Shown: piece by piece, positions 1-58,067 of the stretch
Numbering within the stretch: the stretch's first letter is position 1
Layout: each line of letters opens with the position of its first letter
NCBI GenBank assembly: GCA_016934315.1
Contig: JAFGSY010000008.1
Location: forward strand, 1 to 58,067
Length of the DNA stretch: 58,067 nucleotides
DNA from: Candidatus Anaeroferrophillus wilburensis
GTDB lineage: Bacteria; Desulfobacterota; Anaeroferrophillalia; Anaeroferrophillales; Anaeroferrophillaceae
Direction of reading: 5' to 3'
Made by a program: the position numbers and the translations under genes
Notes under the pieces: generated by a model
What the model saw: only the letters and a program-made list of their open reading frames with translations
What the model was told of the DNA's origin: nothing
The model's database searches: none

Positions 1-60
1 CGAATAATTCGTAACAAACGCAGTAAAATCAAGCCTGATTTAGTGAAAATAGCGGCTTAA
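1..60 (+). CDS. C-terminal end of an unidentified protein (partial)
   Basis: The first 60 bases are open in frame 1 and end in TAA at 58-60. They encode a short basic tail ending KPDLVKIAA. The protein begins left of the window and cannot be identified from 19 residues. It lies 49 bases before the pyruvyltransferase-like gene on the same strand, so it could be the preceding member of the surface-glycan cluster. This is only a likely reading frame. Confidence 0.35.
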   Translation, partial: RIIRNKRSKIKPDLVKIAA

Positions 61-109
61 CCCTCTAAAAACTTTAGACTGTCAAGCAACAAGGATAAAG
101 ACTGGAAAA

Positions 110-1087
110 ATGATAACTGTTTATGATACAGCATGCGGCTCTAAAAATCTTGGTGATCAGATTATCATGGAGTCGGTGGTGCGTGAGCTGGCGGCTATTT
201 TTCCCCATTCCCATCTGGTTACGTATCCGACGCACTATCCCCTCAGCAGACATGCATTGAGGAAAGCATGGGCTAATCAACTGGCATTCGTTGGTGGAAC
301 AAATATCCTCCGCAACAAACGTCGTTTTCGGGCGCACAGAAACCCATGGTCATTGGCTTTTCTTGATGCACGGCGGATGACTCCTGCCATTTTCATGGGA
401 GTGGGAGCTTTCAAGTACAGTGGTGCCCCGGACTGGAAGGCCAGGTGGTTTTATCAAAGGGCTCTATCCCATAGTTGGATCCATTCTGTCCGTGATAACT
501 ATACATTGTGCCAGTTATTGCAGATGGGTGTGAATAACGTGATGAATACTGGTTGTCCAACCATGTGGTGTCTGACGGATGAACATTGCAGGAACATTCC
601 CTATTCAAGGGCAAATAATGTGATATTTACCCTGACTGATTATCATCAGGATTACGTCAGTGATAAAGCGCTTGTGGCAATACTGCTGAAAAGCTACGAG
701 GGGGTTTTTTTCTGGCCGCAAGGCTCAGGGGATCTTGCCTATGTCAAAAAATTGATGAGAGATGACTGGCACGCACGCATTACGATTATTCCATCTCATT
801 TGCAAGCTTTTGATAGCCTGCTGGAACACTCACATAGTCTTGATTATGTTGGCACCCGTCTCCATGCGGGTATTCGTGCACTGCAAAAATCCAGACGGAC
901 AATTATCGTTGGTATTGATAACAGGGCTCTTGAAAAACAGCGGGATTTCAACTTAAAAGTATGTCATAGGAATAATGCGGTTGCTTTGACAGAGGCCATA
1001 GAGGGCTCATTCCAAACACAGATTAGGCTGCCAAGTGAATGCATCGAAAAATGGAAGTTGCAATTTGATGGTTGGCAACAGGTATAA
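110..1087 (+). CDS. Polysaccharide pyruvyl transferase family protein
   Basis: The 325-residue protein has hallmarks of the polysaccharide pyruvyl transferase family: an N-terminal stretch with NLGDQIIMESV near residue 13, a GGTN motif near 62, and a C-terminal GTRLHAGIRAL segment near residue 248. The last is the GTRxHAxIxAL-type motif of this family. Members usually add a pyruvate ketal to sugars of exopolysaccharide or cell-wall glycans in the cytoplasm. No signal peptide or membrane segment is visible. It precedes a nonulosonic-acid biosynthesis cluster on the same strand, so a role in decorating a surface glycan is likely. The exact donor and acceptor cannot be told from the sequence. 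The ATG at 110 has only a weak upstream purine stretch (AAGGATAAAGA). Confidence 0.75.
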   Translation: MITVYDTACGSKNLGDQIIMESVVRELAAIFPHSHLVTYPTHYPLSRHALRKAWANQLAFVGGTNILRNKRRFRAHRNPWSLAFLDARRMTPAIFMGVGAFKYSGAPDWKARWFYQRALSHSWIHSVRDNYTLCQLLQMGVNNVMNTGCPTMWCLTDEHCRNIPYSRANNVIFTLTDYHQDYVSDKALVAILLKSYEGVFFWPQGSGDLAYVKKLMRDDWHARITIIPSHLQAFDSLLEHSHSLDYVGTRLHAGIRALQKSRRTIIVGIDNRALEKQRDFNLKVCHRNNAVALTEAIEGSFQTQIRLPSECIEKWKLQFDGWQQV

Positions 1088-1336
1088 ACTCATCAATGAA
1101 CGGCTGCTTATTGGCTGTAAACTCATGAGCTGGCAGATGGGTGGTAGACAAAGTTCGAGGATAGGGGTTTTCTGTTTTTCCAGCTTGACACCTATTCTCC
1201 TTGTATCTATATGACGCATGATTGTGGTATTTCTTCTCTGCATGCTTGTGTTATTGCTTGAATCCACTGCTGCAGTCAGTTGTTTTTGATGGCTAAATCG
1301 GTGTTATTGTCTAACTGAAAAAAAGAGAGGTGCCGT

Positions 1337-2443
1337 TTGTATCGAGTGAAAATTTATGGTGCTGGTTCTATCGGCAACCATCTGGCCCACGGTTGCCGTT
1401 CCCAAGGATGGGAGGTGACCATCTGTGATCTGGACCCGGCGGCTTTGCAGCGCACCAGGACGGAGATTTATCCCGCTCGCTATGGTTCCTGGGATGCAGC
1501 CATCAGACTGGTTGCGCCTGCTCAGGTTGCGGCGGAGCCTGCTGACCTGGTGATTTTGGGAACGCCACCTGACACCCACATGGCGATTGCCAAAACCATC
1601 CTTGCCGGAGATAATCCGCCTAAAGTGCTGTTGATTGAAAAGCCTGTGTGTACTCCAGCTCTGGAGGATGCCCGGGAGTTGGTTGCCCTGCAGAAGAGCA
1701 GTGGTACTTTTGTTGCGGTCGGTTATAATCACACCCTGACCAGCAATACCCGGCGAGCCGAAGAACTACTGGATAACCAGCTGATTGGTCAACCGCTGAC
1801 CATCAGCGCCCGATTCCGCGAATACTGGGGGGGGATTTTCCGGGCCCATCCTTGGCTCAACGGTCCTAAGGACAGCTATCTTGGTTTTGCTGCCCGGGGT
1901 GGCGGCGCCGGCGGCGAGCATTCCCATGCCACCAATATTTGGCAGCACTTTGCCCATTTGGTAGGGGTCGGACGGATTACTGAAGTTGCAGCCATGCTCG
2001 ATATGGTTGATGACGGCACTGTATGCTACGATCGGGTTTTTCAGGTTCATGTGAAAACGGATGCCGGGCTCGTGGGTTCGATCATTCAGGATGTGGTGAC
2101 CGAGCCGGCTGAAAAAATGCTGCGGATCCAAGGAACGGAAGGCTTTCTCGAATGGTGTGTTAACCACGATGCCAGCCATGATGCTGTTCGTTATGCCGGT
2201 TCCCGTACAGAAATGACCGAAGAACTTTTTGCTAAAACCAGGCCGGACGATTTTCTTGGTGAGATTGAACATCTTGGAGCTATTCTTGGGGGGCAAAGTC
2301 CCGAGGCGTCGCCCATTGCCCTGAACAGAGGGCTTGACACCATGCTGGTTGTCGCCGCAGCCTACCAGTCTCACCAGCTTCAGCGGCCGGTACGAATCAA
2401 CTATGATGCCGGTTACCAGCAAGAGGCATTGGAAACTGTTTGA
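1337..2443 (+). CDS. Gfo/Idh/MocA family NAD(P)-dependent oxidoreductase
   Basis: The 368-residue protein starts with a Rossmann fold: a GxGxxG motif (GAGSIG) at residues 8-13 and an acidic residue after the second strand (CDLD). The family EKP motif (IEKPVC) lies near residue 101, with its lysine in the usual place for catalysis. The second half carries the mixed alpha/beta substrate domain, including a HSHATNIW segment. Gfo/Idh/MocA enzymes oxidise or reduce sugar hydroxyls with NAD(P). Directly upstream of a NeuB-type synthase this one probably modifies a sugar precursor of the nonulosonic-acid pathway. The start is a TTG preceded by AAAGAGAGG; it is the only start that keeps the Rossmann fold at the very N terminus. 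The specific substrate is unknown. Confidence 0.85.
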   Translation: MYRVKIYGAGSIGNHLAHGCRSQGWEVTICDLDPAALQRTRTEIYPARYGSWDAAIRLVAPAQVAAEPADLVILGTPPDTHMAIAKTILAGDNPPKVLLIEKPVCTPALEDARELVALQKSSGTFVAVGYNHTLTSNTRRAEELLDNQLIGQPLTISARFREYWGGIFRAHPWLNGPKDSYLGFAARGGGAGGEHSHATNIWQHFAHLVGVGRITEVAAMLDMVDDGTVCYDRVFQVHVKTDAGLVGSIIQDVVTEPAEKMLRIQGTEGFLEWCVNHDASHDAVRYAGSRTEMTEELFAKTRPDDFLGEIEHLGAILGGQSPEASPIALNRGLDTMLVVAAAYQSHQLQRPVRINYDAGYQQEALETV

Positions 2444-2462
2444 AAGGAACAAGGAAGTAATA

Positions 2463-3995
2463 ATGCACACATTTGATTTCAATAATCTCTTTACGTATGA
2501 TATCGCCAACAACCATCAGGGTGATCTCGACCATGCCCTGCGGATTATCACGGAGATCGGTGCCGTCAATGCCAAGGCGGGTGTTCGTGGTGCCTTCAAA
2601 TTTCAGTTTCGTCAACTGGAAACCTTTATCCATCCGGACTACAAGGAGCGGCAGGATATTAAACATATTCCGCGGTTTATGGGGACGGCCCTGAGCCTGG
2701 AACAGTACCGGCAGCTCGTTAAAGCGGTGGACAACCATGGAATGTATTCCATGTGTACCCCTTTTGATGAAGAGTCGGTGGATATCATCCTTGACATGGG
2801 CATTAAAGTCATAAAAGTGGCCAGCTGCTCGGCCGCCGACTGGCCGCTTCTCGAACGAATAGCGACAGCCAGCCGGCCGGTGGTGGTTTCAACCGCCGGC
2901 CTGAGTATTGATAAGATTGACCGGCTGGTGAGCTTTCTGGAGACCAGAAATGCCCATTTTGCCCTGATGCATTGTGTGGCTCTCTATCCGACGCCGTTGG
3001 AAAAGTTGGAATTAAACCAAATAACAGTGCTGCGGGAGCGGTTTCCCCACGTTCCAGTGGGTTTTTCCACCCATGAAGTTCCAGATAATTATATCCCGGT
3101 GCGCCTTGCCTATGCCCTTGGAGCCCGGCTGTTTGAACGGCACGTTGGCATAAAGACGGATGTCCATGCCCTCAATGCCTATTCCTCCACCCCGGAACAG
3201 ACGGCCCGGTGGATTGAAGCCCAACAGGAGGCGGTTGCCGCCTGCGGCGGTGAGAACCGCAGCCCGGCAACGCCGGAAGAACTTGCTTCACTGCACTCCT
3301 TGATGCGGGGCGTTTTTGCCAAAAAGGCGATTGCAAAGGGGGAAGCGCTGACCAGAGAAGAGGTCTTTTTTGCTATGCCCCTGCACAAGGGACAGCTGGT
3401 GAGCGGCGATTGGGTTGACGGCCTGCCCGCCGACCGTGATTATGGGCTGAATGAACCGATCAGTGAGACAGTGGCTAATGCCAGCCTGCCGGATCGGGAG
3501 ATTATTTATCGGATTATGCTGCAGGTCAAAGGGATGCTGAATAATGCCCGGGTTGTCATTGGCAAGGATAGTGCCATTGAGCTTTCACACCACTACGGCC
3601 TTGAGCGTTTCCGGGAGTTTGGCGCGGTGATTATCACCTGCATCAACCGTCAGTACTGCAAAAAACTGGTTATTCAGCTACCACGGCAAAAACATCCCTA
3701 CCATTATCACCAGCAGAAGGAGGAAACCTTTCAGCTCCTCTATGGTGACCTTGAGGTAGAACTGGCCGGTCGGCGCATCAAGGCGGAACCGGGGGATACC
3801 ATCCTGGTCAAACCGGGGGAGTGGCATAAGTTCCATACCCTTGACGGGGCGATTTTCGAAGAGGTTTCCACAACGCACATCAATAATGATTCCTACTATG
3901 AGGACGAGCGGGTTGCCCGGCTGCCCCGTGAGGCCAGAAAAACAGTCATTCCCAACTGGAATGCCATCGCCGGGGATGGTTCTTTTGCCGGTTAG
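2463..3995 (+). CDS. neuB: N-acetylneuraminate synthase (NeuB) family protein with SAF and C-terminal cupin domains
   Basis: This 510-residue protein has three parts. Residues about 1-260 form a NeuB TIM barrel, which condenses phosphoenolpyruvate with an N-acyl hexosamine to make a nonulosonic acid; FKFQFRQ and GFSTHEVPDN are typical. Residues about 281-340 form the SAF (antifreeze-like) domain (SLMRGVFAKKAIAKGE...). Residues about 405-475 form a cupin with the metal-ligand pattern HPYHYHQQKEE and a later WHKFH. Ordinary NeuB proteins are about 340-350 residues and lack the cupin. The ATG at 2463 has a GGAAG ribosome site; a longer in-frame ORF extends to 2334 but overlaps the preceding gene. 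The cupin may isomerise or bind the sugar substrate or product; that is inference. Confidence 0.88.
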   Translation: MHTFDFNNLFTYDIANNHQGDLDHALRIITEIGAVNAKAGVRGAFKFQFRQLETFIHPDYKERQDIKHIPRFMGTALSLEQYRQLVKAVDNHGMYSMCTPFDEESVDIILDMGIKVIKVASCSAADWPLLERIATASRPVVVSTAGLSIDKIDRLVSFLETRNAHFALMHCVALYPTPLEKLELNQITVLRERFPHVPVGFSTHEVPDNYIPVRLAYALGARLFERHVGIKTDVHALNAYSSTPEQTARWIEAQQEAVAACGGENRSPATPEELASLHSLMRGVFAKKAIAKGEALTREEVFFAMPLHKGQLVSGDWVDGLPADRDYGLNEPISETVANASLPDREIIYRIMLQVKGMLNNARVVIGKDSAIELSHHYGLERFREFGAVIITCINRQYCKKLVIQLPRQKHPYHYHQQKEETFQLLYGDLEVELAGRRIKAEPGDTILVKPGEWHKFHTLDGAIFEEVSTTHINNDSYYEDERVARLPREARKTVIPNWNAIAGDGSFAG

Positions 3996-4087
3996 GTGTC
4001 CCCGGGCGGTAGCCGGAGTGAGCTGTTTTTCAGGGCGACAATACCGTTGGTGATGAGTTTTATGTTGCGGCTGGCGGAGAGTAATGA

Positions 4088-4702
4088 ATGGCAATGAGGA
4101 GTAGGGTCGTTGTTCTGGATTTTGATGGGACGCTGATTGATTCAAATCGCCTGAAGTATGAGGCTTTTTTTCAGCTGTTTGACGGTGATGAGCGGCATCG
4201 CCAGGTGATCCAGGCGGTGCTGGCCGAGATGTTGGAGGCCAGCCGCTACATCATTCTCGAAGAGATTCTGCGTCGTCTGCAGAAGACCAGCGATGATCAC
4301 CGGAGGGTGGAGGTACAGGGGCTGGCCAACCGTTATAATGAGATCGTCCTTGAGGCTGCCAAAACATGCCCGTTGATAACCGGGGTACCGGCGGTGCTGG
4401 CTGACTTGGCACCGATGGTCCCTCTCTATGTCAGTTCAACCACTCCGGTTGATGCCCTTCGAGAAATTATTGCCAGTCGCAACTGGGAAGACTATTTTGC
4501 GGGTGTGTTTGGTTATCCGGCGGCGAAAGCACAGACCCTCCAAGAGATCATTAAAACGGAACAGGTGAAGAGCAGCGAAGTGCTGGTGGTTGGTGATGGA
4601 GAGTCGGATCGAAATTCTGCCAGAGACAATGGCTGCCTTTTTATTCCTGTTCAACGGGATGTTTTCCCGACTGCTGCCGTTATGCGGGCAGTGATGGGAT
4701 GA
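4088..4702 (+). CDS. HAD-superfamily phosphatase
   Basis: The 204-residue protein has HAD motif I DFDGT with catalytic aspartates at residues 11 and 13, a motif II serine/threonine region (YVSSTTPVD), a conserved lysine (PAAKAQ), and motif IV VVGDGESDRNSA. The helical cap between motifs I and II makes it a type C1 HAD of the phosphoglycolate phosphatase kind. Set between NeuB and NeuA, it most likely removes the 9-phosphate from a nonulosonate-9-phosphate before CMP activation. That assignment is contextual; substrate specificity is not visible. A second ATG at 4094 is an equally possible start. Confidence 0.82.
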   Translation: MAMRSRVVVLDFDGTLIDSNRLKYEAFFQLFDGDERHRQVIQAVLAEMLEASRYIILEEILRRLQKTSDDHRRVEVQGLANRYNEIVLEAAKTCPLITGVPAVLADLAPMVPLYVSSTTPVDALREIIASRNWEDYFAGVFGYPAAKAQTLQEIIKTEQVKSSEVLVVGDGESDRNSARDNGCLFIPVQRDVFPTAAVMRAVMG

Positions 4703-4730
4703 ACGGTCACCCGTCAGGAGCGAAAAATCG

Positions 4731-5444
4731 ATGATTGACGGTAACACTATTCTGGTGGTTGTGCCGGCCAGAGGCGGCAGCAAGGGGGTTAAACTTAAAA
4801 ATCTGCGGCCCCTTAACGGGGTTCCCTTGGTTTCCCTGGTTGGTCAGGTGGTTCGGCAGCTTCCCTATGTGGATAGGGCGGTGGTTTCCACTGACCATCC
4901 CGAGATAGCAGCTGCCGCTGTAGCCAGCGGCCTGGAAGCACCATTCCTCCGTCCCGACTCCCTTGCCGGGGACCGGATTGCCGACTGGGATGTCCTGCAC
5001 CATGTCCTCATGATCTGTGAAGAGATGGACAGCTGCCGCTATGATGTCATCGTCATGCTGCAGCCGACCTCTCCTTCCCGGCGGCCTGAGCAGGTGACTG
5101 CCACGGTTCAAAAGCTCATCACCGGCGGTTATGACGCGGTGTGGACGGTGAGTGAAACCGATAGTAAAGCACATCCGCTGAAGCAGCTGGTTATTCTCGA
5201 AGACCGGCTGTCCTACTATGACCCTGCCGGCGCTACAATCATCGCCCGTCAGCAGCTAACCCCAGTCTACCATCGGAATGGCATTGCCTATGCGATCAGC
5301 AGGGACTGCCTGGTGAACAAAAGAAGCATCATGGGGGAACAGACATCTTTTGTCCTCGTCGATGGGCCGGTAATCAATATCGATACGGAACTGGATTTCC
5401 AGTTCGCCGAGTTTCTCCTGCGGCAGGCGGGGTCCCATGATTGA
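4731..5444 (+). CDS. neuA: Acylneuraminate cytidylyltransferase (CMP-nonulosonic acid synthetase)
   Basis: The 237-residue protein begins with the CMP-sugar synthetase signature VVPARGGSKGVKLKNLRPL, which binds CTP. It continues with VSTDHPEIA, then VMLQPTSPSR (base and phosphate recognition), and near the C terminus INIDTELDF, whose aspartates bind metal. Length matches family members of about 230 residues. It activates a nonulosonic acid with CTP to give the CMP-sugar donor used for surface glycans. It starts 28 bases after the HAD gene with AGGAG ten bases before ATG, so both are in one operon with neuB. Whether the sugar is neuraminic, legionaminic or another acid cannot be decided. Confidence 0.9.
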   Translation: MIDGNTILVVVPARGGSKGVKLKNLRPLNGVPLVSLVGQVVRQLPYVDRAVVSTDHPEIAAAAVASGLEAPFLRPDSLAGDRIADWDVLHHVLMICEEMDSCRYDVIVMLQPTSPSRRPEQVTATVQKLITGGYDAVWTVSETDSKAHPLKQLVILEDRLSYYDPAGATIIARQQLTPVYHRNGIAYAISRDCLVNKRSIMGEQTSFVLVDGPVINIDTELDFQFAEFLLRQAGSHD

Positions 5445-5474
5445 TGACCTTTATTTTCGTGGTTTGGACACGCC

Positions 5475-6869
5475 ATGAAGGGAACCCTGATTATTCCCAT
5501 TGAGAATCAGGTCCGTGAGCTTGATCCTAAGTTGCTGTTGGCTTGCATCGCCGTTCGGCAAGGATTTTCCGTCATTATCGGTTCGCGGCAAGAGATTGAT
5601 TTTCATATTGCCAGCTTTCCCCCCAGCCTCTATCTGGCGAAAAGCATGACCGCCCGCAGCGTCAAAATGTTTCGCATTATGCGGCAGTTGGGCCATGCGA
5701 TTGCGGTATGGGATGAAGAGGCCCTGATCCATCCGCCAGCTGAGACCTACTTTACCCGTCGACTTTCCCCCGCAGCGATCTCTCAGGTTTCCCACCTGTT
5801 TGCCTGGGGGGAAGACAATAGCCATCTCTGGCGGCAGTATCCTCACCTGCCTGCCGGCTTGCCCATCCATGTTACCGGCAATCCCCGGGGTGACATGCTG
5901 CGACCGGACATGCAGCCTTTTTTTGCCGCCGAGGTTCGGCAGCGGCGGCAGGAGCACGGCGACTTTATCTTGATCAATACCAACTTCAGTTTTGTCAACG
6001 CTTTCTATCCTGAGTTGAACCTTTTCCAGTCGGCTGAAAATCCTGGCCAGCTGCCAGCCTATGGCCGGGCGGCAGTGGGGATGGAGCGTCATTTTGCGGA
6101 GAACCTGCGGGACCACAAACAGGCCGTTTTTGCCGATTTTCAGCGGTTGATCCCCGCGCTGGAACGGGAATTTCCCCAGCTGACCATTATTGTCCGACCC
6201 CACCCGATAGAGAACCCGAGGGTTTACCATGACCTTGCCGCCCGCTGCTCCCGCGTTGTCGTGACCAATGAGGGGAATGTGATCCCCTGGCTGCTGGCCG
6301 CTAAGGCGGTCATCCATAACGGTTGTACCACCGGTGTGGAGGCCTATATCATGGGGGTGCCGGCTCTCAGTTATCAAGCCACGGTCAATGAGGAGCTTGA
6401 CTATGGTTTTTACCGGCTGCCCAATCTGTTGAGTCACCAGTGTTTTGATTTTGCCAGTTTGCGAGAGACGATTGCCAAAATTCTGGCAGGTGATCTGGGG
6501 GCTGCCGGCGGCGATGAACGGAGGAAACTGATGGCCGGCTACCTGACCTCTCAAGATGGTCCACTGGCCAGTGAGCGGATTGTCAGCGTGGCAGAAGAGA
6601 TTTTTGCGGCCAGTGATTGTTGGCCAACATCGACGCTGCCCGAAAGGCTGGCTGGGCGTTTCCAGGCCAGCCGACGTCGGCTGGCAAAATATCTCAAATC
6701 CTTCCAGCTCCAGTCGAAATACAGACCGGAATTTCAGCGTTATCGCTATCCCGGCCTGTCACCAGCAGCACTGGAAGAGCGCCTGGAAAGGCTGCGGCAG
6801 GTACTTGGTCAACCGGCAGTCCTGCGGACCAGGCAGCTTACTACCCATATCTTCCGAATCACTTCCTGA
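5475..6869 (+). CDS. Surface carbohydrate biosynthesis protein (GT-B / CDP-glycerol transferase-like)
   Basis: The 464-residue protein resembles the surface carbohydrate biosynthesis family found near NeuB and NeuA genes. It opens with TLIIPIENQVRELDPKLLLA and has an acidic VWDEEAL segment near residue 78. The glycosyltransferase-like C-terminal half has VTGNPRGDMLRP near residue 135, IIVRPHPIENPR near 240, and a nucleotide-binding HNGCTTGVEAYIMGVP near 280. The two PHP/HNGCT motifs resemble the GT-B fold of CDP-glycerol glycerophosphotransferases. It probably transfers or polymerises a sugar made by the upstream genes at the cytoplasmic face. Its last 11 bases overlap the convergent gene on the other strand. 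Confidence 0.75.
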   Translation: MKGTLIIPIENQVRELDPKLLLACIAVRQGFSVIIGSRQEIDFHIASFPPSLYLAKSMTARSVKMFRIMRQLGHAIAVWDEEALIHPPAETYFTRRLSPAAISQVSHLFAWGEDNSHLWRQYPHLPAGLPIHVTGNPRGDMLRPDMQPFFAAEVRQRRQEHGDFILINTNFSFVNAFYPELNLFQSAENPGQLPAYGRAAVGMERHFAENLRDHKQAVFADFQRLIPALEREFPQLTIIVRPHPIENPRVYHDLAARCSRVVVTNEGNVIPWLLAAKAVIHNGCTTGVEAYIMGVPALSYQATVNEELDYGFYRLPNLLSHQCFDFASLRETIAKILAGDLGAAGGDERRKLMAGYLTSQDGPLASERIVSVAEEIFAASDCWPTSTLPERLAGRFQASRRRLAKYLKSFQLQSKYRPEFQRYRYPGLSPAALEERLERLRQVLGQPAVLRTRQLTTHIFRITS

Positions 6870-7809
6870 TCGACGATGTATGTCCGCTATTGACGGGATT
6901 GGCCGCTGTTACCGAAGTGATCGCTTCCTTGAGCTTGAAGTGAATCCGGCCGAGAGTTGGCAGGGATCCGCTGATGTGCAAGGGGATGCCTGAGGCATCA
7001 TCGACTACCATGGATATCTCTCCTTTCAGACCCAAAAATGAAAACTCCTCCCTCTCTTCTGTCGCTTCGTTCAGCGGCCTGCTGACCAGCCGAATGCCGT
7101 GGACAGGCGACGGTTGGTTTTTGCCTAAAAGGTTGTTGCCGGGCAGCTGAATTTCAGCGGCGTCAGCGTCCAGGCTTGCCAATCGCACCTGGAGAAACTG
7201 TTTTTTGTTGAAAACCGTTAGCGTAGAACCTATTCGGCAGTCCGTCGGCTGGGCCGTAAGGTGGAAGAACAGCAGTGACGGCTCCGAGACCGGTACCATC
7301 GATGTCAACTGCGGCGGTCGGGGATAAAAGCTTTCCTCTCGATCAGTCCATTGCTCCGGCGGCAGACCGAACTCATCGGGACCGGCTGGCTGCAGCCTGA
7401 TGCGACGTACTCCCTCGGCAGTAACCCAGTAGAATTTTTGGTAGCTGTCCGTTCCTGTTCGGCTCCGAACCCTGGCGACCGCCTCGCCGGAGCTGGCCAG
7501 AAACCAGACCCTGCTGTGCAGTACTTTGTTGGCAGTCAGGAAAGGCTTGACAGTAGTCGTGGTGGAGAGGGCTAGACAGCCGGATGGCAGCTGCCAGCCG
7601 TTATGGCCGCTAAACAATGCCGGCAGCACATCGGCTGACAGCGTGATTTCAACTGTGGCGGTGCCCATGATGGTTTTTGTTTCATATATCAGTTTCTGCC
7701 ACGATACTGGTCTGAGGTTTGGGGAAGAACACAAGGTTTCCTGCCCCCATGACCGGTTGCCAGGAAGTATCAAGCTGAGCAAAAGCAGGAAGAATAGCAA
7801 AATTTTCAT
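6859..7809 (-). CDS. Secreted protein of unknown function, DUF3108-like
   Basis: The 316-residue protein begins with a clear signal peptide (MKILLFFLLLLSLILPG, cleavage near GNRSWGQ), so it is exported to the periplasm. The body is rich in beta-strand patterns and ends with GIPLHISGSLPTLGRIHFKL, similar in style to DUF3108 and related periplasmic proteins. I cannot prove the family from the sequence alone. It is convergent with the surface-carbohydrate gene and overlaps its end by 11 bases. It is not clearly in an operon with the methyltransferase gene 130 bases upstream. No catalytic motif is recognisable. Confidence 0.65.
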   Translation of the reverse strand: MKILLFFLLLLSLILPGNRSWGQETLCSSPNLRPVSWQKLIYETKTIMGTATVEITLSADVLPALFSGHNGWQLPSGCLALSTTTTVKPFLTANKVLHSRVWFLASSGEAVARVRSRTGTDSYQKFYWVTAEGVRRIRLQPAGPDEFGLPPEQWTDREESFYPRPPQLTSMVPVSEPSLLFFHLTAQPTDCRIGSTLTVFNKKQFLQVRLASLDADAAEIQLPGNNLLGKNQPSPVHGIRLVSRPLNEATEEREEFSFLGLKGEISMVVDDASGIPLHISGSLPTLGRIHFKLKEAITSVTAANPVNSGHTSSIRK

Positions 7810-7941
7810 GCAGGGGTAGTGGTATAATGTTCAGTGGATGAATGCATGCCTTGCAGCTTATGATTAAAAGTGACGAATTTTTGTTGTCGAAGAAAAGCAG
7901 GCTATCTGCCACGTACAGCAGGACCTGGTTTAAGGGTAAAT

Positions 7942-8895
7942 TCAGCTGCTGTTTTGGGCCCGCTTAAAGCGCCATTTGACAATTCCCTTACGTGTCATTC
8001 TGAGTGCGTACCAAAACTGTCTGACGGGCTGTGGGGCGGTATGCCTCTTGAATGCGAGCAACGTTTTTCTCCTGATCTCCTCTGGATCATCTAGCTCCAT
8101 GTCCAGCAAATCCTTTGGAAAGCCACGGGAACTGACCACTCTGACTGATCCCCCATGAAGGCCATAGGATGTTGACAGCACGCTTAAGCCGGATATCTCG
8201 AAAAGAGCCCTGAGAGAACGTTCAGTGTGATAGCAGAGGTGGGCTGTATGGATTGAAACCGGATGCTTTCCATAGTTTGTCTGCCACTCGGCATTGGGAA
8301 CTTCCGCACATAAAAGTCCGTCCCTGGCCAAAAGGCTGCCTGCACATTGCAGAAACTTCCCTGGATTTTCACTGTGCTCGAGTACGTGTGAGCAGGTAAC
8401 GATGTCGTATGAACCTGGCTGGTCAGTGGCATATTGCTCTAGGGATCCTGAGTACACGTCGAATCCTCTCTCTTGAAGGCGTTTTGCATGCCTAACAGAA
8501 GGCTCTATGCCTGACACCGAGGCGCCTCTGGTTTTGGCCTCGGTAATGAGGAAACCATGGCCGCAGCCTATGTCCAACAGTCGGAGCCCTTGTAATAGTC
8601 GGTGGTTTCCCACGGCATCCAGAATCTCCTTGGCAATCCGGTGCTTCCTTTTGACCCATGTGGGGTTCTCGGATTTTTTGTCCATTGAGTATTGTTTATA
8701 ATAGTTTGAGGAGTAGAATTGTGTCAGTCCCTCATCATCCATTCTGGGGTTGAGTTGCCGCAAACCGCAGGTCTTACATACACTCAGCGAGACGGGTTGG
8801 CTATGTCTGTCAGTCCAATCGATGACATGTATGAAATCATTACGCCCACAGAGAAGACATGGATATGATTGTAGAATTTGCTGGTTTGACTTCAT
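7942..8895 (-). CDS. Zinc-ribbon class I SAM-dependent methyltransferase
   Basis: The 317-residue protein has an N-terminal zinc ribbon with CxxC pairs at C13/C16 and C40/C43, followed by a class I methyltransferase fold. The SAM-binding motif LLDIGCGHG spans about residues 106-114, and VTCSHVLEHSENPGKFL is motif IV/post-IV. This architecture is common in sugar or O-antigen methyltransferases near polysaccharide clusters, so a glycan substrate is likely but not shown. I chose the ATG at 8895, preceded by AAGGA eight bases upstream. An upstream ATG at 8955 would add 20 residues with no homology features. An AT-rich gap lies behind it. Confidence 0.78.
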   Translation of the reverse strand: MKSNQQILQSYPCLLCGRNDFIHVIDWTDRHSQPVSLSVCKTCGLRQLNPRMDDEGLTQFYSSNYYKQYSMDKKSENPTWVKRKHRIAKEILDAVGNHRLLQGLRLLDIGCGHGFLITEAKTRGASVSGIEPSVRHAKRLQERGFDVYSGSLEQYATDQPGSYDIVTCSHVLEHSENPGKFLQCAGSLLARDGLLCAEVPNAEWQTNYGKHPVSIHTAHLCYHTERSLRALFEISGLSVLSTSYGLHGGSVRVVSSRGFPKDLLDMELDDPEEIRRKTLLAFKRHTAPQPVRQFWYALRMTRKGIVKWRFKRAQNSS

Positions 8896-9348
8896 TCTGT
8901 GATTCCTTACGTTGAATGAGGGGAGTAGCGAAGTTGAGTGAAAGGAGTTATGCAAATAGGGTAAAAATTAATAAATACGAGTAGTTGATAAAGAGAAACC
9001 TTTATGATTATTGCTGGTTGCAACCAAAAAATACCTATCAAAAACAGAATCTTATCATAGAATTCAGGAATATCAAGTTGATGGTAAAAAAACAACTTAA
9101 AAGAGAATCTCCTGAAAAACACCTTCCCCACGAATTAGCTGCCGGACCTTCAGGGATCGGCGGTTGTCCGCAGGCTGCTTCTACAAGCTGTAATCGCTAC
9201 AGGTGGCTTTTTCTTTTTCACATTATTGACCCCTACTTGTTCTTCTGTTAAGTGGTATGCAGGAATAGCGGGCGGATTGCCAAGTGATCATTGCCTGACA
9301 ATGGTGATTGCGATTTTTCTTTCAGCGGCAGAAAGGTTATTTTATTCC
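8896..9348. other. 453-base AT-rich intergenic gap between divergent genes
   Basis: This stretch separates the minus-strand methyltransferase from the plus-strand hydantoinase gene. It must hold both 5' ends. It is visibly more AT-rich than its flanks from about 8940 to 9110. One 88-codon plus-strand frame (8985-9251) exists, but its product matches nothing I know and its second half looks random. I see no tRNA, terminator or clear repeat. Confidence 0.4.
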
Positions 9349-12300
9349 ATGGCAGATCCGACAAAATTCCGTTTTTCCATTGATCGCGGCGGCACCTTTA
9401 CGGATATTTACGCCGAAGTTCCCGGCGAACCGGCAGGGTGGGTGCTCAAGCTGCTGTCTGAGAATCCGCAACACTATGATGATGCCCCTCGGGAGGGGAT
9501 CAGAAGGATAATTGAGGCGGCGACCGGTAGTCCACTGGCCGCCGATGAGATTCCGGTGGACAGCATTGAGTGGATCCGGATGGGAACCACGGTGGCGACC
9601 AATGCTTTGCTGGAAAGGCAGGGTGCTCGGTGCGCCCTGGTGATCACCAAAGGTTTTGGAGACCTTTTGCAGATCGGCAACCAGACCAGGCCGCATCTTT
9701 TTGATCTGGAAATTCACAAACCTGATCTGTTGTATGAAACAGTACTGGAGGTTGATGAGCGACTGCGCCTCCTTGGCGCCGAGGAAGCAGCAGGACCGTT
9801 GCAGGTGGTTAACGGAGTGACCGGTGAATCGCTGGTGGTGGCCAGGAAGCCCGATCTGGCGGCAGTCCGTCGGCAGCTGCAACAGGTCTATGACCAGGGC
9901 ATTCGCAGCCTGGCGGTGGTGTTCATGCATGCCTATGCCTGGCCCGACCATGAACTGGCGGTTGGCCGTCTGGCCGTGGAGCTGGGCTTCTCCCAAGTTT
10001 CCCTTTCCTCTGCGGTTATGCCGATGGTCAAGATAGTTCCCAGGGGGGACACTGCCATGGTTGACGCCTATCTCACCCCCCACATCCGCACCTACCTTGC
10101 CGGTTTCCAAGCCGGGTTTGCCGGCCGTCTCCAGCCGCGTAATCTGCTATTCATGCAGTCGGATGGTGGTCTGACGCCGGCCGGTGACTTTACCGGCAGC
10201 CGGGCAATCTTGTCGGGTCCGGCGGGTGGCGTGGTGGGGTACGCGGCAACCACTTATGAACAGCAGGGTAAGCGGCCGGTGATTGGCTTTGATATGGGTG
10301 GCACGTCCACCGATGTCTCCCGGTTTGCCGGCGAGTACGAGCTGGTCCATGAGACGGAAACCGCTGGGGTTCGCATCCAGGCGCCCCAGCTGGAGATCAA
10401 AACGGTGGCCGCCGGCGGCGGCTCGCGGCTTTTTTTTACCAACGGCATGTTTCTGGTGGGACCAAAATCCTCGGGTGCCCATCCTGGCCCGGTCTGTTAT
10501 CGCAACAACGGTTTTTTGTCGGTTACTGATGCCAACCTGGTGCTCGGCCGTCTGCAGCCTGATTATTTTCCCCATATTTTTGGGCCACAGGAGAATCAGC
10601 CCCTCGACCTGGAGGCATCAAGAAAGGCATTTGTCCGGCTGACGGCTGAAATCAATGATTATTATGGCCGGTTGGGACGGCCGTCAATGACCATGGAGGA
10701 AGTGGCTTATGGCTTTCTCCAGGTGGCCAATGAGGTGATGGTCAGACCCATCCGGGAGATATCGGTGCTGCGCGGCTTTGACATTAAGCAGCATGTGCTG
10801 GCTACTTTCGGTGGTGCCGGTCCCCAGCATGCGGTGGCGGTTGCCCGCTCACTGGGTATTTCGCGCATTGTCATTCATCGTTATGCCGGCATTCTTTCAG
10901 CCTATGGCATGGGGCTGGCGGCAGTAGTAGTGGAGAAACAGCAGCCGTCGGCGGTGGTCTACAGTAGTGGGGCGGCGGTCGGCCTGCAGACGGCACTGGA
11001 TACTTTGGAGCAGCAGGCATCAGGAGAGCTGCTGGACCGGGGTTTTACCCCTGAGCAGCTTATCAGTCAGCGATTTCTCAACCTCCGCTATCAGGGGACG
11101 GACTCGGCATTGATGATCGCCCAGCCGGCGGACGGCGATTTTGCCGCCGCCTTCCGGGTGGCCTATGAGCGTGAGTTCGGTTTTGAACTGCCCGGCCGTG
11201 ATGTTGTGGTTGACGACCTGCGGGTCAGGGTCAGCGGCACCCATGACCGGGTGCATGTGCCATCCCCGCTGCCAGCCATGGGAGATCCTGTCCCAGAGGG
11301 TGAAGCAGTCTGTTATTTTGCCGGTGGCTGGCACCAGACGCCGATTTTTCAGCTGGCGGTTCTAGCCTCTGGCCAGCAGCTTGCCGGGCCGGCGATGATT
11401 ATCCATGACACCTGCACGATCCTGGTGGAACCGGACTGTCTGGCCAGGATAACGGCCACCGGTGACATCCAGATCGACGTTGGCGGGAGCTCGTCACAGC
11501 GGGCGCAAACCGCTCTTGATCCCGTGCAGCTTGCCATTTTCAGCAACCTCTTCATCTCCATTGCCGAACAGATGGGGCGAACCCTCCAGAAAACGGCGAT
11601 CTCCACCAATATCAAGGAACGGCTCGATTTTTCCTGTGCCCTCTTCGGTCCCGGCGGCGAGCTGGTGGCCAACGCACCCCACCTGCCCGTCCATCTTGGT
11701 TCCATGAGTGCGGCGGTGAAGGAGCAGATCCGCCTGCGTGACGGTGTCTTCCATGAAGGAGAGGTGCTGGTGAGCAACCATCCGGCCGCCGGCGGCACCC
11801 ATCTCCCCGATATCACGGTGATCACACCGGTGATCCATGATGGCAAGCCGTTGTTCTTTGTTGCCAGCCGGGGCCATCATGCCGATATTGGCGGCATATC
11901 TCCCGGTTCCATGCCGCCTTTTTCCCGGCAGTTGGCGGAGGAGGGCGCCTGTATCAGCTCCTTTACCCTGGTGCGTGACGGTGTTTTCCAGGAAGCGGGC
12001 ATTAGTGCTCTGCTGACGGCATCCGGCGGCGAAGCAGGTTTTTCCAATCATTTGCCAATTCAGGGGACGCGTGCCATTGAGGATAACCTCTCTGATCTGA
12101 AGGCCCAGGTCGCTGCCAATCGGAAGGGAATTGCACTGATCAAAGAGATGATCAGTGCCTATTCCCTGGAAATGGTACAAGCCTACATGGGGTATGTGCA
12201 GGACAGTGCTGAACGTGCAGTTCGGCGGAGCCTCAAGGCGTTGTCCCGGCAAAAGGGGCTGCGGGAGGTTGATACGGTGTATGCCGAAGAGTTCCTCGAT

Positions 12301-13098
12301 GACGGCAGCCCCATCGTCTTGACCTTGACGCTTGACCGGACAACCGGCAGTGCTATTTTTGATTTCGATGGCACCGGACAGGAGGTATGGGGCAACTGCA
12401 ATGCCCCCCGGGCGGTGACCATGTCGGCGATTCTTTATGCCCTGCGCTGCCTGATTGCCGAAGATCTGCCGCTGAATTACGGCTGTCTGGTACCGATCAC
12501 CATCAGGATTCCGGCTGGCTCGCTGCTGGATCCCTCGCCGACGGCAGCGGTGGTTGGCGGCAATGTGCTGACTTCCCAGCGGGTGGTTGATGTCATTCTC
12601 AAAGCTTTTGGCGTTGCGGCCGCGTCCCAGGGGTGTATGAACAACCTGACCTTCGGCAATGAACGATTTGGCTACTATGAAACCATCGGTGGCGGCGCTG
12701 GCGCCGGCCCCTCCTGGCATGGCCAGTCGGGGGTTCACACCCACATGACCAATACCAGGATTACTGATCCAGAAATCCTCGAAAGACGGTATCCGGTTCT
12801 TCTGTGGGAGTTTGCCATTCGGCCCGACTCCGGCGGCGCCGGGCGCTTCTGCGGCGGCAATGGTTTGATCCGTGAACTGGAGTTTCTCGAGCCTCTGCAG
12901 GTGGCGATTCTTTCCGAGCGCCGGGTCCACGCTCCCTATGGGCTGGCCGGCGGTGAGCCGGGCAAGCGGGGGCAGAATCTTTTTATCCGGACCGATGGCC
13001 GGGTGCTTAATCTGGGCGGCAAAAACGAGATCACTGCCGGTCCCGGAGACCGGATTCGCATTCTTACCCCCGGTGGCGGCGGATTCGGCGGTGAGTAG
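9349..13098 (+). CDS. Fused hydantoinase A/B (5-oxoprolinase-type) protein
   Basis: This 1249-residue protein fuses both subunits of the hydantoinase/oxoprolinase family. Residues about 1-715 form HyuA: the ATP-binding signature DRGGTFTDI is near residue 10, [16 protein letters not shown] near 84, and the actin-like phosphate loop [11 protein letters not shown] near 318. Residues about 724-1245 form HyuB, with [14 protein letters not shown] near 747, a glycine-rich [15 protein letters not shown] near 1115 and the C-terminal GGGGFGG. Fused forms of this length hydrolyse 5-oxoproline (pyroglutamate) or N-carbamyl/hydantoin substrates using ATP; which one is not decidable here. The ATG at 9349 was chosen because homology starts there; the frame extends upstream to 9226 without homologous content. 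Confidence 0.88.
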
Positions 13099-13182
13099 GG
13101 TGCCAGACAGCCTGTCGGCCTGTCAGAGTGTGCACAGTACGCCATGTGCTGCTCTGAGATCGGGGAGAGATGAGTTGCCGGT

Positions 13183-13959
13183 TCAGCGATTGTGCCATTG
13201 GACGGGGGTTTTGTGGAGAAAAGCCTTGATGCCGTTCTGGGCGTCGTCGGCCAGGTTGTTGAGGGCGATGGTATGCTTGGCATAGTGGAGTGCCTTGTCG
13301 TCGGTCTGGTCAATCTGGGCGTAGAAAGCCTGTTTGCCGATCCCCAGGGTCAGCCAGCTGGCGGCGGCGATCCGGCGGGCAAGATCCACGGTGCTGTTCT
13401 CCAGCTCGGCCAAGGGGACCACGGTGTTCACCAGCCCCAGCTCTTTTGCTTCAGCAGCTGAAACATAACGGCCGGTCATCAGCATCTCCATGGCCGCCTT
13501 GCGGCCGATGGCCCTGGTGACCGCCACCATGGGCGTCGTGCAGAACAGGCCGATCTGAACCCCTGGAGTGGCAAACCGTGCCCCCTCTTCAGCAACCACC
13601 AGGTCGCACCAGGCGGCCAGCTGGCAGCCGGCCGCGGTGGCAATCCCCTGGACCTGGGCGATCACCGGCTGGGGGATTTCATGGAGCAGCTGCATCATCC
13701 TGGCGCATTGATCAAAGATATCCTTATATTCCTTCATTCCCCCATCCACCATCTCATCCAGTTTGTGGCCGGCGCAGAAGTTGCTGCCGGCGGCCCGGAG
13801 AATCAGCACCTTGAGGGACTCATCCGTGGCAACATGATGCAACACCGAGATGATCTCCTGGATCATGAGCCGGGAGAGGGCGTTGATTTTTTTCGGGTTG
13901 TTCAGAGTCAGGAAGCCAATCTCGCCATCGGCGGCAAACAGGATCTCTTCGTACTTCAT
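13183..13959 (-). CDS. ECHDC3-like enoyl-CoA hydratase/isomerase family protein, catalytic glutamates absent
   Basis: The 258-residue protein is a crotonase-fold member. The oxyanion-hole segment SNFCAGHKLDEM and IATAAGCQLAAWCDL are intact. The following ATPGVQIGLFCTTPM closely resembles human ECHDC3 and its bacterial relatives. The two acidic residues that catalyse hydration in classical enoyl-CoA hydratases sit at the GCELA and QPE positions. Here these read GCQLA and TPG, so hydratase activity is doubtful; another acyl-CoA reaction is more plausible. The ATG at 13959 has an AGGGG site eight bases upstream. The gene is convergent with the hydantoinase gene and appears to be a single transcription unit. 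Confidence 0.85.
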   Translation of the reverse strand: MKYEEILFAADGEIGFLTLNNPKKINALSRLMIQEIISVLHHVATDESLKVLILRAAGSNFCAGHKLDEMVDGGMKEYKDIFDQCARMMQLLHEIPQPVIAQVQGIATAAGCQLAAWCDLVVAEEGARFATPGVQIGLFCTTPMVAVTRAIGRKAAMEMLMTGRYVSAAEAKELGLVNTVVPLAELENSTVDLARRIAAASWLTLGIGKQAFYAQIDQTDDKALHYAKHTIALNNLADDAQNGIKAFLHKTPVQWHNR

Positions 13960-14130
13960 GCGATTTCCCCTTGATAAAAATGGTTTGGGCTGTGGCAATA
14001 TTTGTCTGCAGCAGCGATAACCATGCTTATCCTGCCGCCGGTGGTTTGTCAAGCCGCTCCAGCTGGTAAAAAATATGCTTGCTGTCAGGCCCTACTATGA
14101 TATGCTTACGTCCACAATATGGAGGGTGCG

Positions 14131-14724
14131 ATGATAGAGAATGGGACAAGGTATCTGGTGATTGTGGTTCTGGGTGTTGTGCTGGCCGCCTGTTCGGTGC
14201 TGCCCCAGCGGCTGACGGTGCAGCCTTCCCTTGAGGGCGTCGAGTCCGGCCTGGTCGGCCGGAGTGTCGAGGTTGGGGTGAGGGTGGTTGATCTTCGAGC
14301 CGGGATTGATATTGGGTACACTGAAACCTGGGGTGGCGATCGGCAGCCCATTGCCACCACCGGTGACCTCCTTGCTGTTCTGGCCGACAGCCTCAGTGAA
14401 GGACTGCGCAAAAAAGGTTTTGTTCCCTGTGCTGATTGGGCCGGGAAGGGCCGGTTGTTGACAGTTGAGGTTGAAAAAGTCAGCCATGTTGTTGTCCATG
14501 GTCTGGTGAAAACCACGGTGCAGACCAGTGTTGTTGCTAAGACCATGGCTTCTTGCGGGCGGCGAACACTGAGCAATCAGGTTGACGTCGATAACCAGTC
14601 AGTCATGGTTGCCAAGCCGTCTATTGAGGATAACCAACGGCTGGTGAACAAAGCCTTGAGCGACCTGATTGAAAAGATCTTTCAGGATCAAGAAACCCTT
14701 GTCCTACTGGCCCGGGGAGAGTAG
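14131..14724 (+). CDS. YajG-like outer-membrane lipoprotein
   Basis: The 197-residue protein has a lipoprotein signal: charged start, hydrophobic LVIVVLGVVLAAC and a lipobox LAAC with the acylated cysteine near residue 20. The body resembles YajG-type lipoproteins (paired LTVQPSLEGVESG, then LADSLSEGLRKKGFVPC and LTVEVEKVS). These are small outer-membrane lipoproteins of unclear function. The start at 14131 is chosen because GGAGG lies five bases upstream; an ATG at 14119 would overlap that site. A small membrane ORF and a phospholipase D-like gene follow closely on the same strand. Confidence 0.7.
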   Translation: MIENGTRYLVIVVLGVVLAACSVLPQRLTVQPSLEGVESGLVGRSVEVGVRVVDLRAGIDIGYTETWGGDRQPIATTGDLLAVLADSLSEGLRKKGFVPCADWAGKGRLLTVEVEKVSHVVVHGLVKTTVQTSVVAKTMASCGRRTLSNQVDVDNQSVMVAKPSIEDNQRLVNKALSDLIEKIFQDQETLVLLARGE

Positions 14725-14751
14725 TAGAGTGACCGGAAGTTTGGGAATGGG

Positions 14752-14901
14752 ATGATGGTGGCTTGGTACCTGTCGTTGTCGCTGGCTGCCCAGCTGGGAA
14801 TCAGCGTCATTGCCTTCATCTTGGGAAAGGTTGTCATTGTAGCCCTGTTCAGCATCATCCAGTCGCTGTTTCTGCGCTGGTTTGGCCGTCAACGCCCATA
14901 G
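14752..14901 (+). CDS. Small membrane protein, 49 residues, unknown function
   Basis: An ORF from 14752 to TAG at 14901 encodes 49 residues. It has a continuous hydrophobic core (about residues 6-39, LSLSLAAQLGISVIAFILG followed by KVVIVALFSII) and a basic tail RWFGRQRP. It sits exactly between the lipoprotein and the phospholipase D-like gene, 27 bases after one and 2 bases before the other. That spacing and its composition favour a real short gene in the operon. No family is recognised. The ribosome site is ordinary (GGAAGTTTGGGA). Confidence 0.45.
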   Translation: MMVAWYLSLSLAAQLGISVIAFILGKVVIVALFSIIQSLFLRWFGRQRP

Positions 14902-14903
14902 TC

Positions 14904-16406
14904 ATGGCGGCGGTGAAGAGGATGATGTCCATGGGTGGAGGGCGAAAAAAGATGGTTGGTGGCGCGTTTTTTCTTTTGGTTCTTGGCTGGTTGGTGGTAG
15001 TCGGCTGTTATCAGCTGAAAAAACCACTGCCTCCCGGGATTGACTACCGGGGGGAGTTGCGTCTGACCGCCGCCGATCAGGTGACCTTTCTCCATGATCT
15101 GACTTTTGCTGATCACCTGGGCCGCCGGGTGTTGGACCAGCAGATTTTTGACGCCCTTTTTAGCCTTCTGGAACAGGCCCACCACTATATTCTTCTGGAC
15201 ATGTTCCTGTTCAACAACCATCAGGGCATGATGAGCTCCAGTTTCCGTCCCCTGGCCCAGGAACTGACTGACCTGTTGATTCGCAAAAAACGGGAAATCC
15301 CATCGATTAGCATTGACGTTATTTCCGATCCGATCAACTCCTCCTACGGCGGGTCTTCGGCTAAGGAGCTGGACCAGCTTCGTGCTGCCGGTATCAATGT
15401 CATCATTACCGACGTCAAGCCGCTTCGTGACAGCAACCCCCTCTATTCTTCCGTCTGGCGGACCTTTTTTCAGTGGTTCGGCAACAGCAAGAACGGTGGT
15501 CGGTTCAAACATCCCTTTGCCGGTGATGGCCAGCAGGTGAGCCTGCGGAGCTACCTGGCCCTGCTGAACTTCAAGGCCAACCACCGGAAGATCTGTGTTG
15601 CCGACCACCGGGGAGAGATGGTGACAATCATCACCTCAGCCAATCCCCATGATGCCAGTGCAGCCCATTCCAATGCGGCGTTTCGGGTAACCGGGGATCT
15701 CTGGCGGGATGTGTATCGCTCCGAGGCGGCGGTGGCCGCATTTTCCGGCGGCCGCCTGTCGCTGGTGGGTGTTGAACAGCTTGCAAAAGCGCAGTTGTCC
15801 GTAGAGTCAACCCTACAGGTCCAGCTGCTGACCGAAAAGCGGATCAAGCATGCCTGCCTGGAGATTATCGGCCGGGCCGGCCACAGCGACACGGTTTCCA
15901 TGGCCATGTTTTATCTGGCCGACCGCCAGATTATCCGCTCTCTACTGCAGGCAGCCAAACGCGGTGCAGAGATCAGGATTATCCTTGATCCCAATAAGGA
16001 TGCCTTCGGCTATCGGAAAAACGGCATTCCGAACCGTCCGGTAGCCCATGAACTGGTGCAGAAATCGGGAGGGCGGATACACATCCGCTGGTATGATACC
16101 CACGGGGAGCAGTTTCACACCAAGATGATTATTGGCAGAAAGGCCGACGGAACGATGAGCGTTCTTTTGGGGTCGGCAAATCTGACCCGCCGCAACATCG
16201 ATAACTTCAATCTGGAGAGTGATGTGCTGGTGGTTGGTAACCAGTATTCATTGGTAATGCGCCGGGTGGCTGATTACTTTGAAGCTGTCTGGCATAACAC
16301 TGATGACCGCCGGTATACGGTGCCCTATGACGCCTATGCTGAATCGTCCGACAGCAAAACCATTCAGTACCGTCTGCAGGAAGGACTTGGCCTGGGTACG
16401 TTTTAA
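14904..16406 (+). CDS. Phospholipase D-like / cardiolipin synthase-family protein
   Basis: The protein of about 500 residues has a membrane or signal segment (VGGAFFLLVLGWLVVVGC, possibly a lipobox) at the N terminus. Two phospholipase D repeats follow. Repeat 1 is a perfect HxKx4D motif (HRKICVAD near residue 226), followed by IITSANPHD. Repeat 2 reads HTKMIIGR near residue 404, so H and K are kept but the motif aspartate is not in place, followed by GSANLTRRN. Such proteins transfer phosphatidyl groups or cleave phosphodiesters at the membrane or in the periplasm. ATGs at 14904, 14931 and 14952 are all possible starts; the last two have nearby GAGG-type sites. The start is therefore uncertain by about 16 residues. 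Confidence 0.8.
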   Translation: MAAVKRMMSMGGGRKKMVGGAFFLLVLGWLVVVGCYQLKKPLPPGIDYRGELRLTAADQVTFLHDLTFADHLGRRVLDQQIFDALFSLLEQAHHYILLDMFLFNNHQGMMSSSFRPLAQELTDLLIRKKREIPSISIDVISDPINSSYGGSSAKELDQLRAAGINVIITDVKPLRDSNPLYSSVWRTFFQWFGNSKNGGRFKHPFAGDGQQVSLRSYLALLNFKANHRKICVADHRGEMVTIITSANPHDASAAHSNAAFRVTGDLWRDVYRSEAAVAAFSGGRLSLVGVEQLAKAQLSVESTLQVQLLTEKRIKHACLEIIGRAGHSDTVSMAMFYLADRQIIRSLLQAAKRGAEIRIILDPNKDAFGYRKNGIPNRPVAHELVQKSGGRIHIRWYDTHGEQFHTKMIIGRKADGTMSVLLGSANLTRRNIDNFNLESDVLVVGNQYSLVMRRVADYFEAVWHNTDDRRYTVPYDAYAESSDSKTIQYRLQEGLGLGTF

Positions 16407-16415
16407 CGCAGCTGC

Positions 16416-18038
16416 TCAGGTCATTTCCCGGCCGGCCAGATAATTTTTAATGTCATCCAGGCGGCTGTTGATCACCTTGAGCTTTGATGCCAGCTGTTGA
16501 CGGGTACCAAAATCGGGGATATCTTCCATGTCTCCGAGGCGGGCCATGATCTCATCCAACTCTTCCCAGGAGTGTTCCAGCTCGGCTTCAAAAGCCATCG
16601 GGGGAACCATGGTTTCCGTCGGCACGATCTTGCCTTCCGCCAGGTTGATATCAAGAATCTCACCCATTGTTGGAACCATGGCTGACCATCCGAGCTGGTT
16701 TTCCAACTGATTGCACAACGTCATGGAGGCCTCCGGCTCACCGTGGACAATAAACGTTGTCTGCGGCGGGGAGGTGAAGTTGCCGGCCCAGCTCAAAAGT
16801 CCCTGCTGATCGGCATGGGCGGAGAAGCCGCCGATGGTGTGGCAATGGGCATTGACCGCCACTTCTTCGCCGAAGATTTTCACCCTCCTGGCTCCGTCGA
16901 CAATCAGCCGGCCAGTGGTCCCCTGGGCCTGGTAGCCGACAAAGACCACATGGGCCTCCGGACGCCAGAGATTGTAGCGCAGGTGATGTTTGATCCGGCC
17001 GGCGTGGCCCATACCGCTGGCGGAGATGATGATTGCCCCGCCGGTGATCTGGTTCAGACGCATGGACGCCTCCGTTGAGCGGGTGAAATGGATGCCGGGG
17101 AATTCCAGCGGGTGGTTGCCGTTGCGCAGTTTGGTCATGGTATCCGCATCGAAGCATTCTGGATGGTCAAGGAAAATTTTGGTGGCTGAAATCGCCAGCG
17201 GGCTGTCGACATAAACTTCCATGTGGGGAATCAGGTGCTGTTCATAGAGTTCATTGATCACATAGAGGAGTTCCTGGGTCCGTCCCAGGGCAAACGCCGG
17301 AATGATCACATTGCCGCCATCCTGGTGGGCATCGATAATCACCTGCCGCAATTCCTCATACGTGTTTTCCATTGATTTATGCAGTCGGTTGCCATAGGTT
17401 GATTCAATGAACAGGATATCGGCGGTGTCAATTTTGGTGGGATTGGCAATGATTGGTTGACCGGTGTTGCCCAGGTCGCCGGAGAAGACCAGCTTCGTCT
17501 GGCGGTCGTTTTCGTCGACCCACAGCTCGATGATTGCTGATCCGAGAATGTGGCCGGCATCGCGGAAACGGGCACGTGCCTGTGGTGAGAGAATAATTTC
17601 CTGATTATAGTCGATGGGCCGGAAATAGTGCATCGCTTCCCGGGCATCATTTTCAGTATAGAGCGGTGCGAGAAAACGGGTCCGGCCGGCCCGTTTTTTC
17701 TTGCGGTTGCGCCAGCCCGCTTCCATTTCCTGAATGTGGGCGCTGTCGGCCAGCATGATTTCGCACAGGTCGGCAGTGGCCGTGGTGCAGAGGATGGATC
17801 CTTGGAAGCCGTCCCGCACCAGCTTGGGAATCAGGCCGCTGTGGTCGATGTGGGCATGGGTGAGCAAAAGATGGCTGATGGTGGCCGGGTCGAAAGGGAA
17901 GTCAAGGTAGTTGCGCTCTTCCAGTTGTTTTGAACCTTGGTACATGCCGCAGTCGATCAACAGCCTGATGCTGTCAGCTTCAAGAAGGTGACAGGAGCCG
18001 GTTACCGTGCCGGCGCCGCCAATGCAGGTGATTTTCAT
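16416..18038 (-). CDS. Beta-CASP metallo-beta-lactamase-fold RNase-type hydrolase
   Basis: The 540-residue protein starts with KITCIGGAGTVTGSCHLLE and has the zinc motif HAHIDH at residues 61-66. Later it shows the DAGHILGSA segment, a beta-CASP insertion (ALGRTQELL...DSPLAISAT) and the C-terminal RNA-specificity part with GGFSAHADQQGLLSWAG and FIVHGEPEAS. This is the architecture of bacterial CPSF-73-like exoribonucleases/metallohydrolases. Members cut or trim RNA; this one's target is unknown. Its ATG at 18038 has AAGGAG eight bases upstream. It lies downstream of the cspA-like gene but a terminator separates the two. The extra ~70 residues at the C terminus look helical and charged. Confidence 0.85.
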   Translation of the reverse strand: MKITCIGGAGTVTGSCHLLEADSIRLLIDCGMYQGSKQLEERNYLDFPFDPATISHLLLTHAHIDHSGLIPKLVRDGFQGSILCTTATADLCEIMLADSAHIQEMEAGWRNRKKKRAGRTRFLAPLYTENDAREAMHYFRPIDYNQEIILSPQARARFRDAGHILGSAIIELWVDENDRQTKLVFSGDLGNTGQPIIANPTKIDTADILFIESTYGNRLHKSMENTYEELRQVIIDAHQDGGNVIIPAFALGRTQELLYVINELYEQHLIPHMEVYVDSPLAISATKIFLDHPECFDADTMTKLRNGNHPLEFPGIHFTRSTEASMRLNQITGGAIIISASGMGHAGRIKHHLRYNLWRPEAHVVFVGYQAQGTTGRLIVDGARRVKIFGEEVAVNAHCHTIGGFSAHADQQGLLSWAGNFTSPPQTTFIVHGEPEASMTLCNQLENQLGWSAMVPTMGEILDINLAEGKIVPTETMVPPMAFEAELEHSWEELDEIMARLGDMEDIPDFGTRQQLASKLKVINSRLDDIKNYLAGREMT

Positions 18039-18200
18039 AGTGCAAACTCCTTTGGTTGATATCTGTTAACCAGGCTGTGGAGGCTTCCCGGGGCAACAGC
18101 CGCCTGTCTTTCGACGGCAATAGTTGCAGTTACAGTATAAACGCCCTCCGGCAGTAAAGCAAACGGAAGTTCAGCCCGCTGGGTTTGTCATCTGCAGATG

Positions 18201-18233
18201 AAAAAAAAAGCCCCGGCTTATTACGGCCGGGGC
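18201..18233 (-). terminator. Intrinsic terminator downstream of the cold-shock gene
   Basis: On the minus strand an 8-bp perfect stem, GCCCCGGC with GCCGGGGC, closes a loop of about 8 bases and runs straight into nine T residues (A-run 18201-18209 on the plus strand). It lies about 30 bases after the cold-shock stop codon. It is one of the clearest intrinsic terminators in the window. Confidence 0.92.
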
Positions 18234-18261
18234 GAAGTGTGTGGAAGCTGAAGCTGCTGGT

Positions 18262-18465
18262 TTATGAGAGGCGCTTGACTCTGACGGCATTGCGTCCTTT
18301 GGGCGTTTCTTCAATATCAAACGATACCGGCTCATTTTCCTGCAAGGTCCGGAATCCATCTCCATCAATACCGGAAAAATGGACGAAAACATCCTCGCCG
18401 CCGTCAGTTTCGATAAAACCATACCCCTTTTTCTGATTAAACCATTTCACTTTTCCCTCGGCCAT
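18262..18465 (-). CDS. CspA-family cold-shock RNA chaperone
   Basis: The 67-residue protein is a single cold-shock domain: [15 protein letters not shown] carries RNP1 at residues 13-19 and VFVHF is RNP2 at 26-30. It ends [10 protein letters not shown]. Length matches CspA-type proteins (65-70 residues). They bind single-stranded RNA and DNA in the cytoplasm and melt mRNA structure. An AGGAGG site precedes the ATG. The gene is a single unit with its own terminator. A TATACT box about 93 bases upstream would give a long 5' leader, as is common for cold-shock genes. Which paralogue it is cannot be assigned. Confidence 0.93.
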
Positions 18466-18866
18466 GAATCCAGCCCTCCTTCACAAAATTGTGTACGCAA
18501 ACGTACGCTTTAAAAATGCAGGGATAGAACAGACCTTTCCCCGTCAAAAAATCCTATAGTATAAATTTTTGCGAATCACAAGGGAAAAATCGCTAATGTT
18601 TGCATTATGGAGGGGAAATATGATAGTTCGCTGGGTAAGGTGGAAAAATGAGAACTTTTTTCTCTCGATGGTGATTTTCGGGCTTGGCCGGCGGCCATAA
18701 TTCAGGCTTGCGCCCATCATTGCCGGTCATTCATGGCCTCTGCCAGATGACGGTCGGAGTGTCAGATTCCGGTCCAGAATCCTGAGTCGTCTATCATCCC
18801 TATATGTCGCTTTTTAAGCGCACAACGAGGGTTTTTTACTTTCCATTGTCAGGGAGTAGTGGTCTT
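18466..18866. promoter_or_regulatory. Intergenic region with probable cold-shock gene promoter and leader
   Basis: This 401-base gap lies between the divergent cold-shock gene and the AI-2E-type transporter. On the minus strand a TATACT -10 box sits at 18558-18563, with only a weak -35 17 bases further up. The leader then carries a repeated GCGTAC element (near 18492-18507) and an AGGAGG ribosome site. The plus-strand side (about 18600-18860) holds no clear promoter, gene or repeat that I can see. Confidence 0.35.
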
Positions 18867-19934
18867 ATGCCGGAGCATCAGGGTCAGAAGCCGTATGTTT
18901 TTTCGATTATTTTCCTGTTCAGTATGTTGCTGCTCTTGTGGACCATCTATCCCTTTCTCTACACCATTATCTTTTCCTTAATGCTGGTGGGTGTCTCCTA
19001 TCCGGGATATCTCTGGCTGATGAAGGTAACCTCCGGACGGATGCACATTTCTTCGCTGATGATCTGTCTGGGGATTTTCCTCGGCATCTTTCTGCCGCTG
19101 GTTTTTCTCATTACCACCCTGTCGGTGGAAGTGGCCGACTTCTATGCTTATCTGCGCCAGTCGCTGACCGTTGAGTCGATCAGCAGCCTGATGGATCATA
19201 ACAGCGTCTGGGTGGAACGGCTGAAATCGGTGCTGGACCGGCTTGATATCTCGTATAATCTTTCTGATGTCGAGGAGCATGTGGTCCAGCTTGGGAAAAC
19301 CCTTGGTCTGGTTATGTATGAACAGACGAGAAATCTGGCCGGGAAGGTGATGCATGTTACCCTGCATTTTGTGATTATGATTGTTATTATCTATTACCTG
19401 CTGATTGATGGGCTCAGGTTGAAAGAGTATGTTCTGACCCTGCTGCCACTGCCCAGAGACCAGGAGAATCTTCTGCTTTCCAAATTCAATGACATGGCTA
19501 TTGCTATTGTTATCGGCAACGGGGTGGCGGCCATCCTTCAGGGAATCCTGGGGGGCTTTGGTCTGACCATGTTTGAGATGCGGTCACCGGTACTCTGGGG
19601 GACGGTGATGGGTATCTTTGCCTTCATCCCTTTTATCGGCATCTCGGTTGTCTTTATTCCCATCACCATCTATCTGCTGATTTCTGGCCAGGTAACCAAA
19701 GGGCTGTTGTTTTTTTCCTATTTTGCGGTGCTTTCCGGAGTGGTGGAGTATCTTTTTAAGCCGAAACTGGTGGGCAACCGGGTTAAAATGCATGTTCTGC
19801 TGGTTTTCGTTTCCATTTTTGGCGGCATTGCCACCTTCGGCATTCTCGGTATCCTGTTCGGCCCCCTGGTGGCCATTGCCTTCCTGACCCTGGCCGAGAT
19901 GTATCTTGCCGCCATGGGCAAAGACGTGCAGTGA
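18867..19934 (+). CDS. AI-2E family transporter (TqsA/YhhQ-type membrane protein)
   Basis: The 355-residue protein is an integral membrane protein with about eight hydrophobic segments and no signal cleavage site. It shows the family pattern: two N-terminal segments (FSIIFLFSMLLLLWTIYPFL), a cytoplasmic/periplasmic helical region around residues 100-170, and C-terminal segments with PVLWGTVMGIFAFIPFIG and GILGILFGPLVAIAF. Members act as exporters or channels, some for the signal AI-2, some for Na+/H+; the substrate here is unknown. I prefer the ATG at 18867, with AGGGAG upstream. The frame is open to an ATG at 18804. The rhomboid gene follows one base after the stop. Confidence 0.82.
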   Translation: MPEHQGQKPYVFSIIFLFSMLLLLWTIYPFLYTIIFSLMLVGVSYPGYLWLMKVTSGRMHISSLMICLGIFLGIFLPLVFLITTLSVEVADFYAYLRQSLTVESISSLMDHNSVWVERLKSVLDRLDISYNLSDVEEHVVQLGKTLGLVMYEQTRNLAGKVMHVTLHFVIMIVIIYYLLIDGLRLKEYVLTLLPLPRDQENLLLSKFNDMAIAIVIGNGVAAILQGILGGFGLTMFEMRSPVLWGTVMGIFAFIPFIGISVVFIPITIYLLISGQVTKGLLFFSYFAVLSGVVEYLFKPKLVGNRVKMHVLLVFVSIFGGIATFGILGILFGPLVAIAFLTLAEMYLAAMGKDVQ

Positions 19935-19935
19935 T

Positions 19936-20778
19936 ATGAGACAGAACGGTCGTCAATCCATGCTCTGTCCTAATTGTCGACGGCTGATCAGCAATGATGA
20001 GCCCAGCTGTCCTTATTGTGGTATTTCCCGGCCGGGATCACGTCTGCGGAGTGATCTGCTGGCCCGTTTTCTTCAACATCCAGAGGATATTATCCGGGCC
20101 ATTATTTACCTCAATGGTGCTTTTTTTCTCTATACGCTGCTGCTCAATCCGACCCGTTTAGGTTTTTCGGCTAATCCTCTGGCTTTTTTATCGCCGTCTG
20201 ATCACAGCCTGCTGATTGCCGGTGCCACCGGCACCATTCCCATTGCTCGGTATCACCGGTGGTGGACCCTGATTGCCGCCTCTTTCCTCCATGGCGGCAT
20301 TTTGCACATCTTTTTCAATATGGCGGCCCTGAAGCAGCTGGGCCCCTTCGTGGTCCGGGAATATGGCCTGCACCGGTTTGTCATTATCTATCTGGTGAGT
20401 GGCGTTGTGGGCTTTTATGTTTCCTTTCTGGCCGGGGTATCGTTAACCATCGGTGCCTCCGCCAGCGTCTGTGGTCTTATCGGTGCCATTCTCTATTATG
20501 GCCGCAGTCGGGGCGGCAGTTATGGTCAGGCTATCTATCGGCAGGCGACCGGCTGGATTGTCGGTCTGGCAGTCTTTGGTATGCTGGTGCCGGGTATCAA
20601 TAACTGGGGGCATGGGGGCGGTGTTCTTACCGGGATAGCCGCTGGTTTTCTGCTTGGCTACCGGGAGAAGAGGGCCTCTACCTTCAACCACCAGCTGCTG
20701 GCAATGGTGGCAGCCGGGATTACCCTGGTGGTGTTATGCTGGGCTGTTATCCAGTCTTTGATGATTCGTTTTTTTTGA
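19936..20778 (+). CDS. Rhomboid intramembrane serine protease with N-terminal zinc ribbon
   Basis: The 280-residue protein has an N-terminal zinc ribbon (CPNC ... CPYC, cysteines at 11, 14, 25 and 28), then a six-to-seven-helix rhomboid domain. Family marks are FLHGGILHIFFNMAAL, the catalytic serine in GAS (S175) and the histidine in NNWGHGGG (H226). Rhomboids cleave transmembrane substrates in the membrane. The gene begins one base after the AI-2E-type gene, so the two are cotranscribed. The ATG at 19936 is preferred by spacing; another at 19960 is possible and neither has a strong ribosome site. Confidence 0.87.
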   Translation: MRQNGRQSMLCPNCRRLISNDEPSCPYCGISRPGSRLRSDLLARFLQHPEDIIRAIIYLNGAFFLYTLLLNPTRLGFSANPLAFLSPSDHSLLIAGATGTIPIARYHRWWTLIAASFLHGGILHIFFNMAALKQLGPFVVREYGLHRFVIIYLVSGVVGFYVSFLAGVSLTIGASASVCGLIGAILYYGRSRGGSYGQAIYRQATGWIVGLAVFGMLVPGINNWGHGGGVLTGIAAGFLLGYREKRASTFNHQLLAMVAAGITLVVLCWAVIQSLMIRFF

Positions 20779-20807
20779 AGGTTCTGTACGGAACCACTGG
20801 AGGGTGC

Positions 20808-21113
20808 ATGTTGGAGGGTTTTCAACGAAAATATTTACGGGGCTTGGCCCATGGGTTGAAACCGCTGGTCTATGTTGGCCAGAAGGGATTGACCGATGGG
20901 GTGGTTGCCTCGGTGGATGAAGTTCTGGAACTCCATGAGCTGATCAAGGTGAAATTTGTTGATTTCAAGGAAAAATCCCAGAAAGAGGAGCTGGCCGCTG
21001 TTATTGTCAAACAGACCGGCAGCGAACTGGCCGGGATAATCGGCAATATTGCTATTTTTTACCGTCAGCAGCAGGATCCGGCAAAGCGGACCATCAATCT
21101 GCCGCAAAAATAG
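20808..21113 (+). CDS. yhbY: YhbY-family ribosome-assembly RNA-binding protein (CRM domain)
   Basis: The 101-residue protein is a complete CRM domain: LRGLAHGLKPLVYVGQKGLTD at the start, then VDEVLELHELIKVKF and a GNIAIFYR ending. E. coli YhbY is 97 residues. It binds precursor 50S ribosomal particles through the GxxG-type loop VGQKG. The ATG at 20808 is preceded by GGAGG in a near-ideal position; an upstream in-frame start at 20736 lies inside the rhomboid gene. It is likely the third gene of the AI-2E-rhomboid unit. Confidence 0.9.
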   Translation: MLEGFQRKYLRGLAHGLKPLVYVGQKGLTDGVVASVDEVLELHELIKVKFVDFKEKSQKEELAAVIVKQTGSELAGIIGNIAIFYRQQQDPAKRTINLPQK

Positions 21114-21236
21114 TGTGTCTGCCACAACCTCTGGATTGACTATTCTCTCAATCTTACGAAGATATTCAGTCAGGATGTCTGCCCAAAGCTGGACGGTCGT
21201 CGAAGCTGTTGCCAGTCCATACCCGTACCGGGTATC

Positions 21237-21857
21237 CTAGGGCGCCGGCAGGGTGGCGGCACTTTCTGTCAGCCAACTCACGATGTCATCAAGAATCAAA
21301 CTCACGGCCCGGGAAAACCCCTCGACAGCTCCCCTTGAATCATAACGTTCTACTGCCACTTCTTTCGCAAAGCGTTGCTGGGCGATGATGGCTTTGCGGC
21401 GGCTGTCAAACAGCTTTCCCCGGATGGCAATTTTTACCATGCCGGGATTGCTGCCGGCATCATGATAAAACTCATCGAGTTCGAGGGCCAGCTGGAGATC
21501 GGTGCTGATTGCCGATGGTCGGCGGCAGACCCCGGCAAAAGGACCGTTCTTTTCAAGCCTGGCCGTCAGCAGCCTGGTGAGGGAGTTGGGAGGGGTGTCA
21601 GCCCAGGAGGCATATTGGTAAAAACTTCTGGTTGCCGGTGTCTTACTGTAGATTATTTTACGGCTGCTGATCAGGGCCGGGGCCGCTGTTTCCCTGATCA
21701 GCAGGGTAAATGGCTGCTTGCGGAAGATAGGTGTAGCCGGCTGCAAGTCCTGAAGGATATAAGTGGTGGTTGGCGCAGAGCCTTTAGTCGGTTTCAAGCT
21801 GCAGCTGCCGCAGGCCAGAGCCATGAGCGCGGCGGCCAGAAGTAGCGCATATTTCAT
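21237..21857 (-). CDS. PqiC/YmbA-like ABC transport auxiliary lipoprotein
   Basis: The 206-residue protein starts with a lipoprotein signal (MKYALLLAAALMALACGSC), with the lipidated cysteine near residue 16-19. The body matches the ABC_trans_aux/PqiC family: TTYILQDLQPA near residue 31, FYQYASWADTPPNSLTRLLTARLE, and LQLALELDEFY. These outer-membrane lipoproteins work with Mce/Mla or Pqi lipid-transport systems. It is the last gene of the mla operon and overlaps the MlaD gene end by four bases (ATGA), so its translation is probably coupled. Confidence 0.85.
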   Translation of the reverse strand: MKYALLLAAALMALACGSCSLKPTKGSAPTTTYILQDLQPATPIFRKQPFTLLIRETAAPALISSRKIIYSKTPATRSFYQYASWADTPPNSLTRLLTARLEKNGPFAGVCRRPSAISTDLQLALELDEFYHDAGSNPGMVKIAIRGKLFDSRRKAIIAQQRFAKEVAVERYDSRGAVEGFSRAVSLILDDIVSWLTESAATLPAP

Positions 21858-22828
21858 TTCCTACCTCCCTCTCCAGGACCCAAGGATGAGCGGTCTGGTC
21901 CCCAGATAATTTCCCTGGGCTGCTTGTACTGCTCCAGGGTATCAGTGATCTGCTGAGCCGTTTTAACCAGTTCTCCGGTTAAATATTCCATCTCCAGGGC
22001 GATGGTGGTGGCCGAACCTGAAACCATATCATTCAGCTGCCTGCTGTTGTTTTCAAGGCTGGCGGCCAGTTGGTGGAACTGTGTCAGGACCGGGCCAGCG
22101 GCGGTGATGGTCTCCTGTGCCATGCCGATGGTCGCGGTAATTGATTCTTCCATCCTGGCGGTCCTCTGATCGAGATGAGCAACCATTGTACGTGAGGTGC
22201 CGGCCAGCCTGGTTGCCTCATCAATCAGGGCGGTTAACCGTGCCTGGCCGTCGGCAAGTTGTTTTGATGCACCGGCAAGATCCTGCAGCAGCGAGTGGAA
22301 CAGCTGCTGGTTCTCGGGTGACAACAAGGTATTGGCATTGCTGATCATCCGGTCAACATTAGCCAGCAGGGTCGGCAGGGCATCGGTAATCATTGCCGTC
22401 AGCTCAGTTTGTCCTTCAGGAATAACCGGGAATTTCTCATCTTTCGGAATTTCCTGCAATAGGGGGCTTTCCTGATGGCTGTTGATCAGGTCGATGTTGG
22501 CCAAGCCGGTAAGCAGGTTTCGCTTCACCACCGCTTCCGTATCGGTTTTTACCGGTGCGCTTGCGTTCAGTTTAATCACCACTTTTACCTGCTCGATATT
22601 GTCCGAAGAGATGTTTAACTGGTCGACACTGCCGACGCGGATACCTTTCATGGTGACCGCGCTGTCAACCTGCAGACCAGCCAGGGAGTATTGCTCAAAG
22701 TAGATGGTAAATTTTTTGCTGTCCTGCTGTCCGGATTTTTCGGCAAACCAAAGCATGGCGATCACCATGATGATGGAGAGTATGACAACCATACTGCCGA
22801 CCAGAAAATAGTTTGCTTTTGTTTCCAT
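21854..22828 (-). CDS. mlaD: MlaD/MCE-domain substrate-binding protein
   Basis: The 324-residue protein has an N-terminal membrane anchor (YFLVGSMVVILSIIMVIAMLW), then an MCE domain at about residues 38-115 (FTIYFEQYSLAGLQVDSAVTMKGIRVG). A long C-terminal coiled coil covers about 150-290, rich in heptad leucines (LADGQARLTALIDEATRL). MCE proteins form hexameric rings in the periplasm that channel phospholipids between inner and outer membranes. Gene order mlaE-mlaF-mlaD with a lipoprotein supports this. The length and coiled coil are closer to LetB/PqiB-like or deltaproteobacterial MCE proteins than to E. coli MlaD (183 residues). Confidence 0.9.
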   Translation of the reverse strand: METKANYFLVGSMVVILSIIMVIAMLWFAEKSGQQDSKKFTIYFEQYSLAGLQVDSAVTMKGIRVGSVDQLNISSDNIEQVKVVIKLNASAPVKTDTEAVVKRNLLTGLANIDLINSHQESPLLQEIPKDEKFPVIPEGQTELTAMITDALPTLLANVDRMISNANTLLSPENQQLFHSLLQDLAGASKQLADGQARLTALIDEATRLAGTSRTMVAHLDQRTARMEESITATIGMAQETITAAGPVLTQFHQLAASLENNSRQLNDMVSGSATTIALEMEYLTGELVKTAQQITDTLEQYKQPREIIWGPDRSSLGPGEGGRK

Positions 22829-22845
22829 GGATGTGCTCCTGCTGG

Positions 22846-23613
22846 TTACGATATCCCGGCTCGGGAGGCAAAGTAGGCTTTGATCCAGGGATCATCATGC
22901 TTTTTGATGTCAGTCAGGGTGCCGTCTGCCAGGATGGTGCCCCGGCCGAGGACGATAATGCGGTCGGCAATGCTCCTTAGGGTATCAAGGTCGTGGGTGA
23001 CCATGATAATGGTCAGCCCCAGATTATCACTCAATGTCCTCACCAGCTGGTCAAACGCCCGGGCGTTGATGGGGTCAAGGCCGGAGGTGGGTTCGTCAAG
23101 GAAAAGCAACTCCGGTTCCAGGGCCAGGGCCCGGGCCAGTGCCACCCGCTTGCGCATGCCGCCTGACAAATCGCTGGGCATCTGGTGGCTGACTGTGGAT
23201 GACAGGCCGGCCATGGACAGGCGGAGATCAACCATCGGCATGATTAGTTCCCTGCTGAGTCCGCTCTGTTCCAGCAGGGGAACGGCCACATTATCGCCAA
23301 CCGTCAGGGCAGAAAAGAGGGCGCCATTCTGGAACAGGACGCCATAGCGGTTACGGATAGCGGCCAGGGTTTCCTGGTCGCAGTGCCAGATGTCTGCGCC
23401 GAAAAGAGCAATTGAACCCGCAGCCGGCCGCAGCAGGCCGAGCATCTCTTTAAGCAGGACCGATTTCCCGGTGCCGCTTTCACCGATCAGGGCAACAATG
23501 GCTCCCGGTGTGATGGTGAAGGTAAGCTGCTGGTGGACAACCTGAGAACCGAAGCTGGTATGCAAATCTTTAACGCTGACAATCGGTTCGACGGCCCCGC
23601 TCTTTGTTTCCAT
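22846..23613 (-). CDS. mlaF: MlaF-type ABC transporter ATP-binding subunit
   Basis: The 255-residue ATPase has Walker A GESGTGKS at residues 44-51, the signature LSGGMRKR, Walker B LLFLDEPTSGLD and the switch histidine in MVTHDLD. It drives the MCE lipid transporter encoded by its neighbours. It starts three bases after the permease gene and ends 17 bases before the MCE gene, so the whole set is one operon. Family ABC proteins of this type (Mla, Ttg2A) carry the QFxSGMRKRV-like region, as here. Confidence 0.92.
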   Translation of the reverse strand: METKSGAVEPIVSVKDLHTSFGSQVVHQQLTFTITPGAIVALIGESGTGKSVLLKEMLGLLRPAAGSIALFGADIWHCDQETLAAIRNRYGVLFQNGALFSALTVGDNVAVPLLEQSGLSRELIMPMVDLRLSMAGLSSTVSHQMPSDLSGGMRKRVALARALALEPELLFLDEPTSGLDPINARAFDQLVRTLSDNLGLTIIMVTHDLDTLRSIADRIIVLGRGTILADGTLTDIKKHDDPWIKAYFASRAGIS

Positions 23614-23616
23614 GGA

Positions 23617-24759
23617 CTAAATTCCCAGTTCAACGCAGATGATCGCAAAGACCGCATCCAGGAGAATAACGGAGACAATGCTTTGGACCACGGTCGAAGT
23701 TGTGTGCAGGCCGATGCTGAGGGTATTATTCTCCACGTTAAGGCCCATGCGGCAGCCGATCATCGCAATAAATATGGCAAATATGGGTGCTTTGCTGATT
23801 CCCACCATGAAGGTTTTCAAAGAAATAACCTCCTGCAGGCGGGTAATGAAGGTGGTGCTGGTAATCTCCAGGTGTAGTCCGGCAATCATCATGCCGCCAA
23901 TGATGCCCGCGAGATCACCAATGAGAACCAGCAGAGGCATGGCAATTGCCAGGGCCAGCACCCGCGGCAGGACGAGCACCTGCATCGGTGACAGTCCCAT
24001 GGTAACCAAGGCATCAATCTCTTCGTTAAGCTTCATGGTGCCGATCTGGGCGGTGTAGGAAGATCCGGTTCGGCCGGCAACAACGATGGCGACAATCATC
24101 GGCGAGAGTTCCCGGCACATGGCAATGCCCACTCCATCGACAATGAAAATATTGGCGCCATATTGTTTGATCTGGATGGCGGAAAGATAGGCGATGACGA
24201 TGCCGATGAGCAGGGTTACCAGGGTGATAATGGGAATTGCCTCCAGGCAGGCCTGCTGCAGTTGGACAACCAGTTCCTTGGTGCGGATGTTGGCAGGCCG
24301 ACGGAGGATCTGCCAGAATTCGATGGTGGTCTGGCCGAGAAAGCTGATCAGCCGGAACAGGTTTTCGAACCAGCTGATGGCTGATTTGCCGATCAGTTCC
24401 ACCGGAGCGAGCGCTGCCGGTGCTGTCACCGGTGCGGTACTGGGGAGATGTTCCCTGACCAGTGTGGCAATATGGAGGTGGGCTTGCTGGAAACCGGTCA
24501 GTTTGATGTGGTCCCGCTCCGCGCCTGCCTTGATCAGGGACTGGAACATGACCAGGGCACCGGCCGTATCGAGAGCTGAGAGCCCGCTGCCGTCCACCAT
24601 GACCGGTTGGGGGGTGGCAAAAACCGAGGTATTGTGCTTAATCTGCCGGTGGATGGCATTGAGGTTTGCCAGCTGCCAGGCTCCTGAAATAACGAGCATG
24701 ACGGTGCCGGCCTTCTGCTCAATATGCCACCAGGGCGGAGCATGATCGGTTGCTTCCAT
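23617..24759 (-). CDS. mlaE: MlaE-type permease with N-terminal STAS domain
   Basis: The 380-residue protein has a STAS domain at about residues 14-105 (VMLVISGAWQLANLNAI, DGSGLSALDTAGALVM). It is followed by an MlaE permease of five hydrophobic segments, with VVAGRTGSSYTAQIGTMKLNEEIDAL as the conserved coupling region. E. coli has MlaE (260 residues) and the STAS protein MlaB as separate genes, so this is an MlaB-MlaE type fusion. AGGA lies eight bases before the ATG. It is the first gene of the operon and sits 195 bases from the divergent redox lipoprotein gene. Confidence 0.92.
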   Translation of the reverse strand: MEATDHAPPWWHIEQKAGTVMLVISGAWQLANLNAIHRQIKHNTSVFATPQPVMVDGSGLSALDTAGALVMFQSLIKAGAERDHIKLTGFQQAHLHIATLVREHLPSTAPVTAPAALAPVELIGKSAISWFENLFRLISFLGQTTIEFWQILRRPANIRTKELVVQLQQACLEAIPIITLVTLLIGIVIAYLSAIQIKQYGANIFIVDGVGIAMCRELSPMIVAIVVAGRTGSSYTAQIGTMKLNEEIDALVTMGLSPMQVLVLPRVLALAIAMPLLVLIGDLAGIIGGMMIAGLHLEITSTTFITRLQEVISLKTFMVGISKAPIFAIFIAMIGCRMGLNVENNTLSIGLHTTSTVVQSIVSVILLDAVFAIICVELGI

Positions 24760-24954
24760 GGAGAATATTCCTGCGTGATGATCAACTGGTCAGAGGGAAT
24801 CGTTGCTGTTCTAGGGCTACCATGTTTATGGCCCCATGGCAAGGAGGAGAGCTGCAAAGACCACCATGGTACAGTGAAACTTGATTATTTGCCGCAGCTG
24901 GATTAGAATCTAACTGGAAATGGATCAATTCGCAACTTATTTCATGGAGGTGAC

Positions 24955-25506
24955 ATGGGACATCGCATTGCCGTGATGCTAACCATCCTTGGGGTGTGTT
25001 TTTTACCTGCCTGCACTACGCCGCCGCCGGTTGGTACCACCCCCTGTCCAGAAGTCCGGCTGCCAGCACCGCCGGAAGAGGGTGCACGCCACTACCTGGG
25101 GCTACCGGCCGGCATGGAGGAATTTACCTTTGCCGACATCAGCGCAAAGGTGCTGGTGGTTGAAATGTTGCAGGTCCAGTGTCCCCATTGCCAGGGGGAA
25201 GCTCCCTCGGTCAATGAATTCTACCAGCTGGTAAAAAAACGCGGTTTGGCTGACCGCATCAAGGTTATGGGTATTGCCACTGGCAACACCCCTTTTGAAG
25301 TGGATCTGTACCGCCGGCGCTACCAGGTGCCATTTCCTCTGATTGCCGATCCTGGAGGCAGACAACTGTCTGTCGCGGCAACCCCGACTTTTTTTGTCAT
25401 TGAACCCCATGCCGACGGTGGACAGGTGCTCTATGAAAAAAAAGGTGGCCTGCCCGGAGGGGAGAAGTTTCTCAACTTGATCATTGAACGTGCACGGTTG
25501 GAGTAG
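24955..25506 (+). CDS. TlpA-like thiol-disulfide lipoprotein
   Basis: The 183-residue protein has a lipobox FLPAC with the lipidated cysteine at residue 20, then a thioredoxin-like domain with a CPHC active site (C76, C79) followed by GEAPSVNEFY. A cis-proline lies in AATPTFFVIE. It probably acts in periplasmic thiol redox or peroxide reduction. A near-consensus GGAGGTGAC precedes the ATG. It heads a plus-strand group with a peroxiredoxin-like protein, a Lon-like protease and a Usp-like protein, with short spacers (12 and 4 bases). Confidence 0.85.
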   Translation: MGHRIAVMLTILGVCFLPACTTPPPVGTTPCPEVRLPAPPEEGARHYLGLPAGMEEFTFADISAKVLVVEMLQVQCPHCQGEAPSVNEFYQLVKKRGLADRIKVMGIATGNTPFEVDLYRRRYQVPFPLIADPGGRQLSVAATPTFFVIEPHADGGQVLYEKKGGLPGGEKFLNLIIERARLE

Positions 25507-25518
25507 GGAGAGGGATGT

Positions 25519-26145
25519 ATGTGTGGAGGAAGATGCCGATGGAAGATGATTGTTTTGCTGATCTGCTGCCTTATGGGCGGTGCTGTGTCAGCCTCGGGTG
25601 CGGGACCGGTTCAGGCTGTCTTTCCTGTACCCCACTTGAGTCCGCAGGACAGCAATCTGCGGATACAGGTGGGTGACCGGGCGCCTGATTTCACCCTGCC
25701 GGCGATTACTGGCGACCTGATTACCCTTTCGGCGTATCAGGGGAAAAAGAATGTCGTGCTCTCTTTTGTCCCTGCCGCATTCACACCTGTCTGTTCAGCC
25801 CAGTGGCCCATGTATAATATGGCTGAAGACCTCTTTTCCCGCTATGATGCTGTCGTCCTGGGGATTGCTACCGACAATATTCCTTCGCTCTACGCCTGGA
25901 CCCGGGGGATGGGGACACTCTGGTTTCCCGTGTTGTCTGATTTTTGGCCCCATGGCATGGTGGCGAAGGACTATGGCGTACTGCGGACAAACGGTACAGC
26001 TGAACGGGCTCTTTTCATTATTGATAAAACCGGGGTCATTCGTTATGTCGATGTTCACGATATCAATGAGCGGCCACCTTTGGACGTCTTGGCAGCTGCT
26101 CTGGCGGCAGTGGCAGACCGGCAGAGTGATACAACAGTGAGGTGA
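25519..26145 (+). CDS. Peroxiredoxin (AhpC/TSA-like), exported
   Basis: The 208-residue protein has a hydrophobic N terminus (IVLLICCLMGGAVSASG), likely a signal peptide, then a peroxiredoxin domain. GDRAPDFTLPAITG is the N-terminal family signature and PAAFTPVC carries the PxxxTxxC active site with the peroxidatic cysteine at residue 92. A later cysteine partner is not obvious, so it may act through the neighbouring CPHC thioredoxin-like protein, or as a 1-Cys enzyme. The gene lies 12 bases after that gene and 4 bases before the Lon-like gene. The arrangement suggests an envelope peroxide defence unit. Confidence 0.87.
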   Translation: MCGGRCRWKMIVLLICCLMGGAVSASGAGPVQAVFPVPHLSPQDSNLRIQVGDRAPDFTLPAITGDLITLSAYQGKKNVVLSFVPAAFTPVCSAQWPMYNMAEDLFSRYDAVVLGIATDNIPSLYAWTRGMGTLWFPVLSDFWPHGMVAKDYGVLRTNGTAERALFIIDKTGVIRYVDVHDINERPPLDVLAAALAAVADRQSDTTVR

Positions 26146-26149
26146 ATAT

Positions 26150-28570
26150 ATGATGATGACCAAATCTCTTGCTCCGGAACAACTGTTTACCGTCTGTGAT
26201 CTGGATTCACTTCCTTTTGAGACCACAGCAGATCTTGAGGAATTGACCCAGATTGTTGGTCAGGACCGGGCCCTGGAAGCCTTGCAGTTTGGTATCGGCA
26301 TGCATCATGCCGGCTACAACCTCTATGTTCTGGGACCCGCCGGGATGGGCAAGCATACGGTCGTCCGTCAGTTTCTTGACCGTCAGGCTCAGGAGGATCA
26401 CCGTCCTTCAGATTGGTGTTATGTCAATAATTTTGCTGACGCCCATAAGCCCAGAGCTCTTCGCCTGCCGCCGGGTATAGGGGCCAAGTTTCGCCAGGAT
26501 ATGGAGCACCTGCTGGATGAACTGAAGTCGGCTATTCCTTCGATCTTTGAAAGTGATGATTATCGTTCCCAACTTCAGGAGATTGAAGATGAGCTCAACA
26601 GCTTGCAAGAAGCAGAGTTCAAAGCCCTCCAGCAGGAAGCTGAAAAAAGTCAGATAAATCTCTTGCGGACTCCCCGGGGCTTTGCCTTTGCCCCCATGCG
26701 CAATGGCGAAGTCATCAATCCTGAGGAGTTCAATAAACTTCCCCAGGATGACCAGGACAGGATAGAACAAAAGGTTGGCGAACTGCAGGAAAAACTGCAG
26801 AAAATTCTGACGCAGATTCCCCAGTGGCGCAAGCAGAGCCGCAGTAAGATCAAGGCACTCAATAGCAAAGTGACCATGTTTGCGGTCGGGATGCTGCTGG
26901 ATGAAGTGCGGCGGACGTATGCTGACTTGCCGGAAGTGATGGCCTATCTGCAGGCCCTCCAGCAGGATATTATTGAGAATGTTGATGATTTCCGCCCCCA
27001 GGAAAAGAGTCCCATGCAAGTTTTTGGCCTGCCCGATTCTTCCCAACCCTCCTTTCGCCGCTATCAGGTGAACCTGCTGGTTGATCACGGCTCGGCGGCC
27101 GGTTCCCCGGTTGTTTATGAAGATAATCCCACCTATCAGAACCTGGTGGGCCAGGTGGAGCATCTGGCCCAGATGGGAGCCCTGGTTACTGATTTTTCCC
27201 TGATCAAGTCAGGAGCCCTGCATCGGGCGAATGGCGGCTACCTGGTCCTTGATGTCAGAAAACTGCTCATCAATCCCTATGCCTGGGAGGGCTTGAAACG
27301 GGCATTGTACGCCCGCAAAGTGACCATTGAATCCCTCGGGCAGATGCTGAGTCTGGTGAGTACAGTCTCTCTGGAGCCCGAACCCATTCCCCTTGATGTG
27401 AAAGTCGTCTTGCTTGGCGACCGGATGCTCTATTACCTGTTGTATCATTATGATCCTGATTTTCGCGAATTGTTCAAGGTGGCGGCTGATTTTGAGGATG
27501 AGGTGGACCGGCAGGACGCCAACAATCAGCTCTATGCCCGTCTGATTGCCACCATGGTCAAGCGGGAACAGTTGCTGCCCTTTGACCGATCAGCTGTCGG
27601 CCGGGTTATCGAGCACAGTGCAAGGATTGCCGGTGATGCCGAAAAACTGTCAACTCATCTCCATAGCATGGCTGACCTGCTTCGTGAAGCCGATCACTGG
27701 GCACGTATCGGTGGCCGTGAGGCGGCCACCAATGCGGATGTGCAGCAGGCTATCAATGCCCAAATCCGTCGGGCAGATCGGGTACGAACCAAAGTCTATG
27801 AGGGGATCAAACGAGGGACCATTCTCATTGATGTAACGGGGGAGAAACCAGCCCAGGTTAACGGCCTGTCGGTGATTCAGCTGGGCAACTTCATGTTTGG
27901 TCAGCCCTCCCGCATTACTGCTACCGCCAGGATAGGCGAGGGCAAAGTCATTGATATCGAGCGTGAAGTGGAGCTGGGTGGGGCTATCCATTCGAAAGGG
28001 GTGCTGATCCTTTCTTCCTTTCTGGCCCATCGTTATGCCCTGGAAAAACCACTTTCTTTGTCTGCCAGTCTGGTTTTTGAACAATCCTATGGTCAGGTTG
28101 ACGGTGACAGCGCTTCGGTGGCGGAACTGTGTGCTTTGATATCTGCCCTCACCGGAGTGCCCATCAAACAATCGCTGGCGGTGACCGGTTCCGTGAATCA
28201 GCATGGCATGGTGCAGGCCATAGGTGGTGTCAATGAAAAAATTGAAGGTTTCTTTGATGTTTGCAAAGCCCATGGATTGACCGGCAGCCAGGGAGTTCTG
28301 GTTCCGGCCGCCAATGTTAAACACCTGATGCTGCGACAGGATGTTGTTGATGCCGTTCGTCAAGGACTATTTCATATCTATCCCTTGACAACCATTGACG
28401 AAGCCATTGAACTGCTGACCGGGATGACTGCCGGAGTTCGGGATGATGAAGGAGGATTTCCGCCGGCAAGCATTAATGGGAAGATGATAGCTCGTTTGGA
28501 TGAGTTTTCCCGGCTGCGTCAGGAATTTGCGGAAACTGGCAAGGAAAAGAACCGTGAACATGAAGAATGA
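26150..28570 (+). CDS. Lon-like ATP-dependent protease (LonB / AAA_32 type)
   Basis: The 806-residue protein has an N-terminal AAA-type region with Walker A GPAGMGKHT at residues 62-70, a coiled-coil insert at about 130-230 and a C-terminal Lon protease domain. The catalytic dyad is Ser654 (GDSASVAEL) and Lys697 (NEKIEGFF). Their 43-residue spacing equals that of E. coli Lon (S679/K722). It lacks the LAN substrate domain of classical Lon. Such proteins degrade damaged or specific proteins. The ribosome site GAGGTGA overlaps the preceding stop codon, so it is translated with the peroxiredoxin gene. Confidence 0.9.
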   Translation: MMMTKSLAPEQLFTVCDLDSLPFETTADLEELTQIVGQDRALEALQFGIGMHHAGYNLYVLGPAGMGKHTVVRQFLDRQAQEDHRPSDWCYVNNFADAHKPRALRLPPGIGAKFRQDMEHLLDELKSAIPSIFESDDYRSQLQEIEDELNSLQEAEFKALQQEAEKSQINLLRTPRGFAFAPMRNGEVINPEEFNKLPQDDQDRIEQKVGELQEKLQKILTQIPQWRKQSRSKIKALNSKVTMFAVGMLLDEVRRTYADLPEVMAYLQALQQDIIENVDDFRPQEKSPMQVFGLPDSSQPSFRRYQVNLLVDHGSAAGSPVVYEDNPTYQNLVGQVEHLAQMGALVTDFSLIKSGALHRANGGYLVLDVRKLLINPYAWEGLKRALYARKVTIESLGQMLSLVSTVSLEPEPIPLDVKVVLLGDRMLYYLLYHYDPDFRELFKVAADFEDEVDRQDANNQLYARLIATMVKREQLLPFDRSAVGRVIEHSARIAGDAEKLSTHLHSMADLLREADHWARIGGREAATNADVQQAINAQIRRADRVRTKVYEGIKRGTILIDVTGEKPAQVNGLSVIQLGNFMFGQPSRITATARIGEGKVIDIEREVELGGAIHSKGVLILSSFLAHRYALEKPLSLSASLVFEQSYGQVDGDSASVAELCALISALTGVPIKQSLAVTGSVNQHGMVQAIGGVNEKIEGFFDVCKAHGLTGSQGVLVPAANVKHLMLRQDVVDAVRQGLFHIYPLTTIDEAIELLTGMTAGVRDDEGGFPPASINGKMIARLDEFSRLRQEFAETGKEKNREHEE

Positions 28571-29399
28571 AACGCCGGAGGACCAGCCGGTAAAAAGAAT
28601 TCTGGTAATGTTGGACCCTTCGGCGCCCGGGCGGCGAGCTCTCAGAGCGGCAGCCGGTATTGCTGCTGATCTGCAGGCTGAGCTTCTTGGCTTGTTGGTG
28701 GAGGATATGAATCTGTTCCGTCTTGCCAGCCTGCCTTTTACCCGCGAGATAAATCTGTTCACCGGCTCTAAGGAGGATTTCCCCCCATCCAGTTTGGCTC
28801 AGGGGCTTCAGGCTCAAGCCGAAAGGTTGCGCCGCAACCTGGCAGCGGCGGCTCAACAGCGGCAGGTTTCCTGGTCCTTTCGGGTGACGAGGGGTGAAAT
28901 TGTTGCTGAAGTGATGACCGTCATGCCCCAGGTTGATATTCTGATTATCGGCCGACCGCGGCAGTCTTTGCCCAGCCGTTTACGCCTCACCTCCCATGAC
29001 TTGGGGAGGCGGTCTGGTTCACAACAGGAGCGGCCGAAAGCTGCCGGACACTATCCGGTCATGGCCTATTTTAATGGTTCACCTTCTTCATTGAGGGGAA
29101 TGGATACTGCCGGTTTGCTGGCCCGTGATAACGGCGGATCGCTGCGCATCATCCTGCCCCTGGGAAACCAGCCGCTGTTGAAAGAGCTGGAGCAGCAGGT
29201 TTTGCAATGGATGCGGCAGCGCCATCTGAAAGCCCGCCTGATTTATCTTGCCGAAGTGACCATCGAAAAGGTTGTCCACCTGGTCAATCGTGAACATGGC
29301 AGTGCACTTGTCCTCGGGCGGGATACATTTGATCTTGATCAGGGGAGTTTCAGTGAGTTGCTGGACCTGCTGCCCTGTCCGGTGGTGTTGGTGAACTAG
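28560..29399 (+). CDS. UspA-like universal stress protein
   Basis: The 279-residue protein contains an N-terminal Usp-type fold (RILVMLDPSAPGRRALRAAAG) and a C-terminal half with further strand-helix repeats. The match is weaker than for a classical UspA, and the ATP-binding GxxGxxG(S/T) motif is not seen. It may sense or respond to stress, but I do not assign a ligand. The ATG at 28560 lies inside the end of the Lon-like gene (11-base overlap), so it is translated with it. A longer frame opens at 28500 but is not supported by a ribosome site. Confidence 0.6.
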   Translation: MKNETPEDQPVKRILVMLDPSAPGRRALRAAAGIAADLQAELLGLLVEDMNLFRLASLPFTREINLFTGSKEDFPPSSLAQGLQAQAERLRRNLAAAAQQRQVSWSFRVTRGEIVAEVMTVMPQVDILIIGRPRQSLPSRLRLTSHDLGRRSGSQQERPKAAGHYPVMAYFNGSPSSLRGMDTAGLLARDNGGSLRIILPLGNQPLLKELEQQVLQWMRQRHLKARLIYLAEVTIEKVVHLVNREHGSALVLGRDTFDLDQGSFSELLDLLPCPVVLVN

Positions 29400-29402
29400 G
29401 GA

Positions 29403-30068
29403 TCAGGCTTTTTCCGCCAGCAGTCTCATGACCAGCTGCATATCCTCCCAGACATCCCGCTTCTTGTTCGGGTTGCGGAGCAGAAAGGCGGGATGATAGG
29501 TGGGAATGACCAGGGTCTGGTCGCTGAACTGGTGGGGATGGCCGCGCAGCTTGCCAATCGGCACGCTGGTCTGGAGCAGGGTCTGGGCAGCAAAGGTGCC
29601 GAGGGCGCAGATGATGCGCGGTTGAATAGCGGCAATCTGTCGTTCCAAGAACGGGTAGCACTGTAAGATTTCTTGGTTTTCAGGGTTGCGGTTGTTGGGT
29701 GGCCGGCATTTGAGAATGTTGGCGATATACACCTGATCCCGGGTCAGGTTGATGGCCTCGATAATCCTGGTCAGCAACTGCCCGGCCCGGCCGACAAAAG
29801 GAATTCCTTCCCGGTCCTCATCCCTTCCCGGTGCTTCGCCGACAAACATCAGGCTGGCTTCAGGGCTGCCGGCGCCAAAGACAATCGTGGTGCGGGTGGC
29901 GGCCAAGGGGCAGCGTTGGCAGTCGCCCAACTCTTTTTCAATGTGAGCCATCAACGCTTCTTTGTCCACCACTTTCCTGAGTATCCCCGGATTTTTCAAC
30001 TTCTGCTGCAGTTTGAGATGGGCTTCCAATTGCTCAAGGTCACTGGTATTGCCTGTTTTCATGTTCAC
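29403..30068 (-). CDS. Family 4 uracil-DNA glycosylase
   Basis: The 221-residue protein is an iron-sulfur uracil-DNA glycosylase of family 4. The active-site motif is GEAPGRDED near residue 78. The iron-sulfur ligand cysteines are CQRC near 50, then C in LKCRPPNNRNP, then C in LQCYPFL. The HPAFLLRNPNKKRDVW segment follows. It removes uracil from DNA, the first step of base-excision repair. The GTG start at 30068 overlaps the coaBC stop by four bases; ATG at 30062 is an equal alternative. Confidence 0.92.
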   Translation of the reverse strand: MNMKTGNTSDLEQLEAHLKLQQKLKNPGILRKVVDKEALMAHIEKELGDCQRCPLAATRTTIVFGAGSPEASLMFVGEAPGRDEDREGIPFVGRAGQLLTRIIEAINLTRDQVYIANILKCRPPNNRNPENQEILQCYPFLERQIAAIQPRIICALGTFAAQTLLQTSVPIGKLRGHPHQFSDQTLVIPTYHPAFLLRNPNKKRDVWEDMQLVMRLLAEKA

Positions 30069-31267
30069 GATGCCATCCCATCCTTTTTCAGGGCCAGCAC
30101 ATGATCCAGAATGATCTCGGCAACCTTTTCTTTCGACATCAGAGGAAAGCTGCTGATGGTTCCTTCCCGGTCAATGATTTTAACAATATTGGTATCGTAG
30201 CAGAAGCCGGCCCCGGGGGCAGTGATGTCATTGGCGACAATCATGTCGAGGTTTTTGCGGCGGATCTTTTCCTTGGCATTGTCAACCAGATCATCGGTTT
30301 CTGCAGCAAACCCCACCAGGAAGCGGTTTCCTTTATTGCGGCCAAGGCCGGCAAGGATGTCAGGGTTGGCTTCCAGTTCAAGGCAGTGGGGGCCGGCCCG
30401 CTTGATTTTTTGGGTTTGCTCTTCCGCCGGGCGGAAATCAGCCACCGCAGCTGCCATGATAATGGTGGTTACCCCATCGAGATGTTCATTGATCCGCTGT
30501 TCCATTTCCCGGGCGGTGGTGCAGTGGATGGTTGGCAGGCGGCAGGGAACTGGTAGCCTGCTGGGGCCGGAAATCAGGATTACTTCAGCCCCCCGGCGGC
30601 GGGCTACGGTGGCCAGGTTATATCCCATTTTTCCGGATGAACGGTTGGTGAGACAGCGGGCCGGGTCAATGGCTTCCTCGGTGGGACCGGCGGTAATAAG
30701 TATTTTTTCGCCGGCCAGATCATCAGGGTAGAGCAAGGTTCTGATCTCTTCCATGATTTCATCCACGTCAGCCAGCTTGCCCCGACCGGTGGTGCCGCAG
30801 GCCAATTCGCCTTCCGCCGGATCCATGAAAAAATATCCCATTGATTTAAGCCGGTCGATGTTGGCTTGGACCACCGGACTGGCCCACATGTTGGTGTTCA
30901 TTGCCGGAGCAAAGAGGACCGGCACTCGGGTGGCCATGACCATGGTGGAGAGAAAGTCATCGGCAATGCCGGTGGCAATTTTGCCGATGATGTTAGCGGT
31001 GGCCGGCGCGATGACTAGCAGATCGGCTCGCTCGGCGAGGGAGACATGGCCGATTTCCGACGCGGCGAAGAGAGTGAAAATTTCGGTGGTGACCGGATTT
31101 CCGGATAGGGTTTGAAAGGTGAGCTGGCCGACAAATTCCTGGGCGCTTTTGGTCATAATGACATGGACATTAGCCCCTTCCTTGGTCAGTTCCCGCAGCA
31201 GCAGCACCGATTTATAGGCGGCAATCCCACCCGTTACTCCCAGCAGAACTTCTTTCCCATTCAGCAT
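30065..31267 (-). CDS. coaBC: CoaBC phosphopantothenoylcysteine synthetase/decarboxylase
   Basis: The 400-residue bifunctional enzyme makes two steps of coenzyme A synthesis. The N-terminal flavoprotein decarboxylase half has GVTGGIAAYKS, catalytic H in EIGHVSLAERADLLVIAPATAN, PAMNTNMW and ACGTTGRGKLAD. The synthetase half begins at ILITAGPTEEAIDP with TNRSSGKMG. Length equals E. coli Dfp (406 residues). The gene overlaps the start of the uracil-DNA glycosylase gene by four bases, so the pair is cotranscribed. Confidence 0.95.
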   Translation of the reverse strand: MLNGKEVLLGVTGGIAAYKSVLLLRELTKEGANVHVIMTKSAQEFVGQLTFQTLSGNPVTTEIFTLFAASEIGHVSLAERADLLVIAPATANIIGKIATGIADDFLSTMVMATRVPVLFAPAMNTNMWASPVVQANIDRLKSMGYFFMDPAEGELACGTTGRGKLADVDEIMEEIRTLLYPDDLAGEKILITAGPTEEAIDPARCLTNRSSGKMGYNLATVARRRGAEVILISGPSRLPVPCRLPTIHCTTAREMEQRINEHLDGVTTIIMAAAVADFRPAEEQTQKIKRAGPHCLELEANPDILAGLGRNKGNRFLVGFAAETDDLVDNAKEKIRRKNLDMIVANDITAPGAGFCYDTNIVKIIDREGTISSFPLMSKEKVAEIILDHVLALKKDGMAS

Positions 31268-31375
31268 AGGTGTTCCTTGTATCGTTACGGTTGAATATCA
31301 AATGCTGTTCTATCGTTGGTGCATTTACATGGCCAGAGTTTGGCCGGTCTGTCAAGTTTTTTATCTTTACGGGTG

Positions 31376-32236
31376 CTATTCCTTGAAATAATGACGGGGG
31401 TCGAGGGCATCCCGAATTCCCTCGCCAAGGAGGTTGTATCCCAGAACGGTTATCAGGATGGCCAAGCCGGGAAAGAGGGAGAGCCACCAGGCGTATTCCA
31501 GGTTATCCTTGCCGGCGGTGAGCATGTTGCCCCAACTGGGGGTAGGTGGTTGAACCCCGATGCCGAGAAAACTGAGAGCCGACTCGGTGAGAATGGCGCC
31601 GGCCACTCCCAGGGTGGCGGAAACCAGCACCGGGGCCATGGCATTAGGCAGAATGTGCTGCATGATGATCCGGAGGTTGCTGGCTCCCTGGCTGCGGGCG
31701 GCAAGGATAAATTCCCGTTCCCTGATGGAAAGTATCTCAGCCCGAATTAGGCGGGCCACTCCCATCCAGCCGGTGATGCCGATGACTGCCATAATGTTCC
31801 AGATGCTGGGCTCCAGCATGGCAATGACCGTGAGGATGAGAAAAAAGGAGGGGAAACAGAGCATAAGATCCACCAGGCGCATAATCATTGTGTCGACGAT
31901 ACCGCCGAAGTAGCCGGCCATGGTTCCCAGAAAGGTGCCGATCAGGGTGGCGATGCCAACTGCCACGAACCCGACTTTGAGGGAGATGCGGGCGCCCCAG
32001 ATCATGCGACTTAAAATGTCTCGTCCCAGCTCATCGGTGCCCAGCAGGTGGTCAGCGCCGGGCGGCAGGAGAATGCTCTGCAGATTGATGGCGCCGGGAT
32101 CATAGGGGGCAAGCAGTGGGGCTAGAAAAGAAACGGCAAAGAGAACCAGCACGACTGCCATGCCGGCAATCGCCAGTCTGTTGTGCAGCAATCGCTGGCT
32201 GAAGGTTGAGGTGTGGTGTGAGACCGTACTATTCAT
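31376..32236 (-). CDS. Oligopeptide/dipeptide ABC transporter permease (OppC/DppC-like)
   Basis: The 286-residue permease has five to six hydrophobic segments and the family N terminus [24 protein letters not shown]. The loop [23 protein letters not shown] is the typical OppC signature and [18 protein letters not shown] is the EAA-type coupling motif. It works with the OppB-like partner and the solute-binding protein upstream. I took the ATG at 32236, which overlaps the OppB gene by eight bases; the longer frame from 32272 lies inside that gene. No ATPase genes follow; they may be encoded elsewhere. Confidence 0.88.
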
Positions 32237-33212
32237 GGTGGCCCACCCGGATGCGTGGATCAACGAGGGCATAAGAGATGTCAGCCAGCAGATTGCCGAC
32301 CAGGGTCAGGACGGCACCGATGACCAGCGTCCCCATAATCAACGGGTAGTCACGGGCCATGACGGCGCCGTAGAACATCTGTCCCATGCCGGGAATGGCG
32401 AAGATGGTTTCAAAGATGACGCTGCCGCCGATCAGGCCGGGAAGGGAAAATCCAAGAATAGTGATGATTGGCATCAGGGCGTTGCGCAGGGCATGTTTGC
32501 CGATGACGACCGATTCTTTCAAACCTTTGGCCCGGGCGGTGGTGATATAATCCTGGCGGATGACCTCAAGCATATTGCTGCGCATGTAGCGCGACAAGCC
32601 GGCCAGACCGCCAAAGGCGGAAACCAGTACCGGCAGCAGCAGATGACGGGCGCGGTCAATAAAGACAATCCAGAAACCAGCATCAGCAGCATGGGGCGAC
32701 TGGAGGCCGGAAATGGGCAGCCAGCCAAGATGCACACCAAAAAGAATCATCAGGAGCAGGGCCAGCCAGAAGGTTGGGGTGGCAAAGCCCAGAAAAACAA
32801 AGATTGTCAGCAAGCGGTCCCAGAGGGAATGCTGCCGGACGGCGGAAAAAATGCCGATGGGCAGGGCTGCAATAATAATCAGCAGCAGGGAGAGGGCGTT
32901 GATGGTCAAAGTAATGGGAATGCGCTCGCGGATCTTATCCCATACCGGCCGGTTGTCCTGGGCAAAGGAGGTGCCCAGGTCGAGTCTGACCACCCGTTTC
33001 AGCCAGTTGACATAGCGGATAGGCAGGGGCTTATCAAGGCCGTAATGGATGCGCAGCCGTTCTCTGACTTCCGCAGTCGCTTTGGGATTGAGGTTGGTGA
33101 GTAGATCAATGGGCTCACCGGGGGCCAGATTCATCACCAGAAAGGAGATCATGGTGATGCCTACCAGCATCGGGACCATCAAGGCTATTCGTTTGCCAAT
33201 AAAGACGATCAT
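32229..33212 (-). CDS. Oligopeptide/dipeptide ABC transporter permease (OppB/DppB-like)
   Basis: The 327-residue membrane protein has the family start [23 protein letters not shown], then LAPGEPID and the helix-rich remainder. The coupling motif is [23 protein letters not shown], typical of OppB. It pairs with the OppC-like permease downstream and the solute-binding protein 15 bases upstream. Substrate cannot be read from it; peptides are usual for this family. Confidence 0.9.
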
Positions 33213-33227
33213 CTTTGCAACCGGCGC

Positions 33228-34889
33228 CTACTGGGTGTATTTCTGCAGTGCTTGCGGGACATGCCACTTGATGAAGTTGTGGGAGATGCCTGCCGGTGCC
33301 GGTTCAACACCATGGAACCGGGAAGCGATAATCGGCAGCGACTCAGGGACGTACAGAAAAGTATAGGGTTGTTCCTCGGCCAGAATTTCCTGGAAACGGG
33401 CATAATATTGCTGCCGCTCCTGCTGGTCAAAGGTGTGCCGGCCTTTTTCCAGCAACAGATCCACTTCGGGGTTTGTGAAGCTGATGAAATTCAGTTCTTT
33501 GGCATCAGTTTTTGATGAGTGCCAGATATCATAGATGTCCGGATCCTGACCGGTGGTCCAGCCAAGAATAACGGCCTCAAACTTTTTTTTGTCGATAAAC
33601 TCATTGATGAAGGCGGACCATTCAATGATCCGAATTTTCATCTCAATGCCAATCTCCTGCAGGCGGCGTTGGATGATGACCGCCGCCTGGGCCCGCAAAG
33701 CGTTACCCTGGTTGGTCATCAGCGTAAAGGAGAAAGGACGGCCGTCTTTATCAAGCAGGCCGTCGTTATCCCGGTCCGTCCAACCGGCGTCTTGCAGCAG
33801 TTTTTTTGCTTTCTCAGGGTCGTAGAGATAGGTTTTTTCTGGGACATGGTAAAACCAGGTATCAGGTTTGTAGGGGCCGGTAGCTACCTGGCCGTAGCCC
33901 AGCAGGACACCATCGATAATTTCCTGTTTATTGATGGCGTAGCTCAATGCCTGCCGGACCCGTTTGTCCTGAAACAGGGGATTGAGCAAGTTGTAACCCA
34001 GATAGGTGTAGGAAAAGGAGAGGTAACGGTATTTGTTGAACTGCTCGGCAAACTTTTTGCCGTCGGTCTGCCGGTCATACTGGATGGGGGTGAGTCCCAT
34101 CCAGTCAAGATTGCCCGCTTTAAGCTCGAGGAACATGGTGGCTGTGTCGGGGATAATCCGGTAGCGGTAACGGTCGATGTAGGGGCGGCCTTCGAAATAA
34201 TCATGATTGGCCACCAGTTCAATTTTCTCACCGCCCAGCCATTGGGAAAAACAAAACGGGCCGGTGCCGACGGGTTGGCGGGACAGGGGGCTTTTGGTGA
34301 TGTCCTGACCTTCAAGAAGGTGCTTGGGCAGGATGGCCAGCCCCCAGCTGGACAGTGCCGGGGCAAAGGGAACTGCATAGGTGACTTGAAAGGTGTACGG
34401 GTCAAGAACCCGGGCTTCTTTTACCTGCTCAAAGTCGCCGGCATAGGCAGTGGGTGTTTTTGGATCGATGATGGTCCGGTAGGTGAACAGCACATCATCA
34501 GCGGTAAAGGGGCTGCCGTCATGCCAGTGCACATCCCGACGCAGATGAAAGGTGATTGTCAAACCATCAGCGGAAATTTCCCATGATTCGGCCAGTTCTC
34601 CTTCCAGTTTCAGATTCTTATCGTAGCGAACCAAGCCGTTATATATATAGCCGGCAATCTGGTGGGATGGGCTGTCTGAAGCCAGTAGTGGGATGAGATT
34701 GCTGGCGTCGCCAATGGAGCCGACCACAATGGTGTCGCCATAGACCGGCTCTGCTATCTTTCCGGCTGGCGTTTCAGCTGAAGAATGCGCGGTTTTTGCC
34801 TTGGTTTCAGCTTCAGGGGTCTGACCGCAGGCGGCAATCAGGACGAACAACACAATGCCCGTCAGGGCAGATAAAACTTTCTTTTTCAT
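33228..34889 (-). CDS. Extracellular solute-binding protein, family 5 (peptide-binding lipoprotein)
   Basis: The 553-residue protein has a lipoprotein signal (KKKVLSALTGIVLFVLIAACG) with the lipidated cysteine near residue 21. The family 5 fold follows, with YNGLVRYDKNLKLEGELAESW and the LSYAINKQEIIDG segment. It binds oligopeptides or another ligand in the periplasm and delivers it to the two permeases encoded downstream. The ATG at 34889 is preceded by GGGAGA; a longer frame exists to 34979 without similarity. It begins the transporter operon. Confidence 0.9.
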   Translation of the reverse strand: MKKKVLSALTGIVLFVLIAACGQTPEAETKAKTAHSSAETPAGKIAEPVYGDTIVVGSIGDASNLIPLLASDSPSHQIAGYIYNGLVRYDKNLKLEGELAESWEISADGLTITFHLRRDVHWHDGSPFTADDVLFTYRTIIDPKTPTAYAGDFEQVKEARVLDPYTFQVTYAVPFAPALSSWGLAILPKHLLEGQDITKSPLSRQPVGTGPFCFSQWLGGEKIELVANHDYFEGRPYIDRYRYRIIPDTATMFLELKAGNLDWMGLTPIQYDRQTDGKKFAEQFNKYRYLSFSYTYLGYNLLNPLFQDKRVRQALSYAINKQEIIDGVLLGYGQVATGPYKPDTWFYHVPEKTYLYDPEKAKKLLQDAGWTDRDNDGLLDKDGRPFSFTLMTNQGNALRAQAAVIIQRRLQEIGIEMKIRIIEWSAFINEFIDKKKFEAVILGWTTGQDPDIYDIWHSSKTDAKELNFISFTNPEVDLLLEKGRHTFDQQERQQYYARFQEILAEEQPYTFLYVPESLPIIASRFHGVEPAPAGISHNFIKWHVPQALQKYTQ

Positions 34890-35084
34890 AGAGTCTCCCA
34901 CGATAAACAATTGGCTAAGTAGTAGCGTAATCCGCAGAGCAAAACAAGTGGTTTTTACATCAGAAATCATTGCTGCCAACGGGATGAGCGCTGTTTTTGG
35001 AGCAGGGGTGATTGTTTGGCAGCCGGCGAGCCCACAGTAGCCGGGGAGAGGTAGCTGCCGGTATGGATGGTGCGCCGGAGCAGG

Positions 35085-36146
35085 TTACAGCCACTTTTTC
35101 CGGTAGAAGAAGTAGACCATCAGTCCCATGGCCAGTGCCATCAGGAGCAGGATCAGGGGATAGCCATACGACCATTCCAGTTCGGGCATGTGTTTGAAGT
35201 TCATGCCGTAGATGCCGGCAACAAAGGTTACCGGAATGAAGATAGTGGCAATGATGGTCAGTACCTGCATGATGGTATTCATGCGGTTACTGAGACTGGA
35301 GAGATAGATTTCCATGATGCCGGTGGCCATTTCCCGGTACATTTCCATCAAATCAATCAGCATATTGAGGTTGTCAGACAAGTCACGAAAAAAGGGTAAA
35401 ACTGCTTTCGAAAACCAGGGAACATCTCCTCGCTGAATTTCAATGACAATCTCTTTAAGAGGCCAGACAGCCTTTCTGGCAAGCATGATATCCTGCTTGA
35501 GACCATGGATGATTGGCACCATCTCAGGCTGGGGATCGGCAACAGCTTGAATCTGGAGGTTTTCGAGGGCAGTATCAAGATGGGTCAGACTGAGGAAGTA
35601 ATGGTCAACAATCAGGTCGATAATGGCGTAGGCGAGGTAGTCCGTGCCCAGTTCTCGAATCCAGCCGCGTTTTTTCCTGATCCGTTCCAGCAGCAGATCA
35701 AAGGAGGTCATTTTCTGATTGCTGATGGTGACCAGGAAATGGCTGCCCAGAATCAGGCCGAACTGGCCGATGGTGAGCCGCTTGGAGTGTTCATCCAGCT
35801 GGATGACCTTGATGACCATGAATGTGTGGTTAGCAAAGTTTTCTATTTTGGGACGCTGATGGGTGCTGCCCAGATCTTCAAGAACCAAGGCATGAATGCC
35901 GAAATGCTTGCCAATTTCCTCCAGTATCCCGGAGTCAGGCAAGCCGGCAACATGCAGCCAGTTGACGGCTGCCGGATCAATGGCCTCGAGACATGCGGCA
36001 AGCGGCTGCTCATAGCGTTCCTCAAGGGAGGTTGCCGTATAGGTGAGTAATGATATCCCAGGTGGCTCTGCAACCGTTGTGGTAACGGCAACGGTTCCCG
36101 GTGGTTGACCGATCTTGCTGACAGCTTGACGAAGGTGGTTTTTCAT
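35085..36146 (-). CDS. corA: CorA-family Mg2+/Co2+ channel
   Basis: The 353-residue protein has a long N-terminal cytoplasmic domain, rich in helices after about residue 150, and two membrane helices at the C terminus. The motif YGMNF near residue 315 lies after the first membrane helix, as in CorA, where it forms the pore loop. The terminal basic stretch FFYRKKWL closes the second helix. Family members are pentameric channels for Mg2+, some for Co2+ or Ni2+. It is a single unit, on the minus strand between the peptide transporter and the translation operon. Confidence 0.93.
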   Translation of the reverse strand: MKNHLRQAVSKIGQPPGTVAVTTTVAEPPGISLLTYTATSLEERYEQPLAACLEAIDPAAVNWLHVAGLPDSGILEEIGKHFGIHALVLEDLGSTHQRPKIENFANHTFMVIKVIQLDEHSKRLTIGQFGLILGSHFLVTISNQKMTSFDLLLERIRKKRGWIRELGTDYLAYAIIDLIVDHYFLSLTHLDTALENLQIQAVADPQPEMVPIIHGLKQDIMLARKAVWPLKEIVIEIQRGDVPWFSKAVLPFFRDLSDNLNMLIDLMEMYREMATGIMEIYLSSLSNRMNTIMQVLTIIATIFIPVTFVAGIYGMNFKHMPELEWSYGYPLILLLMALAMGLMVYFFYRKKWL

Positions 36147-36276
36147 AATTTCCCAAGTATGGCACTAACGGGTTGCTGCGTCAATCATTCAAGTGCAATG
36201 AACTGCTGAAGAAGACGGGTGCTGGTGAACATGATATCGTAGCATGGCAACGGACGGTATTTCCTCTAATGCCGGT

Positions 36277-36319
36277 AAAAAAAATCGGCAAGTGCACTAT
36301 TGTGCAGATTGCCGATTTT
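36277..36319 (-). terminator. Intrinsic terminator after tRNA-Pro
   Basis: On the minus strand an 11-bp stem, AAAATCGGCAA with TTGCCGATTTT, encloses an inner TGCAC/GTGCA pair and runs into eight T residues. It lies five bases beyond the tRNA-Pro 3' end. It closes the long translation operon. Confidence 0.93.
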
Positions 36320-36324
36320 CATAC

Positions 36325-36401
<77 letters not shown>

Positions 36402-36421
36402 TTGTGTCATTTTGCTGCAAG

Positions 36422-36763
36422 CTATCGTGATTGAAGCAATTCCTTTAACTGTTCCAAACCCTCCTTTACCCCGGCCAGAAGATCAGGGCATGGCGGCGGT
36501 ATTTTTTTGTGTTGTTTGAGCTGATTCAGTTTTTTTCTGGCGCCGGCAACCGTGAAGCCTTCATCATAGAGAAGGCGCTTAATTTCCAATAGCAATTCCA
36601 AATCTTTACGCTGGTAGAGACGCTGCTTGGAGTTGCTTTTTTCCGGCGAAACCAGCTCAAACTCAGATTCCCAATAACGTAAAACATAAGGTTTTACGTT
36701 AACAATATCGCTCACTTCCCCGATGCGGAAAAAAAGTTTATTGGGTATTCGGCCAGCGTCCAT
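36422..36763 (-). CDS. MerR-family transcriptional regulator
   Basis: The 113-residue protein starts with a winged helix-turn-helix of the MerR type: [26 protein letters not shown] at residues 10-35, followed by [18 protein letters not shown]. The remaining helix is short and no effector domain is visible. This small type occurs downstream of ihfA in many proteobacteria. Its target is unknown. It lies 12 bases after the IHF gene and is followed by tRNA-Pro. Confidence 0.88.
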
Positions 36764-36775
36764 GACAGCTTGTCA

Positions 36776-37054
36776 TCAGCTGTTGTTTATAAGTTTTCGC
36801 AGTACGTTGCTGGGTTTGAAACTCAGAACCCGGCGGGCTGAGATGGTAATCTCTTCGCCGGTTTGCGGATTGCGTCCCCGACGAGCATTCTTGTCCCGGA
36901 TGGTAAAGCTGCCAAAGCCAGAGATCTTGACGTTTTCACCATATTCCAGCTTGTCTTTCATGATTTCAAAAATCATGTCGACAATGCGGGCTGATTCTCG
37001 CTTTGACAACCCTACTTTTTCGTAGATCGTTTCAACGATATCCGCCTTGGTCAT
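36776..37054 (-). CDS. ihfA: Integration host factor alpha subunit
   Basis: The 92-residue protein is an HU/IHF-fold DNA-bending protein. MTKADIVETIYEKVGLSKRESARIVD is the N-terminal helix pair, GFGSFTIRDKNARRGRNPQTGE the beta arm with RNP at its tip. The alpha assignment rests on the match to IhfA and on its position behind pheT, which is conserved in many proteobacteria. It bends DNA for recombination and transcription. It starts about 40 bases after pheT and precedes a merR-type gene. Confidence 0.93.
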   Translation of the reverse strand: MTKADIVETIYEKVGLSKRESARIVDMIFEIMKDKLEYGENVKISGFGSFTIRDKNARRGRNPQTGEEITISARRVLSFKPSNVLRKLINNS

Positions 37055-37093
37055 CGTTAGTCCCCTTTTTTCCCTGTCACACTACATAAAAAA

Positions 37094-39499
37094 TCAGCGT
37101 ATCTGACCGCTGAAGTCCTGTTTGAGCCTTCTACCTATTTTATCGATAATGGCATTTAGCTTATTATCTGTCAAGGTTTTATTCATATCCTGAAAGGTAA
37201 TTCTGAAGGCAATGCTTTTTTTGCCGACCGGAATATTGTCACCTTCATAGAGGTCAAAAACGGCGACCTTGACAATCAACCGGTTGATCGCCGATATGGT
37301 TTCCATCATTTCCGTTGCAGAAATGCTGCGATCGACCAGCACCGCCAGATCCCGTTCAGCGGCCGGATAACGGGGAATGGGCTGGAATGTCGGGCAAAAA
37401 TCTGTGGCTGCGATCAGGGGACTGAGCAGCAATTCAAAGACAAAAATTTCCTGATTGCCGGCAAAATGTACCGCCACATCAGGGTGCAGCTGGCCAAAAC
37501 TGCCGATAAGCTGATCTTCCAGCATGATGGCTGCCGACCGTCCAGGGTGATGGTATGGTTCCGATCCCTTAGCTGAAAAAGAAAAGTGCCGGCCGCATGT
37601 TGAGGAAATTTCTTCAATCATTCCCTTCAGATCAAAGAAATCAATATTCTCAGCTGTAGTGTTAAAATGCTGCGGGTAGCGCTTGCCGCTGGCCACTCCG
37701 GCCAGACAGAGATCCTCCCGGGGGAGCTTTTCCCCGGCCCGGGCAATATAGGTTTTCCCCAGTTCAAACAGGCGTATATCCCTGGTTTGTACCCGGTAAT
37801 TGTCAGCCAGATTCGTTAAAAGGGCCGGCAGGAGGGTTGTTCGCATAGCTGACATTTCTTCCGTCAGCGGATTGCGCAGGTAGACCAGCTGCCGACGGTA
37901 ATCATCGGCGGGGATGGCAAGCCGCTCGAGTGCTTTCGGATTCATGAAGCTATAGTTGATTGCTTCATCGTAGCCGAACGAACGGGCCAGGGATTTAAGG
38001 GTGACCGGCAGACGGTCATCATTAAATCCGCTCCCTCCCTGTTCCCGGATGACGGGCAACGTTGTGGGGATTTTATGGTAGCCATAGACCCTGGCAACTT
38101 CCTCAATCAGGTCCGCTTCCCGGTCGATATCGAAACGGTATGAGGGAGGGAGGACCGTCTGGCTGGTGTCCGTGGCCTCGACAATCGTAAAGTTGAGCCC
38201 GGAAAGAATAGTTCTGACTGTTTCAGCTGTCAGCTCAGTACCCAGCAGCCGGTTGGTATAATCGGTGCGGATGGTGATTGCCGTCGGCTGGTGCGGCAGA
38301 GGATGAATATCCAGCCGCTCGGCAACAATCTCCGCCTTGGCCAGCTGAGCCAGCAGTTCAATAGCCCGATCGGCGGCCCGTTCAGTTCCCAGGGGATCAA
38401 CACCCCGTTCAAAACGGTAGGATGACTCGGTAGAAAGTCCCAGGAGCCGTGATGACCGACGGATTGAGGCCGGCTGAAAATATGCGCTTTCGATTAATAT
38501 ATTTCTGGTTCGGTCGGTGATTTCGGAGTTCAATCCCCCCATAATTCCGGCCACGGCCACCGGCCCCCTGCCGTCACAGATCATCAGGGTATCCTGATCC
38601 AGCGGCCGTTCGATTTCATCAAGGGTGACAAAGGTTTTGTCCTGAGCTGCCTTGCGGACAATAATAGTTTGATCGGTCAGCGACTCCAGGTCAAAGGCAT
38701 GGAGCGGCTGACCAGTTTCCAGCATCACATAGTTGGTGATGTCAACAACATTGTTGATGGACCGGACGCCGGCCGCCTGAAGCCGCTGCTTCATCCAGAG
38801 CGGTGAGTCGGCCAGCACGATATTTTTCGCCACCCGACCCACGTAGCGGGGGCACAGGTCGGGATCTTGGATGCTTATGGACACCAGGTCGGCATTCTTC
38901 TCGTTGCTTTCGGCATATGTCGGGGTAGGATAGGAGAACTGGCGGTTGAAGAGGGCGGCGATTTCTCTGGCAACCCCGATGACACTCAGGCAGTCGCCCC
39001 GATTGGGGGTGATTTCCACTTCAAGAATATGGTCGTCAAGTTCCAGGTAGTGAAAAAGGGGTATGCCCAGCGGTGCGGATTCAGGGAGAATAATAATTCC
39101 TGCCGATTCCTCTTCCAGGGCCAACTCAGCAGCGGAACAAAGCATGCCGGAGGAGGAGATTCCCCTGATTTTAGCTTTTTTTATGGTTATGCCGCCCGGC
39201 AGCCTGGTGCCAACCGGGGCCATGGCTACATGATCACCTGCTTTCATGTTGGTGGCGCCGCAGATAATCGAAAAACTTTCGCTGCCGTCAAAGACAGTGC
39301 AGAGAGAGAGTTTGTCGGCCTGGGGGTGTTTCTCCATCCCGGTGATTTGGGCGGTAACCACACTGGACAGATCCGGGTTGACGGTGGGCATCACCCCGGC
39401 AACTTCCAGACCGGACATGGTCAGCCGTTCGGCAGCCTCAGCAGGAGCAATACCTGTAAGGTCAACAAAATCACCTATCCATCGCCAGCTGACGTTCAT
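37094..39499 (-). CDS. pheT: Phenylalanyl-tRNA synthetase beta subunit
   Basis: The 801-residue protein matches PheT in length (about 795 in E. coli). An EMAP-type tRNA-binding domain lies at about residues 40-150 (VVTAQITGMEKHPQADKLSL), the B3/B4 editing region at about 205-380, B5 at about 400-475 and the ferredoxin-like anticodon-binding domain at the C terminus (FPRYPAAERDLAVLVD). With PheS it charges tRNA-Phe in the cytoplasm. It begins nine bases after pheS. Confidence 0.96.
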   Translation of the reverse strand: MNVSWRWIGDFVDLTGIAPAEAAERLTMSGLEVAGVMPTVNPDLSSVVTAQITGMEKHPQADKLSLCTVFDGSESFSIICGATNMKAGDHVAMAPVGTRLPGGITIKKAKIRGISSSGMLCSAAELALEEESAGIIILPESAPLGIPLFHYLELDDHILEVEITPNRGDCLSVIGVAREIAALFNRQFSYPTPTYAESNEKNADLVSISIQDPDLCPRYVGRVAKNIVLADSPLWMKQRLQAAGVRSINNVVDITNYVMLETGQPLHAFDLESLTDQTIIVRKAAQDKTFVTLDEIERPLDQDTLMICDGRGPVAVAGIMGGLNSEITDRTRNILIESAYFQPASIRRSSRLLGLSTESSYRFERGVDPLGTERAADRAIELLAQLAKAEIVAERLDIHPLPHQPTAITIRTDYTNRLLGTELTAETVRTILSGLNFTIVEATDTSQTVLPPSYRFDIDREADLIEEVARVYGYHKIPTTLPVIREQGGSGFNDDRLPVTLKSLARSFGYDEAINYSFMNPKALERLAIPADDYRRQLVYLRNPLTEEMSAMRTTLLPALLTNLADNYRVQTRDIRLFELGKTYIARAGEKLPREDLCLAGVASGKRYPQHFNTTAENIDFFDLKGMIEEISSTCGRHFSFSAKGSEPYHHPGRSAAIMLEDQLIGSFGQLHPDVAVHFAGNQEIFVFELLLSPLIAATDFCPTFQPIPRYPAAERDLAVLVDRSISATEMMETISAINRLIVKVAVFDLYEGDNIPVGKKSIAFRITFQDMNKTLTDNKLNAIIDKIGRRLKQDFSGQIR

Positions 39500-39508
39500 T
39501 GAATATCC

Positions 39509-40525
39509 TTAAAATTGTTGGAGAAAACGATCATCATTGGTGAAGAAGAGTCGTAGATCATCGATTTGGTAGCGCAGCATGGCCAGTCGTTCAACCCCCA
39601 TGCCAAAGGCAAAACCGCTGACCGCTTCAGGATCGTAATTGACCGCCTTGTAGACTGCCGGATCGACCATGCCGCATCCCAAAACTTCCAACCAGCCGGT
39701 ATTGCCGCATACCCGGCAGCCTTTGCCGGCACAGATGACGCAGGCAATGTCGACTTCAGCACTTGGTTCAGTAAAGGGAAAGTAGCTGGGTCGGAAGCGG
39801 ACCTTGACGTGAGGAGTGAAAAAGAGATGCAGGAATTCGGTGAGCACCCCCTTGAGATCGGCAAAGGTTATGCGGCTGTCCACCATCAACCCTTCAACCT
39901 GGTGAAACATGGGGGTATGGGTAAGATCGGAATCACAGCGGTAGACTTTGCCGGGAACAATGACAAATACCGGCGGCTGCTGCTGTTCCATGACTCTAAT
40001 CTGCACCGGTGAGGTATGGGTGCGCAGGACAACGTCATCACTGACATAGAAGGTGTCCTGCATCTGCCGGGCCGGATGGTCCTGGGGAATATTCAGAGCT
40101 TCAAAATTATAGTAATCAAGCTCTACTTCCGGCCCCCTGGCAACCGTAAAACCCATACGAATAAAAATGGCGGTGATGTCATCAATGACCAGCGAGATGG
40201 GATGCTGATGGCCGTAAAACTGCCGTCGGCCGGGCAACCCGATGTCAATGGTTCCAGCCATCAACTGATGCTGCCGGGCTTCCAATCCAAGACGCTTCTT
40301 AGCTGCTTCCAGATCTGCAGCCAGTTGTTCCTTGATCTCATTGGCCAGCTGTCCCATTGCCGGGCGCTGGTCAGCCGGCAGGGTGCCGAGGGTTTTCAGC
40401 AGGGAAGTGATCTCGCCTTTGCGGCCGAGAAATCGGATCCTGACATCCTCTACTTCCTCAACCGTAGCAATGGCGGCCAATGCCTGGCGGGCATCGTCAA
40501 GCAGTTGATTAAGCCTGTTTTCCAT
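39509..40525 (-). CDS. pheS: Phenylalanyl-tRNA synthetase alpha subunit
   Basis: The 338-residue protein has the N-terminal coiled coil typical of PheS (residues about 1-85). The class II catalytic core follows: motif 2 around VYRCDSDLTHTPMFHQVEGL and motif 3 around AFGMGVERLAMLRY. It is the catalytic partner of PheT. It starts six bases after rplT, so pheS is in one operon with the upstream ribosomal genes. Confidence 0.97.
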   Translation of the reverse strand: MENRLNQLLDDARQALAAIATVEEVEDVRIRFLGRKGEITSLLKTLGTLPADQRPAMGQLANEIKEQLAADLEAAKKRLGLEARQHQLMAGTIDIGLPGRRQFYGHQHPISLVIDDITAIFIRMGFTVARGPEVELDYYNFEALNIPQDHPARQMQDTFYVSDDVVLRTHTSPVQIRVMEQQQPPVFVIVPGKVYRCDSDLTHTPMFHQVEGLMVDSRITFADLKGVLTEFLHLFFTPHVKVRFRPSYFPFTEPSAEVDIACVICAGKGCRVCGNTGWLEVLGCGMVDPAVYKAVNYDPEAVSGFAFGMGVERLAMLRYQIDDLRLFFTNDDRFLQQF

Positions 40526-40530
40526 TACCC

Positions 40531-40890
40531 CTAGCCGTTAAGCGCCGTGGCAGCCAGATCAACGAATTTGCCAAAAGATGAGGGATCATTAACCGCAATA
40601 TCCGCCAGGATCTTACGATCAACCTCAACGTTTGCCTTGGTCAGGCCATTGATCAGCCGGCTGTAGGACATGCCGTGCAGTCGGGCGGCGGCATTAATTC
40701 TGGTAATCCACAGGGTGCGGAAATCACGTTTTTTGACCCGCCGGTCCCGATAGGCATAATTGAGCGCCCGATCAACGGTTTCCACCGCGTTCCGGTACAG
40801 CTTGCTCCGGGCACCACGATAGCCGCGGGCCAACTTCAAAACTTTTTTATGTCGGCGGGTAGCTTTGAACCCACCTTTTACTCTAGGCAT
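40531..40890 (-). CDS. rplT: 50S ribosomal protein L20
   Basis: The 119-residue protein is full-length L20 (E. coli 118): [20 protein letters not shown] at the N terminus and [20 protein letters not shown] near residue 75. It is needed to begin 50S assembly and in other bacteria represses its own operon. The L35-L20 gap here holds a 7-bp hairpin (TGTCGCC with GGCGACA, about 40920-40950) that might be part of such control; that is only a suggestion. Confidence 0.97.
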
Positions 40891-40976
40891 TGAAAACTCC
40901 TTAGATCATCTGTCGCTACTGTCGCCTTTATGGCACAGGCGGCGACAATCGGTTGTTCCGTCAGTCAGCTACCCGC

Positions 40977-41174
40977 CTACAGGTAGGGCAGCATCCTGAT
41001 GATTCCTCTTGCGTTGGACGCATCGACAATCGTCGATTTGCGGAGATTCCGCTTTCTTTTCCTTGATTTGCAGCTCAGGAGATGGCTGGCATAAGCCTTT
41101 CTCCGGACAATCTTGCCGGTACCGGTAGTTTTAAAGCGTTTCCGTGCACCGCTGTTTGATTTCATCTTTGGCAT
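40977..41174 (-). CDS. rpmI: 50S ribosomal protein L35
   Basis: The 65-residue protein is typical L35: [21 protein letters not shown] at the start, then a basic [21 protein letters not shown]. It is the usual partner between infC and rplT. It lies 35 bases downstream of infC. Confidence 0.96.
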
Positions 41175-41209
41175 TGTTAACTCCTTGTCATCCTACATCA
41201 ATAGCATAT

Positions 41210-41737
41210 TTATGGCTGGCGCTTCTTTTTAACCGGGGCCAGCACCAGAGACAACTGACGTCCTTCCCGTTGGACCTGCTGCTCCACTACGCCATGCTCT
41301 TTAACGGCTTCTACAACCCGTCCCAGCAGTTCAATCCCCTGATCGGTGTAAGCCATCTCCCGGCCGCGAAAACGGATGGTGATTTTAGCTTTATCACCTT
41401 CCTCAAGGAACCGGATGACATGCTTGATTTTAAAATTAAAATCATGGGAGTCGGTCCGAGGCCGCATTTTAACTTCTTTAACCTGGATGGTGGTCTGTTT
41501 CTTTTTGGCTTCCTGGGCCTTCTTGCTCTGCTGGTACTTAAACTTCCCATAATCCATGATCTTGCAGACTGGTGGATCGGCATTGGGTGATACTTCCACC
41601 AGATCAAGCCCTCGCTCACTGGCAATATCCAGCGCTTCATCGATGGTTACAATGCCGAGCTGACTGCTGTTGTCGTCTATGAGCCGGACGCTGCCAACTT
41701 TTATCTGTCGATTGACTCGTGTGCGTTCAGTTGCTAT
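41210..41737 (-). CDS. infC: Translation initiation factor IF-3, starting at an ATA codon
   Basis: IF-3 prevents 30S-50S joining and checks start codons. The full 175-residue protein needs a start at 41737, where the codon is ATA (AUA in RNA), followed by [13 protein letters not shown], the correct IF-3 N terminus. AGGAGG lies eight bases upstream, and no ATG, GTG or TTG exists earlier that would keep the N terminus. The first standard start in frame is a GTG at 41599, which would remove 46 conserved residues (through [12 protein letters not shown]). E. coli infC uses AUU, so rare starts are known for autoregulation in this gene; AUA is another poor codon of the same type. The start overlaps the last 11 bases of thrS. 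Confidence 0.9.
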
Positions 41738-43682
41738 GGGAATTTCCTCCTGTTACCTGGCGTTGACATTCCTGCTTGAGGTAGGCGCTGAATTGCTCAA
41801 CGGTCATGGGCGCCAGATTTTCGCCCTTTTCCCGTTTCCTCGATGTTACGGTGCCATCGGCCACTTCCTGATCGCCAATGATCAGCATGTAAGGCACCTT
41901 TTCCATTTGGGCCTCCCTGATTTTGTAGCCCAGTTTCTCATTGCGAAAATCAGTTTCCACCCGGATCTCATCCCGGCGTAATGCTTCAGCGACCAGCCTG
42001 CCGTAGGCTATGTGGTCGTCGGTGACCGTCAGCACCTTAACTTGGACCGGTGAAAGCCACAGGGGAAAGGCGCCGGCAAAATGTTCAATGAGAACACCGA
42101 TAAACCGTTCAATGGACCCCAGAATAACCCTATGGAGCATGACCGGCCGGTGTTTTTCGCCATCGGTGCCAATGTAGCTTAAATCAAAACGTTCCGGGAG
42201 GGTGAAGTCACACTGAATAGTGGCGCACTGCCACTGGCGGTTCAAGGCGTCCTTCAGTTTAATGTCAATCTTTGGTCCATAAAAGGCACCGTCGCCAGCG
42301 TTGATGTCGTATGCCAGCCGGTTGCGTTCAAGGGCCTGGGTCAAGGCGTTGGTTGCCCGTTCCCAGTCTTCGTCACTGCCGATGGAGTCGGCCGGCCGGG
42401 TACTGAGCTCCAAATCAAAAGCAAACCCGAAGACCTGCATGACATCAGCAACGAAAGCAATGACCGCGGTTATTTCATCCTGCAGTTGCTCCGGGGTGCA
42501 GATAATATGTGCGTCATCCTGCGTAAACCCCCGGACTCTGAGCAGTCCATGGAGGACGCCTGATTTTTCGTGCCGATAGACAGTCCCAAGCTCAAAATAG
42601 CGCTGGGGCAAATCCCGGTAACTGCGAACCTTGGCTTTGTAGATCATCATATGGGCCAGGCAGTTCATCGGCTTAATGCCGTACTCCTGATCCTCGATCC
42701 GGGTGAAATACATATTTTCCCGGTAATGATCAAAATGACCGGACTGCTTCCAGAGTTCCTGCTTTAACAGCTGGGGGCCAATGACAATCTGATAGCCACG
42801 CTTCAGGTGTTCGCGTTTTTCAAAATCCTCCAGCAGGGTGCGGAGCAAGGCCCCTTTGGGGTGCCAGATGACGAAGCCGGCGCCCACTTCATCCTGGATG
42901 CTGAATAGTTCCAGCTCTTTTCCCAGCTTCCGGTGATCCCGGCGCTTGGCTTCTTCCAGCATCGAGAGATGGTTCAGGAGCTGTTCCTTGCCGGGAAAGG
43001 CTGTGCCATAAATGCGCTGCAGCATTTTGTTGTGCTCATCACCGCGCCAGTAGGCCCCGGCGACACTCAACAGTTTGACGCAGCCTTTCAGCAGCCCGGT
43101 CCTGGGAATATGGGGGCCCCGGCAGAGATCAACAAAATCACCAACCCGATAGAGAGAGATGGTTTCGTCTTCGGGCAGTTCATTGATCAGTTCCATCTTA
43201 TAAGTTTCACCCAGGGAACTGAACAAAGCCAACGCTTCCTCCCGGCTGACTTCCTGGCGGGAGAAAACCATATTTTTCTTGATCAGCTCCTTCATCTTTT
43301 TCTCGATGTTCTTGAGATCATCGGGGGTGAAGGACTGATCGCGGTCAAAATCATAATAAAAGCCATCGTCGATGGCCGGCCCAATAGTAACTTTTACCTC
43401 GGGGAACAGGGCTTTAACCGCTTCAGCCATGACATGGGCGGCACTGTGGCGGAGAATGTCCAATCCTTCAGGTGAAGAGGAATCAATCAGTCCAACCTCT
43501 TCACCGCCAGCCGGGATGGCAGAGGTGTCCACCAGTCTGCTGCCCACACGGGCGGCAACAATCCGGGATTTAACCCCTGGATGTTGCTCGGCGATGAGCT
43601 GGTCCACATTTTTCCCCGTTTCGTCCGCAATGATAACCAGGGTGTTTTCGGCAGATTGTAATGCGACCATTGGTGCTTGCAA
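41727..43682 (-). CDS. thrS: Threonyl-tRNA synthetase
   Basis: The 651-residue protein has the ThrRS order: TGS domain at about residues 14-70, editing domain with [12 protein letters not shown] (zinc-site H) at about 80-235, class II catalytic core with motif 2 [33 protein letters not shown] and motif 3 [16 protein letters not shown], and the anticodon domain at the end. E. coli ThrRS has 642 residues. I took TTG at 43682 with GGAAG eleven bases upstream; ATG at 43670 is possible and shortens the protein by four residues. The stop codon overlaps the infC start. Confidence 0.95.
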
Positions 43683-43705
43683 TGTCCAGCTGACTTCCGT
43701 TCGGA

Positions 43706-43749
43706 ATAAAAAATAAAGGCATCGATGCTTCCTGAGGGTCCGATGCCTT
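43706..43749 (-). terminator. Intrinsic terminator-like hairpin between the thrS promoter and thrS
   Basis: On the minus strand a perfect 9-bp stem, AAGGCATCG with CGATGCCTT, closes a 16-base loop and is followed by TTTATTTTTTATT. It ends about 24 bases before the thrS start. It may terminate the tRNA-Val transcript, and because a promoter-like element lies upstream of it, it may also act as an attenuator of thrS. No T-box consensus is visible in the short leader. Confidence 0.8.
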
Positions 43750-43763
43750 GCCTAACATGCCCT

Positions 43764-43792
43764 GCTTTATGCGAACACAAGGATTGTGTCAA
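43764..43792 (-). promoter_or_regulatory. Probable thrS promoter
   Basis: On the minus strand a perfect -35 TTGACA (43787-43792) is followed after 17 bases by TAAAGC (43764-43769), a weak -10. It starts four bases after the tRNA-Val CCA end. Transcription from it would begin about 10 bases before the hairpin and cross it before thrS. Confidence 0.5.
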
Positions 43793-43795
43793 TAA

Positions 43796-43870
43796 TGGTA
43801 GGCGCAGGCGGTTTTGAACCGCCGACCTCTACCGTGTCAAGGTAGCGCTCTCCCCCTGAGCTATGCGCCT
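43796..43870 (-). tRNA. tRNA-Val (anticodon GAC)
   Basis: On the minus strand a full 75-base cloverleaf with encoded CCA is visible. The acceptor pairs AGGCGCA with TGCGCCT. The anticodon stem CTACC/GGTAG encloses TTGACAC, so the anticodon is GAC. It lies at the head of the thrS-infC-rpmI-rplT-pheST operon. Confidence 0.97.
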
Positions 43871-44286
43871 GGATAAAATCTCCCGTTTAAGGGCCTTGTT
43901 TGTAAACAATTTTCTATCGCCTTGTCAAGATTTTTTCTTGAAATTAGCGATTCAATTCAACGATTTTCTTAATAAACCAAAGAATCTCCGCTCTGCGCTT
44001 CTGATGCTAAGCCAAAACATCAGTATGATTGCTCGAGAACGGTTCGCTGGTGGGAATGGCTATGGTGTGAAAGGTCTCTTTATGCCGGTAAACCGTACCG
44101 GTTTGCTGGGAGTGCTGCCTCCGTGCTGCCGGCGTTGGAAAGTGGAGACCCGGCAGGGGACAGAAGACCGCAGACAACCATTATGCTATCCTTAAAATGT
44201 CTGAAAAGAACACACGTCCTATGAAGATGGAGACAGCCGTCAATAAAGCAATGTGATGCCGTCAGAACGCATAATGGCTTTGAGGT
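43871..44286. other. 416-base gap between cysS end and tRNA-Val
   Basis: Apart from the tRNA-Val promoter at 43900-43928, I see no gene here. The first 100 bases are AT-rich; about 44085-44100 has a small palindrome (CCGGTAAACCGTACCGG). A 110-codon plus-strand frame (43863-44195) begins inside the tRNA gene and has no recognisable content, so I leave it out. Confidence 0.45.
43900..43928 (-). promoter_or_regulatory. tRNA-Val promoter
   Basis: On the minus strand TTGACA (43923-43928) and TTACAA (43900-43905) are separated by exactly 17 bases, ending about 30 bases before the tRNA 5' end. This is a strong sigma-70-type promoter in the right place for the tRNA and perhaps the whole translation operon. 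Confidence 0.75.
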
Positions 44287-45732
44287 CTATTTTCGTTGCC
44301 ACCCGGTGCCTTCGGCGGTATCCTTGAGGATGATGCCGATGGCGGCCAGCCGGTCACGGATGCTATCAGCTGCCGCCCATTGTTTTTCTTTGCGGGCCTG
44401 GTTCCGCTGCTCAATCAGCTGCTGGATTTCCTCCTCACTTATGGAGAGTGTTTCTTCATGGCCTTTGCTTTTGAGGAATGCAGCCGGCTCACTTTGCAGG
44501 ATGCCCAGGATGTCAGCCATTTCTTTGATCTGGGCATGGGCAGTCAGGAGGTCATTGCCATCGTGCAGGTCGTGGTTATCCAGGAAACGGTTGATACATT
44601 TGCCGGCGTCAAACAGGCATCCAACTGCTAATGCAGTGTTGAAGTCATCGTCCATGGCAGCGATAAAGCTGTTTTTGATGGCGGCGATTTCATCGGTGAG
44701 TGCGGTACGGGTTTTCTCTGGCGACGGGGATGTTCCCCCCGCATTCTGGCAGGCTGTCTGCAGTCGTTCCAAAGCCTGGTAGAGCCGGGTCAGTCCTGTG
44801 CCGGCGGCATCCATATTCTCCCAGGAAAAATCGATGGGTGAACGATAGTGGCTTGCAAGAATGAACAGTCGCAGAGTCTCGGGGTGGTATTTCTGCAGAA
44901 TCTCACGGATAGTGAAAAAATTGCCAAGCGATTTGGACATCTTTTCTTTATTGATATTGACAAAACCGTTGTGCAGCCAGTAGCGGACAAAGGGTTTGCC
45001 GGTGGCTCCTTCGGATTGAGCAATTTCATTTTCATGGTGGGGGAAAACCAGATCTTTGCCGCCGCCATGAATATCAAAGGTTTCTCCCAGCAGGTATTGG
45101 CTCATGGCCGAGCACTCGATATGCCATCCAGGACGGCCACTGCCCCAGGGGCTGTTCCATGACGGTTCTCCTGGCTTGCTCTTTTTCCAGAGGGCAAAGT
45201 CCAGGGGTGATTCCTTGCGGTCATCCACGTCGATGCGGGCTCCGGACAGCAGATCGTCAATTTTTTTGCCGGAAAGTTTGCCGTAGGCGGGAAAATTTTT
45301 AATCCGAAAGAAAACATCACCATCGACGGTGTAGGCAAGGCCGTTGGCCTCCAGCTTCTGCACCAGCGCAATGATGTGTTCAATATGGTCGGTTGCCCGT
45401 GGTTCAGCGGTGGGGCGCTTCAGCTGCAGGCGATCCATGTCAGTATAAAACTCACGGATGTAGTTTTTCGCCAGCTGCTTCCAGGTTGTCTGCTGCTCTT
45501 CGGCCCGCCTAATGATTTTATCATCAACATCAGTGAAATTACGGACATATTTGACATCATAGCCTTTATAGCTCAGGTAGCGATAGATGACATCAAAGAC
45601 GATCAGGGAACGGGCGTGGCCAATATGGCACAGGTCATAGACGGTGACGCCGCAGGCGTAGATGCCGACCTTGCGGTCGAACAGTGGAACGAACTCTTCC
45701 TTTTTTCCCGTCAGGGTGTTGTAAACCTGCAA
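44287..45732 (-). CDS. cysS: Cysteinyl-tRNA synthetase
   Basis: The 481-residue protein has the class I HIGH motif in CHIGHARS near residue 38, the zinc residues (ACGVT; later WHIECSAMS; HHENEIAQS) and the KMSKS motif in NKEKMSKSLGNF near residue 272. E. coli CysRS has 461 residues. The true start is a TTG at 45732 with AAGGAGAG six bases upstream and LQVYNTL as the usual N terminus; a longer frame to 45792 lies in the promoter leader. It charges tRNA-Cys and is monocistronic here. Confidence 0.96.
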   Translation of the reverse strand: MQVYNTLTGKKEEFVPLFDRKVGIYACGVTVYDLCHIGHARSLIVFDVIYRYLSYKGYDVKYVRNFTDVDDKIIRRAEEQQTTWKQLAKNYIREFYTDMDRLQLKRPTAEPRATDHIEHIIALVQKLEANGLAYTVDGDVFFRIKNFPAYGKLSGKKIDDLLSGARIDVDDRKESPLDFALWKKSKPGEPSWNSPWGSGRPGWHIECSAMSQYLLGETFDIHGGGKDLVFPHHENEIAQSEGATGKPFVRYWLHNGFVNINKEKMSKSLGNFFTIREILQKYHPETLRLFILASHYRSPIDFSWENMDAAGTGLTRLYQALERLQTACQNAGGTSPSPEKTRTALTDEIAAIKNSFIAAMDDDFNTALAVGCLFDAGKCINRFLDNHDLHDGNDLLTAHAQIKEMADILGILQSEPAAFLKSKGHEETLSISEEEIQQLIEQRNQARKEKQWAAADSIRDRLAAIGIILKDTAEGTGWQRK

Positions 45733-45790
45733 AAAAACTCTCCTTTTCAGGGTTGTAGTTGGGTATTGTCCTCGTGGATAAAACAGAATC

Positions 45791-45820
45791 ATTATAAAAT
45801 TTTTACCTGCTTAAAGTCAA
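45791..45820 (-). promoter_or_regulatory. cysS promoter
   Basis: On the minus strand TTGACT (45815-45820) and a perfect TATAAT (45791-45796) lie 18 bases apart. The predicted transcript starts about 50 bases before the TTG start of cysS, which argues for that start over the longer frame. Confidence 0.7.
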
Positions 45821-45920
45821 TACTTTTCCCGTGTGGCATCCACCAGGGGAAGCTGCCTGGTAAATCCGACTATCGGGCTTTGCGGGTGCAGATATTATAC
45901 TGTGAACAATATAATTATCC

Positions 45921-45949
45921 TTGACTAACGCGAAAATATCAGTCATAAA
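45921..45949 (+). promoter_or_regulatory. Probable metF promoter
   Basis: TTGACT at 45921-45926 and CATAAA at 45944-45949 are 17 bases apart on the plus strand, about 75 bases before the short metF gene. The -10 match is moderate. Together with the cysS promoter this makes the 292-base gap a divergent promoter region. Confidence 0.45.
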
Positions 45950-46024
45950 AATGGTCGATTTAGGTAGGTCAGGTTGTAGTAGGAAATTTCCGTTAACCCG
46001 TTTTAAGCTTATGGAGGGATGCTG

Positions 46025-46888
46025 ATGAGCTTAAAGAGCAAATTTGACGCAGGGGAATTTGTCACTTTGGCAGAGATGGAACCCCCGAAAGGGGTTGATG
46101 TTTTGGCTATGATTACCAATGCCAATCAGGTCAAATACAAAGTCGATGCTTTTGTTGTACCCGAGATGAGCAATGCAGTCATGCGCATGAGCTCCCTCGG
46201 CGGCGCGCTGATTCTGCAAAATAAGGGCCTGGAAACGATTATGCAGGTTAATTGTCGGGACCGCAATCAGCTTGCTCTGCAGGCGGACCTTTTGGCCGCC
46301 GGTGCTGCCGGGGTTAGTGGTGTTATTGCCGTACCCGGTGACGATCCGGTGATTGGGGATCATCATCAGGCCAAATCGGTGTATGACCTTGATATGAACC
46401 AGCTTCTGCAGGCGGCCAACGGCCTGCGAAATGGTACCGATCTCGCCGGCAACAGTCTGGCTGGAGCTCCCGGGTTTCTGCTTGGGGCCTCCGTTAATGC
46501 CGGTGCCAAGGATAAGGCGCTGGCTCAGGAAATTAAAAAAGCTAAAGAGAGCATTGATGCCGGTGCCCGGTTTCTGATAACCAATCCTTTGTTTGAGCTT
46601 AATTCCATTGATTCATTCATTGACCAGTTTGGCGGCAGCAAAGCAACGATAATTCCGACGGTGCTGGTGCTTAAATCAGTTGGGATGGCACGCTATATCA
46701 ACCAGACCCAGGAGCACATCTCAATTCCCGATGCTTTGATCGAGCGTATCCGCAAGGCATCCGACAAACCGGCCGAGTGTATTCGCATCGCCAGGGAGAT
46801 GATTTCTGCCATCCACGATGCCGGGTTTGGCGGCGTGCTGATCTCCACCGTTGGTTGGGAGCATAGACTGCCGGAAATCTTACCCTGA
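46025..46888 (+). CDS. metF: Methylenetetrahydrofolate reductase family protein (short MetF)
   Basis: The 287-residue protein is a MetF-type TIM barrel: EFVTLAEMEPPKGVD at the start, then QVNCRDRNQLALQADLLAAGAAGVSGVIAVPGDDP, the FAD- and folate-binding region, and FLITNPLFEL near residue 180. MetF reduces methylene-tetrahydrofolate to methyl-tetrahydrofolate, a step of methionine synthesis and of the Wood-Ljungdahl pathway. The ATG at 46025 has GGAGG seven bases upstream; the ATG at 46019 is too close to that site. It is followed by a receiver gene and a larger MetF fusion, which suggests a specialised methyl branch. Confidence 0.87.
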   Translation: MSLKSKFDAGEFVTLAEMEPPKGVDVLAMITNANQVKYKVDAFVVPEMSNAVMRMSSLGGALILQNKGLETIMQVNCRDRNQLALQADLLAAGAAGVSGVIAVPGDDPVIGDHHQAKSVYDLDMNQLLQAANGLRNGTDLAGNSLAGAPGFLLGASVNAGAKDKALAQEIKKAKESIDAGARFLITNPLFELNSIDSFIDQFGGSKATIIPTVLVLKSVGMARYINQTQEHISIPDALIERIRKASDKPAECIRIAREMISAIHDAGFGGVLISTVGWEHRLPEILP

Positions 46889-46991
46889 TGTTTGTCCCAT
46901 GCCCCGGTATTGATGGTGGCGGAAGGTTCGATGGAAAAGAAAAAATCTTAATGTCTTTATATTTTAGTAGTTGCAGCAAAGGAGGGAATGT

Positions 46992-47381
46992 ATGAGCGAG
47001 AAAAAGAAAATTCTTGTGGTGGACGATGAGCCTGATTTCTCTTCCATTGTGAAGACCAATCTGGAAGCAGAGGGTTTTGCTGTCGATGTTGCCTATAATG
47101 GGGTAGAGGGGCTGGCAAAGGTAAAGGCCGATCCCCCGGATGCGATTGTCCTCGACGTTATGATGCCTGAAAAGGATGGTTACCAGGTGTGCGCCGAACT
47201 GAAAGCTGATGCGAAATATGCTGACATCCCTATTGTTATGCTGACGGCGGTGGCTTCTCACGTCAGTTCGACCCGCTATTCACACCATGGCGGGATGAGC
47301 ATGGAAGCTGATGATTATCTTCCCAAACCAGCTTCGGCAGAGCAGATTAGCGCCAGTGTCAAAAGGGTTCTAGGTCTGTAG
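46992..47381 (+). CDS. Stand-alone response-regulator receiver protein
   Basis: The 129-residue protein is a single REC domain with the acidic pair at D11/D12, phosphoacceptor D55 (VLDVMMP), T85 (MLTA) and K112 (DDYLPKPA), so it should be phosphorylatable. No output domain follows. The insert SHVSSTRYSHHGGMSMEADDY before the lysine is unusual. It lies between the short MetF and a MetF that carries a receiver-like domain. GGAGG precedes the ATG. A phosphorylated partner role for the MetF proteins is a hypothesis. Confidence 0.93.
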   Translation: MSEKKKILVVDDEPDFSSIVKTNLEAEGFAVDVAYNGVEGLAKVKADPPDAIVLDVMMPEKDGYQVCAELKADAKYADIPIVMLTAVASHVSSTRYSHHGGMSMEADDYLPKPASAEQISASVKRVLGL

Positions 47382-48025
47382 CGAAAACCAGTGCACACGT
47401 TCCGGCAAGTGGCGGGAACGTGTGCACTGTCAGAGATAGCTGACGTTGTCTTTTGATCCAGGTTGGGAGACAGCCTGTACCCGTAGTTTGAACTGTAGAG
47501 AATCCGGCTCTGGTTGAGCTGGTTTTAAGAAGTAGTAGATCTCGTTGCATAGTCTGTGTGACCGCAGTGGAGGTGATGATCAACGGCCAAGACCGAAGAA
47601 CCGGTCCAGCGATGGGTGCAGGGGGAGCTTGTCCATCCCTGCATCGGCAAAATTCATCAGTGCCGTGGACGGGGGGATGCCCCACAACAACATTTATCAA
47701 CCTTCCTGTGAAAAATCTAACTATTTCCTGCTGCTCCCGTTTTGGATGCCCTTCCCGGTTAATATTCATGTATTCTTCTATATGTTTTATGAAATGAACA
47801 ACCACAATGGGTCGGAGATGGGCGTTGGTGGTTTGAGAACCTATGATAATGAGGTGGCGACAATCGCTACCGCAATGAGAAAGCAACATATGATTCCGGC
47901 TGCCGGATCACCTCATGAGAAAGCAATACCCGCAAAAGCGGTTTTTTATAGTTTTGTAGTCCCGGCAGGTCCGGGTAAGGCTAGGCATTCTTGATAAAGT
48001 CAGGTTGTTTTACAGGAGATCCAAG
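47382..48025. other. 644-base region between the receiver gene and the MetF fusion
   Basis: This region holds no gene I can support. Right after the receiver stop is a perfect 13-bp inverted repeat (47391-47427). A short plus-strand hairpin with a T run (CCGC, AAAA, GCGG, TTTTTT, about 47928-47949) could be a weak terminator. On the minus strand a 37-residue frame (47580-47693) has a decent AGGAAGG ribosome site, but no relatives that I know. Longer frames on both strands look like chance. The fusion gene's AGGAG site is near 48015. Confidence 0.4.
47391..47427. repeat. Perfect 13-bp inverted repeat after the receiver gene
   Basis: GTGCACACGTTCC at 47391-47403 is repeated in reverse complement as GGAACGTGTGCAC at 47415-47427, with an 11-base centre. 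It starts ten bases after the receiver stop codon. No T run follows, so it is not a classical intrinsic terminator; it could be an mRNA 3' end stabiliser, a Rho-independent element without U tail, or a binding site. Confidence 0.85.
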
Positions 48026-50014
48026 ATGGAAAAAGTGAACAAAAAAACCAAGGTTCTAGTGGTGGGCAGCGAGTCGGCTTTCCATGATATGATAGGCAAG
48101 AGCCTCGAAGATCAGTTTGAAGTCATTAGTGCTTCCAACGACGACGAGGGTTTGTCTAAAGCCAGGACCGAGCGGCCGGATGCGATTGTGTTGGGATACC
48201 TTGAACCTCGGGGAACCTCATTCAAGCTGCATAAGAAATTTCGCAGCGGTTGGTTGACCAAGCACACCCCATTACTGATTGTTGAAATTGGCAGTTCAGA
48301 ACTGTCGCAGAAGGGGTGGACGAGACAGGAAGCCCTGGAAATGGATGCCGATGACTACATTACCATTTCTCCAGAGGATTCAGCATCGATCTCCCGTTTG
48401 AAGGAGTCGGTGGGCTTGACCGAAAAGATTACCATCAGAATGAGCGAGCGGGAAAGTGTTCTCAAAGAGAAACTGCGTGACCCCAATGCATTCTGCGTGA
48501 CCTGGGAACAGATTCCCGGCCGCGGTGCCTTTGAGATGCAGCATGAAGAGGTGATTGACAATGTTGCCAAGGCTGCCGCCGGCGGTAAAATCGATGCCAT
48601 CAGCGTTACCGACAACCCTGGCGGTAATCCGGCGCTGTCAACCGAAATGCTCTGTGTGCAGATTAAGAAAGCCGGGATGGAACCACTGGTTCATCTGGCC
48701 TGTAGAGATAAGAACCGTAGTGAGATTGAGAGCCTGCTCTGTGGTATGGCCGCCGAAGGAGTCAAAAATATCCTGGTGTTGACCGGCGACTATTCAGGCA
48801 GTGATGCCTTTGAAGGCTTGGCGAAACCGGTGTTTGACCTTGATCCTCCCAACGTCCTGCGCCTTGTAGGCGAGATGAATAAGGGGCTCGAGCACAAGGC
48901 AATGCGTAAGACCATCAAACTTGCTGCTACGGATCTGTTTGCCGGTGCTTGTGTTTCACCCTTCAAAAAGTGTGAATCCGAGCTGATGGGGCAGTACGCC
49001 AAGCTGAAGAAAAAGATTGAAGGCGGCGCCCAGTTCATTATCACCCAAGTTGGTTATGATGCCAGAAAATACCATGAACTGCTGACCTGGCTGCGGCTTA
49101 ACAACTATAATATTCCGGTGCTGGTTAATATCTATGTGCTGCCCTATGGCGCCGCCCGATTTATGAATTCCAACGGGATTCCCGGTTGCGTGGTTACCGA
49201 TAAGATGCTGGCCGATCTGGCCCGGGAAAAAGAGGCTGATGACAAGGGCAAGGCTGCCATGCTGCTGAGAGCCGCCAAGATGTATGCCTATGCCAAGGGT
49301 ATGGGTTGTGCCGGGGCTCACATCGGTGGTCACGGGATTACCTACGAACAGGTGGAATACATTATTGACAAGGGTGAGGAGCTGTCGGCAAACTGGGAGA
49401 GCCTGGTGCCTGAATTTGACTATCCTCAGGATGATGGTTTTTATCTTTTCGAAAAAGATGAAAAGACCGGCTTGAATACCGACGTCTATGCCCAACGGAC
49501 TTCAAAGCCGTCCGTACCCTTTATCTATCGCTTCTCACGTCTGGCCCACCATCTGCTCTTCGAGGAGAAGAGTCCGGTCTACAAAACCATGAAACCGGTG
49601 GCCGCCTGGTTGGATAACACCCATACGCCCAAACATATGTTTGATTTCTTTGAGCATATGTCGAAGGTGGCGATGTTTAACTGCATGAACTGCGGTGACT
49701 GTGCCCTGTTCGATACTGCCTATGTCTGTCCCATGTCACAATGCCCGAAGAACCAGCGGAACGGACCTTGCGGCGGCAGCTACGACGGCTGGTGTGAGGT
49801 GTACCCCAATGAGAAGAAGTGCATCTGGGTGCAGGCCTATGATCGCTTGAAGCCCTATAAAGAGGAAGATAAGATTGCCGCCTACACCGTGCCGCCGTGC
49901 AACTGGAACCTGTGGCAGACCTCTTCCTGGCTCAATTTTTATCAGGGCCGCGACCATACAGCCAAAAGGCTGGGTATTAAGCCGCCGCCTAAAAAGGATG
50001 CCGCAAAGAAATAA
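48026..50014 (+). CDS. Pseudo-receiver / MetF / MTHFR_C fusion protein
   Basis: The 662-residue protein has three parts. Residues 7-132 resemble a receiver domain (TKVLVVGSESAFHDMIGKSLE; DAIVLGYLEP; MDADDYITISPED), but the acidic pair is G14/S15, the phosphoacceptor position is G57 and the lysine position is I114, so it cannot be phosphorylated in the normal way. Residues about 150-445 form a MetF-type barrel (VTDNPGGNPALSTEMLC, VLTGDYSG, IITQVGYDARKY). Residues about 550-625 form MTHFR_C, with many cysteines (CMNCGDC, CPMSQCPKNQRNGPCGG). MTHFR_C is found in Wood-Ljungdahl methyl-branch enzymes. The ATG at 48026 has AGGAG six bases upstream. Confidence 0.87.
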   Translation: MEKVNKKTKVLVVGSESAFHDMIGKSLEDQFEVISASNDDEGLSKARTERPDAIVLGYLEPRGTSFKLHKKFRSGWLTKHTPLLIVEIGSSELSQKGWTRQEALEMDADDYITISPEDSASISRLKESVGLTEKITIRMSERESVLKEKLRDPNAFCVTWEQIPGRGAFEMQHEEVIDNVAKAAAGGKIDAISVTDNPGGNPALSTEMLCVQIKKAGMEPLVHLACRDKNRSEIESLLCGMAAEGVKNILVLTGDYSGSDAFEGLAKPVFDLDPPNVLRLVGEMNKGLEHKAMRKTIKLAATDLFAGACVSPFKKCESELMGQYAKLKKKIEGGAQFIITQVGYDARKYHELLTWLRLNNYNIPVLVNIYVLPYGAARFMNSNGIPGCVVTDKMLADLAREKEADDKGKAAMLLRAAKMYAYAKGMGCAGAHIGGHGITYEQVEYIIDKGEELSANWESLVPEFDYPQDDGFYLFEKDEKTGLNTDVYAQRTSKPSVPFIYRFSRLAHHLLFEEKSPVYKTMKPVAAWLDNTHTPKHMFDFFEHMSKVAMFNCMNCGDCALFDTAYVCPMSQCPKNQRNGPCGGSYDGWCEVYPNEKKCIWVQAYDRLKPYKEEDKIAAYTVPPCNWNLWQTSSWLNFYQGRDHTAKRLGIKPPPKKDAAKK

Positions 50015-50065
50015 TCAGGTGAGCTGACATGGTTCTGGCTGATCAACTCCAATGCTGCTGAACTG

Positions 50066-50108
50066 AAAGGCCCTGCCACATCCTTGGATGATGTGGCAGG
50101 GCCTTTTT
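50066..50108 (+). terminator. Strong intrinsic terminator after the MetF fusion gene
   Basis: A perfect 14-bp stem (GGCCCTGCCACATC, 50069-50082, with GATGTGGCAGGGCC, 50090-50103), extended by A-T pairs, ends in five T residues on the plus strand. A-rich sequence on the left side makes it potentially bidirectional. It separates the one-carbon block from the AroE-like gene. Confidence 0.95.
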
Positions 50109-50237
50109 CATGGGTGACGAAAGCTGCTGTCGGCAGACAGCAGCCGGGCACTGTTGCCTGAGCGTATAAATGGGTGACTGTTGTGGTGAAACGGACGGTT
50201 GCTGCTGAGGTAGAATCAGAAACAGGAAGGAGAACTC

Positions 50238-51080
50238 TTGTATACCGTAAGCTCGCCGGATAAAAGTGCCGCCAACATCTTTGGCTTGTTAAGCGATGAC
50301 CGGGCCTACGATTCTCCTGCACCGGTGGTTTATCGCAATCTGATGGCCAGGGCAGGAATGGCTGGCAGTTACACTGCTTTTAAGGTTGATCCCGGCAAAC
50401 TTGAAGCGGCTGTCCAGGGCTTGGGAGCCCTCAATATCATTGCCGCCAATATTGGTGTTCCCTACCAGGAGGAGATTATCCCCCATCTTTTCGCCCTTTC
50501 CGAGGGAGCAAAAATTATTGGTGCGGTTAATACCATTTTTCGTCATGGTCTGTACTATAAAGGGTATAATACCAATGCCCTGGGCCTGATGGATGCTCTG
50601 CATGCCGTTGGTTTCCACACAGGTGCCAGTAAATCTGCCTTGGTTCTTGGCGCCGGCGGCGCTGCCCGGGCGGCGGTCTTCCTTTTCCACTGGCTGGGAA
50701 TTCCTGCCATTACTGTTGCCGCCCGCCGCCTGGATCAGGCCAAAAAGCTTGCTGCCCATCTTGGCGGGGCACAGCCGGTTTCTTTTGCTGATCTTGCCGA
50801 TCGGCCGGTTGCAGGGCAGATTGTTGTCAATGCAACCTCGTCAGCCGGTTGCGTGCCGGAGCTGTCTGCGTTTGTGAAGGGTCTGGTATGCCGTGAATGT
50901 TGCATCGTGGTGAATTTTAATGCTGCTGACAGCCAGGGGAATATCTGGCAGGAACTGGCAGAACGCCTGGAAGTGCCCTATATGGGCGGGCTGCCTATCC
51001 TGGGGCACCAGGCCAGGCATGCCCTTGCCCTTTGGACCGGGGTCAGGATTCCTCCTGAGGCCGTGCAGGAGATTCTTTGA
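50238..51080 (+). CDS. Shikimate dehydrogenase-like protein lacking the catalytic Lys/Asp pair
   Basis: The 280-residue protein has the AroE fold: an N-terminal substrate domain and a C-terminal NADP Rossmann domain with LVLGAGGAARAA near residue 136. AroE enzymes use a lysine in NVTxPxK and an aspartate in NTDxxG. Here the same positions read NIGVPYQ (Q77) and NTNALG (N113). The C-terminal glutamine in GHQARHALALW is kept. The protein therefore probably does another reaction than shikimate dehydrogenation, or has a binding role. The start is TTG at 50238 with AAGGAG five bases upstream. It is isolated from metF by a terminator. Confidence 0.8.
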   Translation: MYTVSSPDKSAANIFGLLSDDRAYDSPAPVVYRNLMARAGMAGSYTAFKVDPGKLEAAVQGLGALNIIAANIGVPYQEEIIPHLFALSEGAKIIGAVNTIFRHGLYYKGYNTNALGLMDALHAVGFHTGASKSALVLGAGGAARAAVFLFHWLGIPAITVAARRLDQAKKLAAHLGGAQPVSFADLADRPVAGQIVVNATSSAGCVPELSAFVKGLVCRECCIVVNFNAADSQGNIWQELAERLEVPYMGGLPILGHQARHALALWTGVRIPPEAVQEIL

Positions 51081-51214
51081 CCGCTGATCAGCGGTCGTTC
51101 AATGAACCGCCTTTTTTGAGCCCTGCCTTGTGCGGCAAACGGAAAGATGTGCGGGTAGAGATATCGGAGATCGCCCGGCTTTGATCTGCTGATGGGGGGC
51201 TCTCTGGCCTGTGC

Positions 51215-52714
51215 CTATCGCTGACTGCCGTTGCCGCTTGCCGCAGCTGCCGGCAGCCTGACGGTGAAGGTCGTGCCCTTATCGGGCTCACTTGCAACCG
51301 TGATCGAGCCGTTCAGTTTTTCCACCAGGCTTTTGACAATGGATAGTCCCAGCCCGGTACCGGTAATGTAACGGGTTTTTTCATTTTTAACCCGGTAAAA
51401 CTTGTCAAATATCTTTTCCAGCTGTCTGGCTTCCATGCCATAACCGTTGTCAATAACCGCCACTTGTATCTGGCTGTCAACCTGTTCAACTTCTACCTTG
51501 ATGGTGCCGCCCTCCTGGGTATACTTGATGGCATTGGCAATCAGGTTGCCGAAAATACTTTCCAGTGCCATCGGGTCGGCAACAACATCCGGCAGCGCTA
51601 TTTCCGGCAGTTCCAGGGATAGCGTCTGGTTTCTCCCCTGGGCCTGCGCACCGATGAAATCAACGATATTGGCCAGCAGTTCAGCCAGGGAAACCGGTTT
51701 GGCTACGGCGCCCATATTGCCGGCTTCTATGCGGGAGAGATCCAGCAGGTCGCCAATGAGGGAGATCAGGCCTTGGGTTTTTTCGCGGGCCCGCGACAGG
51801 ATATATTGATCTTTGGTCGGTTTCTTCTCCACCATGACCAGTTGTTCATGGATGGTTGACAGGGGGGAGCGCAATTCATGGGAGACCTTGGCAACAAATT
51901 CTGATTTCAGCTGATCCAAAGCTTTCAATGCCGTTACGTCAACCAGAATTACCACCGCGCCTAGACAGTCATCTTCTTCATTGACAATTGCCTGCCCCTC
52001 AGCCAGCAGAAACTTATTGTCCGGCAGGGCAAACTCGTAGGTTGGGGGTTCCTTCATATTTTCGCAGCCGCCATGGGACAACTCCCTGACCATGCGGCAG
52101 AAGCCTTCATCATTACTGTAGTGCTCGATCTCCCTTCCCGGTTTCATCTCGGCATCAAGGCCGAGGCACCAGAGAAAAGCGGGGTTCATGAGAACGACCA
52201 CCCCTTCCGTATTGGTTACGACCACCCCGCTGGGCAGGGCCTCGATGATTGTCCTGGTACGGCTTTTTTCGGCATCGAGATCAGCCAGGGTCCGCTGTCG
52301 TTCTTTTTCCAGCTGTTCGGCTTCATTGAAAAGGTGCACCCGCTCCTGGGCCCGACGGACGACAATCCGCAGATGGTCAGGTTCAAAGGGCTTTGGAATG
52401 AAATCATAGGCCCCCATTTTCATCGCTTCAATGGCTGTTTCAACGGTGGCAAAGCCGGTGATGACAATGACAACAATCTCCTCATTAATCTTTTTTATTC
52501 TTTCCAGTACTTCCATGCCATCCATGCCCGGCATTTTAAGGTCAAGGAGGACGATTGCCACGGGTTCCTGTTCGATGATCTTCAGCCCTTCATCACCCCG
52601 GGCTGCTTTGGAAACCCGAAACCCCATGCGTATTAATATACGCTCAGAGCCATCCCGCAGGTCCTGCTCATCATCAACTACCAGCACGTGTAAAGGGTCG
52701 ATTTTTTTATTCAC
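51215..52714 (-). CDS. REC-PAS-histidine kinase (hybrid sensor kinase)
   Basis: The 499-residue cytoplasmic protein begins with a receiver domain (LHVLVVDDEQDL, phosphoacceptor in LLDLKMPGMDG, K in FIPKPF). A PAS domain follows (IIEALPSGVVVTNTEGVVVLMNPAFLWCLG), then HisKA with the phosphohistidine in KVSHELRSPLSTI and an HATPase_c domain (VIDNGYGMEARQLEKIFDKFYR, GTGLGLSIVKSL). A receiver at the N terminus suggests phosphorelay input. The GTG at 52714 has AGGAGGAGAG upstream and overlaps the end of the upstream kinase gene by eight bases, so both are made together. Confidence 0.9.
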   Translation of the reverse strand: MNKKIDPLHVLVVDDEQDLRDGSERILIRMGFRVSKAARGDEGLKIIEQEPVAIVLLDLKMPGMDGMEVLERIKKINEEIVVIVITGFATVETAIEAMKMGAYDFIPKPFEPDHLRIVVRRAQERVHLFNEAEQLEKERQRTLADLDAEKSRTRTIIEALPSGVVVTNTEGVVVLMNPAFLWCLGLDAEMKPGREIEHYSNDEGFCRMVRELSHGGCENMKEPPTYEFALPDNKFLLAEGQAIVNEEDDCLGAVVILVDVTALKALDQLKSEFVAKVSHELRSPLSTIHEQLVMVEKKPTKDQYILSRAREKTQGLISLIGDLLDLSRIEAGNMGAVAKPVSLAELLANIVDFIGAQAQGRNQTLSLELPEIALPDVVADPMALESIFGNLIANAIKYTQEGGTIKVEVEQVDSQIQVAVIDNGYGMEARQLEKIFDKFYRVKNEKTRYITGTGLGLSIVKSLVEKLNGSITVASEPDKGTTFTVRLPAAAASGNGSQR

Positions 52715-54263
52715 GCTCTCCTCCTTCCATATCCTGGGCAGCCAGCGGCAGAGTGACAATAAAGGTTGTTCCTGTACCGGGTTTGCTTTTGGCAATGATA
52801 TTGCCACCGTGATTTTCGACAATGCCGTAGACCATGCTCAGCCCCAGGCCGGTTCCCTTGCCTTCTTCCTTGGTGGTGAAAAAGGGGTCGAAAATATGGG
52901 GTAAGACCTCCTCGGGAATGCCGGCACCGGTATCGGAAATTTCGATGCACAGACGATCACCATGGGAGGGCAGCCAGCAGAAAGGATATTCGAGTACCGG
53001 CGTGTCGCCGTCTTCAGTGTAAATGCGCTCCCCGGCCTTTGGCAGCCGGGTGATGATGGTCAGCTTTCCTTTGCCGTCCATGGCATCAACGGCGTTGAGA
53101 ATGATATTCATCAGCATATGGTTGAGCTGCTGGGTGTCGGCGTGCACCTGGGGGAGGTTATCAGTCAGATGTTTTTCAATGGTGATGTTTTGAAAGATCG
53201 GCTGGCTTTCCAGGAGAAACATGGTCCGGTTGATCGCCTGATTGATATCGCAAGGCTGCATGAACTGGCGGGTTTGACGTGAAAATTCCAGCAGCTCCTT
53301 CACCGTATCCCGGCATCGCTCAGCGTCACGCAGTATGCGGCGCAGGTCCTCCTGAACTTCGGTGGACAGTTCATTTTCCTCCATTACCAGCTTGGTGAAC
53401 AGGATAATGCCTCCCAGGGGGTTGTTGAGCTGGTGGGCGACGCCGGCGGCCAGCTTGCCGAGAGAGGCCATTTTTTCCGACTGCAGCAGCTGCTGCTGGG
53501 TTTTTTCCAGCTCCTTTTCCATTTGAATGGTTCCCCGGAGGTCACGGAAAAAACCGATGGTTGCCACTTCCTGGTCATCCTTGTAGACGATGGAGGCATT
53601 CAGGCGAACCGGAATCCGCTGGCCATTTTTCCCCAGCAAGTCCACGTGGTGCCCTTTCAGTTTTCCCTTGCCGCCATACTCTTCACTCCTCAGTTTCCGC
53701 ATGACATCGGCTGCTTCGTTCTCATTGGCATAAATGTTATTCACATGCAGCTTTTCGAGGGCTTCATCGATTGTGTAGCCAAGGATCTCGGAAACGGCAT
53801 TATTGAAAATAACCAGTTTGCCGGTTTTGTCAGCGGCAACAACACCGTCAACGGAACTCAGCAGCAGGTTGTGCAGAAAGGTGCTGGACTGGTTCATCTG
53901 CTCTTCCAGCCAGACCTGGACGGGCAGATCAAAGTCGACGACCACCAAGGCGTCAATCTCGCCGTTGAAGAAGAGAGGGTAGCTGAAGACGCAGGCCATC
54001 TTGCGCTGGGAGATGTCGTGTTTGCCGATATAGGTGGGTGTGCGGGTATGGAGTGATTCCAGCACCGGACAGTGTTCACAGGGACCATCAATTCCTTTGA
54101 ACTGTTCGTAGCAGAACCGGCCGTTCAGCTCGATATCCTGGTCCATCTGACCCTGCTTGTTGACGGCCAGGATGCGGAAATCGGGGGAGATGACAATTAG
54201 TTTCCTTTTAAACGCATGGATGGCCCTGAAGAGATAGTCCTGCTGTTTGCCGGTCAGTTGCAT
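52707..54263 (-). CDS. PAS-domain sensor histidine kinase
   Basis: The 518-residue protein lacks membrane helices. It has an N-terminal PAS-like sensing region with the cysteine pair CEHC (residues near 59-62). A second PAS at about 130-245 (VDGVVAADKTGKLVIFNNAVSEILGYT) carries a C-terminal PAC part. A HisKA with H in VAHQLNNPLGGI and HATPase_c (DTGAGIPEEVLPHIFDPFFTTK, GTGLGLSMVYGI) follow. It should autophosphorylate and pass phosphate to the REC-PAS kinase encoded in the overlapping next gene. AAGGA lies eight bases before the ATG at 54263; the longer frame to 54341 is not supported. Confidence 0.88.
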   Translation of the reverse strand: MQLTGKQQDYLFRAIHAFKRKLIVISPDFRILAVNKQGQMDQDIELNGRFCYEQFKGIDGPCEHCPVLESLHTRTPTYIGKHDISQRKMACVFSYPLFFNGEIDALVVVDFDLPVQVWLEEQMNQSSTFLHNLLLSSVDGVVAADKTGKLVIFNNAVSEILGYTIDEALEKLHVNNIYANENEAADVMRKLRSEEYGGKGKLKGHHVDLLGKNGQRIPVRLNASIVYKDDQEVATIGFFRDLRGTIQMEKELEKTQQQLLQSEKMASLGKLAAGVAHQLNNPLGGIILFTKLVMEENELSTEVQEDLRRILRDAERCRDTVKELLEFSRQTRQFMQPCDINQAINRTMFLLESQPIFQNITIEKHLTDNLPQVHADTQQLNHMLMNIILNAVDAMDGKGKLTIITRLPKAGERIYTEDGDTPVLEYPFCWLPSHGDRLCIEISDTGAGIPEEVLPHIFDPFFTTKEEGKGTGLGLSMVYGIVENHGGNIIAKSKPGTGTTFIVTLPLAAQDMEGGERE

Positions 54264-54661
54264 GGATGAAGTCCTTGTCAGGGATTGCAATAAAAACTTT
54301 TTGCCCGGGAGAACGGTGGAATTGTTCCCCCATTCCATCAAAATAGCCCAATCGTGATTCAGTAAACGACCATATCATAGTTGAAAAATCTGTAAAGTAC
54401 TTATTTTCACAGCATCTGGCCGGCCACCGGCAGCTTGGTTTGGAAAACTTTGATCCGCTGCTTGTGGCGGACATCAGGGTGTGTCCATGGGCGGGAAAAC
54501 CATGAAAACGGGGTGTCGGGTGAGGTGAAAGATTTTTTTCAACCGTGCCAATAGCCGCTTGACATAATGGAAATTTTAGACTAATAAGATCATCACTTTT
54601 CACCGCCGGTTTGTCATTCGTGGCAGTGACGGTGATGTTTTGGATGGCCTGTACGGTTGAT
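54264..54661. other. 398-base gap before tRNA-Leu, holding the tRNA promoter
   Basis: The only element I can support is the tRNA-Leu promoter at 54559-54587. No gene, repeat or terminator is evident in the rest. Two minus-strand frames read through the kinase 5' end but have no content. It lies between the kinase pair and the cassette-like region. Confidence 0.45.
54559..54587 (+). promoter_or_regulatory. tRNA-Leu promoter
   Basis: A perfect TTGACA (54559-54564) and TAATAA (54582-54587) are 17 bases apart on the plus strand, about 75 bases before the tRNA 5' end. This is a strong sigma-70 type promoter. Confidence 0.8.
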
Positions 54662-54748
54662 GCCGAAGTGGCGGAATTGGTAGACGCGCTAGGTTCAGGG
54701 TCTAGTGGGTGTATGCCTGTGCTGGTTCGAGTCCAGTCTTCGGCACCA
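54662..54748 (+). tRNA. tRNA-Leu (anticodon CAG)
   Basis: An 87-base class II cloverleaf with long variable arm (GTGGGTGTATGCCTGT region) and encoded CCA is visible. The acceptor pairs GCCGAAG with CTTCGGC. The anticodon stem CTAGG/TCTAG encloses TTCAGGG, giving CAG. A strong terminator follows. It marks the left edge of the accessory region. Confidence 0.97.
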
Positions 54749-54758
54749 TTTTTTAGTA

Positions 54759-54798
54759 AGGGGTTGGAATCTTTAAAGGTTTCAACCCCCTTTTTTTT
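54759..54798 (+). terminator. Intrinsic terminator of tRNA-Leu
   Basis: An imperfect stem (GGGGTTGGAATC with GGTTTCAACCCC) lies 11 bases after the tRNA and ends in eight T residues. Position and T run make it the tRNA-Leu terminator. Confidence 0.85.
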
Positions 54799-54882
54799 GG
54801 CGGCGCGCGCGGAAAGTTGAAGGACGATTTTCGAAAGGCCGCTCCGGGCTCCCGGTCAATTCTGTACCGGACTTCCGGTGCT

Positions 54883-55305
54883 TTATCTCTTGACGCTCTT
54901 CACCTCAAGTCGGAAGCAATATCTGCCTGAGCCATGAGACCAAAAATCCTTATGAAGAGCATTGTGCTCTTCTGCTGTATCGTGCGCGAAATGTGCGCAC
55001 AACTCATAAGTATTGCCGCTGAGCACCCTGTACTCATAAGGCTGCTCTGTTTCGGGGTCTAACAGCTTTACATGTACTCCTGGTTTTCTCGAGAGCTCCT
55101 CAAGTGAAGATGGCAGACAACCGTGCCGAGTCCAGTGGAAATCCACCGCGTTGGCGGCCTCCCGCAGGTCGGATACCCGCCGGGCATCCAGCTTGCGCAT
55201 GCGCTCCTGAGCTGGCGAACCAAGCAGGATAAGCCCGGCGACCACAGCGACAGCGACTACGGCAACAACGGTCGCTGCCAATATGCCCTTGCCCGACGTC
55301 CTCAC
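54883..55305 (-). CDS. Small single-span membrane or pilin-like protein, unknown
   Basis: The 140-residue protein starts with a membrane segment (GILAATVVAVVAVAVVAGLILLG) followed by a periplasmic part. ARRVSDLREAANAVDFHWTRHGCLPSSLEEL resembles the short soluble parts of pilin-like and prepilin-type proteins, but no prepilin cleavage site is convincing. No function is assigned. Its start overlaps the DUF5671-type gene by four bases (ATGA), so the two are probably coupled. It may be cargo of the cassette-like region, but I do not see an attC after it. Confidence 0.62.
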   Translation of the reverse strand: MRTSGKGILAATVVAVVAVAVVAGLILLGSPAQERMRKLDARRVSDLREAANAVDFHWTRHGCLPSSLEELSRKPGVHVKLLDPETEQPYEYRVLSGNTYELCAHFAHDTAEEHNALHKDFWSHGSGRYCFRLEVKSVKR

Positions 55306-55949
55306 GTCTTAGTCTCCAATTCTTCCTGACGCAGGTCCCACAGGTAATACCCAAAGATCGTGCCGGCAATGGTGCCGACGGTCAGAACTTTTAGCAGAAA
55401 GCGCAGGGTAAGCTCTCCGGCCAGAAAGTTGTAAACCAGGGCGATCAGGTCACCGATTATCACGCCGGCGGCGATAAACAGCGTCATGTACGTCAGCCAC
55501 TTGCGGACCTTTGAGGCGCGCTTGCTGGGGTCGCGCCTGACGGCACGGCTGAGCAATCGGGAGACATACAGGAAAATCGGGAAAGCGATGATCAGGGATG
55601 CAACCGACCAGCGAATCGCTTGCCGGGTGTACGCAGCGAAACCGGCAGGCACAGCGGGGTCGGGAAAAGCGCGGTTGATGAACTGGAAAACGAGGCTTCC
55701 CAGGTTATAGGAGCTGATATACAACGTAGTAAAGAGTACGAGATACATGAATGCTTCACGTGCTGAAAGGTATGGCTTTGGCCTCGGCACTGGGATTGGG
55801 AAATCGAACTCCGCGAAGGCGGCGAGGGCACTCTTCACCTGGTCTGCTCCCCAACCTGCGCGCAGCAGTGCATCCTCAATCTGTGCACGCGAAAGACCGT
55901 GCACCAATGCGTCCCTGACGAAGCTTAACATTTCCACATCAACGGCCAT
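55302..55949 (-). CDS. DUF5671-type membrane protein
   Basis: The 215-residue protein has an N-terminal helical cap (VRDALVHGLSRAQIEDALLRAGW) and then four hydrophobic segments (about residues 67-90, 112-132, 150-172, 185-205). The pattern YLSAREAFMYLVLFTTLYISSYNLG is typical of DUF5671 proteins. Its function is unknown. It sits 60 bases downstream of a possible attC site and overlaps the next gene by four bases. Confidence 0.72.
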   Translation of the reverse strand: MAVDVEMLSFVRDALVHGLSRAQIEDALLRAGWGADQVKSALAAFAEFDFPIPVPRPKPYLSAREAFMYLVLFTTLYISSYNLGSLVFQFINRAFPDPAVPAGFAAYTRQAIRWSVASLIIAFPIFLYVSRLLSRAVRRDPSKRASKVRKWLTYMTLFIAAGVIIGDLIALVYNFLAGELTLRFLLKVLTVGTIAGTIFGYYLWDLRQEELETKT

Positions 55950-56011
55950 CGTTTTTCTCCTCCATAGTGTGCCTGATCGCCGCGAATCAATCGCGAGCTC
56001 AAAGCGTCCTC

Positions 56012-56084
56012 AACAACGCCAAGGTTCAGCAGTCGCTCCTTTTTGCGGTCTGCCGGAACCTTTTGTTCTGGACCCTTTGTTGTT
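56012..56084 (-). other. Possible attC site D (weak) after the hemerythrin gene
   Basis: The region has outer inverted elements AACAACG...CCTTTGTTGTT-type pairing and an inner arm GGTTC...GAACC, in the layout of an attC site. It contains the hemerythrin stop codon (TAA in the outer core). The outer core does not match RYYYAAC well, so this is the least certain of the four sites. Confidence 0.42.
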
Positions 56085-56616
56085 ACTCTTCCAATCCTTC
56101 AACCACTGAATCGTACTTTTCGTGAATCATCTTCCGATCAAACTCCCAAAATTTTGCCAACATGGCTTGATCCTCTTCATCTGTAAAGTAGTTTCTGGAG
56201 GAAGGAAAAAATACTTTGTCTTCTTTTTCGATATGCTTGGGATAGAATTCGATAAGGGTTTGAAGTTTGTCAGAAATGTCAGCCAAAGCACTCTCATCCC
56301 CTTTCCGGTAGCGGTTGTTGGCTTCAACAAGCATTTTGGTTGTCTGGCGCCCAATGACATGTTCCTCGATCAGTTCTTTCATAATTTGACCGTCTTCTGA
56401 GGTCAGCGTTTTTTTATTCAGTTCTCGAAAAAGAATATCTTCCTCTTTTCCGTGATGCGTACGGTCGGCGTACACCCGGATGAAATCGACCGCAATATCC
56501 ACGAAAACAGGATCCACCTCGTGTTCCGATTCAATTTTGACCAGAACCTTTTTGATAACCGAAAGCATGCGCTCAATAAGACGGTGTTCTATCATGAGCT
56601 GGCCTCGTGCTTGCAT
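56083..56616 (-). CDS. Hemerythrin-domain protein
   Basis: The 177-residue protein is a four-helix bundle with hemerythrin-like ligands: H in MIEHRLIERM, THHGKEEDILFRE, EEHVIGRQT and FYPKHIEKEDKVFFP. These supply histidines and carboxylates for a di-iron site. Such proteins bind O2, NO or sense iron/oxygen in anaerobes. GGAGG lies before the ATG. It lies between two attC-like sites, so it is likely a gene-cassette passenger. Confidence 0.85.
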   Translation of the reverse strand: MQARGQLMIEHRLIERMLSVIKKVLVKIESEHEVDPVFVDIAVDFIRVYADRTHHGKEEDILFRELNKKTLTSEDGQIMKELIEEHVIGRQTTKMLVEANNRYRKGDESALADISDKLQTLIEFYPKHIEKEDKVFFPSSRNYFTDEEDQAMLAKFWEFDRKMIHEKYDSVVEGLEE

Positions 56617-56638
56617 ATTGATACCTCCTTTTTTTACT

Positions 56639-56715
56639 CCCCAACGTCCACGCTGTGCGGCGCAAACGAAGCGCAGTGTAGCAAAGCGGTCCGGTGGTGG
56701 AATGACTGGTTAAGC
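56639..56715 (-). other. attC-like recombination site C
   Basis: On the minus strand the first core is GCTTAAC (56709-56715; matches RYYYAAC) and contains the stop codon of the nucleotidyltransferase-like gene. The second core is ACGTTGGGG (56639-56647), six of seven matching GTTRRRY. Between them are CCAC/GTGG arms. Length 77 bases is in the attC range. The layout is that of an integron cassette boundary. Confidence 0.7.
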
Positions 56716-57114
56716 ATTTCTTCGCCATACGTTTAGGCCTCTGAGTTTAACAAACCTAACATCCTCACTGTCGAATGTGCCTCGGTCCCCGACCTCCGGA
56801 GTTACTCGGACTGTATACGACGCTCGACCCGACTCTATCTTACGCCAACGCCAAGTCTTGAATTGGCCTGAGAATTCCATGGTCTGACCTTCCAGCAAAT
56901 AATTCCAATTTGGATCGACGCGAATGATATCGACCTGGTCGTGACGTGCACTACGTTCTGATATCCGATCACTGACGAAGGCTATGAAGTCCCAATCCGA
57001 ATCTGCGCGCTCAGTCCTGTTGGCACGGGAGCCTATAAACCAAATTGAATCTGTTTCTTTTTCGCTTGCCAGGTCCTCAAGCACGGCAGCGACCTGTCCC
57101 GGAAAATTCGTCAT
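56710..57114 (-). CDS. Nucleotidyltransferase-like protein (cassette gene)
   Basis: The 134-residue protein has a small nucleotidyltransferase motif GSRANRTERADSDWDF at residues near 29-44 (GSxAxGxxxxxSDxD type). A third carboxylate is in QVDIIRVD. It resembles MNT/antitoxin or aminoglycoside-like small transferases but no specific role is clear. The ATG at 57114 falls inside the second core of an attC-like site (GTTATGA) and the stop lies inside the first core of the next one, the compact layout of an integron gene cassette. The longer frame to 57189 crosses the attC site and is not used. Confidence 0.6.
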   Translation of the reverse strand: MTNFPGQVAAVLEDLASEKETDSIWFIGSRANRTERADSDWDFIAFVSDRISERSARHDQVDIIRVDPNWNYLLEGQTMEFSGQFKTWRWRKIESGRASYTVRVTPEVGDRGTFDSEDVRFVKLRGLNVWRRNA

Positions 57115-57181
57115 AACCGGCGTGCAAAAGCAAAGCAAAGCGGCGCTTTTGCACGTCCGTGTTGATATGGCGTGGTTAGGT
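57111..57181 (-). other. attC-like recombination site B
   Basis: On the minus strand the first core is ACCTAAC (57175-57181; fits RYYYAAC) and holds the stop codon of the cation-efflux gene. The second core is GTTATGA (57111-57117) and contains the next gene's ATG. The inner arm pairs CGTGCAAAAGC with GCTTTTGCACG (11 bp). The 71-base length and cores fit attC. Confidence 0.8.
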
Positions 57182-57790
57182 TGCTGCATGAAGTTCCACC
57201 AAGGCTGATTTTACGACCCGAATCGCCGAACGCATGAGGAGCCAGACTAAACCAAGGGCGACTAAGATGTCCGGCCAGCCTGAGCCGGTCAGCCACACCG
57301 CACCAGCGGCCACAAATACGGAAAGATTTGATGCAATGTCATTTCGTGAGCACTCCCACACAGAACTCATGTTTACGTCTTCGTGACGATGCCGCCAAAG
57401 CAAGAAAAGGCAAATTGAATTTGCAGCAAGACCGAGAAGACTGAAGGCGCCCATGACTTCGAACAAAGGGGTGCTGGGGACAGTAAGCTTGTAGGCTACT
57501 TGGGCAACTACAGCGAGAGCGGCCAGAAAGATTAAACCACCCTTGAACAGCGCGACCTTTGCTTTAGCGACAGCGCCCCTCGAGACGGCGTATAGGCTAA
57601 GGCCATACGTCAAGGCGTCTCCAAGGTTGTCAAGGCTGTCTGCCAGCAGTGCCGTTGAGTTTCCATACAGTGCCGCCCCCACGATAACCAGGAACATAAC
57701 TGCATTGATGCCAAGCACAGTTTGGAGTGTTCCTCGCTGCCTTTCGCGTAGAGCATCTACCGAACAGCCGTTATCGCAGCAACCACTCAT
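57176..57790 (-). CDS. Cation-efflux (CDF-like) transporter, small
   Basis: The 204-residue protein starts with MSGCCDNGCSVDALRERQR, a cysteine-rich N terminus that may bind metal. Six hydrophobic segments follow with the CDF pattern STALLADSLDNLGDALTYGLSLY and later SRNDIASNLSVF, where N/D residues replace the usual histidine-aspartate pair of zinc transporters. It may export divalent metals such as cadmium or zinc. Its stop codon lies inside an attC-like core, as in cassettes. Two attC-like sites flank it. Confidence 0.8.
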   Translation of the reverse strand: MSGCCDNGCSVDALRERQRGTLQTVLGINAVMFLVIVGAALYGNSTALLADSLDNLGDALTYGLSLYAVSRGAVAKAKVALFKGGLIFLAALAVVAQVAYKLTVPSTPLFEVMGAFSLLGLAANSICLFLLWRHRHEDVNMSSVWECSRNDIASNLSVFVAAGAVWLTGSGWPDILVALGLVWLLMRSAIRVVKSALVELHAAT

Positions 57791-57832
57791 TCCGAAGTCC
57801 TCACTTGCAACCTAATTGCCGCGTAGCATCCT

Positions 57833-57895
57833 CGACAACGTTTGAGCTCAGCCGCGCCGTTTTTTTGGCGTCGGCTGGAGAGAGCCTTGTTGGGC
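57833..57895 (-). other. attC-like recombination site A
   Basis: On the minus strand the first core is GCCCAAC (57889-57895; fits RYYYAAC) and the second core is GTTGTCG (57833-57839; close to GTTRRRY). The inner arm pairs CAGCCGACGCC with CGGCGCGGCTG around an A7 loop; one base is unpaired, as in attC sites. Length is 63 bases. It follows the stop of the MFS-like gene by eight bases. Confidence 0.82.
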
Positions 57896-57903
57896 AAACT
57901 TTA

Positions 57904-58067
57904 TCACGTGCCTACTCTATGCCCTGTGGTCCGCACATTAGAACGGTAAAGGAGCAACCCCGTTGCCGCAAGAGCCGCGAACGATGCTCCAGCAATAAAC
58001 GTAGCCGAGGCGCCGAACATGCTCCACAATGACCCTGCAATGATGCTTGCCAGCAACAGCGCACCTC
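57904..58067 (-). CDS. C-terminal end of a membrane protein, probably an MFS transporter (partial)
   Basis: The minus strand is open from the window edge to TGA at 57904-57906. The 53 visible residues hold two hydrophobic runs separated by glycine/serine (GALLLASIIAGSLWSMFG, ATFIAGASFAALAATGLLL) and a short polar tail, as in the last two membrane helices of MFS permeases. The rest lies beyond the right edge. It is the first visible member of the cassette-like array. Confidence 0.55.
   Translation of the reverse strand, partial: GALLLASIIAGSLWSMFGASATFIAGASFAALAATGLLLYRSNVRTTGHRVGT

Follow-up and report, generated by a model that had tools for sequence, protein, structure and literature searches.

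A pseudo-receiver domain fused to a methylenetetrahydrofolate reductase within a conserved two-component gene neighbourhood

Introduction

Response regulators with enzymatic output join an N-terminal receiver to a metabolic enzyme, and multiple fusions of this kind have been reported (PMC5847659), so an earlier sequence-only reading of the present DNA went too far in calling the joining of receiver domains to metabolic enzymes rare. The single-domain receiver FixT inhibits the kinase FixL without phosphorylation (PMC7078487), and the atypical regulator ChxR is described as a protein whose receiver fold has unusual phosphorylation residues or works independently of phosphorylation (PMC3960148). 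On the enzyme side, the type II MetVF of acetogens, as in Clostridium ljungdahlii, consists of separate MetV and MetF subunits; its cofactors are FMN and, in each MetV, two 4Fe-4S clusters, and its donor is reduced ferredoxin (PMC8760232).

Here we describe a fusion of a receiver-like domain with a methylenetetrahydrofolate reductase (MTHFR), encoded in the window, i.e., the whole 58,067-nucleotide stretch of Candidatus Anaeroferrophillus wilburensis DNA that was analysed. The domain order is that of response regulators with enzymatic output, but the enzymes surveyed in PMC5847659 carry receiver domains in general, whereas the fused MTHFR family has lost the phosphosite throughout and is accompanied by a separate canonical receiver. 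We found no report of a receiver-MTHFR fusion in the open-licence literature. Receiver-enzyme fusions and pseudo-receivers are both already known; what appears to be new is the joining to MTHFR in an unusually well-conserved signalling context.

Results

The fusion protein is encoded by a single open reading frame preceded directly by a CAGGAG ribosome-binding motif, which is common to its relatives. It comprises the following parts:

48026..50014, forward strand: fusion protein of 662 amino acids, pseudo-receiver followed by MetF barrel and MetV-like Cys-rich (MTHFR_C) domain
48044..48415, forward strand: pseudo-receiver domain, residues ~7-130, with G14/S15, G57 and I114 replacing DD, D and K
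48461..49465, forward strand: MetF barrel, residues ~146-480, with E161, D255 and Q341
49637..49906, forward strand: MetV-like MTHFR_C domain (PF12225), residues 538-627

Both enzyme families named in the sequence-only reading were recovered above their Pfam cut-offs, PF02219 (MTHFR) with 71 bits against 24 and PF12225 with 101 bits against 23. The receiver assignment was less direct. Residues 1-135 scored 18.2 bits (E=0.0029) with Response_reg (PF00072), under the gathering cut-off of 30.2, so this search by itself did not recover a receiver, while the NCBIfam PhoB profile matched residues 8-115 at 39 bits. A profile of the fused family found the receivers of Bacillus subtilis PhoP (4e-8) and E. 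coli PhoB (7e-8) in the PDB, and its matches included the pseudo-receiver FrzS (PDB 2gkg), whose receiver fold has unusual phosphorylation residues or acts without phosphorylation. The AlphaFold2 model of the domain alone, computed from a 15-sequence alignment, shows the order b1 a1 b2 a2 b3 a3 b4 a4 b5 a5 with a pLDDT of 72.6; its best Foldseek matches are the receivers of PhoP, MicA and VicR (E 4e-8 to 2e-7), the top matches are all receivers, and the TM-score normalised to the target is ~0.7. The receiver layout proposed from the letters of the sequence thus agrees with both structure prediction and profile searches.

The alignment also bears out each of the proposed losses: the acidic pair is G14/S15, the phospho-Asp position is G57 and the Lys position is I114, and it is because these residues are missing that we call the domain a pseudo-receiver. 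Gly at the phospho-Asp position and loss of the Lys were found in 21/21 aligned fused homologues from two phyla, in line with the earlier view that the domain cannot be phosphorylated normally. The protein therefore shares with response regulators of enzymatic output an N-terminal receiver fold joined to an enzyme, but not control through phosphorylation of its own receiver Asp. Pairwise dN/dS (NG86) of the pseudo-receiver was ~0.03-0.07 in most pairs and 0.18 in one recent pair, with dS near saturation, and the domain is under purifying selection.

Could the fusion be an artefact of a frameshift, an assembly join or a chance resemblance to receivers? The sub-threshold Pfam match would fit such an explanation, but the receiver fold does not, nor does the recurrence of the fusion as a single clade in about 25 independently assembled genomes, partial ones counted. 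Full-length fused homologues, 67-91% identical within the window's phylum and ~58% in Dehalococcoidia, show the join to be intact across genomes of two phyla and, in our judgement, rule the artefact out with near certainty.

The enzyme part retains the hallmarks of its family. E161, D255 and Q341, invariant in 13 fused proteins, align with Glu28, Asp120 and Gln183 of E. coli MetF, an equivalence read from alignments; the roles of these E. coli residues have been reviewed (PMC11094777). Eight Cys of the MetV-like domain (553, 556, 559, 568, 573, 582, 590 and 599), candidate Fe-S/Zn ligands, are invariant as well. Because the catalytic residues and the eight Cys are kept, the fusion is probably a competent MetVF-type MTHFR. 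It resembles the acetogen enzyme in combining a MetF barrel with a Cys-rich MetV, but the C. ljungdahlii enzyme consists of two subunits and has no receiver (PMC8760232), whereas the protein in the window unites both parts and a pseudo-receiver in one chain and has two-component genes linked to it. The Wood-Ljungdahl marker CdhC/ACS is present in the same genome, so the step catalysed by the fusion would belong to that pathway.

Fused full-length homologues were found in the window's own family and its sister family (including a Candidatus Anaeroferrophillacea MAG and Candidatus Tharpella), in further families of the same phylum (G279, G167, G045 and G140) and in Dehalococcoidia; the phyla sampled were the window's own and Chloroflexota, and a contig scan with peptides of the fusion protein in the window detects close relatives only. 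In a survey of the window's phylum covering 297 genomes, the majority of matches had no pseudo-receiver and were either MetF on its own or single-chain MetFV proteins of ~520 aa. In a wider sample of 350 Chloroflexota genomes no fused member was seen except in G307. Long open frames around Chloroflexota MetFV matches were considered as additional fusions and rejected by eye, as they had the look of GC-rich read-through with no visible upstream receiver. The single-chain MetFV proteins of the same and related genomes share the MetF and MetV chain, with 51-58% identity there, but have no N-terminal receiver, fall in a separate clade and lack this type of signalling genes alongside. The 21 fused proteins group together in the MetFV tree as a single clade (support 97/91) with one subgroup per phylum, and a single clade also holds the pseudo-receivers (SH-aLRT 100). 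Since both parts are monophyletic, the fusion most simply arose once.

We then compared the surroundings of the fusion gene. On the forward strand of the window a small MetF gene, a receiver gene, the fusion and an AroE-like gene follow one another, and two kinase genes lie on the opposite strand:

46019..46888, forward strand: small MetF-like protein of 289 aa that retains the Glu and Asp but has Asn in place of the pterin-binding Gln
46992..47381, forward strand: canonical stand-alone receiver of 129 aa with its phosphorylation residues (DD, D, T and K) intact
50238..51080, forward strand: AroE-like protein, catalytic Lys replaced by Q77 and Asp by N113, start uncertain (50238 or 50271)
51215..52822, reverse strand: REC-PAS-histidine kinase, lacking any strongly hydrophobic stretch of the sort seen in membrane helices
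52707..54341, reverse strand: PAS-histidine kinase, likewise lacking any such strongly hydrophobic stretch

The adjacent receiver is canonical, as the sequence-only reading had it, and the two kinases and the second MetF and AroE-like proteins, which that reading did not mention, belong to the conserved set as well. Judged from their sequences, the kinases, both PAS sensors, are probably cytosolic. The N-terminal part of the PAS-histidine kinase contains a GPCEHCP motif, possibly a redox or metal site. The receiver and fusion genes are separated by 645 bases, which together with the opposite orientation of the kinases leaves co-transcription unproven and is a point against the two-component reading set out below. 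A regulatory RNA in this gap was considered and dropped, as Rfam gave nothing notable and alignments of the gap shared little besides the ribosome-binding site.

Searches with tblastn recovered the window's gene set in relatives, and Dehalococcoidia have equivalents in a cNMP-binding hybrid kinase, a receiver and a small MetF. A receiver and/or kinase was linked to the fusion at 19 of 24 informative loci (13/14 in the window's phylum, 6/10 in Dehalococcoidia), a count in which some contigs end short of the full set, and a second, small MetF was usual. A canonical receiver as conserved neighbour is what a docking or allosteric role of the pseudo-receiver, as proposed in the sequence-only reading, predicts; it is the usual companion of the fusion but not a universal one, no nearby copy being present at four of the ten Dehalococcoidia loci and at one in the window's phylum. 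As the kinases are conserved with the fusion too, they are equally possible docking partners. Neither domain searches nor inspection found a DNA-binding response regulator or output in the fusion clusters. In some relatives a MetF / NarI-like / 4Fe-4S / cytochrome c3 / MetV module lies beside the cluster (L072:3555-8264, L068:9001-12395, L074 ~6612-9085), and it also occurs on contig C38 of the window's genome; it is possibly a membrane-linked, energy-conserving MTHFR.

The five loci without a linked receiver are those of four Dehalococcoidia (G348, G316, G353 and G354) and of G140, and they count against a dedicated signalling role of the fusion. Three of the five genomes nevertheless keep the set beside other MetF/MetV genes. 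G140 carries its kinase/receiver set on a different contig together with a small MetF and MetV. A transposase-like gene adjoins the G140 fusion (L070:727-2430), and an insertion element may have split the cluster. In G353 and G354 genes for a histidine kinase, MetF and two receivers lie interspersed among MetV genes at a locus separate from the fusion (L116:1-5000, L117:1000-7100), and these receivers group with the fusion-linked receivers in the tree. No close receiver homologue was found in G348 and G316, both incomplete MAGs. Retention of the fusion in the four Dehalococcoidia would be expected if the pseudo-receiver were a structural or oligomerisation domain only, the kinases and receiver acting elsewhere, the cluster reflecting shared physiology and the fusion being an ordinary MTHFR isozyme. 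We consider this unlikely in view of the linkage at most loci in two phyla, the persistence of receivers and kinase among MetF/MetV genes in G353 and G354, and the behaviour of unfused MetFV, 18/21 of whose neighbourhoods gave no match to the set while the other three (G030, G021 and G223) matched it only through generic kinases or receivers, at a weak 27-32%.

The two further partners resemble enzymes that have lost catalytic residues. The pterin-binding Gln of the small MetF is replaced by Asn, Ser, Pro or Thr in 10/10 homologues from the window's phylum and is kept in 3/3 Dehalococcoidia, and from its sequence the protein looks like an MTHFR-derived subunit or sensor. AroE catalysis depends on a Lys and an Asp, and the 50238 protein has neither; in its family the Asp is lost in 10/10 aligned sequences, and G279 and G167 still have the Lys. 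The window's genome encodes a canonical AroE elsewhere (contig C17), with NVTIPHK and NTD, and the AroE-like protein may bind another ligand.

Such partners raise the possibility that information flows in the reverse direction, with the enzyme as sensor. MetF-MetV, the small MetF and the AroE-like protein would bind ligands (folate C1 units, flavin or Fe-S electrons, or a shikimate-like ligand), the pseudo-receiver would dock on the kinases and switch them, and the receiver would signal to an unlinked target. Ligand sensors often look like degenerate enzymes, docking on kinases is inherent to receiver domains, and the kinases are conserved together with the fusion. FixT, which controls its kinase in the unphosphorylated state (PMC7078487), is a model for this arrangement, its receiver fold serving protein contact as proposed here, but FixT is free-standing, whereas the pseudo-receiver is built into an enzyme. 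Retention of the catalytic residues in the fusion and the lack of any linked or conserved output downstream of the receiver do not fit, and we hold reverse flow to be a serious but rather improbable alternative, roughly a one-in-four matter.

We further searched the pseudo-receiver for candidate contact surfaces and noted two segments:

48248..48268, forward strand: GWI loop, residues 75-81, after helix alpha3, conserved in 21/21 aligned sequences, a signature of the fused family
48320..48364, forward strand: alpha4-beta5 segment, residues 99-113, with the motif M[DE]A[DE][DE]Y

The M[DE]A[DE][DE]Y motif is lost in the four Dehalococcoidia fusions without linked receiver or kinase and is degenerate only where the signalling partners are unlinked. 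Identity over alpha4-beta5 is 24% among these four proteins versus 44% between the partner-bearing sequences of the two phyla, and their GWI loops are 100% identical. The pattern is suggestive, and only that, of an alpha4-beta5 segment facing the signalling partner and an alpha3/GWI surface facing the enzyme, an assignment weakened by the origin of the alpha4-beta5 signal in one clade on a long branch. Domain contacts from a model of the full-length fusion were dropped because the model confidence was too low.

Discussion

A receiver that cannot be phosphorylated in the normal manner has long been kept on this enzyme, usually beside a phosphorylatable receiver and kinases and with no DNA-binding output, and for this reason our best reading is a two-component system that has the MTHFR complex as its output (or input) and the pseudo-receiver as docking module. 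We put at about 0.5 the probability that a dedicated two-component system without DNA-binding output targets the fusion. In the mechanism that we infer, the PAS kinases 51215 and 52707 would phosphorylate the stand-alone receiver 46992, and the phosphorylated receiver, or a kinase itself, would dock on the pseudo-receiver, probably via its alpha4-beta5-alpha5 face. The conserved alpha3/LHxxLRxGWI surface would relay this state to the MetF-MetV enzyme, and docking would determine the activity or assembly of an MTHFR complex, or the electron partner that it uses; the small MetF and the AroE-like protein would belong to this complex. As its reaction we expect the 5,10-methylene-THF/5-methyl-THF conversion, a Wood-Ljungdahl step. 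In its most specific form, a phosphorelay would act post-translationally in two phyla of anaerobes and gate the methyl-branch reductase of the Wood-Ljungdahl pathway by way of a heterodimer between a phosphorylatable receiver and the enzyme's own pseudo-receiver, with the degenerate MetF and AroE proteins as subunits or ligand sensors, a proposal that we offer tentatively, at odds well below even.

Placed among proteins with comparable domains, FrzS and ChxR (PMC3960148) are motility or DNA-binding proteins, whereas the pseudo-receiver in the window sits in one-carbon metabolism. The fusion offers a natural test of the role of a non-phosphorylatable receiver, being found in two phyla, with a likely partner adjacent and with relatives in which that partner is unlinked.

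To our knowledge, the switching of one-carbon flux through the Wood-Ljungdahl pathway in anaerobes is poorly understood. With a working receiver and sensor kinases in the conserved cluster, and a DNA-binding regulator absent from it, the data suggest a signalling pathway that acts directly on MTHFR or reads its state. If this is true, the dedicated kinase/receiver set attached to this MTHFR isozyme would represent a direct, testable two-component control of central carbon metabolism without transcription.
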